54,218 nt of DNA from Alphaproteobacteria bacterium (GTDB lineage Bacteria > Pseudomonadota > Alphaproteobacteria > Rhizobiales > NORP267), in assembly GCA_028599125.1 (NCBI GenBank), contig JAQRMX010000032.1, positions 1 through 54,218 of the forward strand. Reading direction: 5' to 3'. The translations under genes and the position numbers were made by a program. Positions within the stretch are counted from its first letter, which is position 1. Each line of letters starts with the position of its first letter. Below the pieces are notes generated by a model. It saw only the letters and a list, made by a program, of their open reading frames with translations, was not told the origin of the DNA and did not search any database. Below, in pieces: positions 1-54,218 of the stretch.

Positions 1-163
1 CACCGGCCTTAACATCTGATGAATTGGACGCGCCGTTCTTCAGCTTGGCAAGAACAGCAGGCTTGTTGCCAAAGGCTTCAAGAAACGCAAAGGGAAAGGA
101 CGCCGCGTCATAGGGTTCGGCTGCAAGTTCGGATATCGCGTCTGCAATTTCAACAGCATTCAT
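1..163 (-). CDS. N-terminus of a class I SAM-dependent DNA methyltransferase (cut by window edge)
   Basis: Only the first 54 codons are inside the window. The start ATG is at 161-163, with GGAAG a few bases upstream. The translation begins MNAVEIADAISELAAEPYD and continues through FPFAFLEAFGNKPAVLAKL. This matches the conserved N-terminus I know from the large DNA methyltransferases annotated as YeeA/MmeI-like, which modify DNA in type IIG/IIL restriction-modification systems, where the same block reads roughly FPYAFLEAFGNKxxTIxRL. The catalytic domain is outside the window, so it cannot be said whether the gene is intact. With the phage-like remnant to its right, it suggests an accessory region at this edge. 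Confidence 0.6.
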   Translation of the reverse strand, partial: MNAVEIADAISELAAEPYDAASFPFAFLEAFGNKPAVLAKLKNGASNSSDVKAG

Positions 164-632
164 GGGCACTTCTTCCGCCCCGTCCGCACCGCCGGCCGGG
201 AGCCGGAACGGCGTATGGGGAAAGACAGGCGCAAAAAAACCGATCGCAACAGTCTAATGAACATCTCTGGTTTTTATCTGAAATCATGCCGCCCCCCTCT
301 TCATCTTACTGTACATCTCAAACAGTGTCTCCAGCCTTTCGGTATCGTTTCTGAAGCGGCGACCGATATAGATGCGTCCAGTGTTTCGTCGTTTTTCTCA
401 TGCGCGCGGCGTAGATTACCAGGCATGGTTTCAGGATTATAGAGAATAACAGGAAAATAAACAGAATTCAGGAACAAGCATGATCCCGTCTTCCCCACAG
501 ACAGGAAGTCTTATCCCAAAGAACCACTTTATCCGGAAGAACCATGAAAAAATGCCATACTGAAGGGAAAAGAGTCGTACCTGAAAGGAAGGCTGTTAAG
601 ATTGTACGTCTACGGACCCGTGAGAAATAAAA
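164..632. other. no gene recognised (469 bp)
   Basis: Intergenic stretch upstream of the methyltransferase start. Short open frames on both strands look like chance; none has a plausible ribosome binding site together with a recognisable protein. Confidence 0.5.
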
Positions 633-872
633 ATGGCAGGTGTCGGGGTCCCTCTGGCAAACGCTTACGTTGACATAGCGTTTTGCGACGAGAGATTTGC
701 CGCTAGGGGGCAAGATTCAGATGTCCTCCCCGGGCTGCAATGGGTAGGGGAGACCCGGCAAAAAGAGGCCGCGATTGTCCGCGCGACCGGTTACATAGAC
801 GCTGTTTTCGGGAATATATCAATAGATCTCCAGACCCCTTTAAATGGATGTTGCCGTTCGGGATCTTTTTAA
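633..872 (+). pseudogene. phage-type DnaT-like/head-connector protein remnant
   Basis: The 79-codon frame reads GVPLANAYVDIAFCDERFAARG near its start and TRQKEAAIVRATGYIDAVFG in the middle. This resembles small phage proteins with the DnaT-like single-strand DNA-binding domain (the family with ANSYVSVADADAYHAARG, then KEAALIRATDYIDxxY). In those proteins the segment continues with a tryptophan- and proline-rich part; here the frame ends after about 25 unrelated residues, so it looks truncated or frameshifted. No other phage gene is seen nearby. The assignment is by eye from two short blocks. Confidence 0.4.
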
Positions 873-1651
873 GAGGGCCCCGGGCAGGTCTTCCGATTAC
901 CAGGGTTATGGTATGTGCGGATTTTACACACCCCACTGGTTCAGATCGGTTGGAGGTCTCTGTCTATGGAACCAAGATGCCAGGCAAAAAAACGCCGTAT
1001 CAATTTTTAATGAATGAATTGGACGGCTTTAAAATCAGGTTTTATGCGTTTGTACCCCTCCAAGCAACCTGGTATATCCCGGTTCCCCTATACGAGTTTT
1101 AGATAGAGGCACAAACGGTCGTTTTTATTTCGCGAGGACATTTCTCTTAACATCAGGTCTTATAAAGTCGTTCTGTGAGGGACAGGCTGTCCTGTTGAAC
1201 AGGTTAAAGCGGTGATAGTGTAGGAACGGTTCTTGCGTGGTGGAGTTGATATTTCCTGTTTCCCTGATGGTAAGGGCAGGGGAGAGGCCCGTCTGTTGAG
1301 GGCAGGGTATGGCCGTCAGCACCACTTGCATCCGGCTCTTTTCACATTCACAGATGGGATTTTGCGTGGTTGGTATTCTTTGGCATATTATGCCTCCGGG
1401 CGGGAGCTGCATGTATGTGTTACGATATGGGGGTACGATACGGGGGGCATCTTTCCTTCCTGCCTTGTTTTTCATGTTATTTACGCTGTTTTAAGGGTTT
1501 TTCTTTTTTCTGCGTTTAAGAGTTTTTGTTTCTATACCGTCAGTCAAACAGTCTTTCTATACAATATTCACTTTCTTCAGGGCCTTTTGATCCGGAAAAG
1601 GGAAGCGTTACGGGATTGCAGGAGCGAAGGAAAGAGAGAGGATATGGATTC
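873..1651. other. no gene recognised (about 780 bp)
   Basis: Open frames in this stretch give low-complexity or Cys/Phe-rich translations with no family resemblance. It may hold further decayed accessory DNA and the promoter of the following methyltransferase gene. Confidence 0.45.
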
Positions 1652-2566
1652 ATGAATGGGCCTCCCCCTGTTTTTGACCGGGATTTGCTGAACCTTCGTC
1701 GTCTCCGGGCTTTGAAGACTATGCCTTCGGCTGATTTTTTACTTACACATGTCGCCGATGAGCTGTCCAGTCGTTTAACACTTATCCGGCGTGCGTTTTC
1801 CGTTGCGTTGGATCTTGCCGGGCATACGGGTTTTGTGGCGTCCCGTCTGGCACAACATCCGGGCATAGATTGGATTATCCGTGCTGAAAACTTGTTTCCT
1901 CTTGTAAAGGATTATCCTGGTACAAAACTGGTTTGTGATCCTGAGGCGTTGCCATTTGGAGACGGAACGCTTGATCTTGTGGCAAGTGCCCTGAGTTTAC
2001 ATTTGGTGAATGATTTGCCGGGGAGCCTTGTGCAGATCATGCGTGCGTTGCGTCCTGATGGGTTATTTCTTGGTGCTGTGCTCGGTGGAGAGACACTTTC
2101 GGAACTGCGGGAGGTCCTTTTGTTGGCTGAAACCGAGATGGAAGGGGGAAGCAGTCTCCATGTTGCTCCTTTTGTGGATGTGAGAGATATGGGCCTACTT
2201 TTGCAACGGGTGGATTTCAGGCTTCCTGTGAGCGACAGTGAGGTGGTGAGTGTGACATATGATGATATGTTTGCTCTCATAAAGGATTTGCGGGCTATGG
2301 GAATGACAAACATGCTGCATGCGCGTCGTCGCAGACCTTTACGTCGTTCTACATTTTTTCGGGCCGCGGAACTTTATGCATCCCGTTTTCCTACAGGGAC
2401 CGGTCGGATTCGTGCAAGCTTTGAGTTTGTTTATGCGCTTGGTTGGAAAGCCCATTCCAGCCAGCAGGAAGCGTTACGTCCGGGATCAGCGCGTGTGAGC
2501 CTGGTGGATGTTCTTGGTGATAAGGGGAGAGCAGGAGGTGAAGGGCCCGCCGGGGCTGTTTCATGA
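1652..2566 (+). CDS. SAM-dependent methyltransferase, BioC/NDUFAF5-like
   Basis: 304-residue class I methyltransferase. The start ATG at 1652 follows an AGAGAGAGGA ribosome binding region. The N-terminus (PPPVFDRDLLNLRRLRA) is typical of the alphaproteobacterial NDUFAF5/BioC-like family. The SAM-binding strand is LDLAGHTGFVASRLA (about residues 50-64), followed by an acidic/proline block PEALPFGDGTLDLVASALSLHLVNDL. The middle GLFLGAVLGGETLSEL matches the family's GLFLAALLGGxTLxEL. In eukaryotes the homologue hydroxylates an arginine of complex I; in bacteria the role is unsettled and biotin-pathway BioC activity is not implied by similarity alone. A C-terminal extension is Gly/Arg rich. Transcribed towards mutT, with which it converges. 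Confidence 0.8.
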   Translation: MNGPPPVFDRDLLNLRRLRALKTMPSADFLLTHVADELSSRLTLIRRAFSVALDLAGHTGFVASRLAQHPGIDWIIRAENLFPLVKDYPGTKLVCDPEALPFGDGTLDLVASALSLHLVNDLPGSLVQIMRALRPDGLFLGAVLGGETLSELREVLLLAETEMEGGSSLHVAPFVDVRDMGLLLQRVDFRLPVSDSEVVSVTYDDMFALIKDLRAMGMTNMLHARRRRPLRRSTFFRAAELYASRFPTGTGRIRASFEFVYALGWKAHSSQQEALRPGSARVSLVDVLGDKGRAGGEGPAGAVS

Positions 2567-2759
2567 CGGCCTGTTACGGAGTGCATGATTTGTGCCATGG
2601 TGGAGGGGGTGAGTTAAGGTTCGTTTTACCGTGAAAGAGCCTTTATTGAGATCATGGAGAGGCGTGAGGGAGGCGTTCTTACCCGTGACAGAGTTTTGGG
2701 GGCGTGCTATGGGTATATGGATCATTTTTTATATTTCTTCATTTCTTTGGCCTTGCCTA

Positions 2760-3182
2760 TTACAACAGATCCCGGAGCTGGGCGATGAGAGGTATATCAG
2801 CTTCCAGTAGGGGATAATCCTTTAGTTTTGTAACGCGAACCCATGCTAATTTCTGTCCTTCATTTCCAATCGCGGTATGTTTCCACTGTCTGCAAACAAA
2901 AAGGGGCATGAGGAGATGAAACGTCTCATAGCTGTGGCTGGCAAAACTAAAGGGCGAGAGGCATGATGCGTTTACGTCAATGGCCAGTTCTTCTTTGAGT
3001 TCACGTATGAGTGCGTCTTCAGGTCGTTCGCCCGGTTTCATTTTTCCACCCGGGAATTCCCATAGCCCTGCCATGAGCTTGCCTTCCGGGCGCTGGGTGA
3101 TGAGGAGACGTCCTTCCTTATCAATCAATGCGCACGCGGCCACAAGCGTGAGATTTATCGACGCGTGAGGCTTGCTTTTCAT
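2760..3182 (-). CDS. mutT: MutT-like Nudix hydrolase (8-oxo-dGTP diphosphatase)
   Basis: 140 residues from the ATG at 3180-3182 (MKSKPHASINLTLVAACAL). The Nudix box is GGKMKPGERPEDALIRELKEEL, with the expected G-x5-E-x7-RE-x2-EE spacing; it binds the metal used to hydrolyse oxidised dGTP and keep it out of DNA. The C-terminal half (PLLEADIPLIAQLRDLL) fits MutT. The frame stays open upstream to a GTG at 3246-3248, just after the argJ stop, which would add 22 residues (RGTEEQRNRGTDRN) encoded by an 8-bp tandem repeat. I prefer the internal ATG because the extension has no family counterpart, but argJ-mutT are clearly co-directional and probably co-transcribed. Confidence 0.8.
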   Translation of the reverse strand: MKSKPHASINLTLVAACALIDKEGRLLITQRPEGKLMAGLWEFPGGKMKPGERPEDALIRELKEELAIDVNASCLSPFSFASHSYETFHLLMPLFVCRQWKHTAIGNEGQKLAWVRVTKLKDYPLLEADIPLIAQLRDLL

Positions 3183-3199
3183 GTATATATTCCTGTCTG

Positions 3200-3231
3200 T
3201 TCCTCTGTTCCTCTGTTCCTCTGTTCCTCTG
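3200..3231. repeat. four perfect copies of the 8-bp unit TTCCTCTG
   Basis: Four head-to-tail copies, plus a partial fifth to the left, lie between argJ and mutT. On the coding (minus) strand the unit reads CAGAGGAA, so each copy also contains an AGAGGA Shine-Dalgarno-like core. The length of 8 is not a multiple of 3, so a change in copy number would break a reading frame that starts upstream of the array. Confidence 0.95.
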
Positions 3232-3251
3232 AGCTGTGTTTGCAGCACTGT

Positions 3252-4508
3252 TCATGTCCGGTAATGGGCGTTGATGGAGATATAGTCATCTGTTAAATCG
3301 CAGGTGTGGATTCTGGCGCTTCCGTCTCCCAGGTTAAGCTGTATCGTAATCTCTATTTCCTGATGTTTCATATATGCGGAGAGCATCTGTTCGTTATATT
3401 GCTCACTCCGTTGACCCTGACAGGCGACTTGATAAGGCCCGAACCAGATATCTATTTTATCTCTTTCTATCTGCCCGTCTGCTTTCCCAACGGCCATGAC
3501 GACGCGCCCCCAATTTGCATCCTCCCCCGCGACAGCTGTTTTTACGAGAGGTGAATTTGCAATGGACATGGCAATTTTATGCGCGTCTTTGTGGGTTTTG
3601 GCTGTCTCCACTATGATTTTGATGAGCTTGCTTGCCCCTTCTCCATCTCTGACAACCTGGAGCGCAAGATCCTGCAGAAGATCTTCAAGAGAAGCCCTGA
3701 ATGAATCCAGTCGTGGATCCTCATGATCCTGGATCCTGGGAACAGCACGTTTTTCTGCCATTCCTGTTGCAAAGAGCAAGAGGCAGTCATTGGTTGAGGT
3801 TTCACCATCAACGGTTATGGCATTGAAAGTTTTTTCAACAGTATGCATGAGCAGCGTTTGCAGGGGAGCGGCACTGATCGGGGCATCGGTGAAGATGAAG
3901 GAAAGGAATGTTGCCATATTGGGAGCAATCATACCTGAGCCTTTGGCAATGCCATTGATGGTGACTTTATGTTCACCGATCCCGGCTTCACGTGTTGCGA
4001 GTTTTGGATAAGTATCTGTGGTCATGATTGCTTTTGCCGCCTCTATCCACGATTTTGGGGAGGCGGCAGCGGGCATGGTCCTTATAAAGGGCTCAAATTT
4101 TTGTGCGTCCATTGGTTCTCCGATAACGCCTGTTGAGGCGAGAAAGACCTCGTTGGTTCGGCATTTCGCTGCAGCGGCCGTTAAGTCTGCGCAGGTTTGT
4201 ACGGCGTCCCGTCCTTTTTGTCCTGTGAAGGCGTTGGCATTTCCCGCATTGACCAGAAGTGCCCGTGCGTGGCCCCCATCAAGCGTATCCCGGCACCAAT
4301 CGATTGTGGCTGCCGGGCAATGTGATTTTGTAAAAACGCCTGCAACAGTGGTTTTTTCTTCCAATAAGACGAGGAGAAGGTCAAGACGATCCTTGTAGCC
4401 TATACCGGTTGCGGCGACCGTGAGGCAAACTCCTTCAACAGGGGGCATTTCCGGCGGAAAGGGGGGAGCAAGGGGTGAAATTTTTTTTTCCATGCCAATG
4501 TCTTTCAT
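3252..4508 (-). CDS. argJ: bifunctional glutamate N-acetyltransferase/amino-acid acetyltransferase ArgJ
   Basis: 418 residues if started at 4508; a second ATG five codons later (4493) is equally possible. ArgJ transfers acetyl between N-acetylornithine and glutamate, recycling the acetyl group in arginine synthesis. The self-cleavage site is visible near residue 200, GSGMIAPNMATFLSFIFTDA; cleavage falls before the Thr of MAT, making it the nucleophile of the beta chain. Other family blocks are LLVNAGNANAFTG, FNAITVDGETSTNDCLLL, VAGEDANWGRVVMAVGKA and the C-terminal DLTDDYISINAHYRT. The length is normal. argH, the last arginine gene, lies elsewhere in this window at 36 kb. The upstream sequence has no strong ribosome binding site. 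Confidence 0.95.
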   Translation of the reverse strand: MKDIGMEKKISPLAPPFPPEMPPVEGVCLTVAATGIGYKDRLDLLLVLLEEKTTVAGVFTKSHCPAATIDWCRDTLDGGHARALLVNAGNANAFTGQKGRDAVQTCADLTAAAAKCRTNEVFLASTGVIGEPMDAQKFEPFIRTMPAAASPKSWIEAAKAIMTTDTYPKLATREAGIGEHKVTINGIAKGSGMIAPNMATFLSFIFTDAPISAAPLQTLLMHTVEKTFNAITVDGETSTNDCLLLFATGMAEKRAVPRIQDHEDPRLDSFRASLEDLLQDLALQVVRDGEGASKLIKIIVETAKTHKDAHKIAMSIANSPLVKTAVAGEDANWGRVVMAVGKADGQIERDKIDIWFGPYQVACQGQRSEQYNEQMLSAYMKHQEIEITIQLNLGDGSARIHTCDLTDDYISINAHYRT

Positions 4509-4898
4509 TTTTTGTGATTTTGTTTTGTTCTGGTGTCTATCGGTTCCCTAGCCGTTAAACAGATGGTCACAAGGCTTCTGCTTCCTCTGTTCCGACCTGC
4601 CGTCCTGAGCCCTGTCCTGTCGTACTGACGGCGGTTCGGTCCACATGTCATCTGTCCTGTTCACGGGCTGGTCTGGTTTTGATTTTTTTCACTCATCCGG
4701 CTTTTTTTATTCATTCTTTCCCGCTCTCGCTTATGGCGGATACGTACATCGTCATATTGCTTGCGGGACAAGCATCACAAGGATGGGATCCTTGTCGCCA
4801 GCTGCATCCATTCCGCCACGAAAGGGATCACAAGCAGCCTATTATGCCGCGCTTTCATGTTTTATTGATTCATTTGTCATTTTACTGCTCCTTTTGCC
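4509..4898. other. no gene recognised (390 bp)
   Basis: Pyrimidine-rich on the plus strand. Two overlapping plus-strand frames are Phe/Ser-rich and look like chance. In other alphaproteobacteria a peptidyl-prolyl isomerase often sits between argJ and secA; I could not find one or a recognisable remnant here. Confidence 0.4.
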
Positions 4899-5132
4899 TT
4901 ATTTCTTATCTTTCGGTGGACATGGGTCGTTCCCATAGCTGTTCCCGGCTCTGATTTTGCCGCCGCAACCATGAATTCTGGTCTCTGATTTCTGCCCCTT
5001 AGCAATTTTTTCAGCATATTCAATCGCTTTTTCCTGCGTTTTCAGAACTTTTGTTGCCTTACTGTTGCCTTCGCCCTTAACGGCCCATCCCTTCGGGTGC
5101 GGTATTACATGTTGATTTTTTCCCCGCGAAAT
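4899..5132 (-). CDS. DUF2188 small protein with ATT in the start position
   Basis: A 77-residue frame: after an ATT codon at 5130-5132 it reads SRGKNQHVIPHPKGWAVKG, then EGNSKATKVLKTQEKAIEYA, and ends near NSYGNDPCPPKDKK. This is the DUF2188 family signature (NQHVVPHPxGWAVKGxGNSxAT ... GNDPxPP); its function is not established. A strong AAGGAGG (5143-5149) lies 10 bases before the ATT, and no ATG, GTG or TTG is in frame between the upstream stop and the conserved block. The paralogue at 24454 has ATG in the aligned position. Either this gene starts with the rare AUU codon or it has lost its start; the rest of the frame is intact. Confidence 0.75.
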   Translation of the reverse strand: MSRGKNQHVIPHPKGWAVKGEGNSKATKVLKTQEKAIEYAEKIAKGQKSETRIHGCGGKIRAGNSYGNDPCPPKDKK

Positions 5133-6160
5133 AATATTAATTCCTCCTTGTGACTGATTATTCAGATTTATAGTAGACCCAAGTGAAAAGACTCAGGCGA
5201 TAAAATGAGTATAATCAACTCCCTGTTTTCATTATATGGCTTATCCCATATTTTTGTAAAATGTGTCGGATTTGTCTGTAAAATGGAGGGCTTGCAAAGC
5301 AGGATAGGATTTAATAACCCCGTCTTAATCTGATTCGGAAGGCCCTGCAAAAAGCCGGTTATTCATGATTTTGATCGCTCATTTTCCTTGCTTTACAGAT
5401 CTTTCAATCCCTGATCCCTGATCCGGAATTTTATAAGCCCTTCCTTTAGTGCGGGATAGCCCTGCCGTAAGATATTTTGCCCCTGCGGCGGGTGGTGGGC
5501 AACAAGTGGGGAAGTGTTATGCCCGCAGGTTCAGGAGACCGGATTAAAGGGATTTTTGACCAGAATATGTGCAACAGTTATGCACACAGAAGATGGAGCC
5601 AGGGAGGCGGATTTCAATGCTGCGGTTCTCCGTATACTCCCTTCTTTTACGGACAGACTGGATCTGAAACCATCTTTTACGGGATCGACGCACGAGAGGG
5701 GCTCTCCTATCCGATCTCCTGATTTTTGATATTGTTTTCTTTCTGACCTGTTCAATCTGTTTGTCTTTTTTCAGGTCCTTGATTTTTTCTGACCCTTAAT
5801 GATGAGCGTTTAGCCGGTCAGTCGGGCAATCCATTTCGTAAAACGGATAAAGCAGGGCCCACTATAAATATGCTGTAATCTCTGTTGATGATATCTCATT
5901 CCTGAGCACGATATGGTGAGTGGGTCCCTTTATAGCTCAACGGGGATGGCATCTGTTCCGGGGCTCTTTGCGCGGGCCGATTTGGAGCCGCTCCCGCCGC
6001 TATCAGGAGTGAACAGGGACATAGGAGACCTGAATTTTTTAAAATTGAGTGAGATTGGGTATGATATGGGTGTGTAACGGGGTATGAAATAAGCGGAACA
6101 GTGCTGTTACGCTGTGTTAAAAAGATAAAATTATAAACAACTTCAAAAGGAGGGTTCAGT
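5133..6160. other. no gene recognised (about 1 kb)
   Basis: Contains a perfect 7-bp tandem repeat (ATCCCTG twice, 5407-5420). The open frames at 5477-5730 give Gly/Cys-rich translations without family resemblance. The last 40 bases form the ribosome-binding region of the PEBP gene. Nothing else could be supported. Confidence 0.45.
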
Positions 6161-6730
6161 ATGAGAAAGGTAATCGGCTTCTTTACCCGAAACATCATGG
6201 CATCATATTTGATGCTTGTTACTGTTACGGTGCCTGCGATGGCAGAGATGACGCTCACATCCACAGATATTGCGCCGGAGCAAACCATGGATATTGATCA
6301 GGTTTTTTCCGGCTTTGGCTGTGAGGGCAAAAATCTGTCGCCATCTTTGTCCTGGTCCGGGGCCCCTGTCGGGACCAAAAGTTTTGTCGTCACCGCCTAT
6401 GATCCGGATGCTCCTACAGGATCGGGGTGGTGGCATTGGTCCGTTTTCAATATTCCATCTGATGTGACGCAGCTGCCGGAAGGCGTTGGAACGGAAGGAA
6501 TGCCCTTGCCCGATCGTGCTGTTGTGGCACGGAATGATTATTCTCAAAATGCATTCGGTGGTGCGTGCCCTCCGAAAGGAAATGATCCGCACCGATATGT
6601 GTTTACGGTCTATGCTATGCTCCGGGAAGCGCTCCCGATCGACTCAACAGCCTCGGGTGCTCTGGTTGGTTTTTATGCTAACAACAGCAGTCTCGAAAGC
6701 GTGTCGATCACTGCCTATTACGGTCGTTAG
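6161..6730 (+). CDS. secreted PEBP/YbhB-family protein
   Basis: 189 residues, start fixed by AAGGAGG (6148-6154) a few bases upstream. A signal peptide covers about residues 1-28 (hydrophobic stretch to VPAMA, cleavage before EMT), so the protein is probably periplasmic. The rest is a phosphatidylethanolamine-binding-protein fold of the YbhB/YbcL type: NLSPSLSWSGAP, then the anion-pocket motifs YDPDAPTGSGWWHWSVFNIP and GGACPPKGNDPHRYVFTVYA. Bacterial members have no firmly established role and are sometimes called Raf kinase inhibitor-like. It stands alone, with about 1 kb of non-coding DNA on its left and about 0.9 kb on its right. Confidence 0.9.
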   Translation: MRKVIGFFTRNIMASYLMLVTVTVPAMAEMTLTSTDIAPEQTMDIDQVFSGFGCEGKNLSPSLSWSGAPVGTKSFVVTAYDPDAPTGSGWWHWSVFNIPSDVTQLPEGVGTEGMPLPDRAVVARNDYSQNAFGGACPPKGNDPHRYVFTVYAMLREALPIDSTASGALVGFYANNSSLESVSITAYYGR

Positions 6731-7599
6731 GAAGCGGTTTTGGAAAAAATGAGAGCCTTCAGCAGGAATGAGGGAAAGTAAAATAGCCACCGGTTTTCCA
6801 TATTTTTTGCGAACCAAAAATTGCTGAAAAACAGTGGAGAGCGACATACAGTGGTAAAAGGTGATGCGTTTTTTGACTCCGACGCTTAATTTTTTGTCAA
6901 AGATGGATGGTCTGGACGGTTATTCTTTTCAAAAGCGGCTGTTTTTTTTCTTGATATTGTTTCCCTCAAATCTTTTGGTAAGAAGGATCAACCGTTTGCG
7001 CAATGATGGGTTATTATCGTTACGCAAAGGTTGTTGAGAGCCTTTGCCGGGCCGTCTCATCTGATTGAGCCATACTGAAACATAATTTGATGAAGAGAAA
7101 AGGGAGGGATCCGCTTTGTTATGAAGCGACTGCCAGACCTTTTTTTGTTTATGTGGTGTCGTCCATTTTTTTGGGATGTGCCGTTACTCTACCCTGCACT
7201 GAAGAGAGGAAACTGTTCGTGTGGAGAAGGTCATGTGAGAGCGGAGAGACGGTTTTTATCGCGGTTTTTTTCTTTTTTGATTCTTGGGGTTCTATCCGAA
7301 GGGCGGGGAAGCATGATATTTTTTTGAAGCTTATATCACTCTATCGCTTACATGATACAATGAAGGGTGCGGTTTCGCGGCAGGGACATAGGCATGGTAA
7401 GGGGCCGTTGATTGACAAGAGCGTGCGTGAGCCATATTGCTTCGGGGTTGTGGTTTTCTATGATCAAATAAAGTGGATCGGTTTGCTTTGGAGACTGATG
7501 TTTCTGACAAGAGACTTCCCTCAGGGATGTTAGTGTGCGGAGAGATATAACGTGAATGTGGAATTTTTCTTCTGAACGATGGTTTCGGGGGGTCGTTTT
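6731..7599. other. long region upstream of secA without a supported gene
   Basis: About 870 bp. Plus-strand frames (for example 7087-7533) are open but have poor codon character and no family resemblance. The stretch presumably includes the secA promoter and leader; I see no clear secM-like gene. Confidence 0.45.
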
Positions 7600-10338
7600 A
7601 TGATCGGCCTTGGCGGTTTCGTGTCAAAGATTTTTTGTTCTTCCAATGAACGCAGGCTCCGTGCGTACAGGGCAAAGGTTGATTCAATCAGTGCAATGGA
7701 AACGGAACTCGCTCTTCTTGATGATGAGCAGCTGCGTGCCTACACACCGACGCTGCGTCAGAACCTTGCCGATGGTATGAACATTGAGACGTGTCTTGTG
7801 ACTGCGTTTGCGGTTGTCCGTGAGACAGCAAAGCGTGTGCTTGGTCAACGTCATTTTGATGTCCAATTGATAGGTGGTATGGCGTTACATGACGCCCATA
7901 TTGCGGAAATGAAGACGGGAGAGGGAAAGACCCTGTCCTCGACGCTTGCCGTTTACCTCAATGCGCTGTCCGGCAAGGGCGTGCATGTCGTTACTGTGAA
8001 TGACTATCTTGCGCAGAGGGATGCGGAGTGGATGACCCGTATCTACGATTTTCTGGGCCTGAGCGTTGGCGTTATAGAACATGATCTTGATGACGGGGCC
8101 CGCAAGGCGGCCTACGCCTGCGACGTGGTCTATGCAACCAACAACGAGTTGGGGTTTGATTATCTCCGTGACAATATGAAATATGATCTCAATGAGATGG
8201 TTCAGAGGCAGCATCATTTTGCGATTATTGACGAGGTGGATTCCATACTGATTGATGAGGCACGTACGCCACTGATCATTTCCGGTCCTCTTGATAATCA
8301 AGAAGAGTTTTACGGTAGGGTGGATGAGATTGTTCAGGGGCTTGAGGCCAACCATTTTGAGGTTGATGAGAAAGAGCGTTCCATTGTCCTGACGGAAGCC
8401 GGTAATGAGCATCTGGAGATGAAGTTGCGCAATGAGGATTTGTTGCGCACTGAGAGTCTTTATGATGTTGAGAATGTGTCTATTGTTCACCACATCAATC
8501 AGGCGTTGAAGGCGCGTGAACTTTTTCAGCGTGACCGGGATTATATTGTCAAGGATGGGCGTGTTGTCATTGTTGATGAATTTACGGGTCGTATTATGCC
8601 GGGTCGGCGTTATGGAGAGGGGCTGCATCAGGCGTTGGAAACGAAGGAAAATGTCTCCGTTCAGCCGGAGAACCAGACCCTTGCCTCAATTACTTTCCAG
8701 AATTATTTCCGTCTTTATGAGAAGCTTTCCGGAATGACGGGAACGGCAGCGACGGAAGCCAATGAGTTTTTGGAAATTTATAATCTTGATGTTGTTGAGA
8801 TTCCTACGAATCTACCGATCTCTCGTGTTGATGATGATGATGAAGTTTACCGGACCGGAGAAGAGAAATACGAAGCCATCATTGATCTGATTGCATCGTG
8901 TCAGGCGCGTGGTCAGCCTGTTCTTGTCGGGACGGGCTCGATAGAGAAATCGGAACTGGTTGCCCGGAAGCTTGAGGGGCGTGGTTTTAAGAAATGCAAT
9001 ATTCCAGTTCCGGTTGCTGATGAGGAAAATCGCGCTCCGGAGAAGGTTTTTCAGGTCCTCAATGCGCGGTATCATGAGCAAGAGGCTTTCATTATTGCAC
9101 AGGCGGGCACGCTTGGTGCCATCACGATTGCGACCAATATGGCAGGTCGTGGAACGGATATACAACTTGGCGGCAATGCAGATATGCGCATTGAGCGGGA
9201 GCTTTCCGATGTACCTGAAGGACCGGATCGTGACCGGATGATAGCAGGGATCCGTGATCAGGTTACAGCGTTCAAGGGCCGTATATGTGAGGCCGGGGGG
9301 CTGTATGTGATTGGCACAGAGCGGAATGAAAGTCGTCGTGTTGATAATCAGTTGCGTGGGCGTTCCGGACGGCAGGGTGATCCCGGTTGCTCTCATTTTT
9401 TTGTCAGCATGGAAGATGATTTGATGCGCATTTTTGGCTCGGAACGTCTGGATGCGGTTCTAGGGAAGCTAGGTCTGGGAGCTGGGGAAGCACTTGTCCA
9501 TCCTTGGATAAACAAAGCGCTGGAAAAGGCACAAAAGAGGCTTGAATCGCGTAATTTTGATATTCGCAAGAATCTTCTCAAATTTGACGATGTGATGAAT
9601 GAGCAGCGCAAATTTATTTTCCGGCAGCGGATTTCCATTATTGAGGATACTCAGATTTGTGAAACAGTAAGGGATATGCGTGAGGATATCATTCATCGTC
9701 TTGTTGCGTCGCATATTCCTCCGCAGGCCTATCCTGAACAATGGGATGTTGTCGGACTTAAGGAGAGCGCGCAGCGGGTTCTAGCACTTGATGTTCCTGT
9801 CGGGGAGTGGGCTGGTGAGGAAGGCATTGCCGATGAGGAGATCATCAGGCGCCTGATTAAGAAAGCTTTTGAAGCTTATAGCCTCAAGACATGTAGCGTT
9901 CTTCCGTCCGTCCTCTGCCGGATTGAAAAGAGGATACTGCTTAAGGTTCTTGATTCTTTATGGTGTGAGCACCTGTCAATGCTTGATCACCTTCGCCAGG
10001 TTGTCGGATTGCGCGGTTATGCACAGCGTGAACCGCTTAATGAATATAAGACTGAGAGTTTTGCCCTGTTTGAGCAGATGCTGGAGCGCCTGCGTGAAGT
10101 GGTTGTCAGCCAGCTCTTGCATGGACGTTTTGTTTATGAGGATGAGGGCGAACTTTCGTTTCCTGCGCCTGTCATGCATGAACAGCACATTGCAGAGCAA
10201 CTGGATTCTTTTTTTCCTCAGTCTTTGCCGGATTCTGATTTTCCTTTTCCCAGGAATAAGGTTGGTCGCAATACGCTCTGTCCTTGCGGTTCCGGCAGGA
10301 AATACAAACATTGTCACGGCAAATTTCAGGAGAGTTGA
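7600..10338 (+). CDS. secA: preprotein translocase ATPase SecA
   Basis: 912 residues from the ATG at 7600 ([20 protein letters not shown]); an upstream in-frame ATG at 7579 is less likely because GGGGGG lies just before 7600. SecA drives unfolded preproteins through SecYEG with ATP. Visible motifs are Walker [14 protein letters not shown], Walker B region [19 protein letters not shown], the helicase-like [32 protein letters not shown] and [10 protein letters not shown], helical scaffold [20 protein letters not shown], and the C-terminal zinc-binding [18 protein letters not shown] for SecB and lipid contact. Length and order are normal. Confidence 0.98.
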
Positions 10339-10540
10339 GAGTCTGTTCCTGTTTTTTCAGGAGGGAGCCTGAGAAAGGGATTGTGCTGTTTTCCTTTTTC
10401 TTTCCCGATTTTTTGATAGTTTTTTTCCGGATTGCAATTTACTATGCCTGGTGGGGTCTCAAGCTTTCCGTCTTGTTCTGTATTTTTGAATGAGCAGAGG
10501 CCGGAATGCTGGTTTTTTAACTAAGAGGGGCAGTATCTTG

Positions 10541-11146
10541 ATGAACAGAGCAATTTTTTCTGAGACATTCCTGCCGTCTATAGTGGAGCGTTCCTTTCTT
10601 TTGTTCCGTTGGTTTCCTGCGGTGATTTTTGGTACATTTTTCCTGATGCTTTCTTCTTATGTCAGTGTTCCCTTATCTCCGGTTCCGCTAACGATGCAGA
10701 CTTTTTCTGTTTTTTTACTTTGTTCAGTTTATGGGTTTCGTCTAGGTGTTTTAACAGTCATGGCCTGGCTTTTAGAAGGGGCAGCCGGTTTTCCTGTTTT
10801 TGCAGGTGGGGGAGGCGGTCTTTCTCATCTTTTTGGTCCCACTGGCGGCTATCTTTTCTCGTTTCTGTTTTTTGGTGGACTTATCGGGGCGCTTTCAGAT
10901 CGTGGCCATGTTCTGGGTTCTGTTACCGGCTCCTTTTGTTTTTTGTTTCTGTGTGAGGGAGGGTGTCTTGTTTTCGGTGGGCTCTGGCTTGCGGTCCTTA
11001 CGGGATGGAAGTTTGCGATTTTGCATGGTGTTTTGCCCTTTTTGTCCGGTGCACTCCTGAAAGTCTTCCTTGGGGCGTCTATTTTTGGTCTTCTCGGTCG
11101 CGTTTTCTCTTCGTCTCCGGTTCTGCCTCTTCCTCCGAGAAATTGA
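10541..11146 (+). CDS. bioY: biotin transporter BioY (ECF S component)
   Basis: 201 residues from ATG 10541. BioY is the substrate-binding membrane component of the biotin importer. The family's VPLSPVPLTMQTFSVFL block (after the first membrane helix) and the glycine-rich LLEGAAGFPVFAGGGGG followed by LFGPTGGYLFSF are clear, and about six hydrophobic helices are seen. No bioM/bioN ATPase or energy-coupling genes are adjacent, which fits BioY working alone or with a shared ECF module. Together with the absence of biotin-synthesis genes here, it suggests reliance on external biotin, though synthesis genes could lie elsewhere. A longer frame from 10490 exists, but the ATG at 10541 fits the family better. 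Confidence 0.9.
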   Translation: MNRAIFSETFLPSIVERSFLLFRWFPAVIFGTFFLMLSSYVSVPLSPVPLTMQTFSVFLLCSVYGFRLGVLTVMAWLLEGAAGFPVFAGGGGGLSHLFGPTGGYLFSFLFFGGLIGALSDRGHVLGSVTGSFCFLFLCEGGCLVFGGLWLAVLTGWKFAILHGVLPFLSGALLKVFLGASIFGLLGRVFSSSPVLPLPPRN

Positions 11147-11211
11147 TTGCTCCCGTCCCTTTTTTAAAGGAGATTCTGTTCGCTGTTTCTATCTTCCTGA
11201 CGCTGCTTTTT

Positions 11212-11619
11212 TCATCGGTTTGAAGCGGGTCTGTTTTGATCCGGGAGGAGAGGAAGCATAGGAGGGATCCGGGCGATGAAGTGGCCTTTTATGGCATCAG
11301 GCCACTTGTTGAATGGCACGGTTCCATCTTGTGTCAATCCGTGAATCTCAAACCAGTCAAGGATGGTGCGTCCATGTTCTCTGGTGGGCTGAAAATCTCC
11401 GGCGAGATATGAGTAGCGCTGGTCATCTCTTAAAAGGACACTACAATGACGCTTGCACGCCCACAGGCAGCTCTGATTGCGGATAGGAATGGAGACGGTC
11501 CTGTCTGCGACCTGCTGACGAAGAATGTCGGCTAAAAGCTTACCACCGGTCTGTCCATTGACATCAGTCTTTCGGCTTCTGTCATAACAGCATGTTGTAC
11601 AAACCACAATGTCTCTCAT
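11212..11619 (-). CDS. DUF1636 family protein
   Basis: 135 residues, convergent with bioY. The sequence has the DUF1636 features: an early Cys pair (VVCTTCCYD), TGGKLLADILR, a middle CLWACKRHCSVLLRDDQRYSY with several cysteines, GDFQPT, and the C-terminal KWPDAIKGHFIARIPPM. This ferredoxin-like, probably metal-binding family often occurs near cobalamin or cobalt genes in other proteobacteria; no such gene is visible here. The molecular role is unknown. Confidence 0.8.
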   Translation of the reverse strand: MRDIVVCTTCCYDRSRKTDVNGQTGGKLLADILRQQVADRTVSIPIRNQSCLWACKRHCSVLLRDDQRYSYLAGDFQPTREHGRTILDWFEIHGLTQDGTVPFNKWPDAIKGHFIARIPPMLPLLPDQNRPASNR

Positions 11620-12198
11620 CCAGACGGTTGAACATGAAATTCTTGATGATGCAAGCCTTTGTTAGAAATTTCTGCTGTTTTCAGAAAGGGTGATACTTGA
11701 TTTCTTGTTTTGTCCCGGGCTATTTTTCGGCTTGAGATTTTTTGAAAAATCTTTGTATTCCAAGGGGTTGCAGTTATTTTCTGAGATAGGTACTTCCTGC
11801 CTCAGGAAGGGAACGTAACCGTTGCTATTCCCTCCCCCCCGGAGCTTTGCACTTCAAGTCTGTCGCATGAAAGATGCCTGTCAGCTTGCTTCTGAAGGGC
11901 AGGAGGCATAATCTCCGATGAAAGAGAGGCGCTGTTCGTTTGTTGCACGCGCAAAAATCTGATTTTTTCTATGATACCCGGATGAATCTATTGTCCTGAA
12001 TCTTTGTTTCTCTGTCCCTTGGGGAAAATGATATTCAGAATTTTATTAATCCGGCTTTTTGTTTTAGATCTTCTCCTGTGCTAAGTCCGCGCCGGTCTTT
12101 GCAGGAATGAGGCAGGAGGGTGCTGCCGGAAAGCGGGTTCGTTTGTTTATGTCCCTGCTGGAAAGGGCAGAAAAAAAACAGGCTTGGGAGAGTGAGTG
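11620..12198. other. no gene recognised (about 580 bp)
   Basis: Divergent upstream region shared by the DUF1636 gene (minus strand) and the YdcF-like gene (plus strand). A run of eight C residues lies near 11833. No promoter could be assigned with confidence. Confidence 0.45.
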
Positions 12199-13071
12199 AT
12201 GATCTATTATGAAACATTCCTTCATGAAATGAAGGAGACGCGTATCAGTGAAGAAATAGCCAGAGGTTATCTGGAGCAGGGGATTTTGGATGATATCTAT
12301 TGCAAGCTTTTTTGTGATGGAGAAGAGGCAAAAAGAATCCGCCCTCTGATCCAGGGCATAAAAGGTTTTAATGAGAGCCTGTTTGACGAGGCGTTAAGCA
12401 ACCTGAAGATTCAGTTGAATAATATTTTGGTGTTTTATGAAAATTACTTCATGAATCATCCGTTTATCGGTGATCGTGAAGCTTACATAAATCCTGAAAT
12501 AGTTGTTGTTCTTGGTGCTGCCCGCTCTATCCTTTCTTTACGTATCAAAGGTGCCATTGAATATATTTCCGCATTTCCCGAAGCAAAGCTTGTTCTTTCT
12601 GGAGGTGGTTTTTCGACCCGGGGGACAGAAGGCGATTTCATGTACGAGGAAGTTCGAAAGGCAGAGCTGAAGAATGAGATATTAATTGAGCGTGATTCAA
12701 TGGATACACTGGGCAATGCCCTGTTTGTTAGATTTCTCCTGAAACATGAAAACCTGCTTTCTGGTATATCGCGTATTTTGATTGTTACATCCCGCTTCCA
12801 TATTCTGCGGGCGCTCTATTATTTCAGGACGGTTTTCCGGAGCAGTGGGTGTACATCCGTTGCAGCAAAGGGGATCAGTACTATTAATCATTCCCTTTTG
12901 CAGCAGAGTGCCCATGAAATCATGACTCAACATTTGTCGGTTTCGACATTGGGTATTTTTGATCTTCCCGAAGGTGCATTAATGGATGAGCAGGATATGC
13001 TTCTAAAATTATTTCAGAAGCACAAACTGTACCAAAACCGGTATGATCTTTTGAGGAAATATTTAAGATAA
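12199..13071 (+). CDS. YdcF-like DUF218 domain protein
   Basis: 290 residues from ATG 12199 (a GTG directly before it is the alternative). The DUF218 core begins near residue 100: EIVVVLGAARSILSLRIKGA, then AKLVLSGGGFSTRGTEGDFM, IERDSMDTLGNALF and RILIVTSRFHILRALYYF, matching the SxNTxENA and VTSxxHxxRA blocks of the family. The preceding roughly 95 residues are charged and helical. In E. coli YdcF binds SAM and SanA/ElyC relatives act in envelope integrity, but no substrate is known for this one. There is no signal peptide or membrane helix, so it is probably cytoplasmic. Confidence 0.8.
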   Translation: MIYYETFLHEMKETRISEEIARGYLEQGILDDIYCKLFCDGEEAKRIRPLIQGIKGFNESLFDEALSNLKIQLNNILVFYENYFMNHPFIGDREAYINPEIVVVLGAARSILSLRIKGAIEYISAFPEAKLVLSGGGFSTRGTEGDFMYEEVRKAELKNEILIERDSMDTLGNALFVRFLLKHENLLSGISRILIVTSRFHILRALYYFRTVFRSSGCTSVAAKGISTINHSLLQQSAHEIMTQHLSVSTLGIFDLPEGALMDEQDMLLKLFQKHKLYQNRYDLLRKYLR

Positions 13072-13163
13072 GACGTGCCAGGATTTTTCTGTTTTTTCTC
13101 TTTTTATGGAGGTGTAGGTGTTTTTTCCGGGGGTCTGTTCTCTGGGATCATTTTTCATGGTGG

Positions 13164-13206
13164 TTTGTCACCTCTGCCTTCTGTTTTTGTCACCTCTGCC
13201 TTCTGT
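13164..13206. repeat. tandem duplication with a 22-bp period
   Basis: The string TTTGTCACCTCTGCCTTCTG occurs at 13164 and again at 13186 with no mismatch, in non-coding DNA just after the YdcF-like gene. Confidence 0.95.
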
Positions 13207-13236
13207 TGATGCTTTTTATTTCTTCTCCCTTTGATA

Positions 13237-13290
13237 ACGCAACGAGGCCTTTCTATATGATGGGCCTCATGCAGGAGGGGCTTTTTTTTT
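13237..13290. terminator. possible terminator region between convergent genes
   Basis: GAGGCC and GGCCTC form a short inverted repeat around a 13-base loop (about 13240-13268), and a second weaker stem (CCTC/GAGG) is followed by a run of nine T on the plus strand ending at the lodB stop codon. The position between the convergent YdcF-like gene and lodB fits termination of the plus-strand transcript. The stems are short, so this is tentative. Confidence 0.4.
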
Positions 13291-14447
13291 CATGGAAAAA
13301 GGAGCTGGCTATCTTGCGTAGACGTCTGGTGACGCTTGGCAGGCAGGGTGGGGTTCGATTCTGAGGGGTGCCGTCGTTTCCAAAAAGGGCTGTCTGAAAA
13401 GCGGGTTTCTTGGGCATAGATTTGTGTTCTCTGATACAGGAAATTATAGCCGCCGCGGAGAATTGTTTCTGTATATTGTTCCTGAAGTCTGAGGTCACCT
13501 TTGAGTGAGTCAGGGATAAATTGGCTGGCCTGATAAGCCATCCATAATGCAGTTGTTATGCCGTGGGAAGACAGGGGATCAAAGACGCAGGCGGCATCAC
13601 CAACGGCGGCCCATCTGTCCCCGGTGGCAGGTTCCTGCCATTTTGTTCCGGCGCTAGAGAGCCGAGGAGGGGTAGGGACGGAAAAGCCTGCGGTCCTGAT
13701 CCACTGATGAATATAATTTGTTTCCTCAATCAGATTGTGCCATGCCTCAATATCCTGATAGAGCTTGCAGGGTAATAGGTCAGGGTCAGAAAAATAACTG
13801 ATAACTAGACGCTGATCCGGCAAGAGCGTGGCATACCACCAGCCATTTTCGACCGCTTCAATCACAGTTGCCGGGGTGGGGGTAATATCTGTATCAACCT
13901 GCTTGAGGAAACAATGTGCGCATACGAGGTGATCAATACGCTGAATTTCTGAGAGAGTTGAGGCTATAATTCTGCGTGATCCTGTGCAGTCAAGAAGGAA
14001 GTCAGCTCTGTAGCTTTCCCCGTTAGAGAGGGACAGCTCCCACTTTCCGGATTTTCTTTCAACGTGAGAGACGTTTGCCGTAACATGCTGCGGATCGGTC
14101 TCCTGCGCGGCTTTATAAAGATCTCCGTCAAAGACCGGTCGATCAAGGATGAGTCCTGGTCCTTCAAGATGGACAGCGGCATTCCGCTCATGGAGCCGCC
14201 CGCTTCCCCAAGCTGAATATATGCTATTGGCAGGCCTATGATACGCGGATCGCAAGAGGGACAGAAGGCCTATTTTTTCAAGGATCGGATTTGCTGCGGG
14301 GGACAGGGTCTCACCAATATGGTCACGGTGGTGAGCGGTCTGTTTTTCCGCAATCCACAAAGGTCGGATACCGATCTGGTCGAGAGAAATACAACAGGCT
14401 GTACCGGCAATTCCACCTCCTGCGATTGCAATGCAGGCTTGCGTCAT
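13290..14447 (-). CDS. lodB: LodB-like FAD-dependent maturase of a quinoprotein oxidase
   Basis: 385 residues. The N-terminal dinucleotide fold is CIAIAGGGIAGTACCISLDQ. Further blocks of the tryptophan-halogenase-like/LodB flavoproteins are GETLSPAANPILEKIGL, LLDCTGSRR, ENGWWYATLLPD and the FAD-contact motif WAAVGDAACVFDPLSSHGI. In Marinomonas, LodB is needed to form the cysteine tryptophylquinone of LodA. Its ATG (14445-14447) overlaps the lodA stop codon in an ATGA arrangement, so the two are translationally coupled and surely work together. The C-terminal 35 residues are Ser/Pro/His-rich and not obviously conserved. That it modifies this particular LodA is inferred from the pairing. Confidence 0.88.
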   Translation of the reverse strand: MTQACIAIAGGGIAGTACCISLDQIGIRPLWIAEKQTAHHRDHIGETLSPAANPILEKIGLLSLLRSAYHRPANSIYSAWGSGRLHERNAAVHLEGPGLILDRPVFDGDLYKAAQETDPQHVTANVSHVERKSGKWELSLSNGESYRADFLLDCTGSRRIIASTLSEIQRIDHLVCAHCFLKQVDTDITPTPATVIEAVENGWWYATLLPDQRLVISYFSDPDLLPCKLYQDIEAWHNLIEETNYIHQWIRTAGFSVPTPPRLSSAGTKWQEPATGDRWAAVGDAACVFDPLSSHGITTALWMAYQASQFIPDSLKGDLRLQEQYTETILRGGYNFLYQRTQIYAQETRFSDSPFWKRRHPSESNPTLPAKRHQTSTQDSQLLFP

Positions 14448-16486
14448 TCCTCTTTATAATTTGCGTTATAAAGGAGTTCTACTGGCCCCCGTTCACTTTC
14501 AACAAAGAGTTGTTCGGGTATCCCCTCCACACTTTCTGTTCCCTTCGGACCGTCTTTCCGGACAATAAAGCCGAGTCTCTCCCATAAATAAACCATATGA
14601 GTAATGCCATCCCAATAGCTTGCATTGGCATGATGGCCGATCCCGGGAACTCCCCGTGACCAAGAAACGCGGGTTTCAAAGAAGGTGCGGCGTTCCTTTG
14701 GCGTCAGGTCAGTGCGCATCAATTGCCTGTAATATTCTTCAGGCAGGACATCAATGGGCAGAAGTGCCGGCCACCAGACGGCGACAGGGAAATCTTGACG
14801 CATTAGAACCTGTTGGCAACTGAAGGCATCACTCTGCCAGGGCAGACCCATCCAGCGCGTCAGATCGCCTGGCATTTGGGGGCCTATTGGCGGCGGGCTG
14901 CCATTGCCCCCTTCCAACAAATTTTTCGGATTAAGCTGACGCCCGATATTGTGGAGCAAGGCAGGCCGGTTGCCGCGCGCGATACGGAAGGGCTCTGACC
15001 GTGTATTATTGTTGCGTGCATACATGGGGGCGTGCCGCAAATAATAGCTTAATTCGACACCGGGATGAAACGCGCCACCGGAGCATGGTTCAAGTGCGGC
15101 CTCTGTAAGCGCATGGGGACGGAGTGCAAGATCGAGATCATCAATATCGGAGACCATATCAAGCTTCTCTTCCTCATAGTCATCTATGAAGTCACCAGAA
15201 ACCCACCGTTCGAGATAGCTACGCTGCAGTTCCGTGAATGAGAGCCACAGGAGGGGACTGTTTTCATAATCAACCCCTTCACCCGGCATGAAGGGCATTT
15301 TCATTCGCTCTTCATGATAATCTTCATTCCCGCGTTTGTTTTTATTGCGCATTTTCGAAAAAAAATCTTGCCGGAATGCCTTATTTTTTCTGCTGGGATC
15401 ATGGAGTTTATGCCATAGGCTCTGATTGGAAAGGTCACCAAAAGTTCCGGTCCATGCCGTACGGAGCCGCTCTACGCCAGAAACCCAGTCCATCAATGCC
15501 AGACGATGAAATATGGGGTGGATATATTTGCGGTAGGAGAGGGGGCTTTCAGGGACTTTATCCCACTTTTTCTTTATATTGAGGTCCTGTATGACATCAT
15601 AGAGCGAAATAATCGGTGCGATTTCCGGAGCGAAATTGGGTCCGACGGTGCAAATCCATGCGCCATCGGCCTTCATTTCTTGCCCGGTATCGAAAGTGAC
15701 TGTTGCATTGATAGATCCGTCACACAAATCATCATACCAGCTCTCATTATCTGAGAAACTTGTGATGGAGGCGTTCACAGGGCTCTTTGAGGTTCCATTG
15801 GCAGGAAAGACCAGAAGGCGTCCGTTTTCGTCAGTGCGCAACTCTCCCAGATTCACCTTGTGTTCATTGTAGAACTTCCCTTCCATCGAATATCTGGGTG
15901 TGACGTTATCCTTCTTGAACAGACGCCCGTTATTTTCGATGGAACTCCCTGATATGCTTGTTTTTCCTCCATCTATGATCAGCATTTTCTCCCGTTCTTT
16001 ATCGGAGGTGATAGAGGGGTTCCGTTGCTTTCCGGGTATTCCGGGAGCCTCTTCTCCATTATCCATCGGATTTCTGAATCCGTACCATGCCGCTTTTGTA
16101 TTCGCGACATGGACGTCCCACTTGATTTTTGCCTCATCTGCTTTGATTTCTCTGATGATTCTGTCTTTGCTGTCGAAGGCATAGACACGAAAACGCTGCA
16201 CCTGCTTTTTGATGCGTTCCATACCATCTTTGTATCCGCCTTCGGGCGGCTTTGCTGAGCCTGGCACTTCTGGAGACAGATACCATTTATCGCTTCCTCC
16301 CACGCGGGATATACCTATAGCGGGGTAAATAGCCAGACGTGCGACAGCGGCATTCCGGGGAGCAACTTCGGGAACATTTGCTAGAGAGACAGAAGATTTG
16401 GCTAGGAAAGGAAAGGACATTGCTACTATGCTTGCGCCATACAGGAAATCGCGCCGGGTAACAGGGGCCTGTTTTTTGTCTGTCAT
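14444..16486 (-). CDS. lodA: LodA-like CTQ-dependent amino-acid oxidase with Tat-like signal
   Basis: 680 residues, start fixed by AAGGAAG upstream of the ATG at 16484-16486. The family oxidises amino acids (LodA: lysine at the epsilon amine; GoxA: glycine), giving ammonia and hydrogen peroxide, with a cofactor built from a Cys and a Trp. Seen here: the N-terminal family block LAIYPAIGISRVGGSDKWYL (about 51-70), HKVNLGELRTDENGRLLVFP (about 209-228), and the cofactor region LPWQSDAFSCQ with Asp553 and Cys557 four apart, as known for Asp512 and Cys516 of LodA. Tryptophans 571-572 (VWWPALLP) are the likely partner. The N-terminus has VTRRDFLYGASIVAMSFPFL, a twin-arginine-type signal with an Ala-rich end at about residue 36. 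The exact substrate cannot be read from the sequence. Confidence 0.88.
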   Translation of the reverse strand: MTDKKQAPVTRRDFLYGASIVAMSFPFLAKSSVSLANVPEVAPRNAAVARLAIYPAIGISRVGGSDKWYLSPEVPGSAKPPEGGYKDGMERIKKQVQRFRVYAFDSKDRIIREIKADEAKIKWDVHVANTKAAWYGFRNPMDNGEEAPGIPGKQRNPSITSDKEREKMLIIDGGKTSISGSSIENNGRLFKKDNVTPRYSMEGKFYNEHKVNLGELRTDENGRLLVFPANGTSKSPVNASITSFSDNESWYDDLCDGSINATVTFDTGQEMKADGAWICTVGPNFAPEIAPIISLYDVIQDLNIKKKWDKVPESPLSYRKYIHPIFHRLALMDWVSGVERLRTAWTGTFGDLSNQSLWHKLHDPSRKNKAFRQDFFSKMRNKNKRGNEDYHEERMKMPFMPGEGVDYENSPLLWLSFTELQRSYLERWVSGDFIDDYEEEKLDMVSDIDDLDLALRPHALTEAALEPCSGGAFHPGVELSYYLRHAPMYARNNNTRSEPFRIARGNRPALLHNIGRQLNPKNLLEGGNGSPPPIGPQMPGDLTRWMGLPWQSDAFSCQQVLMRQDFPVAVWWPALLPIDVLPEEYYRQLMRTDLTPKERRTFFETRVSWSRGVPGIGHHANASYWDGITHMVYLWERLGFIVRKDGPKGTESVEGIPEQLFVESERGPVELLYNANYKEE

Positions 16487-17275
16487 GAGATCTTCCTTAA
16501 AATTTTAAGAACAGAAAAAGAGACCTTCCGTCTAAATTTCATGCTATAATCTTACGCATGTCATTATGATCACCTAAGTCTATTTTCTGAAAAATTCAAC
16601 AGCAATTTTTGTTTTGAGTTTTAGTTTTCGGAAAATAGGAATATTTTTCCAAAATTATCGTTGCAGTGCTGATTTTCAGCATATCAGGCAGGGGAGGAGG
16701 TTTCCCGGACAATTACAGGATTTTCTCTGATATATGTATATGCGCTGTTCTTTAAAAACACTGTTCTTTAAAAATAATGGTTTTGAAGGATGATGTTAAG
16801 AGAAACTCTTTTCTGAATGACGAAGTTTTGTTTCCCGTCTGTCTGTTTCATCTATTTTTTTCCGGTGACCGCTTTTTCTGCGAAGAACATATTCACAGGC
16901 AGGTTTGTCTCTGTTTCAGGGGGGCAGTGTTTTTTGTGACATGCGAGAGGAAAAAGCATGGAGGGCCTGCCGTGGAAAGAGCGTACCGGCTCTCAGAGAG
17001 AAAGAGGGTTTCTGAAATCATTCTTCAGGGGACATATTAATTTTGCGTATAGCTCGCGAATAGCCGGACATCATTTGTAACATGCGTTTCACCTTTTTAG
17101 GTTTAGGAAAAAGGAGAGCAACGCTGTGTGTCTTTCTGGTTACCGCTCTTAAGAAATTTCTGATTTAACAAGGGGCAGGTAAATGAGGGTTAGATTGCAC
17201 CTGCCGATTCTGCTTTTAGATTTACTTGAATTTTATTAAAAATATAAAAATTCTGAATTCCTTGCATTCCTTAAC

Positions 17276-17290
17276 TTTGTAAGTTACAAA
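17276..17290. promoter_or_regulatory. 15-bp palindrome TTTGTAAGTTACAAA
   Basis: Perfect 7-bp arms around a single G, about 200 bp upstream of the cold-shock gene. The size and symmetry fit a dimeric repressor site, but no known regulator consensus was recognised. Confidence 0.35.
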
Positions 17291-17448
17291 AGGGACTGAG
17301 TTTCTATTACTCTTGTTAGAATGATGCTATTCTTTGGATAGTAAGACCTGATTATAAAGGTTACCTGAGGATCTTCCTTGAATTATTGATCCTAAGCGTT
17401 TGAATAAGAGTGAGCCGGTGAGATGAGTGGTGTGTTTTGTATCGGATG

Positions 17449-17460
17449 AATGCTCTTTAA
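17449..17460 (+). promoter_or_regulatory. boxA-like element TGCTCTTTAACA in the csp leader
   Basis: Twelve bases identical to the boxA antitermination sequence of E. coli rRNA operons, and the following AATTTG also resembles the rRNA leader. It lies 28 bases before the csp ATG, in the expected transcript. BoxA binds NusB/S10 in rRNA leaders; function here is inference. Confidence 0.5.
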
Positions 17461-17488
17461 CAATTTGAACGCTAAAAGGAAAAATACG

Positions 17489-17701
17489 ATGGCATACGGT
17501 ACAGTAAAATGGTTCAACCCTGCCAAGGGTTATGGTTTCCTCGCTCCTGATGATGGTACAGAGGATATTTTTATTCATATCAGCGCCTTGGAAAAGGCTG
17601 GTATGCATCAATTGAATGATGGTCAGAAAGTCTCTTACGAGGTAGAGGCAAACAAAGGCAGGACCTCTGCAGTGAATATTCAGCTGCGGGACACTCCCTG
17701 A
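17489..17701 (+). CDS. cold-shock protein (CspA family)
   Basis: 70 residues, a complete single cold-shock domain that binds single-stranded RNA and DNA. Both RNA-binding motifs are present: RNP1 KGYGFL (about 16-21) and RNP2 DIFIHI (about 30-35), with the family start MAYGTVKWFNPAKGYGF. The start ATG at 17489 follows AAAAGGAAAAA. The DEAD-box helicase starts about 100 bp downstream on the same strand. Cold-shock proteins and DEAD-box helicases both unwind RNA structure, so the pair probably acts in RNA handling under cold or stress. The long AT-rich leader is typical of csp genes. Confidence 0.95.
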   Translation: MAYGTVKWFNPAKGYGFLAPDDGTEDIFIHISALEKAGMHQLNDGQKVSYEVEANKGRTSAVNIQLRDTP

Positions 17702-17803
17702 TACCTTCAATATCTTTCATCCAATACAATAAATATTCAGAGAGTGTGCGCGTGCCTATGTATTAACATAGGCATGCGTTTCTCTGCGTTAAGGAAGTTA
17801 CTC

Positions 17804-19012
17804 ATGAAAACATTTCAGGAAATGGGGCTTCCTGAAGCCCTTATTCATACATTGCAGCATATGAAATTTACTGAACCAACACCCGTTCAAGCTCAGGCTA
17901 TTCCTCTTGCGTTGCAAGGAAAAGATATATTGGGATCAGCACAGACCGGAACCGGCAAAACCGGTGCGTTCGGTATTCCGCTTGTTGCCAGACTTTTATC
18001 TGATCCTCGCGGTTCAGCATTAGTAATGACACCAACGCGTGAGCTTGCTACACAGGTGATAAGCCAGTTACAGTCTATGCTGGGCAGAAAATCCAAAATC
18101 AAATCAGCATTACTGATTGGTGGTGATTCAATGCCTAAGCAGCTGACGCATCTGAGTACCCAACCACGTCTTATTGTGGGAACGCCGGGAAGAATCAATG
18201 ATCATCTCAAGCGTGGAAGTTTAAAGCTGAACAGTACAGATTTTCTAGTACTGGATGAGACAGACAGGATGCTGGATATGGGCTTCTCCATCCAAATTGA
18301 GACTGTCATGAAATATATGTCTGCCAAACGCCAGACACTTCTGTTTTCGGCTACTTTGCCGAAAAATATTGTACGGATAGCCGAGAAATATCTGAATGAG
18401 CCTGTCCGTATTGCTCTGAATACAGCTTTAGTGCCGGCAGAGAATATAAAACAAGATATTTTGCTCATTAGCGAAGCCGATAAATATTCCAATTTTCTCT
18501 CCCAGCTTAATGAGAGACAAGGTTCTGTCATTGTGTTTGTGAAAACCAAATATGGCACAGAGAAAATGGCCACTAAGCTCTCCAAAGAAGGTCACAGCAC
18601 CAACGCGCTTCACGGTAATTTACGACAAAATAAGCGTGATCGTGTCATTTCTGCTTTCCGTGACAAGAAGTACCGTATTCTTGTTGCTACTGATGTAGCG
18701 GCACGTGGATTGGACATTCCTCATATTGAGCATGTTATCAATTATGATCTACCTCAATGTGCGGAAGATTATATTCATCGTATTGGCAGGACAGCCAGAG
18801 CCGGCGCAGAGGGTGCAGCTCTGACCCTTGTAACACCCGCAGATAAAAGTAAATGGGCTGCGATTGACCGGCTGCTTAATCCGGATGCGTCGCGATCTGA
18901 AAAAACAAAGAGCCAGAAGAAAGTTCGTTTTAAAGGAAAGAGCAAAAGTGATACTGTGCCTTTTCATAAGCGCAAAAACAAGAAACGAGTTAGCTCAAAA
19001 AGAGCGGCTTAA
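17804..19012 (+). CDS. DEAD-box ATP-dependent RNA helicase with a DETD box
   Basis: 402 residues from ATG 17804, preceded by AAGGAAG. The motifs in order are Q motif EPTPVQAQAIPLAL, Walker A AQTGTGKTGAFG, PTRELATQ, GG at IGGD, GTPGRI, motif II VLDETDRMLDMGF, SAT at FSATLP, IVFVKTKYGTEKM, HGNLRQNKRDR, ATDVAARGLDIPHIEHVINYD and HRIGRTARAG. Motif II reads DETD rather than DEAD, with the third residue Thr instead of Ala, and the fourth Asp kept. A basic Lys/Arg/Ser-rich tail (about 360-402) is likely an RNA-binding extension as in RhlE/RhlB-type enzymes. It follows the csp gene in the same direction. Confidence 0.93.
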   Translation: MKTFQEMGLPEALIHTLQHMKFTEPTPVQAQAIPLALQGKDILGSAQTGTGKTGAFGIPLVARLLSDPRGSALVMTPTRELATQVISQLQSMLGRKSKIKSALLIGGDSMPKQLTHLSTQPRLIVGTPGRINDHLKRGSLKLNSTDFLVLDETDRMLDMGFSIQIETVMKYMSAKRQTLLFSATLPKNIVRIAEKYLNEPVRIALNTALVPAENIKQDILLISEADKYSNFLSQLNERQGSVIVFVKTKYGTEKMATKLSKEGHSTNALHGNLRQNKRDRVISAFRDKKYRILVATDVAARGLDIPHIEHVINYDLPQCAEDYIHRIGRTARAGAEGAALTLVTPADKSKWAAIDRLLNPDASRSEKTKSQKKVRFKGKSKSDTVPFHKRKNKKRVSSKRAA

Positions 19013-19527
19013 TTTTTAAACCGTAAAATAACTGCAAGATATGCTGTGATTTGCTATCCCCGCTGTTCCGGTCTTTGATAGTTTTGCGGATAGTGCGCTA
19101 AAGAGCCTGTTTAGTAGTCTTCCAGGGAGTTCATTAAGAACCACAAGAAACATAATCTTCAGAAGATTCCAACAATCAGATGAAAAATCATTACGGATCC
19201 TCGAATATTTTATTAATGGATCTGTTGCGTTTTTTAACGCTATGACAGAGATGCATCGCACCAATAAAGCAAGTAATGTTCAATCTGGCAGTTTGAAATA
19301 CAGATCGAAAATATCAGCCTACAGGATATGAATGTTAGATCTATTTTTGAAAGGAAGATTCTGCAAGAAAAATATAAAATAATCAGTTTTGAAGGCATTC
19401 TGCTGAACGATGAGGGTCTTATCAAAATGTTTAACCATGGTCTTGTATGATTTCTTAAAAATACAAGCTTCAGTTAGAAGAAATTAATCCTGATGATAGG
19501 AGTAATTTTTCAAGCGCTTACATAACG

Positions 19528-19548
19528 ATCATGGATCATGGATCATGG
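19528..19548. repeat. three perfect copies of ATCATGG
   Basis: Head-to-tail 7-bp copies followed by ATCA, in non-coding DNA of the island. Confidence 0.9.
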
Positions 19549-19637
19549 ATCAAAAGTGCTTTTGCAAAAATCAAAATATTGAAATTTTTCAATGATCTCT
19601 TTACATATTTCATAGAAGTGTACAAGACGCCATCCTG

Positions 19638-19781
19638 ATGTTATGGGGTGCTTTCAGAAATTCAAAGAAGAGAAAAGAGCGGACAAAAGAGGCCACTAAA
19701 TTGATAGAAGAAGAAGCCGAAACCTTTAGCGAATTGAAGAAAGTCAGAATCAAGCTTATGAGCCCGTATCTCACCAAATAA
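19638..19781 (+). CDS. possible small charged protein, unknown
   Basis: A 47-residue frame (MLWGAFRNSKKRKERTKEAT, then Glu-rich EEEAETFSELKKVRIKLMSP). It is highly charged and helical-looking, unlike the hydrophobic chance frames around it, but has no clear ribosome binding site and no family I recognise. It could equally be the end of a decayed larger gene. Confidence 0.2.
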   Translation: MLWGAFRNSKKRKERTKEATKLIEEEAETFSELKKVRIKLMSPYLTK

Positions 19782-20862
19782 ATTTCTGAAACCGAGACTG
19801 GAGTTAAATAAATATAATCAAAAAGGCATAAGATCTTTTGCATCTCCTTTCGCGGTTCTGAGCTTTTCATCACGAGATCCATGAGGATGTTGAGAGGCAA
19901 TAGTAACTGCTAGCTTTGATGCCATAATTTTTCTTCTATTTATGTCTCCGCGCCAGACTATTCCACCCATTATTTTAAGATGAAATCTTCCCATATAGCG
20001 GACCCCACTGGGGACAGAAGCCCCTGAAGGGGTGTTTTCTGTCTGGTCACATCCACGTTTGTCCTTTCAGCGCGATTTATTGCCAATGAGTTGTGCTCAA
20101 TGAATGGTGATTCTGGTGTCATTTTTTCGGTTCTTCCGTCACGGTGGTGAGGGGCGGCAACTCACGCAAATTGAAGGCATTTTATCTGAACAATCGAGAG
20201 ATCTTTCCAGACATTTTTGTCCTTACGTCTCGTTATCATTATCAATTAAGAAGCTAACGTGAAGATAAAAAGCTAAGAAAACTTGACAGACCGGCTCCCT
20301 CAAGGCGATCAGCATGCCGGAACGTGCTCAAGAAACGTTCAGTGATTGTTTGATGATCCTTCGTTAAATAGCACGTTCCAGAATCTTGATTTGTATCTCC
20401 GGGGCGTATGGATAGCCGCTTCCGATAAACTGCTGTCTGATGGCTTTCTTCTGTGATCTTGCGGCGGTCCTCGCGGGAAAAGCTCTGGCCTATGAGATAA
20501 TTTCCGGTACAAAAGTTTTTAAATAGAAGGCCCTCTTGTTATCTTATGGTCGGATATCAGTTTTTGGCTGTTCATCACAGACTATAAGCTTCCAGCATGG
20601 GCACGCCACAGAGAGACTGCGTCATTTGGAACAATGACTTAAATAGAAGTTCCCTTCGTTTAATTTATTCTCTGGAGCACACGACCACTCGTCAAAGCGT
20701 GATACGAACTATTTCAGGTGCGGGAAGGGGAGCGATGTCCATATCCCATAAATCAGCAGGGTAGTATGGATACTAGTTTTATGTAGCTTATATAGCTATT
20801 TACGCTAAACGAGAACTTCCAGTTAGACTGAAAAAGCGGTTACCACTAGCGCTTTTGGTGGT

Positions 20863-22500
20863 TTATGACTTGAACCCCACATACCGCAAGCGGTCTAATA
20901 TACGAGAAAATTGTAAAGCGTTCTCTGACTCAGGAAAATTCATTCCTTCAATATAGGTTCCACCAGCTACGTAAACAGGAGTAGTTTCAGCAAGTGAAGA
21001 ATCCACATAGCGATATGAGCCTGAAGATTCACGTTCCAAATCGCCAAACAGCAACGGAAATGCATAAGCATCACCATGATAAACTTTACCGGTATTTTTA
21101 TCAGGGTAATTTCCAATAAGACCAAACATATATCTCTTTAAATTTTTCGTTATGCTCATCTCGTAAGCTTTCAAGACATTATCATAAACGACAGATATCT
21201 CCTTTTTCTTTGCCTCTAGCATCAGAACGCTCAGGGAATATATGAAATCCAGTCTGTCTGATTGTTTCATGAATATCTGAATTCGCTTTATACCTGACCA
21301 ATCAGGGTCGTTTTCAGGTTTGTTATCTGTAAGATTTTTTAAGATAGACCGACAGGAGGTTATGGTCTTTTCCCCGGAATCCCCTAAACCAGATATATGA
21401 TCAGAAATAGAGTGAATGGCGCTATTCAGACTTTTTTCTAAATTTTCTTTTTGAACAGGATCTACAAATAAGCAGTTACTAACGTCCAAAAGTGCCTGGC
21501 TCTGTTTTTGAAATGTTATCAGATGACCCGTGAATGGGATTACATTATCATCATTTGCAAGCTCTTTTGCTCCGAGGCCAGAACAATTAAAAACAAGCTT
21601 ATCGCCTATATCAGAAAAATTCTTAACGCGAACGTTAGGCGTCACGCTTATATTGTTTTCCGAAATGAAGTTTCTTAGCTCTCTCCGAACATGTTCGACA
21701 TTCATAAAAAACAATTGTGACAGGACTACATCATGCGTTTCATTTTCAACTTTTATCTTGGTTTTGAAAACAGGGGGAATTAATCCCAGATTTACTAATT
21801 GCTGTGTTGATTGACTTGAATTATAGCCGAATGAAGGCATAAGCTCAGCATCAACATCCTGAAAATCAGGATTATTTCCTAGACTTATATCATGATACGC
21901 TGCGTAAGAATTTAATAATTGCTGCTCTGTTCCGCTATGCCCGATAAGAACAGGTTCGAATAACCCTCCCGCATGATCTGATGCCAGATCACTTAACTTA
22001 TCTGCAACGATAGAAATTTTACCTATGATGCCAGGATTTTTTTCTTTGAGTTTGCTTAGGTAATATGCAGAAAACTGTCCTATAATGCCAGCACCTATGA
22101 TTGTTACGTCAGCTCCCTTGAGGTAATTCCATTTTCCTTCAAGCTGCTTCAAAAGGATAGCGACAGCTTCTTGCGTTGTTCCCGGTGCGAGTGTCCAGCC
22201 AGAGCCACCATGACCATAACAGTGGACAATATGTTTTTGATCAATTTGCTCTGATTCAATACGAATACCTTCTGGCCGTGCAGGGCGAACGCAAATAATA
22301 TCTTTGTATATGTTTAATTTGGAGCCAATTTTTATTGGAAAAAGTCTATGAACTGAGGTCAATTTATTTTGCTTTCTTAAAACATCGTAAGCAATAGATA
22401 AGAAAAGATAGAAAAAATATGACAAAGGAGCTATAAACTTCAAGAACATACGTTTGGTCATTGTAATTCTTATCTTTCTGGAAGCATTTTTATCTGACAA
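20863..22500 (-). CDS. membrane-anchored FAD oxidoreductase with circularly permuted D-amino-acid-oxidase blocks
   Basis: 545 residues, AT-rich. One membrane helix is predicted at about 19-40. Residues 70-82 (CVRPARPEGIRIE) and 91-104 (IVHCYGHGGSGWTL, then PGTTQEAV) are the block that ends ordinary D-amino-acid oxidases (RPVRPxIRLE ... IHNYGHGGxGLTxxWG). Here they come before the dinucleotide-binding motif VTIIGAGIIGQFSAYYL (about 132-148), which normally opens the protein. The rest then follows in usual order: SDHAGGLFEPVL (about 174), NCSGLGAKELA with VIPFTGHLITF, and a C-terminus ending VYVAGGTYIEGMNFPESENA. FAD-linked oxidation of an amine or amino acid is the likely activity; the substrate is unknown. 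It is the only large intact gene of the island. Confidence 0.75.
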   Translation of the reverse strand: MSDKNASRKIRITMTKRMFLKFIAPLSYFFYLFLSIAYDVLRKQNKLTSVHRLFPIKIGSKLNIYKDIICVRPARPEGIRIESEQIDQKHIVHCYGHGGSGWTLAPGTTQEAVAILLKQLEGKWNYLKGADVTIIGAGIIGQFSAYYLSKLKEKNPGIIGKISIVADKLSDLASDHAGGLFEPVLIGHSGTEQQLLNSYAAYHDISLGNNPDFQDVDAELMPSFGYNSSQSTQQLVNLGLIPPVFKTKIKVENETHDVVLSQLFFMNVEHVRRELRNFISENNISVTPNVRVKNFSDIGDKLVFNCSGLGAKELANDDNVIPFTGHLITFQKQSQALLDVSNCLFVDPVQKENLEKSLNSAIHSISDHISGLGDSGEKTITSCRSILKNLTDNKPENDPDWSGIKRIQIFMKQSDRLDFIYSLSVLMLEAKKKEISVVYDNVLKAYEMSITKNLKRYMFGLIGNYPDKNTGKVYHGDAYAFPLLFGDLERESSGSYRYVDSSLAETTPVYVAGGTYIEGMNFPESENALQFSRILDRLRYVGFKS

Positions 22501-22840
22501 ACGAAATCATTAATTCGAAAGCCCCCGTTATTATTTGATAGGCGTAATTATTACTTAGAAAAAACACAATCAAAAGAGTCTAGCTAATTTTAAGAGAATG
22601 TCAAAACATAGTAAAATCAGATACAGAGCTACATTATTTAAACCAAACGATATATGTCTATGGATATTTTTTCTATCCATCAGTTTCCGGTGGTTCGGTT
22701 TTCTGCTTCCGTATTTTTTGCGTCTTTATTAGCTTTGCGTTTCCGCCTGGCCCGGATGATACAGGTTTCCTTATCCATTTCAGTATGAACGAAACTGATG
22801 AAAAGACATATCAAAAGAAGCGCTGTGAATGTCTTTATGA
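22501..22840. other. no gene recognised (340 bp)
   Basis: Upstream region of the permuted oxidoreductase, AT-rich near its start. It probably includes that gene's promoter. Nothing else could be supported. Confidence 0.45.
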
Positions 22841-23335
22841 TTACAGATGCTGGAAAAATTTAATCAACAGCTTACTCCCATGCTCATTTGCCGCCTTTAA
22901 CGCCGCAATATATTGCGCAGCGATTCCTATCGTCGGTCAATGCGCCTTCCCCTGACCAATCCAGAAAAATATCCTGATTTAGACCGGATAGAAAGCTATC
23001 TACCATAATTCGCGTCCAGAGGCCATTTCTGTTTGCAAATGGATGGTAAATCCAGAGCAATTTGTAGTGGTAGGGGAGCCATGCGCTTGCTTTCAGTGGC
23101 TCAAGGGTGGGGTTCTTACGCCGGTAGCGGGATTCAGTCAGGCAAGGAGGAGTATTTTTTGATCTGTATACTTCAGAAAGGCACGCCGATAAAGTTACAT
23201 GAGACCTTCAGTGATATTATACTCCTCCAGCTCATTAAATTCAGTGCGATTGGGAATGTGCCTGACCTTGAGCCCCGTTCATTCGTCTGGCGTTAGCGGC
23301 GTCATGCCTGAAGGTTCGTGAAGTTTGAAATTCAT
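22841..23335 (-). pseudogene. decayed mobile mystery protein B (Fic-domain protein)
   Basis: Read on the minus strand from an ATG at 23333-23335, the frame gives MNFKLHEPSGMTPLTPDE, a stop where a Trp is expected, TGLKVRHIPNRTEFNELEEY, NITEGLM, a second stop, then LYRRAFLKYTDQK. After a degraded middle comes WIYHPFANRNGLWTRIMVD, which is the Fic motif (HPFxxGNGRxxR) with two substitutions, and after a frameshift YIAALKAANEHGSKLLIKFF to a stop at 22841-22843. This order matches mobile mystery protein B, a Fic-type protein of mobile regions. At least two in-frame stops, a deletion and a frameshift show it is dead. Fic enzymes transfer AMP to proteins; no activity is expected here. Confidence 0.65.
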
Positions 23336-23692
23336 TTTCAGCAGTTACTTGGTATGTCGCGCATCATTTCAGATGCACTTCTTCAATCATCCCATTTTTG
23401 CTGCGCCGCACCTCGGTTTTTTCCTTTGAGTTCATGTGAACGCGGGTGTAGCGGGTAAGGCCCCCGGCCTTCTTTTCCGGCTTGGGTCATGGTAGATTCT
23501 CTGCGCTCCTTCGCGAGGGAGAACCGCGTAGATCAGCTTGCTCCTATGGCGACAGCATTGACCCACTTATCAATACAAAAGGGTTCCAAGTTTTTGATGA
23601 AATAGGGGAGTTTGGAGGTGCGTATGCTCTCATGCAGCAAAAGATACAATTCGATGAATTTCTAATTGCGGAGCAGATTATCGAGTTGCTTT
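23336..23692. other. decayed DNA between two pseudogenes
   Basis: Short coding-like stretches appear in several minus-strand frames but no family could be named. A mobile mystery protein A gene, the usual partner of B, was looked for and not found. Confidence 0.4.
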
Positions 23693-23878
23693 TCACAGGG
23701 TTGCATACCGGCAAGCCAAGCGTTTCTTTTGTAGCCTCCGGCCAGTTGTAATGGTTTTGACCTTGTCAATATCTTCACTCAGCACCCTCACATCAAGAAA
23801 TCTGGCATGGTGACATCCAAGAAAGGTGAGCAAGTCTGATAATGAATAGAGAATCTGATCGTTACCGTATTGCCGCAT
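23693..23878 (-). pseudogene. N-terminal remnant of a TM0106-type RecB-like nuclease
   Basis: The 61-codon frame begins MRQYGNDQILYSLSDLLTFL and continues GCHHARFLDVRVLSED, ending in RLQKKRLACRYATL. This resembles the N-terminus of the TM0106/RecB-like nuclease family (xGxLxLSxSDLxxFLxCxHxxxLDL ... ELLQRKGLEHE). Full proteins are several hundred residues or more; here only the start survives and the downstream sequence is broken by stops. The assignment rests on one conserved block. Confidence 0.4.
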
Positions 23879-23974
23879 GTCTCTGTCTTATAACTTGATT
23901 CATCAATAATTCACTTGATTATTCATCTATTTTCTATTATTGTCAATCTTATAGTATCTCAAGGGATAGAAATT

Positions 23975-24187
23975 ATGATTAACAATGACATCATGACGGT
24001 TAAAGAACTTGCTGAGTATCTCAAAATTGCTGAAAAAACGGCTTACAGATTTGTGTCCGAAGGGAAAGTGCCGAGCTTCAAGGTTGGGAGCGCATGGCGC
24101 TTCAAGAAGGAAGAGATCGATTCGTGGATTAAGGCTCAATGCAGGAATAACAATACTGAAGAACCAAGAAGAAAAAATGAGAACTAG
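23975..24187 (+). CDS. excisionase-like helix-turn-helix DNA-binding protein
   Basis: 70 residues from ATG 23975, preceded by AAGGGA. The sequence MTVKELAEYLKIAEKTAYRF followed by VSEGKVPSFKVGSAWRFKKE and EIDSWI is the HTH_17/MerR-like excisionase domain, intact. Such proteins bind DNA as small regulators or recombination directionality factors. It overlaps the start of a truncated cytosine methyltransferase by about 11 bases; small HTH genes of this type are often linked to restriction-modification methyltransferases, so it may have been the control protein of a lost system. Confidence 0.8.
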   Translation: MINNDIMTVKELAEYLKIAEKTAYRFVSEGKVPSFKVGSAWRFKKEEIDSWIKAQCRNNNTEEPRRKNEN

Positions 24188-24453
24188 CATGAGCACAGAT
24201 CTGAATAATCCAAATCGGTTCTCTGAAAATGAATATTTTTATCAAGTAAAGGATCAGCTGGAAAGATGGAGCCCTTCAAAAGCTTTATCAGGAAAAAAGG
24301 CGATCCAAGTTATCAATCTCTTTTCCGGGTGGGGTGGAATGTCTCTTTAGATTTGGACTTCTTGCCAAAGTGATCAAGAAGGTACAGCTTATCGAGGAAG
24401 TTAATATAAATGCCCCCGAAGCAAATTTATTCAAAAGTAAAGAAGTTAATACT
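24177..24453 (+). pseudogene. N-terminal remnant of a C5-cytosine DNA methyltransferase
   Basis: From ATG 24177 (or 24189) the frame reads MSTDLNNPNRFSENEYFYQV and reaches AIQVINLFSGWGGMSL, the motif I (FSGxGG, SAM binding) of Dcm-type enzymes, where a TAG stops it at 24348-24350. One base over, the family sequence continues as RFGLLAKVIKKVQLIEEVNI with NAPEAN, matching the following part of motif I/II, so a frameshift is present. The rest of the protein (catalytic PCQ and target recognition) is missing. The second frame runs directly into the DUF2188 copy. Confidence 0.6.
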
Positions 24454-24589
24454 ATGAAACAAGAAAAAGTTCAACATGTAGTTACTCCTTTGAAAGGATG
24501 GGCTGTTAAGGGTGCAGGCAACAGTGAAGGCAAAAAAAGTCTTGAATACGCAGGAAAAAACGATTAAATGTGCTGAAAAGATTGCCTGA
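24454..24589 (+). pseudogene. frameshifted DUF2188 copy
   Basis: Begins MKQEKVQHVVTPLKGWAVKG then AGNSEGKKS, clearly related to the gene at 4899-5132 (NQHVIPHPKGWAVKGEGNS). A frameshift in the run of A at about 24534 moves the homologous continuation VLNTQEKTIKCAEKIA into another frame, which ends at a TGA where the paralogue has an Ala-Lys-Gly. The normal C-terminus (IHGxxGKIRxxNSYGNDP) is lost. Confidence 0.7.
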
Positions 24590-25680
<1,091 letters not shown>

Positions 25681-25747
25681 ACAGGCTTGCCGGAAGGAAG
25701 AGGTTTTTTCCGGAAGCGATCCCATTCAATACACAGCCCCTCTTTCT

Positions 25748-25785
25748 ATTTCAAGCCTTTGAAATTATTTCAAGCCTTTGAAATT
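25748..25785. repeat. two tandem copies of a 19-bp palindromic unit upstream of tRNA-Ser
   Basis: ATTTCAAGCCTTTGAAATT occurs twice without mismatch. Each unit has 7-bp arms (ATTTCAA/TTGAAAT) around GCCT. The array lies 67-105 bp upstream of the tRNA-Ser gene, so it could be in or near its promoter. Confidence 0.9.
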
Positions 25786-25987
25786 CATGTCATGAGTCTT
25801 GCAAGGCTCTTGTTTTGTTGTTAAATGCACCAAGATCTGTGGCGGGTTTCGTGAAGCTGGTTTTCTCCGCTTTCCTAATCTTTTTGCCAAAAAGAGTACA
25901 GATACAGTAAAAAGCTGCAAGAAAAGAAGATTTTGTCAAAAGGGTGCGTTGGGCGGAGCTTTGTTTGTCGGCAGGGCCACGGGGTTG

Positions 25988-26014
25988 TTGACACTATTCT
26001 GTGCCGGATATACC
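25988..26014 (+). promoter_or_regulatory. candidate sigma-70 promoter of rplU-rpmA
   Basis: TTGACA at 25988-25993 and TATACC at 26009-26014 with a 15-base spacer, about 155 bp upstream of rplU. The -35 is perfect, the -10 and spacing are only fair. If correct, the transcript would include both leader hairpins. Confidence 0.4.
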
Positions 26015-26072
26015 CTCTTTCGTATTCTGGTTGGCAGGCTATTGTCTGCGGGGATAATTTCCGGCCGCGAGA

Positions 26073-26148
26073 GCGGTTCATTTAGGCATGGAACCGCCTT
26101 TTTCAGGTCGCGCCCTTGTGAGGTGAACGCGACCTGAAAAAGGCGGTT
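26073..26148 (+). promoter_or_regulatory. rplU leader with two mutually exclusive hairpins
   Basis: Hairpin 1: GCGGTTC (26073-26079) pairs with GAACCGC (26091-26097). Hairpin 2: 26092-26112 pairs perfectly over 21 bp with 26128-26148 around a 15-base loop. The 3' arm of hairpin 1 is the start of the 5' arm of hairpin 2, so both cannot form at once. Hairpin 2 ends 19 bases before the rplU start codon, and no T-run follows, so it is not an ordinary terminator. It looks like a switch that could control translation of L21; that role is inference. Confidence 0.65.
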
Positions 26149-26167
26149 ATGTGAGAGGGCGGTTGTT

Positions 26168-26509
26168 ATGTACGCGGTAATCAAGACCGGCGGTAAGCAA
26201 TATCGCGTGGCGTCTGGTGATATTTTGAAGATTGAGAAGCTACCTGCCCAGATCGGCGTTAATGTTGAATTTGACCAGGTTCTCATGGTCGTTGATGATG
26301 AGACGGTTATTGGCAGCCCGCTCATTGAAGGGGCGCGTGTGACGGCGGAAGTCATTGAGCATTCGCGCGGTAAAAAGATCATTATTTTCAAGAAATCGCG
26401 TCGTAAGCACTATCGTCGGCGAAACGGCCATCGTCAGCATGAGACGATTGTGCGCATAGGTGAGGTTTCATTGTCCGCTGCGCGCCCTAGTGTCAAGGAT
26501 GTCGCATAA
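26168..26509 (+). CDS. rplU: 50S ribosomal protein L21
   Basis: 113 residues, family start [20 protein letters not shown] and the conserved basic stretch [21 protein letters not shown] followed by [10 protein letters not shown]21 binds 23S rRNA in the large subunit. It is followed by rpmA and obgE, the standard order. About 19 bases before the ATG a long perfect hairpin ends, leaving little room for the ribosome binding site (GAGAGGGCGG). Confidence 0.97.
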
Positions 26510-26677
26510 AAGGGGCCTTGCACGCGGCATCACTCTGGTTCAGGTTGTAGGGTTCATTTTTTCGGTTCTTTACTTCTGGATTTTCCTTCCTGTGCGGGGA
26601 TGCCGCTGTTGCGGAAGAGCTTGTATATGAATAGTTGAACCGGGGGGGCAGTTTCTTCGGTTGATGGGGAGAATGGC

Positions 26678-26953
26678 ATGGCTCATAAGAAGGCAGGTGG
26701 ATCATCGCGCAATGGGCGTAATACGATTGGTCGTCGTCTGGGTGTGAAGAAGTTCGGTGGAGAAAAAGTCAGGGCAGGGAACATCATTATCCGGCAACGC
26801 GGAACAAAATGGCATCCGGGTCTGAATGTGGGCATGGGGACGGATCATACGCTTTTTTCCCTTGTTGATGGTTTTGTTGAATTCCGTGTTGTTTCAAAGA
26901 TTCGTAAGTGTGTCTCTGTTGTTCAGCGCGAAGTGCTGGCGTCGGAGAATTGA
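26678..26953 (+). CDS. rpmA: 50S ribosomal protein L27
   Basis: 91 residues beginning [15 protein letters not shown], the flexible N-terminus that reaches the peptidyl-transferase centre, followed by [20 protein letters not shown] and [20 protein letters not shown]. No N-terminal extension of the cleaved Firmicutes type. GGGGAGA precedes the ATG. Lies 168 bp after rplU. Confidence 0.97.
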
Positions 26954-27158
26954 TTTTTTAACAGGGTATTGGTTTTTTTCTGCTAGGGATCCTTGTATTT
27001 TTCTGCCTGTACGGGCTTGTGTTCAGACGTGTTCGGTTAGTTTTTTCATAGCTTGTTTTGTTCTCTTTCCTTTTTTTCCTTTGTGCTTTGTTTTTTTTGC
27101 GAAAGGGGAAAGGAGGGTCCTGTTTTCCTTTCTTTTGCAAAAGAGTGGCATCGTGTGA

Positions 27159-28274
<1,116 letters not shown>

Positions 28275-28280
<6 letters not shown>

Positions 28281-29143
28281 TTTTCTATGGAAAAGGTGCT
28301 TCCGAAGTAAGGGCCTCGGGGATGAAACTGCTCGCACTTTGATATTTTTTATCCTATTTTTGATCGGTGTGGCACCTTTTTTCGTTTATTTTTGCTTTAT
28401 TTTTCCAATTTGGTCAGGAAGAGGGTTGTGATGTCCTCTTCATTTCCTTTGGGACAGGATATTTTTTGTTTCTGTTCCGTTTTTCTTTATTTTTTCCAGA
28501 GGTCTGTCTTTTCTCTCCTGCAATCATACTATTGGGGTGCATTGATTTGCGATTCTCTTTATGCTCAGGTGCGGAACAACCCATCATAGATTTCTTCATT
28601 TAAGTCTTTTCTTTCTGAAAGAGCCCCTTTGTTTCCGGTTCCGGATCCGAGATGCGTTACATCGGTCTTTGTGTTGCATCTGTCGCTTTATTTATTGCCT
28701 GTTCTCTTTTTATTTTTTGTCTTATCTCGGCGCACCTGATACATGCGGCGCTGCTTTGTTATTTATCGTTTTTCTTTTTTCACATGAAAGAGGGATGTCC
28801 TTGAGGGCATCTTTACTGTTTGGTATGCTGGAATTCTGTAATACGGGTCTGCTGGAATAGACAAGAGTTTGCCTATGGCGGTGCGCTGTGGGGCTGCTGT
28901 TCCTTATCCTGTTCAGGTTTGGGGAAAGGACTATGTTGTATGCTTTTTTCCCCTGTTGTTCTGATGGAAGGGTACTTTGCGTCTTCATTTTTTGTTCGTT
29001 GGTTCATGTGTCTTTGTCTTGCAGAGGAGAGGCCGAGTTTCGCTATTCAGCGGTTTGAATATTATGTATGCGTCACATAATCGGAAGGATCTTGATGGGT
29101 TTTTCCGGTTGTTTCGACTGGATCTGGAGGTTGATTCTGCTTG
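28275..29143. other. 870-bp gap between obgE and nadD
   Basis: T-rich on the plus strand; the open frames are Phe/Cys-rich and look like chance. In many alphaproteobacteria proB and proA lie exactly here. I saw no remnant of either. A 26-codon frame (29064-29144) ends inside the nadD start. Confidence 0.5.
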
Positions 29144-29144
29144 A
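29064..29144 (+). CDS. possible 26-codon leader frame coupled to nadD
   Basis: ATG at 29064, then YASHNRKDLDGFFRLFRLDL, stop TGA at 29142-29144 overlapping the nadD ATG at 29144 (TGATG). It has no strong ribosome binding site and may be the tail of a lost upstream gene rather than a real peptide. Confidence 0.2.
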   Translation: MYASHNRKDLDGFFRLFRLDLEVDSA

Positions 29145-29773
29145 TGTACAGGATACAGGAGTGCAAGACACGGGGGTACGGGCGGCCTGTTGGTCTCTTG
29201 GGGGGGTCATTCAATCCGGCTCATCTTGGTCATCGGCATATTAGCCTGAGGGCTCTGCATCGTCTTGGGCTACGGGAGATCTGGTGGGTTGTTACACCGG
29301 GGAATCCCATGAAAAATGCTCAGGAGCTGAAGTCTTTTGCGACACGGTCTGTGTTTGCTGAAAAAGTCTCTGATCATCCTCATATTCATATTTGCCACTT
29401 TGAGTATGAGCGGGGACTTGTCTATACGTCGCATAGTCTTATGGCCTTGCGTGCGGCGCACCGGGATTTTTCTTTTGTCTGGATTATGGGTGCAGATAAT
29501 CTGGTTTCTTTTCACCTCTGGGATGATTGGCGTGGGATCATGAAAACCGTTCCTGTTGCTATTTTTGACCGTCCTGGTTACCGGTATCGAGCTCTATCTT
29601 CTCCTGCTGCAACGGCTTACAGGGCGTTTCGGGTGAGGGAGGAGGAGGATGCAGGAAATTTTGCTTTTCGCTCTGCTCCTGCGTGGTCATTTTTCACAGG
29701 CCCTTTGAATTCTCTTTCGTCTACATATCTGCGGTCTATTGAAGGAGACGGAGGCAGGGGGATATCTGTGTAA
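29144..29773 (+). CDS. nadD: nicotinate-nucleotide adenylyltransferase
   Basis: 209 residues. NadD adenylates nicotinate mononucleotide in NAD synthesis. The nucleotide-binding signature VGLLGGSFNPAHLGHRHIS is at about residues 17-35 and the C-terminal LSSTYLRS motif near residue 196; WWVVTPGNPMKN and WIMGADNLVSFHLWDDW are also typical. Start: TTG at 29141 directly before ATG 29144, with GGAGG upstream at 29126-29130. First gene of a run with rsfS and rlmH. Confidence 0.95.
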   Translation: MYRIQECKTRGYGRPVGLLGGSFNPAHLGHRHISLRALHRLGLREIWWVVTPGNPMKNAQELKSFATRSVFAEKVSDHPHIHICHFEYERGLVYTSHSLMALRAAHRDFSFVWIMGADNLVSFHLWDDWRGIMKTVPVAIFDRPGYRYRALSSPAATAYRAFRVREEEDAGNFAFRSAPAWSFFTGPLNSLSSTYLRSIEGDGGRGISV

Positions 29774-29952
29774 TTTTGTTTTTCTACGGGAAAGATGAGA
29801 GGCCTGTCCGTTGAGGGAGTGATTTTGATACCTTTTGAAGCTTGTTTTTGTATCTCCGAGGTGAAAAATATGCAGGATCAGGTAAGATACGAGTTTCTAT
29901 TTTTGATGATAGTTTAGAGAGAGACGCACAGAAAATAAGGAATAGACAATAC

Positions 29953-30062
29953 AGGTACTGCGGGAATATATGCGGTTTGTGGAGCGAAAAGCGGGAGGGC
30001 ATAAATTTTGGAAGGTAGAGGTGCTGTGGGAATGTATGCGGTTTGTGGAGCGGAAAGCGGGA
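29953..30062. repeat. direct repeat of about 44 bp (period 66) at the start of rsfS
   Basis: 29953-29996 and 30019-30062 differ at only a handful of positions; both share TGCGGTTTGTGGAGCG. The second copy contains the rsfS ATG (30032); in the first copy the same position is ATA. A duplication of the 5' end of the gene has left one dead copy upstream. Confidence 0.85.
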
Positions 30063-30439
30063 ATTCACAAATCTCGGAGGATAGGTCCGCTGCGAGGGTG
30101 TATCCGAGTCATGGCTCTCTTTCCAGGCTTGTATTGAGCAGTCTTGAATCTTTCAAGGCGGAAGATATTGTCTCTATGTCTCTGAAGGGAAAATCCTCTA
30201 TTGCCGATGAGGTGATCATTGCCTCTGGGGTTGTTGCTCGTCATGTGATTGCGATTGCGGATCAGCTTGTGCGTGATCTCAAGCGAAATTCGTTCCATGT
30301 GATCGGAATGGAGGGCTTGCCGCATGGGGATTGGGTTCTGGTTGATGCTGCTGATGTGATTATTCATGTTTTTCGTCCGGAAGTTCGTTTGTTTTATGAC
30401 CTAGAAGCATTTTGGAGTTCTGACTCCTTTGGGCCGTAG
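30032..30439 (+). CDS. rsfS: ribosomal silencing factor RsfS
   Basis: 135 residues from ATG 30032. RsfS (DUF143/Iojap) binds L14 and keeps subunits apart in slow growth. The core starts at about residue 35: LVLSSLESFKAEDIVSMSLK, then ADEVIIASGVVARHVIAIAD and GDWVLVDAADVIIHVFRPEV followed by LFYDLEAFW. The first 30 residues are poorly conserved and come from a duplicated segment, so a later start (the GTG at 30099) is possible. It is followed closely by rlmH. Confidence 0.92.
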   Translation: MYAVCGAESGNSQISEDRSAARVYPSHGSLSRLVLSSLESFKAEDIVSMSLKGKSSIADEVIIASGVVARHVIAIADQLVRDLKRNSFHVIGMEGLPHGDWVLVDAADVIIHVFRPEVRLFYDLEAFWSSDSFGP

Positions 30440-30476
30440 AGTCGCTTTCTGTTTTGGTTTCGGGAATGAGGTAAAG

Positions 30477-30974
30477 ATGCGGCTGGTCGTTTCGGCATTT
30501 GGGCGCATGCGGCGAGGAGCGGAACGTGATCTGCATGATCACTATGTCACGTCTGCATGTCGTCTTGGCCGGAGTCTAGGCTTTTCAGGTCCCGAGATGG
30601 TTGAGTGGGACAATCCCCGTTGTCGCAAATCTCGCCGTCGGGAGAGAAAGCAACCTCGGTTTCTTTCCTCTCTTCCGATTGACCGCAAAATTATTTCCCT
30701 TGATGAGGCAGGGGAGATGTATACAAGCCGCCAATTTGCACAATTGCTTGCGCATTGGCGGGATGAGTCAATGCCTCTTGCTGTTTTTTTGTTGGGAGGG
30801 GCTGATGGACATGAGGTGCAAGAGGCAGGAGAACCAGCGGATCTAAAACTTTCTTTGAGCTTGATGACGTGGCCGCATATATTTGCACGGATCATGCTGG
30901 TTGAACAGATTTATCGATCCTTCAGCCTGCTTGCCGGCCATCCATATCACCGGGATGGCGGAGGAGTTAGGTGA
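30477..30974 (+). CDS. rlmH: 23S rRNA pseudouridine-1915 N3-methyltransferase RlmH
   Basis: 165 residues from ATG 30477. A SPOUT methyltransferase of the ribosome. The start MRLVVSAFGRMRRGAERDLH, the middle SLDEAGEMYTSRQFAQLLAH, FLLGGADGH (SAM-binding knot) and the end LVEQIYRSFSLLAGHPYHR with the family-specific Tyr-His-Arg are all present. The predicted frame opens earlier but the preceding codons are not conserved. Lies 37 bp after rsfS. Confidence 0.95.
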   Translation: MRLVVSAFGRMRRGAERDLHDHYVTSACRLGRSLGFSGPEMVEWDNPRCRKSRRRERKQPRFLSSLPIDRKIISLDEAGEMYTSRQFAQLLAHWRDESMPLAVFLLGGADGHEVQEAGEPADLKLSLSLMTWPHIFARIMLVEQIYRSFSLLAGHPYHRDGGGVR

Positions 30975-31101
30975 GTGTTTTTCTTGAAAAGTAACGGGAG
31001 AGGGAGGCCGAATATGTGCTTGATGGTCTTTCGTTGAGGCACGTCTGTTTCCGGTGCCCTTTTCAGGGGTTGTTATTATTTATACCGGTTGTGATTGTGA
31101 G

Positions 31102-32409
31102 ATGCATTTTATACGGAAGTCTGGCCAAATGATTTTGCGTGACGCCTTTCTTTTTGTTTTTTTATATTCTTTTGTGTTTATGATATCTGTTAGCGTCGTC
31201 TTGTGCCCTGCCCATGCTGTGGACGCGACGCATACGATGAATAAACGCCATTTTGAAAAACTCAAAGAAAAGGAACATGAGGCATCGCAACGTGCCGAAG
31301 TCCTACAATATGAAGTGGACGTTTTGTCTCATTCCCGTAGTCTGCTCAATCGCCAATTGATTGAAACGGCAGCTCGCATAAGGGAGGGTGAGGAAAAGAT
31401 CACTGTTTCTAAAGACCAGATGGTACGCCTTGGAGAGAAAGAGGCAAAGATTCGCCATTCTTTTGCGTCGCGTCGTATTATTTTGGCGAATCTACTTGGC
31501 GTTTTGGGACAGTTGAGCCGCCATTCGCCTCCTGCCCTGATTGTCAGGCCGGAAGATGCGCTGGCGGCGATTCGTTCAATGATTGCATTAGGGAGTTTTT
31601 TACCGGTTCTGAAAGAAGACGCACTGAAATTGGCACGTGACCTTTCTGATTTGGTTGCTCTGCGGAAAAATATTGCAAAGGAAAAAAGAGAGCTTCTTTC
31701 ACTGAAGCAAGATTTAGAGCAAGAGCAGGAACGTTTGGAAGCTCTTATTGATTCAAAGCAGCGTTCATTATTTTCTACGCGTACAGAATTGCTGAAAACC
31801 CGTCGTGAAGTTGAAACGCTTGCCCGGGAAGCTGTCAGTATCAAGGCCCTGATTTCCCGTATGGCCAAGCGGAACGAATCATCCGTGTCCCGAAAAAAAA
31901 GCAAGCCTCCTTCAGAGAGGAGCGGTATCGGTTTTTCCGATCTCGGGCGGATCAGACCGGCGGTTAGTTTTAGAAAAATGTTGGGAAAACTGTCTTTTCC
32001 TGTCCATGGTAAGCCATTATCCGCTTTTGGTGAAAAGAATAGGCTGGGTCGGATTTCCAGCGGTATTTCGATTGCCACCCGTGTGCGCGCGAATGTCACA
32101 TCTCCTGCTGATGGATGGATCGTTTATGCTGGTACGTTCCGTAGCTATGGTCACCTCTTGATACTCAACGTTGGTGAAGGTTATTATGTCGTCCTTGCAG
32201 GTCTCAGGAAGATCAGTGTTGAGGTTGATCAGTTTGTTCTTTCGGGTGAGCCGGTTGGAGCTATGGGAGTGGAAGCCGATTCCCATCGTTTGATTCTGGT
32301 TGAAGGTTCGCCGGATACTCCTGTACTATATGTGGAGTTTCGTAAAGATGGCAACGCGATAGATTCTGGTCCCTGGTGGTCGGGGATGCAAGAGGAGGAG
32401 CCGGGATAA
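31102..32409 (+). CDS. EnvC-like murein hydrolase activator
   Basis: 435 residues from ATG 31102; ATG 31129 is also possible. A signal peptide (FLFVFLYSFVFMISVSVVLC to AHA) leads to the periplasm. Residues about 45-270 are long charged coiled coils (EKEHEASQRAEVLQYEVDVL), and the C-terminal LytM domain (PVHGKPLSAFGEKNRLGRIS; ADGWIVYAGTFRSYGHLLIL) lacks the zinc-ligand His of active M23 peptidases: SSGISI stands where HxGIDI is expected. This pattern is that of EnvC, which activates cell-wall amidases at division rather than cutting itself. ctpA follows with a 2-bp gap. Confidence 0.85.
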   Translation: MHFIRKSGQMILRDAFLFVFLYSFVFMISVSVVLCPAHAVDATHTMNKRHFEKLKEKEHEASQRAEVLQYEVDVLSHSRSLLNRQLIETAARIREGEEKITVSKDQMVRLGEKEAKIRHSFASRRIILANLLGVLGQLSRHSPPALIVRPEDALAAIRSMIALGSFLPVLKEDALKLARDLSDLVALRKNIAKEKRELLSLKQDLEQEQERLEALIDSKQRSLFSTRTELLKTRREVETLAREAVSIKALISRMAKRNESSVSRKKSKPPSERSGIGFSDLGRIRPAVSFRKMLGKLSFPVHGKPLSAFGEKNRLGRISSGISIATRVRANVTSPADGWIVYAGTFRSYGHLLILNVGEGYYVVLAGLRKISVEVDQFVLSGEPVGAMGVEADSHRLILVEGSPDTPVLYVEFRKDGNAIDSGPWWSGMQEEEPG

Positions 32410-32411
32410 AA

Positions 32412-33875
32412 ATGTTGTACAGATTTATCTATCTTGGGTGGGTTGTGATGCGTAAGACTTTATTTTCATTATTTATCTTTGTGTTCGGTTTGACATTTTA
32501 TGTGACTTTCTCTCCTTTATCTCTGTTTGCAGATGAAATGAAGACGAAGGAGAAAGAAAAAAATACCGAGGAGCTCATTTATGAGCAACTGAATCTGTTC
32601 GGGGATATTTTTTCCCGTATCCGGACAAATTATGTTGATGTTCCCGATGAGGTTGAACTGATCCGGGCTGCCGTTGATGGCATGCTTACGTCTCTGGATC
32701 CTCATTCTTCTTACCTTGATTCTGAAGATTTTGAGAAATTGAAGACGCAAACATCAGGGCAGTTTGGTGGTCTTGGCATAGAGGTTACTTTGCAGGACGG
32801 TGTGGTGAGGGTTGTATCTCCGATTGATGATACTCCAGCTGCGCGTTCAGGAATTATCGCTGGTGATCTGATTACCCGCCTGGATGATGAGGTTGTCTTT
32901 GGTATGAGCTTATCAGATGCTGTTGACAGGATGCGCGGGGATGTGGGCGCTCCTATTCTTCTTTCCATCCGGCGAAAGGGACACGATAACTTTCTGAAAG
33001 TCAAGATTATCCGCGATATGATTCAGATTCGTTCTGTTCGTCATCGCGTTGAGCGGGATAATATCGGATATATCCGGATTACGACGTTTAACAGGGAAAC
33101 CTCAAATATGCTAAAAGAAGCGGTCAAGGATATACAGTCAAAAGTTGCAGGCAGGGACTTCAAGGGGTATGTGCTTGACTTACGTAACAATCCTGGCGGC
33201 CTATTAACACAAGCCATTGAGGTCTCAGATATGTTGCTTGAAAAGGGGGAGATTGTTTCCACGCGTGGGCGTCATGCGGAAGGTTGGGAGCGTTACAGTG
33301 CTCATCGTGCTTCGGTTTTCGGAGGAAAGAATGTTCTTGTTTTGATAAATGGCGGGTCTGCATCGGCCTCTGAGATTGTTGCTGGTGCGCTACAGGATCA
33401 GAAGCGTGCACTTATCCTAGGGACTAGGTCGTTTGGGAAAGGTTCGGTCCAGACTGTTATGCCTCTTGGTTCTCATGGTGCAATGCGAATGACTACAGCG
33501 CGCTATTATACGCCCTCTGGTCTGTCTATTCAGGCAAAAGGCATTCTTCCTGATGTGATTGTGGAACAAGAATTGCCGGAACGTTTGAGGGACCGTCTGC
33601 CGAGCAAGCCTTTTAGCGAATCTGTTTTGCCAGGACATCTAGAAAGAGATGGGGAGCAGGACGATGAGAAGGAAGAGGATGAAGCCGGCTCTCTTGCTTA
33701 TATTCCGCGAGATTCTGAGAGAGATATACAGTTAAATTATGCCTTTGATGTTTTGCAGGGCATCAGGAAGGCTGGTGAAGCGCCTGGCCGATGGTCGAAG
33801 AAGGCAAAGAAAAAGAAAGAGACGATAGCCGGTATTTCTGTCGAAGAGAAGAAAAGTAAGAAAGATAAAAAATAG
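32412..33875 (+). CDS. ctpA: carboxy-terminal processing peptidase, S41 family
   Basis: 487 residues from ATG 32412 (an ATG at 32448 is the alternative). A membrane anchor/signal is at about 13-35. Next come a family block PHSSYLDSEDFEKLKTQTSG, a PDZ domain (GLGIEVTLQDGVVRVVSPID, about 115-185) and the protease core with VLDLRNNPGGLL, the nucleophile serine in NGGSASASEIVAGAL and the lysine base in GTRSFGKGSVQTV. Typical for periplasmic Tsp/CtpA that trims envelope proteins. The C-terminus is long, acidic then lysine-rich (about 415-487), which is less usual. Confidence 0.93.
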   Translation: MLYRFIYLGWVVMRKTLFSLFIFVFGLTFYVTFSPLSLFADEMKTKEKEKNTEELIYEQLNLFGDIFSRIRTNYVDVPDEVELIRAAVDGMLTSLDPHSSYLDSEDFEKLKTQTSGQFGGLGIEVTLQDGVVRVVSPIDDTPAARSGIIAGDLITRLDDEVVFGMSLSDAVDRMRGDVGAPILLSIRRKGHDNFLKVKIIRDMIQIRSVRHRVERDNIGYIRITTFNRETSNMLKEAVKDIQSKVAGRDFKGYVLDLRNNPGGLLTQAIEVSDMLLEKGEIVSTRGRHAEGWERYSAHRASVFGGKNVLVLINGGSASASEIVAGALQDQKRALILGTRSFGKGSVQTVMPLGSHGAMRMTTARYYTPSGLSIQAKGILPDVIVEQELPERLRDRLPSKPFSESVLPGHLERDGEQDDEKEEDEAGSLAYIPRDSERDIQLNYAFDVLQGIRKAGEAPGRWSKKAKKKKETIAGISVEEKKSKKDKK

Positions 33876-33983
33876 TAACGAGGCGGCCCTGAGGCGAAAG
33901 AGGGGCCCTGTGTTGTTTGTTGTTCGGTTTTTTTGTTTGTCAGTAGAATATCTCTTGCTGTGCAGGAAACGTAAGGACCGTGA

Positions 33984-35237
33984 ATGGATGAGCTGAACGA
34001 ACCGTTGTCTCCTGAGAGCAGAAAGAGCAATTTTTTTACGCTGTCCGGTCAGTCAGTATCTGTACGTATAGCTCAGATTGCGGCCTGTGGCTTGTTTCTC
34101 CTGTGTTTTCTTCTTACTTTAGGTGCCTTCCTGCAATCCGATCTCCTTGGAGGAGAGCCGGTTGCTTATATTGAACTGAACGGAATCGAAAGTTACCTTG
34201 CGGAGCGCGTTGTGTCCGGAGAGGAGCCGGAGATGACGGTTTCTGTTTTGCCCGACGGGAGTGAGGAAGATATTTTCATTGTGAGAGGTGTTTCGGATGA
34301 GAACAGGGGCAAGGAGGGTGTCGCAATTATCACCCGTCCGGGGCAGAAGGTTGAGGAAAATAAAAAAATCCTTTTATCTGATTCCCGGCCTTCTCGGTTT
34401 TTTCCGAGAGGGCGGATTTCTGTTGTGAGTCTTGATAGCCGTATTATTGAGCGTTCGCCTATGGGGCTTTTACCACGGATTGGCGTAAACGGGGAGCAGG
34501 CGCGCGAAATTTATGCACGTCCCTTTTTTTTCCCGGATGTCGAAGATGTTAAGTCTGTTACCTTTATTTCTATCATCGTGGGAGGTCTGGGCCTCAATGA
34601 GCACTTTACGAAGGAAGCAATTTCCCGGTTCCCGGGCAGCGTAAGTTTAGCTTTTGCTCCTTATGGACGTGATTTGCAGTCTCGTGTAAATTTGGCGCGT
34701 AGTGACGGTCATGAAGTTTTACTCCAGCTTCCGATGGAACCGTTTGGTTATCCAGATAATGATCCCGGTCCCCACACGCTTCTAACGGACATGCATATGA
34801 ATGACAATCTTGAACGTTTGTATTGGCTTATGGCGCGTTTTACGGGTTATGTTGGCGTAATGAATTATCTCGGGGCTAAATTTACGGCTTCCAGTGAGGA
34901 TCTGACGCCTGTCTTACAGGAGATCGGATCACGGGGTCTTCTCTTTATTGATGACGGATCATCTTCCCGTAGTCTGGCCACGTCTTCCGGAGAGGTCGCC
35001 GGTGTTCAGGTCTATCGGGGTGATATCGTCATTGATGCGGGCCAGACACGAGAGAGCATTGAGGCCGCTTTACAGCGGCTGGAGTCGCTTGCTATGGAGC
35101 GCGGGCATGTGGTAGGAGTTGCCACGGCTTTTCCGATTACGATTGACGTTCTTTCCGAGTGGATGTCACGGCTTTCTGACCGGGGCTTTGAACTTGTACC
35201 GCTCAGTGCGGTTTCGCGTCTTCCAACGAGGGGCTGA
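33984..35237 (+). CDS. divergent polysaccharide deacetylase family protein
   Basis: 417 residues. One membrane helix near residues 28-52 (ACGLFLLCFLLTLGAFL). The catalytic-like domain starts about residue 190: VTFISIIVGGLGLNEHFTKE, SLAFAPYGRDLQ, GHEVLLQLPMEPFGYPD, NYLGAKFT, GLLFIDDGSSSRSLA and ERGHVVGVATAFP. PF04748 proteins of the alphaproteobacterial kind have this IVxGLG form instead of two Asp, so the Gly-Gly is not a defect. It follows envC and ctpA as in related genomes, suggesting a role in cell-envelope polysaccharide turnover. Confidence 0.85.
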   Translation: MDELNEPLSPESRKSNFFTLSGQSVSVRIAQIAACGLFLLCFLLTLGAFLQSDLLGGEPVAYIELNGIESYLAERVVSGEEPEMTVSVLPDGSEEDIFIVRGVSDENRGKEGVAIITRPGQKVEENKKILLSDSRPSRFFPRGRISVVSLDSRIIERSPMGLLPRIGVNGEQAREIYARPFFFPDVEDVKSVTFISIIVGGLGLNEHFTKEAISRFPGSVSLAFAPYGRDLQSRVNLARSDGHEVLLQLPMEPFGYPDNDPGPHTLLTDMHMNDNLERLYWLMARFTGYVGVMNYLGAKFTASSEDLTPVLQEIGSRGLLFIDDGSSSRSLATSSGEVAGVQVYRGDIVIDAGQTRESIEAALQRLESLAMERGHVVGVATAFPITIDVLSEWMSRLSDRGFELVPLSAVSRLPTRG

Positions 35238-35349
35238 GTGTTTATGTCATGCTGTTGCGGTAGAGTTTTTTATTTTCATGTTTTACATGCTTTAGAAGCA
35301 GTGACATATTTTTCATTCGTCTATGTGGATGGTCACGGATGTCTCTATA

Positions 35350-35850
35350 ATGGTAGCTGAGGCAGACTCTTACAGGCTCTGTTCCGGCGTTTTGGTTTTG
35401 AACCGGGAGGGTCTTGTTTTTTTGGGTAAGCGTATCGGTTGTCCCGGTAATGAAGTTGACGATTCGCGCCAATGGTGGCAAATGCCGCAAGGGGGCATTG
35501 ACGAAGGTGAGAGTGCCAGGGATGCGGCCTTACGTGAATTACGTGAAGAGACCAGTATCTGCTCTGTTGAACCTCTTGGAGAGATTGAGGATTGGCTTTT
35601 TTATGATCTTCCGTTCCCTTTGCGTGGGCATATGTGGGGCGGTCGCTATTGCGGTCAGAAACAGAAATGGTTTGCTTTCCGGTTTGTCGGAGACGACAGT
35701 GAGATTAATATTTGTACCCCTGCCGGTGGCTGTCCTCCGGAATTTCTTGAATGGTGCTGGGCTCCTATGAGTGTTGCTATGGATTGTGCGATTCCCTTCA
35801 AGAAGGATGTTTATCATCAAGTTTTTTCTGCCTTTAGTCATTTGGCATGA
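35350..35850 (+). CDS. rppH: RNA pyrophosphohydrolase
   Basis: 166 residues from ATG 35350; ATGs at 35323 and 35329 would add up to nine residues. RppH removes pyrophosphate from mRNA 5' ends to start decay. The Nudix box GGIDEGESARDAALRELREETSI is canonical; upstream WWQMPQGG and downstream EDWLFYDLP, GQKQKWFAFRF and the C-terminal PFKKDVYHQVFSAF are diagnostic for RppH. Last gene of the nadD-to-rppH block. Confidence 0.93.
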   Translation: MVAEADSYRLCSGVLVLNREGLVFLGKRIGCPGNEVDDSRQWWQMPQGGIDEGESARDAALRELREETSICSVEPLGEIEDWLFYDLPFPLRGHMWGGRYCGQKQKWFAFRFVGDDSEINICTPAGGCPPEFLEWCWAPMSVAMDCAIPFKKDVYHQVFSAFSHLA

Positions 35851-36080
35851 TCCCTGAGAGGGAAGAGGGATGTTTTTTCGGCGCTGATTCCTTCTCTTCT
35901 CAAAGCGGGGTTGCATGAGGCGTCGCTTTTTTTGCTGATGATTTTGCGTCAGCGGTTTTTCTTTTGGTTTCACCTCTGTCGTGGGGCTCGGAGTTTGGGG
36001 TTACCATCCCCGGGGCGTTATTTTCTTGCCTTGGTTTGATGGTTTTTCTTTTTTTCTGTTTTTTTAAGTATAGAGGGGCT

Positions 36081-37517
36081 ATGTCCGAATCTGATAAGGA
36101 AAGCAACAATGTCATCTGGGGCGGTCGTTTTTCGTCTGGTCCTTCAGCGATTATGCAGGAAATCAACCCGTCTATTGATTTTGATTGGAAACTTTTTGCT
36201 CATGATATCGCTGTCTCACGTGCTCATGCATTTATGTTAGGAGAACGGGGCATTATAGATGCCGCTGATGCATCTTCCATTGCGATAGGTCTGGACAGGA
36301 TCCTTTCGGAGATGAACGCTGGGACATTCAGTTTTTCCCGTGCTCTTGAAGATATCCATATGAATGTTGAAGCGCGCCTGACGGAATTAATCGGTCCTGC
36401 AGCGGGTCGTTTACATACGGCCCGTTCACGGAATGATCAGGTTGCTACAGATTTCAAGCTTTATGTACGTGATATGATTGACCGGCTTAATACTCAGTGC
36501 CGCCGTCTTCAATGGGCCCTTGCTGTTAAGGCTCTTGATTGTGCTGATATGGTTATGCCTGGTTTTACTCATCTGCAGTCTGCGCAACCTGTTACCTTTG
36601 GCCACCATCTTCTCGCGTATGTGGAAATGCTTCATCGTGATAGGGGTCGTTTTTCTGATGCGCGTCGCCGCGGTAATGAATGTCCTTTGGGGGCGGCCGC
36701 TCTGGCAGGAACGTCCTTTCCCATTGACCGGTACATGACAGCGGAATTACTTGGTTTTGATCGTCCGACAGCTAATTCTCTAGATTCTGTTTCAGATCGT
36801 GATTTTGCTCTAGAAGTATTGGCGGCGGGGACGATTACAGTCCTTCATCTCTCTCGTTTTGCGGAAGAGATTATTCTTTGGGTGACCCCACAGTTTGGCT
36901 TTCTTAAGCTGAGTGATGCTTTCACCACAGGATCTTCCATTATGCCACAGAAGCGTAATCCTGATGCCGCGGAGCTGATACGTGCGAAGACCGGTCGTAT
37001 TCTTGGCGCTTTTACGGGTTTGAGCTTAGTTTTAAAGGCGCTTCCCTTAAGTTATTCCAAGGATATGCAGGAGGATAAAGAGCCTGTTTTTGATGCTTTG
37101 GAGACTTTGTCTCTAGCTCTTTGCGCGATGACAGCCCTTGTGAAAGACATGCAGCCTGATCCGGTTGCTATGAGGAGAGCGGCGATGTCTGGTTTTTCAA
37201 CGGCGACGGATCTGGCGGACTGGCTTGTGAGCCGTCTGTCTATGCCATTCCGTGATGCCCATCATATTGCCGGACGTCTTGTGGCGTTGGCGGAGAGCGG
37301 TGGGGTAGGGTTGCAGGATTTATCCCTTGCCCAAATGCAGAGTATAGAGCCGTGCATTAATGAGGATATTTTTAGCGTATTGAGTGTTGAACAATCCGTT
37401 TCTAGTCGTATTAGTTATGGGGGTACGGCACCTGAGAATGTACGTAAAATGGCTGAGAATTGGTGTGAGTTTCTGAAAGAAGAGAGGGGCTCAGATCCAT
37501 CGGAAGGGCCTTACTGA
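36081..37517 (+). CDS. argH: argininosuccinate lyase
   Basis: 478 residues from ATG 36081 ([20 protein letters not shown]), preceded by GAGGGG. Last step of arginine synthesis, releasing fumarate. Family markers are [36 protein letters not shown], the [15 protein letters not shown] block with the catalytic His, and the superfamily signature [18 protein letters not shown]. Followed by lysA, an order common in alphaproteobacteria, though the small lipoprotein gene usually between them is absent. Confidence 0.97.
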
Positions 37518-37605
37518 AGCGTTCTGTTTTGCTCGTTGCCGGTTTTGCGCTCTTGTTCTGGTTTTGGCACCTGTCCATATCGGATTGAAGGGATTAATTT
37601 TCACT

Positions 37606-38883
37606 ATGGAGACATGTTTCACCTATCATGAGGGACGATTACACGGAGAGGGGGTTGCACTTCCGGAAATCGCACGTCATGTCGGTACACCCCTTTATTG
37701 CTATTCTGCATCAATGCTGGAAAATGCTTATAAGGCTTTTTCTGAAGCGTTTTCAAGTGTTCCCCACATGATTTGCTATGCCATGAAAGCAAATTCCAAT
37801 CAGGCTGTCCTGAAGCTTCTGGCTTCACATGGATCTGGGATGGACATTGTTTCCGCTGGCGAATTGCAGAGGGCTCTGGTTGCGGGTGTCCGAGGTGAGC
37901 AGATCGTTTTTTCAGGTGTCGGAAAAACAAGAGAAGAAATAGCAAATGCACTGGATGCCGGTATTCTGTGTTTCAATGTAGAGCTGGAAGCGGAGCTCCT
38001 GATATTGTCAGAACTTGCACAGGCTAAGGGTCTTGTTGCACCTGTTGCGATACGTGTGAATCCTGATGTTGATGCCAGGACACATGAGAAGATTTCAACC
38101 GGCGGCTTTAAAGATAAATTTGGTGTTCCTATTTCTCGTGCGCAGGAGCTTTATAAGCTAGCTGCGTCTCTTCCCTTTCTTGAGGTGCGGGGCATTGCGA
38201 TGCATATCGGCAGTCAGATTACTGAACTTGGTCCGTTTGAAACTGCGGTCTCCCGCCTTGTAGATCTGGTGCATGTTCTGAGGTCTGATGGCCATTGTCT
38301 TCGTCATATTGATGTAGGGGGGGGACTTGGAGTGTCCTATTGCGAAGAGATGCAGGTTCCCTTTCCTTTGCCCCTTGAAGATTACGCAAGGATGATTATG
38401 CGCCTGACATCCGGTTTGGGTCTGGGGCTTATCTTAGAGCCAGGGCGTTTGATTGTCGCGCATTCGGGTCTCCTTCTTACACGTGTGATTCATTCCAAGC
38501 AGGGGGAAAAAAAAACTTTTATTATCGTTGATGCGGCGATGAATGACCTAATTCGTCCCACGCTTTATGGGGCTTATCACGCAATTAAACCGGTTTGCGA
38601 GGTTCCGGACTCTCTGCCGTGGCTTATTGCTGACGTTGTTGGCGGGATCTGTGAGAGTGGTGATTTTTTTGCTCTGGATCGCCGAGTTCCTAGTCTGAGT
38701 TCCGGTGATCTTGTTGCTGTGATGACAGCGGGGGCTTATGGTGCGGTCCAGGCTTCAACTTATAATACGCGTCCTCTCATTCCTGAGGTATTGGTACGCG
38801 GATCGTGTTTTCAGGTTGTGCGTCCGCGTGAAACCTGTGAGGCTATAATCGCTCGTGATATTGTTCCCGACTGGCTGACCTGA
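37606..38883 (+). CDS. lysA: diaminopimelate decarboxylase
   Basis: 425 residues from ATG 37606. PLP enzyme making lysine from meso-diaminopimelate. The PLP lysine is in CYAMKANSNQAVL (about 58), with HIGSQITELGPF, the phosphate-binding HIDVGGGLGVSY, EPGRLIVAHSG and the active-site cysteine in GGICESGDFF. The ATG is not preceded by a strong ribosome site (ttttcact), and a longer frame starts at 37564. Confidence 0.97.
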   Translation: METCFTYHEGRLHGEGVALPEIARHVGTPLYCYSASMLENAYKAFSEAFSSVPHMICYAMKANSNQAVLKLLASHGSGMDIVSAGELQRALVAGVRGEQIVFSGVGKTREEIANALDAGILCFNVELEAELLILSELAQAKGLVAPVAIRVNPDVDARTHEKISTGGFKDKFGVPISRAQELYKLAASLPFLEVRGIAMHIGSQITELGPFETAVSRLVDLVHVLRSDGHCLRHIDVGGGLGVSYCEEMQVPFPLPLEDYARMIMRLTSGLGLGLILEPGRLIVAHSGLLLTRVIHSKQGEKKTFIIVDAAMNDLIRPTLYGAYHAIKPVCEVPDSLPWLIADVVGGICESGDFFALDRRVPSLSSGDLVAVMTAGAYGAVQASTYNTRPLIPEVLVRGSCFQVVRPRETCEAIIARDIVPDWLT

Positions 38884-39086
38884 GGGACGGCCCTGATGGA
38901 CTTTGATCGGGTGAAGATGGTAATATTTAATGAGCATACCCGATATGAGGAGCTCCGCGCAAAAGAGGAGAGGGACACAGGGAAGCCCGTTTCAGCTCTA
39001 AGCTTTAGGGTCTTTGTTTTCTTTTTTCTTTATATCCAGTGGGAAAAATATGAGCTGGAACGTGCTTCACGTTGCGTTCTGACTGT

Positions 39087-39863
39087 TCAGAGCTTTCTCT
39101 TGACCATCATTTTTTTTATTTCTGTGATAGCTTTTGCGGGATTAAGACCCTTCGGACAGGCGTTGGCGCAATTCAGAATCGTATGGCAACGGTAAAGCCG
39201 GAACGGGTCTTCCAGATTATCAAGGCGCTCCCCCGTTGATTCATCGCGGCTGTCGATTAGCCATCTGTAAGCCTGAAGAAGAACTGCTGGTCCGAGATAT
39301 CGTTCTCCGTTCCACCAGTAGGAAGGGCAAGAAGAAGAACAGCAGGCGCAAAGGATACATTCATAAAGTCCATCCAGTTTTTCACGATCCTCACATGATT
39401 GTTTCCATTCCTTTTCCGGTGGCGGTGTTTCTGTTTTCAACCATGGATCAATAGACTGATGTTGTGCATAGAAATGTGAAAAATCCGGTACGAGGTCCTT
39501 GATAACTTCCATATGAGGCAAGGGGTAGATTTTGATGACAGGAGACACCTGATCCAGCCCCTTGATGCAGGCTAACCCGTTTGTCCCGTCAATATTCATA
39601 GCGCAGGAACCGCAAATACCTTCACGGCATGAGCGACGAAGAGTAAGAGTCGGGTCTATTTTGTTTTTTATCCATAAAAGAGCGTCAAGAACCATGGGGC
39701 CACAGTCTTCTGATTCTACATAATAGGTATCAATCCGGGGACTTTCGCTGTTGTCCGGATTCCATCTGTAAATCCTGAACTCACGAAGCGTGCCTCTTTC
39801 GGGCTTTGGCCATTTTTTTCCTTCACGGACGTTTGAATTTCTGGGGAGGGTCAATTGAACCAT
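39087..39863 (-). CDS. sdhB: succinate dehydrogenase iron-sulphur subunit
   Basis: 258 residues. Carries the [2Fe-2S] set [20 protein letters not shown] with the final Cys in ACIKG, then the [4Fe-4S]/[3Fe-4S] sets [17 protein letters not shown] and [19 protein letters not shown]. Passes electrons from SdhA flavin to quinone at the inner face of the membrane. Last gene of the minus-strand sdhCDAB operon, 96 bp after sdhA. The sequence TLRRSCREG and [19 protein letters not shown] are typical alphaproteobacterial. Confidence 0.98.
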
Positions 39864-39959
39864 TTGTGTCTTTCCGTTTCATTTGTACGGGGCCGTTTGT
39901 GTTTTGTCCCATTTTTGGGTTCTGTTTATCTTCTCATATATTTCTAGATTTTTTATGTT

Positions 39960-41798
39960 TTAATAGACGCGTGCACGTGGCTGGATGTAATCAACGTCTT
40001 TACTCATTGTATGAGTGTGAACGGGCCGGTAATCAATTTCTGTTGCATATGTAACGGAATTGACCCGAACAAGAGTGTGTTTCATCCAGTTTTCATCATT
40101 TCTTTCGGGATAGTCCTCTCTTGCATGGGCTCCCCGACTTTCCTTTCGATTATAGGCACTTTCCATTGTTGCTACCGCCTGAGCGATCAGATTGTCATAT
40201 TCGAGTGTTTCAATAAGGTCTGTATTCCAGATCAGGGATCGATCGGTCACTTTAATGTTTTGACCGGCTCTCCAGATCTCGTGAATAAGTTCTTGTCCTT
40301 CTCTGAGTACGTCTCCAGTTCTGAAGACAGCGCAATTGGACTGCATGATTTTTTGCATATTCAGTCGCAGGACGGCTGTAGGCGTATCGCCATCGGCGTA
40401 CCGGAGCCGATCAAGCCTGGAAAGGGCGCTTTGTCCTGCATCCGGCGTCAGTTCTGGTTGCTTTGCTCCCGCTTTAAGTGTTTCTATACATTGTATAGCT
40501 GCGGCTTTCCCGAAGACAACAAGATCGACAAGAGAATTGGACCCGAGGCGGTTGGCACCGTGTACGGAGACGCAGGCTGCTTCACCTATGGCCATCAAGC
40601 CGGGAACAATTGCGTCCGGGTCACTATTTTTTCCAGATAGAACTTCCCCTCTGAAATTTGCAGGTATTCCGCCCATATTGTAGTGAACAGTGGGCAGAAC
40701 AGGAATAGGTTCTCGCGTGACATCAACCCCGGAGAAAATCCGTGCTGATTCAGAAATACCGGGCAAGCGTTCTACAAGGATATCGGGATCAAGATGACTG
40801 AGATGGAGGTGGAGATGATCTTTCTCCTTTCCAAGTCCCCTTCCATCCCGAATTTCCATGGTCATTGAGCGGGAAACGACATCACGTGAGGCAAGATCCT
40901 TTGCTGAAGGGGCATAACGCTCCATGAAGCGCTCGCCTTCGGCATTGGTCAAATATCCGCCTTCACCACGGGCCCCTTCTGTGATGAGACAGCCGGCCCC
41001 ATAAATCCCTGTCGGGTGAAATTGAACGAATTCCATGTCCTGTAGGGGAAGTCCAGTACGCAGGGTCATGGCGTTACCATCACCGGTGCAGATATGTGCT
41101 GAGGTGCAGGAGAAATAGGTGCGGCCATATCCTCCGGTTGCGAGGATGGTTTTTTGTGCACGGAAACGATGGATCGTTCCGTCTTCCATGTTGAGTGCCA
41201 TCAGACCGCGACAAATACCTTCAGAATCCATAATCAGATCTAGAGCGAAATATTCGATGAAAAATTTGGCTTTATTGCGCAGGGCCTGTCCATAGAGGGT
41301 GTGCAAAATGGCATGTCCGGTACGATCAGCGGCGGCGCATGTCCGTTGTGCGATACCTTTGCCATAATGTTTTGTCATGCCGCCGAAGGGCCGTTGATAA
41401 ATTTTTCCTTCTTTTGTTCGGCTAAAGGGTACACCGAAATGTTCCAGTTCATAGACGGCTTCCGGCGCATTTCTGCACAGATACTCAATAGCATCCTGAT
41501 CCCCTAGCCAATCCGATCCCTTGACCGTATCATACATATGCCATCGCCAATCATCGTCTCCCATATTCCCGAGAGCAGCTGAAATGCCTCCCTGGGCTGC
41601 GACAGTATGGCTGCGGGTAGGAAAAACCTTGGAGATACATGCTGTGGTCAAGCCGGCCTCGGCTGTCCCGAGTACAGCCCTTAGACCGGCACCGCCGGCG
41701 CCGATCACAACGACATCAAAACTGTGGTCAATAAGAGGATAGGCGGTTCCAGAAAGAGCGGGAGAGGCTACATTTCCTGTTTTTTTTTTAGAGGACAT
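39960..41798 (-). CDS. sdhA: succinate dehydrogenase flavoprotein subunit
   Basis: 612 residues from the ATG at 41796-41798 ([17 protein letters not shown]). The FAD-binding start is [20 protein letters not shown] and the covalent-flavin His lies in [16 protein letters not shown]. The active-site region [20 protein letters not shown] and RGEGGYL, and the substrate-site HYNMGGIP and [20 protein letters not shown] are intact. The C-terminus [11 protein letters not shown] matches. The longer frame beginning at 41867 overlaps sdhD and is less likely. Confidence 0.98.
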
Positions 41799-41806
41799 TA
41801 GAGATA

Positions 41807-42187
41807 TCAGACTCCGAAACTGATTTTCAGGACGGCAAAAATACCGGTCATAGCGGTGAGGATACAAAAGAGCGTATTGGCAAGAAGGGCTGGTATTTTC
41901 AGATAAGTAACGTGAATGTAATCCTCAATGATTGTTTGCATACCGAGGCGCATGTGCACACTCATGGATAAAATGGAAAGAAGTGTAAAGATGGCCAGGA
42001 AGGGATGACTGAAGGTCGCACTAACCTGCGCATATGGCATACCGATGAGGGGAATAAGAAGATAGAAGAGGAAGAGGCTAAGGGGGATATTGGCGAGTGC
42101 AGTGAGCCTTTGGTGAAGAAAATGTTCTGTTCCGCTGTGTGCTGCTCCCAAACCCCGGACATTGCCCAAGGGTGTGCGCATATTCAT
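41807..42187 (-). CDS. sdhD: succinate dehydrogenase membrane anchor subunit
   Basis: 126 residues, start ATG 42185-42187, immediately after the sdhC stop, using the GGAGGA at the sdhC end as ribosome site. About three membrane helices; the expected haem-ligand His lies in [19 protein letters not shown], which also has the conserved Asp-Tyr of the quinone site. The N-terminus [20 protein letters not shown] is typical of alphaproteobacterial SdhD. Confidence 0.93.
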
Positions 42188-42188
42188 T

Positions 42189-42620
42189 TTATCCTCCCCG
42201 TAAGGCATAAGCGACGATCCAGAGAAGTAGGGTGAGGAACGGGGCGCTGAAAGTTGTTACCATCGTCATTCTTTCCCGTTCTCTTTCTTTTAGCCCATAG
42301 CCTGTATCCCAGATAAGATAGCGAAGTCCGCTTATTAGATGATTAACCATGGCCCATGTCGCCCCGAACAGGATAATATAGCCTGGAACCGAGGCTATGA
42401 GGTTATTTACCTTGCTGAAACATGCGGGACCTAGAGCTGCCGCGAGGAGCCATGAAACAAACAGGGCCATGCTAAAATAAAGGATTCCACCGGTTATACG
42501 ATGGATGATTGACATGAGCATTGTTAGACGGAACCGGTAGATATGAAGATGGGGAGAGAGGGGGCGCTTGCCTGTGTCCTTCTTGCATGCGACATCTGCC
42601 CCGTCTGCGGTGTTCGTCAT
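42189..42620 (-). CDS. sdhC: succinate dehydrogenase cytochrome b556 subunit
   Basis: 143 residues from ATG 42618-42620, preceded by GGGAGAAA. The signature RPLSPHLHIYRFRLTMLMSI leads to IIHRITGGILYF, three membrane helices follow, and the haem-ligand His is in MVNHLISGLRYLIWDTGYG. The usual GxRHLxWD is GLRYLIWD, so the second His of that block is Tyr. First gene of sdhCDAB; its promoter lies in the divergent 42.62-43.0 kb interval. Confidence 0.94.
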   Translation of the reverse strand: MTNTADGADVACKKDTGKRPLSPHLHIYRFRLTMLMSIIHRITGGILYFSMALFVSWLLAAALGPACFSKVNNLIASVPGYIILFGATWAMVNHLISGLRYLIWDTGYGLKERERERMTMVTTFSAPFLTLLLWIVAYALRGG

Positions 42621-43007
42621 TAATTTCTCCCTTAGCAACAAGGACTTTGACTCCCCCCCGAGAGGATTTCTTCTCCTTCATGAGGGCCTTTTTTATACCG
42701 ACACTTGCACACTCAGGAACAATTTACCATATTACAGACGGTTTGTCCCCTGTGATCCTTTGCTATTTTTCCTTTTGACTATTTTTCCTTTTGACTCTGG
42801 GGCGGCTTTGAAAGCGTGCCCTTCCGGGGTCTTGATCTTGAAGCCCTGTTTTTATGATATGGCTCCGTTTACTGCGATATTGTATGTTTTTCTTATATTT
42901 CTGTTGTGATCCTGTAAAAGGAAAGACAGAAGCCCTTACGGTAAAGGAAAGCAAAAAAAGATGTGCTTTTTGTTTTATATTTCAGTTATTTATATTATAA
43001 TTTTTTG
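42621..43007. other. divergent promoter region between sdhC and the peptide transporter
   Basis: 387 bp with a perfect 16-bp tandem duplication (CTATTTTTCCTTTTGA, 42763-42778 and 42779-42794). No gene and no clear operator were found. Confidence 0.5.
42763..42794. repeat. perfect 16-bp tandem duplication
   Basis: CTATTTTTCCTTTTGA twice head to tail, between two divergent operons. Confidence 0.95.
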
Positions 43008-44546
43008 ATGAAGTTTCATGTGCGAAATTCTGAAAAGGTAAGGTGTGTTCCTGCTTCTTGTCTCTTAAAGACGTTTGCGTTTGCGTTTTTGTTTTTTTGT
43101 GCTGTCCCGTTCGCCCAGGCGGAGGCGGTCCGTGTGCCCCGAATTTTGCGTCTGGGGATGGTGCTTGAACCACCCCATCTTGATCCGACGATAGGTGTTG
43201 CCGGTGCCGTTGACGAAATTGTCCATGCTAATATTTTTGAGGGTCTGACACGGCTTAATCCGGCAGGTGAAGTCAGGGCTTCTCTTGCCCGTAGCTGGTA
43301 TATTTCTGATGATGGACTGGAGTATGTTTTTTCCCTTCGAAGAGGGGTTCGCTTCCATGACGGGAGCATATTTGATGCGCATGATGTTAAATTTTCTCTG
43401 GACCGTGCGCGTGCGGGCAGCTCAGTCAACGGGCAAAAGGATTTGTTTTCGGATATTCTTTCCGTAGACGTGATTGATGCGCTGACTGTGCGCGTTCGCT
43501 TGATTCGAGCCAATGCCGATTTTCTTTACAATATGGCCTGGGGAAATGCGGTCATTGTAAATCCAAAAACTGCGTCTCAAAATGCATTTCATCCGGTTGG
43601 GACAGGTCCCTTTGCCTTTTCCCGATGGGTACGTGGCGATCATGTGACTCTTGTGAAGTCTCCTTCTTATCAGGGGCCTTCGATCAGACTGGACCGAGTG
43701 GATTTCAGATTTATCCCTGACCCTGCTGCTGCGTTTTCAGCCATGATGGCAGGAGATTTGGATGCTTTTCCGCGCTTTCCTGCCCCGGAGCTTCTTCCTA
43801 GATTCACTTCTGATCCCCGTTTTTCCGTGATTGTCGGAACAACGGAAGGAGAAGTCATTCTTTCCATTAATAATGGTCGTTCTCCTTTCAGGGACATACG
43901 GGTTCGCCGAGCCATTGCCCATGCTATTGATCGGCGTGCGGTCATCAAGGGAGCTGTTTTTGGCTATGGTGTCCCGATAGGCACCCATTTTGCGCCACAT
44001 CATCCTGCTTATGTGGATTTGACGTCTCTCTCTTCTTATGATCCTGTTCGGTCAGGTTTTCTCCTTTCTAAAGCGGGTTTTTCGGATGGTTTTGAGACAA
44101 CGCTGATCTTACCTCCTCCTATTTATGCCCGTCGGGCAGGAGAGGTGATTGCCGCGCAGCTCCGCGCTGTTGGGATAAGAGCGCGGATTATCAACATGGA
44201 ATGGGCACAGTGGCTTGAGCGCGTTTTTGAGAGGAAGGATTTTGATCTGACTGTCATTGCACACACAGAAGCGATGGATATCGGTATTTATGCACGTCCG
44301 GATTATTATTTTCAGTATAAAAATAGTGAATTTCAGAAGCTCATGAAGTCTTTAAAGGAGATGACCGATCCATCACGGCGTCGTTTTATTTTACAACAGG
44401 CACAGAAAAAGATTGCGGTTGATTATGTCAATGCTTATCTTTTTCAGGTTTCCAAGATTGGTGTTTCCAATGTTAAGCTCAGGGGATTATGGCGGGATTC
44501 GCCCCTTCAGTTGAATGATTTGACATCTGTTTACTGGGGGGATTGA
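43008..44546 (+). CDS. peptide-type ABC transporter substrate-binding protein (SBP family 5)
   Basis: 512 residues from ATG 43008. The signal peptide (TFAFAFLFFCAVPFAQAEA) ends near residue 40; there is no lipobox, so it is a soluble periplasmic protein. SBP_bac_5 features: EPPHLDPTIGVAGAVDEIVH, NIFEGLTRLNPAGEVRASLA, FHDGSIFDAHDVKFSLDRAR and VRRAIAHAIDRRAVIKG, with GVPIGTHFAPHHPAYVDLT. Binds oligopeptides, dipeptides or related solutes; the exact ligand is not readable. First gene of an operon with two permeases and a double ATPase. Confidence 0.92.
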   Translation: MKFHVRNSEKVRCVPASCLLKTFAFAFLFFCAVPFAQAEAVRVPRILRLGMVLEPPHLDPTIGVAGAVDEIVHANIFEGLTRLNPAGEVRASLARSWYISDDGLEYVFSLRRGVRFHDGSIFDAHDVKFSLDRARAGSSVNGQKDLFSDILSVDVIDALTVRVRLIRANADFLYNMAWGNAVIVNPKTASQNAFHPVGTGPFAFSRWVRGDHVTLVKSPSYQGPSIRLDRVDFRFIPDPAAAFSAMMAGDLDAFPRFPAPELLPRFTSDPRFSVIVGTTEGEVILSINNGRSPFRDIRVRRAIAHAIDRRAVIKGAVFGYGVPIGTHFAPHHPAYVDLTSLSSYDPVRSGFLLSKAGFSDGFETTLILPPPIYARRAGEVIAAQLRAVGIRARIINMEWAQWLERVFERKDFDLTVIAHTEAMDIGIYARPDYYFQYKNSEFQKLMKSLKEMTDPSRRRFILQQAQKKIAVDYVNAYLFQVSKIGVSNVKLRGLWRDSPLQLNDLTSVYWGD

Positions 44547-44657
44547 GTCCGGAAAGATTGTGGAATTCCTTGTGCTGCGGTTATTCCCCTGCTGCCGCTT
44601 AATATTTCGCCTCGGATGGGGAGGAGGGGTATCTGTAACGGGAGGCGTTTGGAGGAG

Positions 44658-45608
44658 ATGCTGCATTTTTTCTGGTGGCGTTTCATTTCATTGCTGTTCA
44701 GCCTTGCGTTTGCCAGCATTGTCATATTTTTTATTCTGGACACTCTGCCCGGTGATCCCGCTGCTTTTATGCTCGGGTTAAATGCAACGGAAGAAACTAT
44801 TGGGGCGTTGCGTGAAAAGCTTCATCTTGATGTATCTGCGGTGCGTCGTTATTTTATCTGGATCGGGAGTCTCCTTACAGGAGATTTCGGTATGAGTCAC
44901 ACCTATCAGGTCCCCGTTTGGGAATTGATAAAGGAACGTATTTTTGTTTCCTTCCCTCTTGCTTTTTATGCTTTGCTTCTTTCCATTTTTATCGGTTTTC
45001 CGCTTGGGGTTCTCGCAGCGCAATGCAACCAAACATTTTTGGGTACAGTGATTATCGGTACAAACCAGCTTGGGGTTTCTGTTCCTGAATTCTGGTTTGC
45101 GATACTTCTGGTTTTTATTTTTTCGATTTTACTGAGTTGGTTTCCTTCCGGGGGCTTTCCCGGTTGGTCTGAGGGGTTTCTTCCCGTCATGAAGTCTTTA
45201 TTTCTTCCTGCGGTTGCGCTCTCTTTTTCACGTTTGTCTGTTCTTGCAAGAGTGGTTCGCTTTTCATTACAGGAGGCAATGTCACAGGATTACTTTCGTA
45301 CAGCTCTGGCCAAAGGTGTCCCGCGCTCACGGGCGATCTGGTACCATGCATTGAGGAATGCAATTATCCCTTTGATCAGTATTCTTGGTTTGCAATTTTC
45401 GTCCTTACTTGCCGGTGCGATCGTTATTGAGAATGTATTTTTTCTTCCTGGTCTGGGGCGCCTTGTTTTTCAGGCTGTCACGCAACGGGATTTGATTGTT
45501 GTCAGAGGGGTTGTTATGCTGATCACATTTGCAGTGATTGTCGTCACGTTCCTAGTTGAGCTTTCCTGTGCGGCCCTGGATCCGCGTTTGAGGAAAAGGA
45601 TATGCTGA
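44658..45608 (+). CDS. ABC transporter permease, DppB type
   Basis: 316 residues from ATG 44658 (MLHFFWWRFISLLFSLAFAS); GGAGG lies only 2 bases before it, so an earlier start at 44616 remains possible. Six membrane helices, the LPGDPAAFMLG loop after helix 1 typical of DppB/OppB, and the EAA loop EAMSQDYFRTALAKGVPRSR that docks to the ATPase. The final codons overlap the next permease by 7 bp. Confidence 0.92.
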   Translation: MLHFFWWRFISLLFSLAFASIVIFFILDTLPGDPAAFMLGLNATEETIGALREKLHLDVSAVRRYFIWIGSLLTGDFGMSHTYQVPVWELIKERIFVSFPLAFYALLLSIFIGFPLGVLAAQCNQTFLGTVIIGTNQLGVSVPEFWFAILLVFIFSILLSWFPSGGFPGWSEGFLPVMKSLFLPAVALSFSRLSVLARVVRFSLQEAMSQDYFRTALAKGVPRSRAIWYHALRNAIIPLISILGLQFSSLLAGAIVIENVFFLPGLGRLVFQAVTQRDLIVVRGVVMLITFAVIVVTFLVELSCAALDPRLRKRIC

Positions 45609-46474
45609 GACCTTTCCTAACTCCCGTAGGGAACCCCGGCTTTCGATTTTTTTCTGATCTTCCTTTGTCTCTTTTGTTCGGTGGTGTCTTGTTTCTGATT
45701 TTTGCCTTTTCTGCGTTTTTATCACTTTTTTGGCTCCCTTATGACGTTACCCATCTGGAGATTTCTTTTCGATTTCAGGGGCCCTCCCTTGCGCATTGGT
45801 TGGGTACGGATCATTTTGGCCGTGATATTTTGTCAATGCTGATCTCCGGGGCCAGCGTGTCTTTGGGGGTTGCGGTTTTTTCTGTTTTTATCGGCGTTAT
45901 GATCGGCGTGCCTCTTGGTTTGACGGCAGCCGCGCGTTACCATTGTTTACCGGATGAAATCATTATGCGTGGCAGTGATTTAATGCTTGCCTTTCCATCT
46001 CTAGTGAGCGCGATTCTGATTACTGCAGTCTTTGGTCCCAGTGTACTCAATTCAATCATCGCGATTGGTATTTTTAATATTCCTGTTTTTCTACGCCTCT
46101 CTCGTGCTAAGGGCCTTCATTTGTGGGAAAGTGGTTTTGTTAAGGCCGCTCGTATGTGTGGGAAGGGGGCCTTTCGCATTTCTCTGGAGCATATTTTACC
46201 GAATATTGCGCCCTTTCTCATCATACAAGGCACGCTTCGCTTTTCCCTGTGTATTTTAGGGGAAGCTACGCTTTCTTACCTGGGTCTGGGTGCTCATCCT
46301 CCGCTTTCATCCTGGGGACGGATGCTGTCAGAAGCGCAGACATTTATTACACTGGCCCCTCATACGGCTTTTGTGCCTGGTATAACGATTGTCTTGTGTG
46401 TTTTAAGCGTGAATCTTGTAGGGGAAGGCTTGCGTGAGCTTTTTGATTCACAACGAGTCCGGCCGCGTTCCTGA
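45602..46474 (+). CDS. ABC transporter permease, DppC type
   Basis: 290 residues, six helices. Typical DppC blocks are LGTDHFGRDILSMLISGASV, GLTAAARYHCLPDEIIMRGS with DLMLAFPSLVSAI, the EAA loop FVKAARMCGKGAFRISLEHI and LPNIAPFLI. Its stop overlaps the next start in TGATG-like fashion (ATG at 46474), so translation is coupled to the ATPase gene. Confidence 0.93.
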   Translation: MLRPFLTPVGNPGFRFFSDLPLSLLFGGVLFLIFAFSAFLSLFWLPYDVTHLEISFRFQGPSLAHWLGTDHFGRDILSMLISGASVSLGVAVFSVFIGVMIGVPLGLTAAARYHCLPDEIIMRGSDLMLAFPSLVSAILITAVFGPSVLNSIIAIGIFNIPVFLRLSRAKGLHLWESGFVKAARMCGKGAFRISLEHILPNIAPFLIIQGTLRFSLCILGEATLSYLGLGAHPPLSSWGRMLSEAQTFITLAPHTAFVPGITIVLCVLSVNLVGEGLRELFDSQRVRPRS

Positions 46475-48036
46475 TGTCTCTTTCTGTTGAACATTTTTCT
46501 TTATCCATTGGTAAAAAAATGATTTTGCAAGACATTTCCTTTTCCGTTTCTCCCGGTGAGGTTGTGGTTCTTGTGGGAGAGAGCGGATGTGGAAAATCCA
46601 TGACAGCCCTTGCCATTATGCGTCTTTTATCAGAGGCGTGTGTTGAGACAGGCCGTATCATTCTGGATGGAAATGATTTGTGCCGCTGTCGCGATCCGGA
46701 GCTTTTCCGTATTCGTGGCCGTGATATTTCAATGATTTTTCAGGAACCGATGACGGCTCTTAATCCTCTTATGACTATTGGAAATCAGGTTGCGGAAGCG
46801 CTTCTTGTTCATTGTCAGGCTTCCCATATTGATGCCCTGCATATTGCCTGCAAGACTCTTGCAGAAGTGGGGTTTCAGGGGGCTTCAGATTTTTTAGGTC
46901 GCTACCCTCATGAATTGTCCGGAGGGCAACGCCAGCGTGTCTGTATGGCAATGGCCATTGCTTTATGCCCCCGTTTTCTTCTTGCTGATGAGCCAACAAC
47001 AGCTCTGGATGCGGTGTCGCGATTACATATTTGCAAGCATCTCCGCGCCCTTTCTGTTGAACAGGGTGTGGGAATTTTACTCATTACACATGATCTTGGT
47101 TTCGCGTCTGCGATGAGTAGCGATCAGGTTCTGATTTTGCGGACGGACGGTATTTTGGAAAGCGGGACGAAACAGTCTCTGTCTATGTTCATGCATCATG
47201 ATTGCGTTTCGGTTTCTGCCGATTTTCCTGCTTCTTTTCGTTCGTCTCTCCCGCCTGATCCCTCCTTGCCTCCTGTTCTTGAGGTTCGTGATGCGGTTTG
47301 TGAGTATGTTTCGTTCCCCTCTTCCTCTCTTTTTCCTTTTTTTGCGGTAAAAGATGTGAGTTTCAGTATTCGCAAAGGAGAGATTGTTGCTCTTGTTGGG
47401 GAGAGTGGCTGCGGAAAATCTACCCTGATGCGCGCTATTCTGGGATTGGAGACGCTAAGCGCTGGGTCTGTTCGTTTTGACGGAGCGCCGATTGATCTCA
47501 GTCGTCGAAAGGTTCAGGCCGTGTTTCAGGATCCTTATGATTCTTTCAACCCCCGTCACAGGGTTGATCGTTTGGTTTCGGAGCCTTTGTTTCTTCTTGA
47601 CCGGGACAGGAGCCTCTGTAGTGCGGAGCGTGCGATTCTTGTTGAGGAAATGCTTGAACTTGTGGGGCTGTCGGCATCAGACAGTCGCAAGTATATTCAT
47701 GAATTTTCTGGCGGCCAAAGGCAGCGAATCTCCATTGCAAGGGCCTTGATTCTTCGCCCTTTACTCATTGTTCTGGACGAAGCGACTTCTGCTCTTGATG
47801 TCCGCTCCCGCTCTCATATCCTTTCTCTCCTCTCGCGATTGTCATCCCATTTTTCAATGGCATATCTTCTTGTTTCGCATGATCTTTCGCTTGTTTCAGA
47901 GGTTGCAGACAGGGTCCTTGTGATGAAAGCGGGACGTCTTGTTGAAGAGGGAACAACGGCACAACTTTTCGCGCAGCCATCACATCCCTATACGCGTGAT
48001 TTGCTTGATGCGATGCGAAGCCTTGATAGAGGATAG
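46474..48036 (+). CDS. fused double ATPase of the peptide ABC transporter (DppD-DppF type)
   Basis: 520 residues with two complete ABC domains. First: Walker A GESGCGKSMT (about 34), signature LSGGQRQRVCMAMA, Walker B FLLADEPTTALD. Second, from about residue 265: Walker A GESGCGKSTLMRAI, signature FSGGQRQRISIARAL, Walker B LIVLDEATSALD, and the C-terminal YTRDLLDAM used by DppF. One polypeptide thus supplies both halves, as in GsiA and YejF. All catalytic residues appear intact. It completes the four-gene importer. Confidence 0.95.
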   Translation: MSLSVEHFSLSIGKKMILQDISFSVSPGEVVVLVGESGCGKSMTALAIMRLLSEACVETGRIILDGNDLCRCRDPELFRIRGRDISMIFQEPMTALNPLMTIGNQVAEALLVHCQASHIDALHIACKTLAEVGFQGASDFLGRYPHELSGGQRQRVCMAMAIALCPRFLLADEPTTALDAVSRLHICKHLRALSVEQGVGILLITHDLGFASAMSSDQVLILRTDGILESGTKQSLSMFMHHDCVSVSADFPASFRSSLPPDPSLPPVLEVRDAVCEYVSFPSSSLFPFFAVKDVSFSIRKGEIVALVGESGCGKSTLMRAILGLETLSAGSVRFDGAPIDLSRRKVQAVFQDPYDSFNPRHRVDRLVSEPLFLLDRDRSLCSAERAILVEEMLELVGLSASDSRKYIHEFSGGQRQRISIARALILRPLLIVLDEATSALDVRSRSHILSLLSRLSSHFSMAYLLVSHDLSLVSEVADRVLVMKAGRLVEEGTTAQLFAQPSHPYTRDLLDAMRSLDRG

Positions 48037-48187
48037 CAGGGGGGATATAGTTTTTTCGAAGATTATTATTTCATGTTACGCGGTGCCGTGGTTTCTATTT
48101 TTCCTGAATGCGCTAAGGAATGGCTGTTTAATTGTTCTGTCTGTTCAGATATGGATTATCCGTTAATTTTTTCCTGGGAGTTTTCAA

Positions 48188-49483
48188 ATGCTACTTCATC
48201 GGATAGCTTACAGTATTTCATGGGTAGTGCTTTGGCTTTCTTTTTTGTTTTGGGGAGGTATTTTCTGTTTTTTATCTCCAGTTCATGCAAGTCCCCCGGA
48301 TATTTCACTTATTGTTGAGCATTATGCAGATGTATCTCATGCTGTTTATGAGGATTCACTGCTCTCTGCGATTGCGCTGGATAAGGCAATTGCACATTTT
48401 GTTTCAGTACCTACTCCTGCATCGTTGACGGCGGCACGGGAGGCATGGAAAGAGGCACGGATTTTTTATGAACAAACGGAGGTGTTCCGATTTGGTAATC
48501 CGGTCGTTGATGCATGGGAGCCCCGTGTGAATGCATGGCCAATGGATGAAGGCCTGATTGATTATGTTAATCAAAGTTCTGTCATTTCGTCGCAGACGAA
48601 TTTGTTTTGGAATGCAAATGTCATCTCCAATGAAACGCTGAAGATTGGTGGCCGCATTATTGATGCGCGCGAAATCAGCCCTGAGTTTCTTTCGAAGACC
48701 TTGCATGAAATTGGAGGTCTGGAAGTCAATGTTGCCTCTGGCTACCACGCTATTGAATTTTTGCTTTGGGGGCAAGATCTGAGCCCTGAATCAGCGGGAA
48801 AACGTCCGGCGAGCGACTTTGATACCAATAATTGTACCGGAGGGCATTGTGACCGCCGGATTGCCTATCTGAAATCAGCGTCTGCACTGTTGCTAACAGA
48901 TTTGCGTGAAATGGTTACTAACTGGTCGTCTACAGGCGTTGCCCGTCAATCATTGCTTCAAGATTCAGTGGTTGGAATTCGTTCCATTTTGACGGGGATA
49001 GGGGCATTGTCCTATGGTGAACTAGCCGGAGAGCGCATGAAATTGGGTCTTTTGTTACACGCTCCCGAGGAAGAACATGATTGTTTTTCAGATGAAACTC
49101 CTGCCTCGCATTATTATAGTGTGCTGGGTATCCGCAATGTTTATCAGGGCCATTATGTTCGCCGGGATGGTCTCATTATTGACGGCCCGAGTCTTTCGCG
49201 TCTCATCCGATCATTTGCGCCTGGAGTTGACGCTGCACTGCATGTCGCTCTGGACAAGACGCTTGAAGCCATGGAGAATATTCGTAAGCGTGCGCTTCTT
49301 ACGGAGCATTACGACCAGATGATTTTGGAAGGCAATATTGAAGGAAATGCTGTCATTCAGGTGGCTATTGACCGTTTGATTGAGCAGAGCCAAATAATTG
49401 AAGAGATTGATATTCTTTTAGTCAAAAAATTTGAGCTCCCTTACTCCGATAGTCTGGATTCGCCTGACCGTGTGTTTCAATAA
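48188..49483 (+). CDS. imelysin (peptidase M75) family protein, iron-uptake type
   Basis: 431 residues. Signal peptide to about residue 33 (FLSPVHA). The imelysin features are AREAWKEARIFYEQTEVFRF near residue 83, the metal-site GYHAIEFLLWGQD near 190 (GxHxxE), an NCTGGHCDRRIAYL loop and ELAGERMKLGLLLHAPEEEH. Family members such as IrpA and EfeO/EfeM-like proteins act in periplasmic iron acquisition; peptidase activity is not expected. The next gene is a di-haem protein, the usual partner in imelysin clusters. Confidence 0.88.
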   Translation: MLLHRIAYSISWVVLWLSFLFWGGIFCFLSPVHASPPDISLIVEHYADVSHAVYEDSLLSAIALDKAIAHFVSVPTPASLTAAREAWKEARIFYEQTEVFRFGNPVVDAWEPRVNAWPMDEGLIDYVNQSSVISSQTNLFWNANVISNETLKIGGRIIDAREISPEFLSKTLHEIGGLEVNVASGYHAIEFLLWGQDLSPESAGKRPASDFDTNNCTGGHCDRRIAYLKSASALLLTDLREMVTNWSSTGVARQSLLQDSVVGIRSILTGIGALSYGELAGERMKLGLLLHAPEEEHDCFSDETPASHYYSVLGIRNVYQGHYVRRDGLIIDGPSLSRLIRSFAPGVDAALHVALDKTLEAMENIRKRALLTEHYDQMILEGNIEGNAVIQVAIDRLIEQSQIIEEIDILLVKKFELPYSDSLDSPDRVFQ

Positions 49484-49498
49484 TCTAGGGATAAAAAA

Positions 49499-51004
49499 TT
49501 GGGAATGCTGCAGGTGTCACGATGGTTTTTTGGTCTTGCGCTCTGTTTTGCTCTTTTGGTTCCTCTTTTTAGCCTGACGGGTGAGGCGAAAAAGCTTTTT
49601 CGCTCTGATCTAGATGCTGGAACTCTAGTTCGCGTTAAGGCTGTGACGCGTCCAGTGGAAGATTTTAGTACTGCGGAGCCATTTGAAAATATGCCAGGTG
49701 GGGCAACAACGCAGAATACCCGTTTTGATCGGGATGCATTTTCTTTGCCTGCAGCGAATCTTTCGTTTCAAGGCCGTTTTGATTTTGCTTTGGGGAACGG
49801 GGGTTTTCGTAAATTATGGGTTTCTGCCCCTTCTTCAACTGCGGCTTCGGATGGTCTTGGCCCTCTTTTTAACTCCCGGAGCTGCCAGAATTGTCATTTG
49901 AAGGATGGACGTGGTCATCCCCCGTTGCCCGGCCTGTCATTTTCTGCACCGTCCTTTATCGTTGCTTTATCGATTCCTGATCCGGGTGGAGGTCAGCGTC
50001 CGGAACCTTCTTATGGAGTTCAATTACAGGATTTTGCTGTTTCCGGTGTACTTGCGGAAGGCTTCATTTCAGTAACTTATAAGGAGAAAAAAATTCTGCT
50101 TTCCGATGGTGAGTTTGTGAGCTTGCGTGTTCCTTCTTACCGTTTCACGCGTCTTGCCCATGGTCCTATGCGCGCTGATGTGATGTTTTCCCCGCGCGTT
50201 GCGCCACAAATGATAGGTCTTGGTCTTATTGAAGCGATTTGCGATGAGGATATTCTAGCAAAAGCTGATCAAGGAGATGCAGATAATGACGGCATATCTG
50301 GTGTTGTCTCTACGGTTGTACAGGCGAACCGTTATGGTTCCCGGATTGGCCGTTTTGGTCTAAAAGCCACGAAAGCAGGGGTTCGGCAACAAGTGGCGAC
50401 GGCGTTTTTTCAGGATATGGGTCTGAGTACCTCCTTGATTAATCGTCCGCATGGGGATTGTATGGAGGTACAAAAGGGCTGCCTTGCCGCACCTTCCGGC
50501 TCTGATGGTGGTGGGCCTGAGGTATCACCAGCCCTTTTTGAGCTTGTAGAATTTTATTCACGTCATCTTGCGGTCCCGGCAAGGCGTGGTGTATCTAATA
50601 AGCAAGTGCTAAGGGGCAAGGCTGTCTTTTATCGTAGTGGTTGTATTTCCTGCCACACACCTAAATATGTGACTTCAAATTCTCAAACTGTTCCGAAAGA
50701 GTTACGAAAGCAGCTTATTTGGCCTTATACTGACCTTTTATTGCACGATATGGGTGTTGATCTGGCAGATCATCGACCAGATGGGACGGCCACGGGCCGC
50801 GAATGGCGTACGCCTCCCTTATGGGGGATTGGATTAACGCGCTCCGTGAGTGGCCATACATTTTTTCTGCATGATGGTCGTGCCCGCAATCTTCTTGAAG
50901 CTCTGTTGTGGCATGGAGGCGAAGCCCGTAAATCACGTGAGGCTGTCATTGGCCTGAAAACAGAAGATCGGGCGGCTCTTCTACGGTTTTTGGAATCATT
51001 ATGA
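49499..51004 (+). CDS. di-haem oxidoreductase, putative peroxidase (DUF1111)
   Basis: 501 residues; starts at TTG 49499 (better ribosome spacing from TAGGGA) or ATG 49505. An N-terminal signal (LALCFALLVPLFSLTGEA) precedes two covalent haem sites: SRSCQNCHLKDGRGHPP near residue 125 and YRSGCISCHTPKYVTS near 383. Other family blocks are GLGLIEAICDEDI, DADNDGISGVV, GRFGLKATKAGVRQQVATAF, WRTPPLWGIG and FFLHDGRARNLLEALLWHGG. Periplasmic, co-transcribed with the imelysin 15 bp upstream; probably oxidises or reduces iron for uptake, which is inference from the pairing. Confidence 0.9.
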   Translation: MGMLQVSRWFFGLALCFALLVPLFSLTGEAKKLFRSDLDAGTLVRVKAVTRPVEDFSTAEPFENMPGGATTQNTRFDRDAFSLPAANLSFQGRFDFALGNGGFRKLWVSAPSSTAASDGLGPLFNSRSCQNCHLKDGRGHPPLPGLSFSAPSFIVALSIPDPGGGQRPEPSYGVQLQDFAVSGVLAEGFISVTYKEKKILLSDGEFVSLRVPSYRFTRLAHGPMRADVMFSPRVAPQMIGLGLIEAICDEDILAKADQGDADNDGISGVVSTVVQANRYGSRIGRFGLKATKAGVRQQVATAFFQDMGLSTSLINRPHGDCMEVQKGCLAAPSGSDGGGPEVSPALFELVEFYSRHLAVPARRGVSNKQVLRGKAVFYRSGCISCHTPKYVTSNSQTVPKELRKQLIWPYTDLLLHDMGVDLADHRPDGTATGREWRTPPLWGIGLTRSVSGHTFFLHDGRARNLLEALLWHGGEARKSREAVIGLKTEDRAALLRFLESL

Positions 51005-51070
51005 CTCTGAGGATGACTGTAAGCGCATCTGTAAGGGTGTTTTTTTTCTTTCTTTTTCTGTTTTATATTT

Positions 51071-51967
51071 TCACTCACTGTCTTTTTGTGAGAGCTTTCC
51101 CCCTCTTGAAGATGGCATGAGCTGCCAGATTATGCCCCCTTGTTTTCCTAAAAGAATTGAAGAAATACAGATCATACCAGCTATTAGCGTAATCGCCGGT
51201 CCGGCAGGTAAATCCAGATGGTAGGAGAGTATGAGGCCGCTATAAACGGAGATGATTCCGATCAGAATGCTGAAGATGATCATCCCGAACAGATCCTTTT
51301 TCCAAAATTGAGCACTGACAGCGGGCAGGACCATAATACCAACAGTCATCAATGTTCCCAGGGCATGAAAGCCAGAGACTAAATTTATGAGGAGCAGGCC
51401 GAGAAAAAAGATGTAAGTAAAATGCGACGACCTTCCTTCCACCAGATAAAGAAATTCAGTGTCAATGCTGTCAATGACGAGTGGTCGGAAAAGGATCAAT
51501 AGCCCGCAGATGGTGATGATAGCAGCGCTGATAAGGATGAAGAGTGCCATATTGTTGAGCGTCAGGATCGAACCAAATAGGATGTGTAAAAGATCTTCAG
51601 GTGAATGCTGGAGAGAGAGAAGTATGATCCCTAAGGCGAAGGCGATGAGATGGAAGGAGGCGAAAGTTGCCTCTTCCTTTATTGGCGTGATGTGTGCGGT
51701 TAGACTGGCGAGGACTGCGACAGCAAATCCGATCAGGAAGCCCCCAATGGTCATAGCGGTTACAGAAATTCCGGCAAAGAGATAGCCAAGCGCGACCCCG
51801 GGAAGGATCGCATGGCTCATAGCTTCTCCCATCAAGCTCATACGTCGCAAGGTTAAAAAGACCCCGATGGGAGGTGCACTTATTGCTATTGCAACGCCGC
51901 TGATGATCGCGCGTCTCATGAACGTGAACTCGGCAAAGGGCAAAATCAGAAAATCATAAAGATTCAT
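51071..51967 (-). CDS. znuB: zinc/manganese ABC transporter permease (ZnuB type)
   Basis: 298 residues from ATG 51965-51967 (MNLYDFLILPFAEFTFMRRA). About eight membrane helices of the ABC-3 family: FLTLRRMSLMGEAMSHAILP with GVALGYLFAG is the hallmark, followed by TPIKEEATFASFHLIAFALG and LVSGFHALGTLMTVGIMVLP. Last gene of the zur operon, 20 bp after znuC. Specificity for zinc is inferred from the neighbouring Zur; manganese importers look alike. A longer frame to 52078 overlaps znuC. Confidence 0.9.
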   Translation of the reverse strand: MNLYDFLILPFAEFTFMRRAIISGVAIAISAPPIGVFLTLRRMSLMGEAMSHAILPGVALGYLFAGISVTAMTIGGFLIGFAVAVLASLTAHITPIKEEATFASFHLIAFALGIILLSLQHSPEDLLHILFGSILTLNNMALFILISAAIITICGLLILFRPLVIDSIDTEFLYLVEGRSSHFTYIFFLGLLLINLVSGFHALGTLMTVGIMVLPAVSAQFWKKDLFGMIIFSILIGIISVYSGLILSYHLDLPAGPAITLIAGMICISSILLGKQGGIIWQLMPSSRGGKLSQKDSE

Positions 51968-51987
51968 GTCTATACAGGACCATATGT

Positions 51988-52716
51988 TTAGGAGAGAATA
52001 GATGGGTGATACGTGAAGGTGCAGGGGTTGGGATTTATGTCTGAATATTTCGATAGAACGTCTTCCGTGCGTCCCCAAGAAACGAGGCTGTGATTGATAA
52101 TCAGTGTTTCAGGGATATATGTCCTTACGAAATTAATATCGTGAAGGACGGTCAGGATTGTTCGTCCTTCTTTATGCCATTTTTTGAGAAGTGACAGGAA
52201 AGTCTGTATGTTTTTTTGATCAAGGGAGCTAAAGGGTTCATCAAGGAGGATGAGGGGGGCATCCTGGAGTATTATGCGTGCAAGAAGCGTGGCTTGCATT
52301 TGTCCTCCGGAAAGGATATTGATCGGCTCGGCTTTCAGGGCCGTAAGGCCAACGATGTCCAGGGCCTCTTCGAGCTTTTTTTTCATTCCGTGGTCAATTT
52401 TTCGACAAATTCCAATCTGTTTCCACAGGCCCATAGCTGCGAAATCACTGACGGTGACCGGGAAGCTTTTCCTGATCTGTATCTGCTGTGGGAAATAGGC
52501 GCAATCACCTCTTTTTCCTTCCTGGAAAATGATCTTGCCACTAAGGGGCCGCAAGATACCGATTATTGTCTTGAGAAAGGTTGATTTACCTGCTCCATTA
52601 GGCCCTAGAATCGCTGTAAAGCTGCCGCATTTCACCTTTCCTGTGATCTTTTGTAAGATGATGTTTTTTTTATAGCCAAGTGCAAGATATTTAAATTCAA
52701 TGGATGTGCCCATCAT
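51988..52716 (-). CDS. znuC: zinc/manganese ABC transporter ATPase (ZnuC type)
   Basis: 242 residues. Walker A is GPNGAGKSTFLKTI (about 37), signature LSGGQMQATLLARI, Walker B LILLDEPFSSLD, H-loop LTVLHDINFV. The FPQQIQIRKSFPVTVSDFAA block is typical of metal-type ABC ATPases. It begins ATGATG and overlaps the small upstream gene by 20 bp. Confidence 0.93.
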   Translation of the reverse strand: MMGTSIEFKYLALGYKKNIILQKITGKVKCGSFTAILGPNGAGKSTFLKTIIGILRPLSGKIIFQEGKRGDCAYFPQQIQIRKSFPVTVSDFAAMGLWKQIGICRKIDHGMKKKLEEALDIVGLTALKAEPINILSGGQMQATLLARIILQDAPLILLDEPFSSLDQKNIQTFLSLLKKWHKEGRTILTVLHDINFVRTYIPETLIINHSLVSWGRTEDVLSKYSDINPNPCTFTYHPSILS

Positions 52717-52906
52717 GATGCTCCTCTGTTAACACCACGATAGGGCGGTCAAAAGCAGGTCGATCAAAAAATAAGGCGATCAAAAGCATAAAGATCGGGA
52801 TGAGTGCAAAGCTGAGCCTCTGGCTCAGACTAAGCTGAAACAGTGAGAAAGGTGCGTGGGAGGAGTCTGCTTGACGTAATATGTCGTGAGATGGTTTTTC
52901 TTTCAT
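52697..52906 (-). CDS. small membrane protein with histidine-rich tail in the zinc operon
   Basis: 69 residues, not recognised as a family. It lies 12 bp after zur and overlaps znuC by 20 bp, so it fits the operon tightly and is probably real, though its ribosome site is weak (AAAAGACAAAATC). One hydrophobic helix (LSFALIPIFMLLIALFF, about 31-47) and a short tail ending TEEHHDGHIH, with four His and two Glu that could bind a metal. It might assist zinc delivery to the permease; this is inference from position and composition. Confidence 0.55.
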   Translation of the reverse strand: MKEKPSHDILRQADSSHAPFSLFQLSLSQRLSFALIPIFMLLIALFFDRPAFDRPIVVLTEEHHDGHIH

Positions 52907-52918
52907 GATTTTGTCTTT

Positions 52919-53362
52919 TCATTTTTTCTCGCGGCAGGGCATGCAACTACCGTGTAGCTCTACAACACTGTCACTTACAGTGAAGCCCAGTTGTTCAACA
53001 GTACGGGAGAGTTGATTCATGAGTTTTGAGTCGACCAGCTCAAGTACGGAACCGCAGGAATTGCACATTGCAAAAATGGGATGAATGTCATCTTGGTGCA
53101 CATGCTTTTCATTGCAGGCGACAAAAGACCTTGTTCTTTCAAGACGATGAGTCAGTCCACGTTTCCGAAGTCCATTGAGGGCACGATAGACCGTTGGTGC
53201 ACGGAAGCCACGATCACGCAATATATCCAGTAATTCATAGGCTGTAAGTGTCGTTTTTGCGCTTTTCAGGGAGGACAGCACTAGGTGCTCATTTCGGGAA
53301 AGACCTTCTTTCACTTTTGCAAATGAGCTTATTTCATTCTTCAATATATCCTGTGTCTCCAT
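52919..53362 (-). CDS. zur: zinc-uptake regulator, Fur family (Zur)
   Basis: 147 residues. Winged-helix part: LTAYELLDILRDRGFRAPTV with YRALNGLRKRGL (recognition helix). Metal part: HVHQDDIHPIFAMCNSCGSV with CNSC, and the C-terminal CMPC, which form the structural zinc site; no Fe-type HHDH motif. Fur-family members with this pattern repress zinc importers when zinc is bound. It leads the operon with the small protein, znuC and znuB, and a matching palindrome lies upstream, so autoregulation is likely. Confidence 0.92.
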   Translation of the reverse strand: METQDILKNEISSFAKVKEGLSRNEHLVLSSLKSAKTTLTAYELLDILRDRGFRAPTVYRALNGLRKRGLTHRLERTRSFVACNEKHVHQDDIHPIFAMCNSCGSVLELVDSKLMNQLSRTVEQLGFTVSDSVVELHGSCMPCREKK

Positions 53363-53468
53363 AGTTCATGAACGCCTTCTGTCTGATAATTCTGTACGGG
53401 GTAAGAGGGGCACATTTCATAATCTCTTGACATGATTATGTCTATAATATCAGACTCCAATGTCTGTT

Positions 53469-53486
53469 TGTATATTATAACATACA
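53469..53486. promoter_or_regulatory. Zur-type operator TGTATATTATAACATACA
   Basis: An 18-bp palindrome with only one mismatched pair (positions 6 and 13), 107 bp upstream of the zur start. It resembles Zur boxes built on GTTATATTATAAC-like dyads. On the minus strand it contains TATAAT preceded at 15 bp by TTGCAC, so a repressor here would cover the -10 of the zur operon. Confidence 0.6.
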
Positions 53487-53979
53487 ATTGTGGAGTGCAA
53501 CATTTTTTCTAGTTCACGGCGTATTTTCGTTTCTGTACCGTTCATATCTGTATCCGTCGGAATTTCGGTCTCTTTTTATCGTTTTTTCAGGTTCAGGATT
53601 AGATGTGCCGGTATTTTTTGTTGCCTTTCAGCTTTTTATTGCCATTTACTATCTATAGATTTTGTGTACTTTTGTTAGGGCCTTATGTTCCTCTGCTATA
53701 GTTTTTTGGTGCTGTTTTTCTGGAGGGGGGGGCAAAGGGTTCTTTTCTCCGGTGGGCATTTCTGCAATGATTGTTTATTCTGTTTTTATAATTTGTCGAA
53801 GTTTTAGAAAAATTTCATAGTTTTAGAAAAATTTCATATATTTTTGTTTTTCTTTGGTTTTTTGGTTTCAATAGGAATTTGAGAGAGTTTTTTCTTTTGC
53901 GGTTCTCCTCTTTTTGATATTTCAAATTATGATTTTTATTGATTTTACGTATTCATTTTTGAGCTGGTAGGATTTCTCC
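53487..53979. other. no gene recognised (about 490 bp), with a 19-bp tandem duplication
   Basis: T-rich on the plus strand. GTTTTAGAAAAATTTCATA occurs at 53801-53819 and again at 53820-53838. An open frame at 53490-53678 (Phe/Ser/Ile-rich) looks like chance. Confidence 0.5.
53801..53838. repeat. perfect 19-bp tandem duplication
   Basis: GTTTTAGAAAAATTTCATA twice head to tail in non-coding DNA. Confidence 0.95.
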
Positions 53980-54218
53980 ATGAGATGCGAGTCTGGGTCT
54001 CAGACGTTTTCGGAGTCTTGTTCTGAGAAACGTGTTGATTCAAGCTACAGATTTTTAGCTTTTTATTTCTCTGGTAAGAAGATTTTTTCTCATTTTCTTT
54101 CTTTCTTTTCTACTTTCCCTGTTTTTTTTGAAAGGGATGTGACACGTAATAATGCAAATCTTGTAGCGAGGGTGGAAGGTCGTCTGCCCTTGATTATCAT
54201 TCTTGTTTGTCTTTTTTT
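53980..54218 (+). CDS. N-terminus of a possible membrane protein (cut by window edge)
   Basis: From ATG 53980 the frame stays open to the edge (79 codons). It begins MRCESGSQTFSESCSEKRVD, is Ser/Phe-rich in the middle, and after RDVTRNNANLVARVEGR enters a hydrophobic segment (LPLIIILVCLF). The shape, a cytosolic head followed by one helix, would fit the start of a penicillin-binding protein or another bitopic protein, but no family can be named from this part. Confidence 0.35.
   Translation, partial: MRCESGSQTFSESCSEKRVDSSYRFLAFYFSGKKIFSHFLSFFSTFPVFFERDVTRNNANLVARVEGRLPLIIILVCLF

What the first reader, a model, noticed from the sequence alone, without database searches (positions are those of the whole stretch)
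20863..22500. Circularly permuted D-amino-acid-oxidase-like flavoprotein with a membrane anchor
In classical D-amino-acid oxidases the order is GxGxxG fold first and RPxRxxIRLE...HNYGHGGxGxT last. Here the RPARPEGIRIE and HCYGHGGSGWTL blocks (residues 72-104) precede VTIIGAGIIG (132-141), and the protein ends just where the RPxR block would normally begin. All other blocks (SDHAGGLFEP, NCSGLGAKEL, GHLITF) keep their order. In the oxidase fold these two ends lie near each other, so a permutation is structurally plausible. An N-terminal membrane helix adds to the novelty. I have a memory of similarly arranged, unnamed proteins in Legionella-like bacteria, so the arrangement may exist elsewhere without being described.
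Basis: partly seen in the sequence, partly recalled or inferred. Interest (0 to 1): 0.75.

Follow-up and report, generated by a model that had tools for sequence, protein, structure and literature searches.

The report
Circularly permuted D-amino-acid-oxidase-like protein
The gene encodes a flavin enzyme related to D-amino-acid oxidase whose last conserved block has moved to the front of the protein; this rearrangement is not unique to this genome but is shared by a widespread bacterial clade, mostly with export signals, for which I found no description.

Summary
ORF 20863-22500 (-) has all the quoted blocks at the stated residues. Its RPxR...YGHGG block (64-121) matches the C-terminus of D-amino-acid oxidases (DAAO), and its FAD block (130-335) matches their N-terminus. 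No second C-terminal block follows. This is not a one-off. At least 34 relatives from Alphaproteobacteria, another proteobacterial class, an actinomycete and phage-like contigs have the same order. Their profile crosses the junction in the window protein in one alignment (122 bits). In a tree they sit on one side of a 100/99 branch, apart from canonical enzymes. No solved structure, NCBIfam model or accessible paper covers the permuted arrangement. The "membrane anchor" is more likely a Tat signal: 26 of 33 scanned relatives carry RR-Tat motifs, 15 also a lipobox; the window protein has TKRMFLK, and the genome encodes TatC. Special to the window protein are its extreme divergence and a roughly 210-residue C-terminus that no profile recognises. 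The most likely role is an exported FAD-dependent oxidase or dehydrogenase of an amino acid or similar compound. Substrate, electron acceptor and three-dimensional fit are unproven; the structure model was poor. The Legionella recollection was not supported (143 genomes of an inferred Legionellaceae family).

The parts
20863..22500 (-). whole ORF, 545 aa from TTG; likely real start ATG at 22461 (codon 14)
22393..22461 (-). N-terminal Tat-like signal, MTKRMFLKFIAPLSYFFYLFLSI (residues 14-36): KR variant of the [ST]RRxFLK motif followed by a moderately hydrophobic stretch; possible SxA cleavage site (LSIA)
   Evidence: hydropathy maximum at residues 18-36; motif and hydrophobic stretch; 26 of 33 relatives have RR-Tat motifs in the same place; TatC in the same genome
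22138..22311 (-). displaced C-terminal block (residues 64-121): RPARPEGIRIE ... HCYGHGGSGWTL ... helix; R72 aligns to substrate-binding R283 of DAAO
   Evidence: (window 70-122 to DAAO 281-336)
21496..22113 (-). FAD-binding block (residues 130-335): GAGIIG, SDHAGG, NCSGLGAKEL, GHLITF, in canonical order among themselves
20863..21495 (-). C-terminal part (residues 336-545): no significant match to any family profile; includes an extra stretch (about 336-470) where canonical DAAO has its active-site lid (inference), and a possible final strand PVYVAGGTYIEG (508-519)
   Evidence: no match above shuffles; 14-residue core reached by 34 of 5000 shuffles

Best explanation
A natural circular permutant of the D-amino-acid oxidase fold. 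The old chain is opened just before the RPxR strand; the old C-terminal helix is now joined by a short linker to the first strand of the FAD-binding fold. The permutation probably arose once, before the window protein and its bacterial relatives diverged. The protein binds FAD; the Arg of RPxR (R72 = DAAO R283) holds the substrate carboxylate; hydride passes from the substrate carbon to FAD; the imine hydrolyses to a keto acid and ammonia; electrons go to oxygen or to a respiratory carrier. A Tat-type N-terminal signal exports it folded, with its cofactor, to the periplasmic side of the membrane. Shown by sequence: the permuted order, shared descent, conserved FAD motifs and Arg, and the Tat motif in relatives. 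Inferred: the fold closure, FAD binding, export of this particular protein, the chemistry, substrate and acceptor.
For: Swapped but complete matches to solved DAAO/D-aspartate oxidases: profile of 9 members E 1.2e-43, positions 113-367 to chain 11-265 and 58-112 to chain 280-337. Same order in 34 relatives. The relatives' profile covers window 64-335 colinearly through the junction at 122 bits, whereas a canonical profile needs two swapped pieces. Permuted group on one side of a branch with support 100/99. Relative L037 modelled with pTM 0.66; its 33 best PDB fold matches are all DAAO or D-aspartate oxidase. Tat motifs in 26 of 33 relatives, lipobox in 15, window TKRMFLK; TatC in the genome. 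A cytochrome c gene directly follows the Kozakia homologue.
Against: The window protein is very divergent (end branch 3.25, best identity 28%) and its last 210 residues are unrecognised, so it may have lost or changed activity. Its own model is poor (pLDDT 43.5). No experiment. The Tat motif has K in place of the first R. The Rhizobium/Bradyrhizobium-type clade lacks an export signal, so export is not universal in the family.
Confidence: 0.7

Rival explanations
1. Not a permutation but a fusion: an extra RPxR/YGHGG block was added in front of a complete oxidase that still has its own C-terminal block.
For: The window protein is about 150-200 residues longer than canonical enzymes, so there would be room.
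Against: No second YGHG block after the FAD part in the open frames of the relatives; compact relatives such as L037 (362 aa) have no room for a second block; profiles match each part once.
Confidence: 0.03
2. Assembly or frameshift artefact that reversed the order of two gene pieces.
For: A single assembly of 84 contigs.
Against: The same order recurs in 34 independent sequences, including complete plasmids and genomes; open frame without stops.
Confidence: 0.01
3. The window copy is a derived, possibly non-oxidase descendant: the permuted FAD core is kept, but the substrate side (residues 336-545) has been replaced or is decaying, so the protein acts on an unrelated substrate or not as an enzyme.
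For: Residues 336-545 give no profile match; the only resemblance, PVYVAGGTYIEG, is weak; very long branch; the gene lies in an AT-rich, gene-poor stretch.
Against: Intact 545-codon frame; the FAD motifs, R72 and the YGHGG loop are kept; a Tyr (Y479 in DAYAFP) stands where DAAO Y228 would be expected, by eye only.
Confidence: 0.22
4. The N-terminal segment is a permanent membrane anchor, rather than a cleaved Tat signal (compatible with the best explanation otherwise).
For: A helix is predicted at 16-44 in a low-confidence model; no lipobox and no classical AxA site.
Against: Motif, position and hydrophobicity fit Tat signals of relatives; hydropathy 1.69 over 19 residues is moderate.
Confidence: 0.3

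Closest known systems
D-amino-acid oxidase / D-aspartate oxidase (EC 1.4.3.3 / 1.4.3.1), Pfam PF01266
   Same: FAD-binding GxGxxG block, NCxGLG block, RPxR Arg, HNYGHGG loop; best sequence and fold matches in PDB
   Different: Order of blocks permuted; export signal; no close identity
Uncharacterised bacterial proteins annotated 'FAD-dependent oxidoreductase', e.g. WP_304495191.1 (Bradyrhizobium elkanii plasmid), WSH67949.1 (Rhizobium ruizarguesonis), WP_070404188.1 (Kozakia baliensis)
   Same: Identical permuted order, many with Tat signals
   Different: 21-23% identity over full length for the eight in the alignment; they lack the window's long C-terminal part, and many keep an FPR..D..GG[ST] block
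Glycine oxidase ThiO (NCBIfam TIGR02352)
   Same: C-terminal ThiO block 298-349 matches window 67-118
   Different: 29.7 bits against a cut-off of 250.8; order permuted

Membership tests
DAAO/D-aspartate oxidase (PF01266) | score above the Pfam gathering cut-off | tested here: met
   49.6 bits against 27.9
DAAO/D-aspartate oxidase (PF01266) | GxGxxG FAD-binding fold at the N-terminus and RPxR/HNYGHGG block at the C-terminus | tested here: not met
   both blocks present, order reversed
DAAO/D-aspartate oxidase (PF01266) | substrate-carboxylate Arg (R283) and Tyr (Y228) | tested here: inconclusive
   R72 aligns to R283; a Tyr in DAYAFP is placed by eye only, the region has no significant match
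DAAO/D-aspartate oxidase (PF01266) | oxidation of D-amino acids with FAD | not testable with these tools
   needs enzyme assay
permuted DAO-like bacterial clade (defined here) | RPxR/YGHGG block before GxGxxG, colinear with relatives | tested here: met
   122 bits over 64-335
permuted DAO-like bacterial clade (defined here) | groups with permuted, not canonical, enzymes in a tree | tested here: met
   permuted group one side of a 100/99 branch; window on a long branch
permuted DAO-like bacterial clade (defined here) | Tat signal (majority of members) | tested here: inconclusive
   KR variant TKRMFLK at the right place; export not tested
permuted DAO-like bacterial clade (defined here) | C-terminal FPR..D..GG[ST] block | tested here: inconclusive
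   no profile match; 14-residue core reached by 34 of 5000 shuffles
glycine oxidase ThiO (TIGR02352) | score above NCBIfam cut-off | tested here: not met
   29.7 against 250.8

The most novel reading that the evidence does not exclude
A monophyletic, widespread and so far undescribed clade of naturally circularly permuted D-amino-acid oxidases, in which most members pair the permutation with Tat export, and of which the window protein is an early or very fast-evolving branch with a new element of roughly 125 residues in place of the active-site lid.
Probability: 0.4. Interest if true: 0.7.

Novelty: new variant of a known kind. Interest (0 to 1): 0.5.

Why it matters
DAAO is a textbook flavoenzyme and a biotechnology workhorse; a natural family-wide circular permutation of it would be a ready-made test of how a two-domain flavoenzyme folds, and would correct the annotation of many 'FAD-dependent oxidoreductases'. 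If exported, these enzymes would oxidise D-amino acids or related compounds outside the cytoplasm, a location where bacterial DAAO-type enzymes are, to my knowledge, not described.

Tried and rejected
The Dojkabacteria match L005 is in a valyl-tRNA-synthetase-like frame around a chance KPENDPDW and was discarded. The whole-sequence HMMER score of the rejoined protein is not informative. Foldseek follows chain order, so it cannot test the placement of 64-121. Viral collection: the only relatives are L036-L038. Literature: eight searches found no paper on a permuted D-amino-acid oxidase; the one Tat/DAAO hit (PMC12502724) merely lists a D-amino acid oxidase among released Asaia proteins. The Mesorhizobium homologue annotated as two genes is a single-base frameshift, not a natural split. 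The hit I read in the order of G912 (L039) has canonical order and served as a control.

Full report
The observation. Pfam DAO matches above its cut-off in two stretches. NCBIfam ThiO positions 298-349 match residues 67-118. Against solved structures, residues 70-122 match the C-terminal block of D-amino-acid oxidases (281-336) and residues 130-331 match the N-terminal block of D-aspartate oxidase (13-216). So the last block of the oxidase precedes the first. R72 falls on R283 of DAAO, the substrate-carboxylate arginine (role from general knowledge of DAAO).

It is a family, not a single oddity. tblastn found relatives on plasmids of Bradyrhizobium, Rhizobium, Niveispirillum, Kozakia and the actinomycete Nonomuraea, in 10 of 396 other genomes of the same order, and in 19 of 397 other genomes of the phylum sample, two of which were already in the order sample. 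The translated open frames show RPxR, then YGHGG, then GxGxxG in almost every case, without a second C-terminal block; L016 has YGHS. Phage-like contigs add two more distinct members. A profile of nine members hits 17 solved DAAO/D-aspartate oxidase sequences far above the rest (best E 1.2e-43), and the alignments shown are two swapped stretches; none is contiguous through the junction. A profile of relatives without the window protein aligns to residues 64-335 in one piece, 122 bits, through the permuted junction. A profile of six canonical bacterial enzymes aligns in two swapped pieces.

One origin is plausible. With the permuted sequences rotated to canonical order, 34 permuted and 6 canonical proteins separate by one branch (100/99), and label shuffles never do so well. 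The window protein lies on the permuted side on a very long branch (3.25), so its exact place is unsure. The canonical sample is small.

Export. In the relatives the same place holds RR-type Tat signals (26 of 33 scanned) and often a lipobox (15 of 33); the members without a signal are the Rhizobium/Bradyrhizobium/Nonomuraea-type clade and one whose open frame begins too late to tell. The window protein has TKRMFLK followed by a moderately hydrophobic stretch, which is the [ST]RRxFLK consensus with K for the first R. The genome encodes TatC. A Tat route suits a protein that carries FAD. Whether the signal is cleaved is not known.

What is peculiar to the window protein. Residues 336-545 match no profile of the family; a sub-profile of the corresponding region scores no better than shuffled sequence. 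A 14-residue core around PVYVAGGTYIEG is reached by 34 of 5000 shuffles, and a 30-residue version by 1422 of 5000. I read this as a possible remnant of the last GG[ST] strand after an insertion of roughly 125 residues where DAAO has its lid (lid position from general knowledge), but that is an inference. No close homologue was found in 100 relatives, 397 genomes of the order, 398 of the phylum, 369 of a second proteobacterial class, or 143 of a family I infer to be Legionellaceae because its genomes carry many IcmL copies.

Structure. With the three sequences allowed, the model of the window protein is poor (pLDDT 43.5). That of the relative in L037 is moderate (60.5, pTM 0.66; most of residues 34-268, which span the junction, confident). 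Its 33 best PDB fold matches are all DAAO or D-aspartate oxidase. Foldseek respects chain order and aligned mostly about 200 columns, so the placement of the moved block is not tested.

Function. Conserved FAD motifs and the arginine argue for oxidation of a substrate with a carboxylate next to an amine. In the clade without signals, the gene stands beside a thiamine-diphosphate enzyme in Bradyrhizobium, Rhizobium and Mesorhizobium, and a Tat-like relative in G379 also has such a neighbour on the opposite strand; a berberine-bridge-like oxidase precedes it in Bradyrhizobium and an annotated FAD-binding oxidoreductase in Rhizobium. That would fit a keto acid made by the oxidase and then decarboxylated, which is a guess. 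In Kozakia a cytochrome c gene follows, which would fit a dehydrogenase. The window gene has no such neighbour.

Surroundings. The gene lies in a stretch of 37-42% G+C, while the rest is near 47%, with few recognisable genes between 19 and 25 kb, a tRNA-Ser at 25591-25680 and a small HTH_17 protein at 23915-24187. This is what a genomic island at a tRNA gene can look like, but no integrase or direct repeat was found. About 4.4 kb away is a GoxA/GoxB pair above NCBIfam cut-offs.

Novelty. No NCBIfam model covers the permuted order in six relatives, no solved structure does, and eight literature searches found nothing. Most subscription papers were not searchable, so prior description cannot be excluded.

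Noticed in passing
13290-16486 (-): GoxA (CTQ-dependent glycine oxidase) with its maturase GoxB, both above NCBIfam cut-offs, about 4.4 kb from the permuted oxidase gene in a 1.43 Mb genome: two amino-acid-oxidase-type enzymes close together.
   Followed up: partly
16500-25700: AT-rich, gene-poor stretch next to tRNA-Ser (25591-25680) with a small excisionase-like HTH_17 protein (23915-24187); possible genomic island, no integrase found.
   Followed up: partly
26092-26148: Perfect 21-nt inverted repeat with 15-nt spacer just before the ribosomal protein L21 gene (26168-26509).
   Followed up: no
L038 1420-2454 and L037 3545-4633: Permuted oxidase genes on phage-like contigs: in L038 right after a terminase-like gene and upstream of portal- and capsid-like genes (read from the translations, not searched), in L037 after a terminase-like gene; may be cargo carried by phages or gene-transfer agents.
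   Followed up: no
L071 2926-3989: Mesorhizobium homologue annotated as two overlapping genes; a one-base frameshift just after GAGVMG explains it.
   Followed up: yes
L006, L010, L056, L071: Thiamine-diphosphate-dependent enzyme beside the permuted oxidase in four loci (in L056 on the opposite strand); possible common pathway.
   Followed up: partly
G000:C84:31429-32474: 16S rRNA of the window's genome: best plasmid-collection match 88.7% (Shinella), so the host looks like a deep, reduced-genome lineage near Hyphomicrobiales; the model match breaks up after position 902.
   Followed up: partly

Follow-up and report, generated by a model that had tools for sequence, protein, structure and literature searches.

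The rplU-rpmA operon of the window, the whole 54,218-nucleotide stretch of alphaproteobacterial DNA analysed here, is preceded by a perfect 21-bp inverted repeat. With a probability of about one half, this feature is one very stable 5'-leader hairpin, folded in essentially every full-length transcript and devoid of any switch, that would be a passive, lineage-specific replacement of a different leader structure, "motif 1", found before rplU in the relatives. The window's hairpin is of modest interest; the relatives' motif 1 is the better find.

The rplU locus

The source genome (1.43 Mb in 84 contigs, 99.8% complete) belongs to an order called Hyphomicrobiales in this analysis, and the window is its contig 26. 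The family comprises five other members, the RplU proteins of which are 52-59% identical to that of the window; a second species of the window's genus was not found among the genomes compared. From the leader on, the gene order is rplU, rpmA and obg, encoding L21, L27 and Obg, and a tRNA gene is located upstream of rplU on the opposite strand. A small helix-turn-helix protein (Pfam HTH_17), presumably of the excisionase-like kind, is encoded at 23915-24187 on the + strand, about 2 kb 5' of the rplU leader. A gene with LodA (L-lysine epsilon-oxidase) domains (13290-16486, - strand) adjoins that of a flavin-dependent protein matching Trp_halogenase. The leader and the two ribosomal-protein genes display the following features:

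25988-26014, + strand: possible promoter TTGACA, 15-nt spacer, TATACC, read from the sequence
26031-26058, + strand: second possible promoter TTGGCA, 16-nt spacer, GATAAT, from a consensus scan (10/12)
26034-26049, + strand: small hairpin GCAGGC-TATT-GTCTGC, in predicted folds starting at 26017
26063-26078, + strand: hairpin GGCCGC-GAGA-GCGGTT, in the minimum-energy fold of 26017-26175
26073-26097, + strand: 7-bp stem, GCGGTTC (26073-26079) paired with GAACCGC (26091-26097)
26092-26148, + strand: perfect 21-bp stem with a 15-nt loop, AACCGCCTTTTTCAGGTCGCG (26092-26112) paired with 26128-26148; the real feature
26153-26159, + strand: likely ribosome-binding site, purine-rich GAGAGGG, read from the sequence
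26168-26509, + strand: rplU, ribosomal protein L21 (Pfam PF00829, E 2e-40), ATG at 26168
26678-26953, + strand: rpmA, ribosomal protein L27 (Pfam PF01016, E 3.6e-37)

The candidate promoter at 25988-26014 is at a distance from the gene similar to that of the relatives' promoters, and its spacer is below the range accepted by the consensus scan. The call at 26031-26058 is weak, since five such sites were found against 2.7 in shuffles.

A perfect 21-bp stem in the leader

The 21-bp stem described by the earlier note is exact in its coordinates; it ends 19 bases 5' of the rplU ATG and is not followed by a T-run, as had been noted. No other perfect inverted repeat of at least 11 bp (loop up to 60) exists in the window, where about 6e-7 perfect 21-bp stems with loops of 3-60 are expected by chance. 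Perfect repeats reach at most 15 bp in a 129,278-base sample of the rest of the genome, and perfect stems at most 11 bp among 119 distinct leaders from the order's rplU loci. The leader RNA folds with a z-score of -5.0. A dispersed palindromic repeat was considered and rejected, the stem occurring at a single place in the genome (matched on both strands), as was an intrinsic terminator, no T-run following the stem and the terminator scan being negative there.

At the top of the long hairpin, CGCCCT (26111-26116) is complementary to AGGGCG (26156-26161) in the region of the ribosome site. A pseudoknot of the hairpin loop (26113-26117) with this site was set aside, as its 6-nt linker would not span a 21-bp stem. 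The 3' arm (26131-26142) nearly matches a second type of rplU leader, with one inserted base needed. That type, recognised by a regular expression in 14 of 134 leaders (L005, L007, L014, L018, L025, L213, L218, L231, L234, L236, L237, L239, L243 and L244), harbors GACTGRA, then a run rich in A and a hairpin. It shows eight invariant columns in 12 aligned sequences. Among the 14 leaders, L018 and L239 are nearly identical to each other, and in a sample of the carriers Rfam matched nothing but a tRNA. A third shared stretch, GCAGATCCCCCACAATGATAGAGTGAA, is found in four leaders of one genus (L228, L233, L241 and L242), with one variant in L233.

Probably one lasting hairpin rather than two states

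The earlier note had proposed a leader switching between the 21-bp stem and the 7-bp stem. The latter also lies exactly where it was placed, and the arms of the two stems do overlap, at 26092-26097. It is, however, at chance level: 142 of 500 Markov-shuffled leaders, and 80 of the 119 distinct leaders of the relatives, contain a perfect stem at least as long. On 26060-26175, the computed energies, which ignore co-transcriptional folding, are -38.7 kcal/mol for the 21-bp stem, -34.5 for the 7-bp stem with the remaining 15 pairs, and -10.4 for the 7-bp stem alone. The pairing probability of the 7-bp stem does not exceed 0.0009 in four folded transcripts with different ends. It is predicted to form in transcripts that end at 26098, 26110 or 26140, and it may therefore be transient. 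Folding the leader in silico thus yields one dominant hairpin, and not two exclusive folds of comparable stability; with -38.7 against -34.5 kcal/mol and less than 0.1% of the 7-bp stem at equilibrium, switching between two states is unsupported.

Two further pairings, both absent from the earlier note, involve the same strands. In the minimum-energy fold, 26063-26068 pair with 26073-26078 around the GAGA loop, alongside the 21-bp stem, and this hairpin rivals the 7-bp stem for 26073-26078. Furthermore, a third GGCGGTT, next to the start codon (26158-26164), offers AACCGCC (26092-26098) another pairing partner. Both stems were looked for in the leaders of the relatives, the nearest of which are distant (52-59% RplU identity within the family), and neither stem is present in them, an outcome that the earlier note itself had set against its proposal. 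According to these models, the long hairpin is probably always folded rather than engaged in a two-way switch.

Motif 1 in the leaders of the relatives

The survey of the relatives located the rplU start in 134 of 135 loci, from which the 119 distinct leaders, each 120 nt or longer, were taken. The wider guess of a structured rplU leader peculiar to alphaproteobacteria stands for these relatives, in the form of motif 1, but this structure differs from the window's. The layout of motif 1 is UGCGCUGCCC-GA-GGC, a variable hairpin, AAAGUCCGC-loop-GCGGC, then GCC-GMA-GGGCGCGG. Its helices are an outer one (CGC, a bulged U and GCCC, paired with GGGCGCG), an inner GGC/GCC helix and a CCGC/GCGG hairpin. 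Measured in 20 leaders, the distance from the end of the trimmed motif to the start codon is 12-43 nt.

A 16-leader alignment, A2, was derived from the 20 trimmed leaders by omitting L004, L017, L006 and L033 (long inserts or weak fit). In it, the helices are 99.6% paired, against 29-54% when slid; five pairs carry changes on both sides (1.7 in shuffles), and the inner GGC/GCC helix is invariant. RNAalifold recovers the helices unprompted. In a larger alignment, A3, of 69 sequences (68 distinct), two-sided changes occur at 10 of 16 pairs, in 89 cells against 16 in shuffles. A3 is fitted to the model, and these counts therefore lean toward it; many of the A3 sequences had also served to build covariance model R1. 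A3 contains all 66 genome matches described below (including L186, although this one is not at rplU) together with L033, L038 and L017.

Of the order's 297 genomes searched with the covariance model, 66 have a match, always a single one. In 65 of these 66 the match lies directly 5' of rplU (64 by script, L178 by reading frame), L186 being elsewhere. With a wider model, 20 of 56 additional or repeated leaders match at E 0.01 or better, in a set that is partly redundant (L028 and L223 are from one genome, and the training set had already included the genomes or loci of L027 and L017). Forty leaders were hand-picked from rplU places without an R1 match. Just three of 80 named rplU loci (L033, L036 and L038) have a motif 1 match at E 0.01 or better. 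No motif 1 was found in a 385-genome sample of the class; at least five of these genomes belong to the order, none of them known to match, and the 297-genome search serves as control.

Promoters of the form TTGAC-N16..18-TAWWNT occur within 120 nt upstream of motif 1 in 18 of 28 loci and are absent from 14,000 bases further upstream. The 28 loci are those of L126-L155 without L145 and L149, where the motif is at other coordinates. As these promoters sit just upstream of it, motif 1 is very likely part of the rplU leader RNA.

Against Rfam 15, motif 1 gives no match at gathering threshold in 12 loci, and none that is credible at E up to 5 in one locus. A published description was not found by a literature search of main texts, mostly open-access ones, and motif 1 may thus be new in print. 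Mimicry of rRNA was also considered: the 23S stretch of one genome (L254) contains no exact CCGAGG or GCCGNAGG, with 1001 of its 2694 bases read as N, which spoils the shuffle control, and a 23S search in G000, G002 and G004 gave no match.

Comparison with known leaders

The Firmicutes L21_leader of Rfam (RF00559) is likewise a structured leader before rplU. The earlier note had mentioned this leader, and the window has no match to it, at gathering threshold or at E up to 5; nor do the Rfam families give any supported match at the window's leader. Bacterial lineages tend toward their own leader RNAs for ribosomal proteins. RNase III needs a duplex of about 20-21 bp, and the leaders of E. coli pnp and rnc are processed by this enzyme. 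Like the window, these two have a long duplex in the 5' leader shortly upstream of the start codon, but they belong to RNase genes, whereas the window's gene is a ribosomal-protein gene with a duplex predicted from sequence. At 21 bp, the window's stem attains the duplex of about 20 bp or more expected of an RNase III substrate, in a genome that encodes RNase III. The E. coli rplU-rpmA operon has the same two genes in the same order as the window and is reported to show no response to increased synthesis of its own products (PMC10931766). For the table of 20 leaders in PMC7247131, the accessible portion of that article names rplU only in a reference title.

Alternative readings

In the switching reading, the 7-bp and 21-bp stems would alternate and L21 would stabilise one of them, opening or closing the rplU ribosome site. 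The overlap of the arms, the third GGCGGTT copy that could join the exchange, the ribosomal-protein gene downstream and the early formation of the 7-bp stem in shortened transcripts speak for such an autogenous leader. It is nonetheless improbable and was rejected on the energies, which place the 7-bp stem about 4 kcal/mol behind, and because this stem occurs at chance frequency; the stems are also unconserved in the relatives, and the E. coli operon is described as unresponsive (PMC10931766). In the modelled folds, two balanced states are disfavoured and one lasting hairpin is favoured.

The leader might instead be a strongly diverged motif 1, the 7-bp stem corresponding to the variable hairpin, the long stem to an extended CCGC/GCGG hairpin and GAGAGGGCGG to the closing strand, with the same ligand bound. 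Both are built of hairpins in the 5' leader directly before rplU, their promoter distance and hairpin order are similar by eye only, motif 1 occurs in all five other members of the family, and some of its members have long inserts. Yet the window's leader lacks the CGC-U-GCCC/GGGCGCG and GGC/GCC helices as well as the GA/GMA internal loop, and the covariance search found no motif 1 in its genome. With models R1 and R2 (from 16 or 69 relatives) and filters off, the leader is not among the matches to E 10. Their best scores in the leader itself, 4.0-4.7 bits, are equal on both strands and therefore reflect the palindrome alone. Its mean alignment score to the 16 motif 1 members is 19.25 against 19.24 for shuffles, 82 of 200 of which score at least as high; seven diverged members reach 22-35 in the same test. 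With no model match and an alignment at shuffle level, membership was rejected, and this divergence is doubtful, to about the same degree as the switch. Motif 1 is read as lost in the window's lineage or changed beyond recognition. A little less remote, though still unlikely, is a neutral by-product, in which a near-palindrome was made perfect by template switching during replication and has no function. The perfect complementarity, the single copy and the lack of an equivalent in the 119 leaders of the order are consistent with this origin, but the stem lies in a leader, 19 nt from the start codon of an operon that is essential and highly expressed, where neutrality would seldom be expected.

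Possible function and significance

The constitutive hairpin is favoured by a perfect stem far beyond chance that outcompetes the 7-bp stem and by the presence of RNase III. Against it stand the distance of the nearest relatives, the 7-bp stem predicted in shortened transcripts, and the promoter distance and hairpin order, which by eye resemble motif 1. Permanently folded, the 21-bp hairpin would have a passive function, if any. It would most likely be an RNase III substrate or an mRNA-stability element, setting either how long the rplU mRNA lasts or how accessible the ribosome site immediately 3' of the hairpin is.

In the relatives, motif 1 may control rplU. Its near-exclusive association with rplU and its covarying fold suggest that L21 (or L27) binds it and represses translation; bound in this way, motif 1 would lower the translation of its own mRNA. 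Such feedback would be lineage-specific, since feedback regulation is reported to be absent from the E. coli operon (PMC10931766). It is tentatively proposed, at somewhat less than even odds, that motif 1 represents a new class of leader that binds L21 in autogenous control, being widespread in Hyphomicrobiales and replaced by an unrelated long-hairpin leader in the window's small-genome lineage. The window is a case in which the motif 1 leader is gone and a structurally different element is in its place. A covarying, single-locus L21 leader in a large alphaproteobacterial order, without a match in Rfam 15, would make L21 feedback there directly testable.
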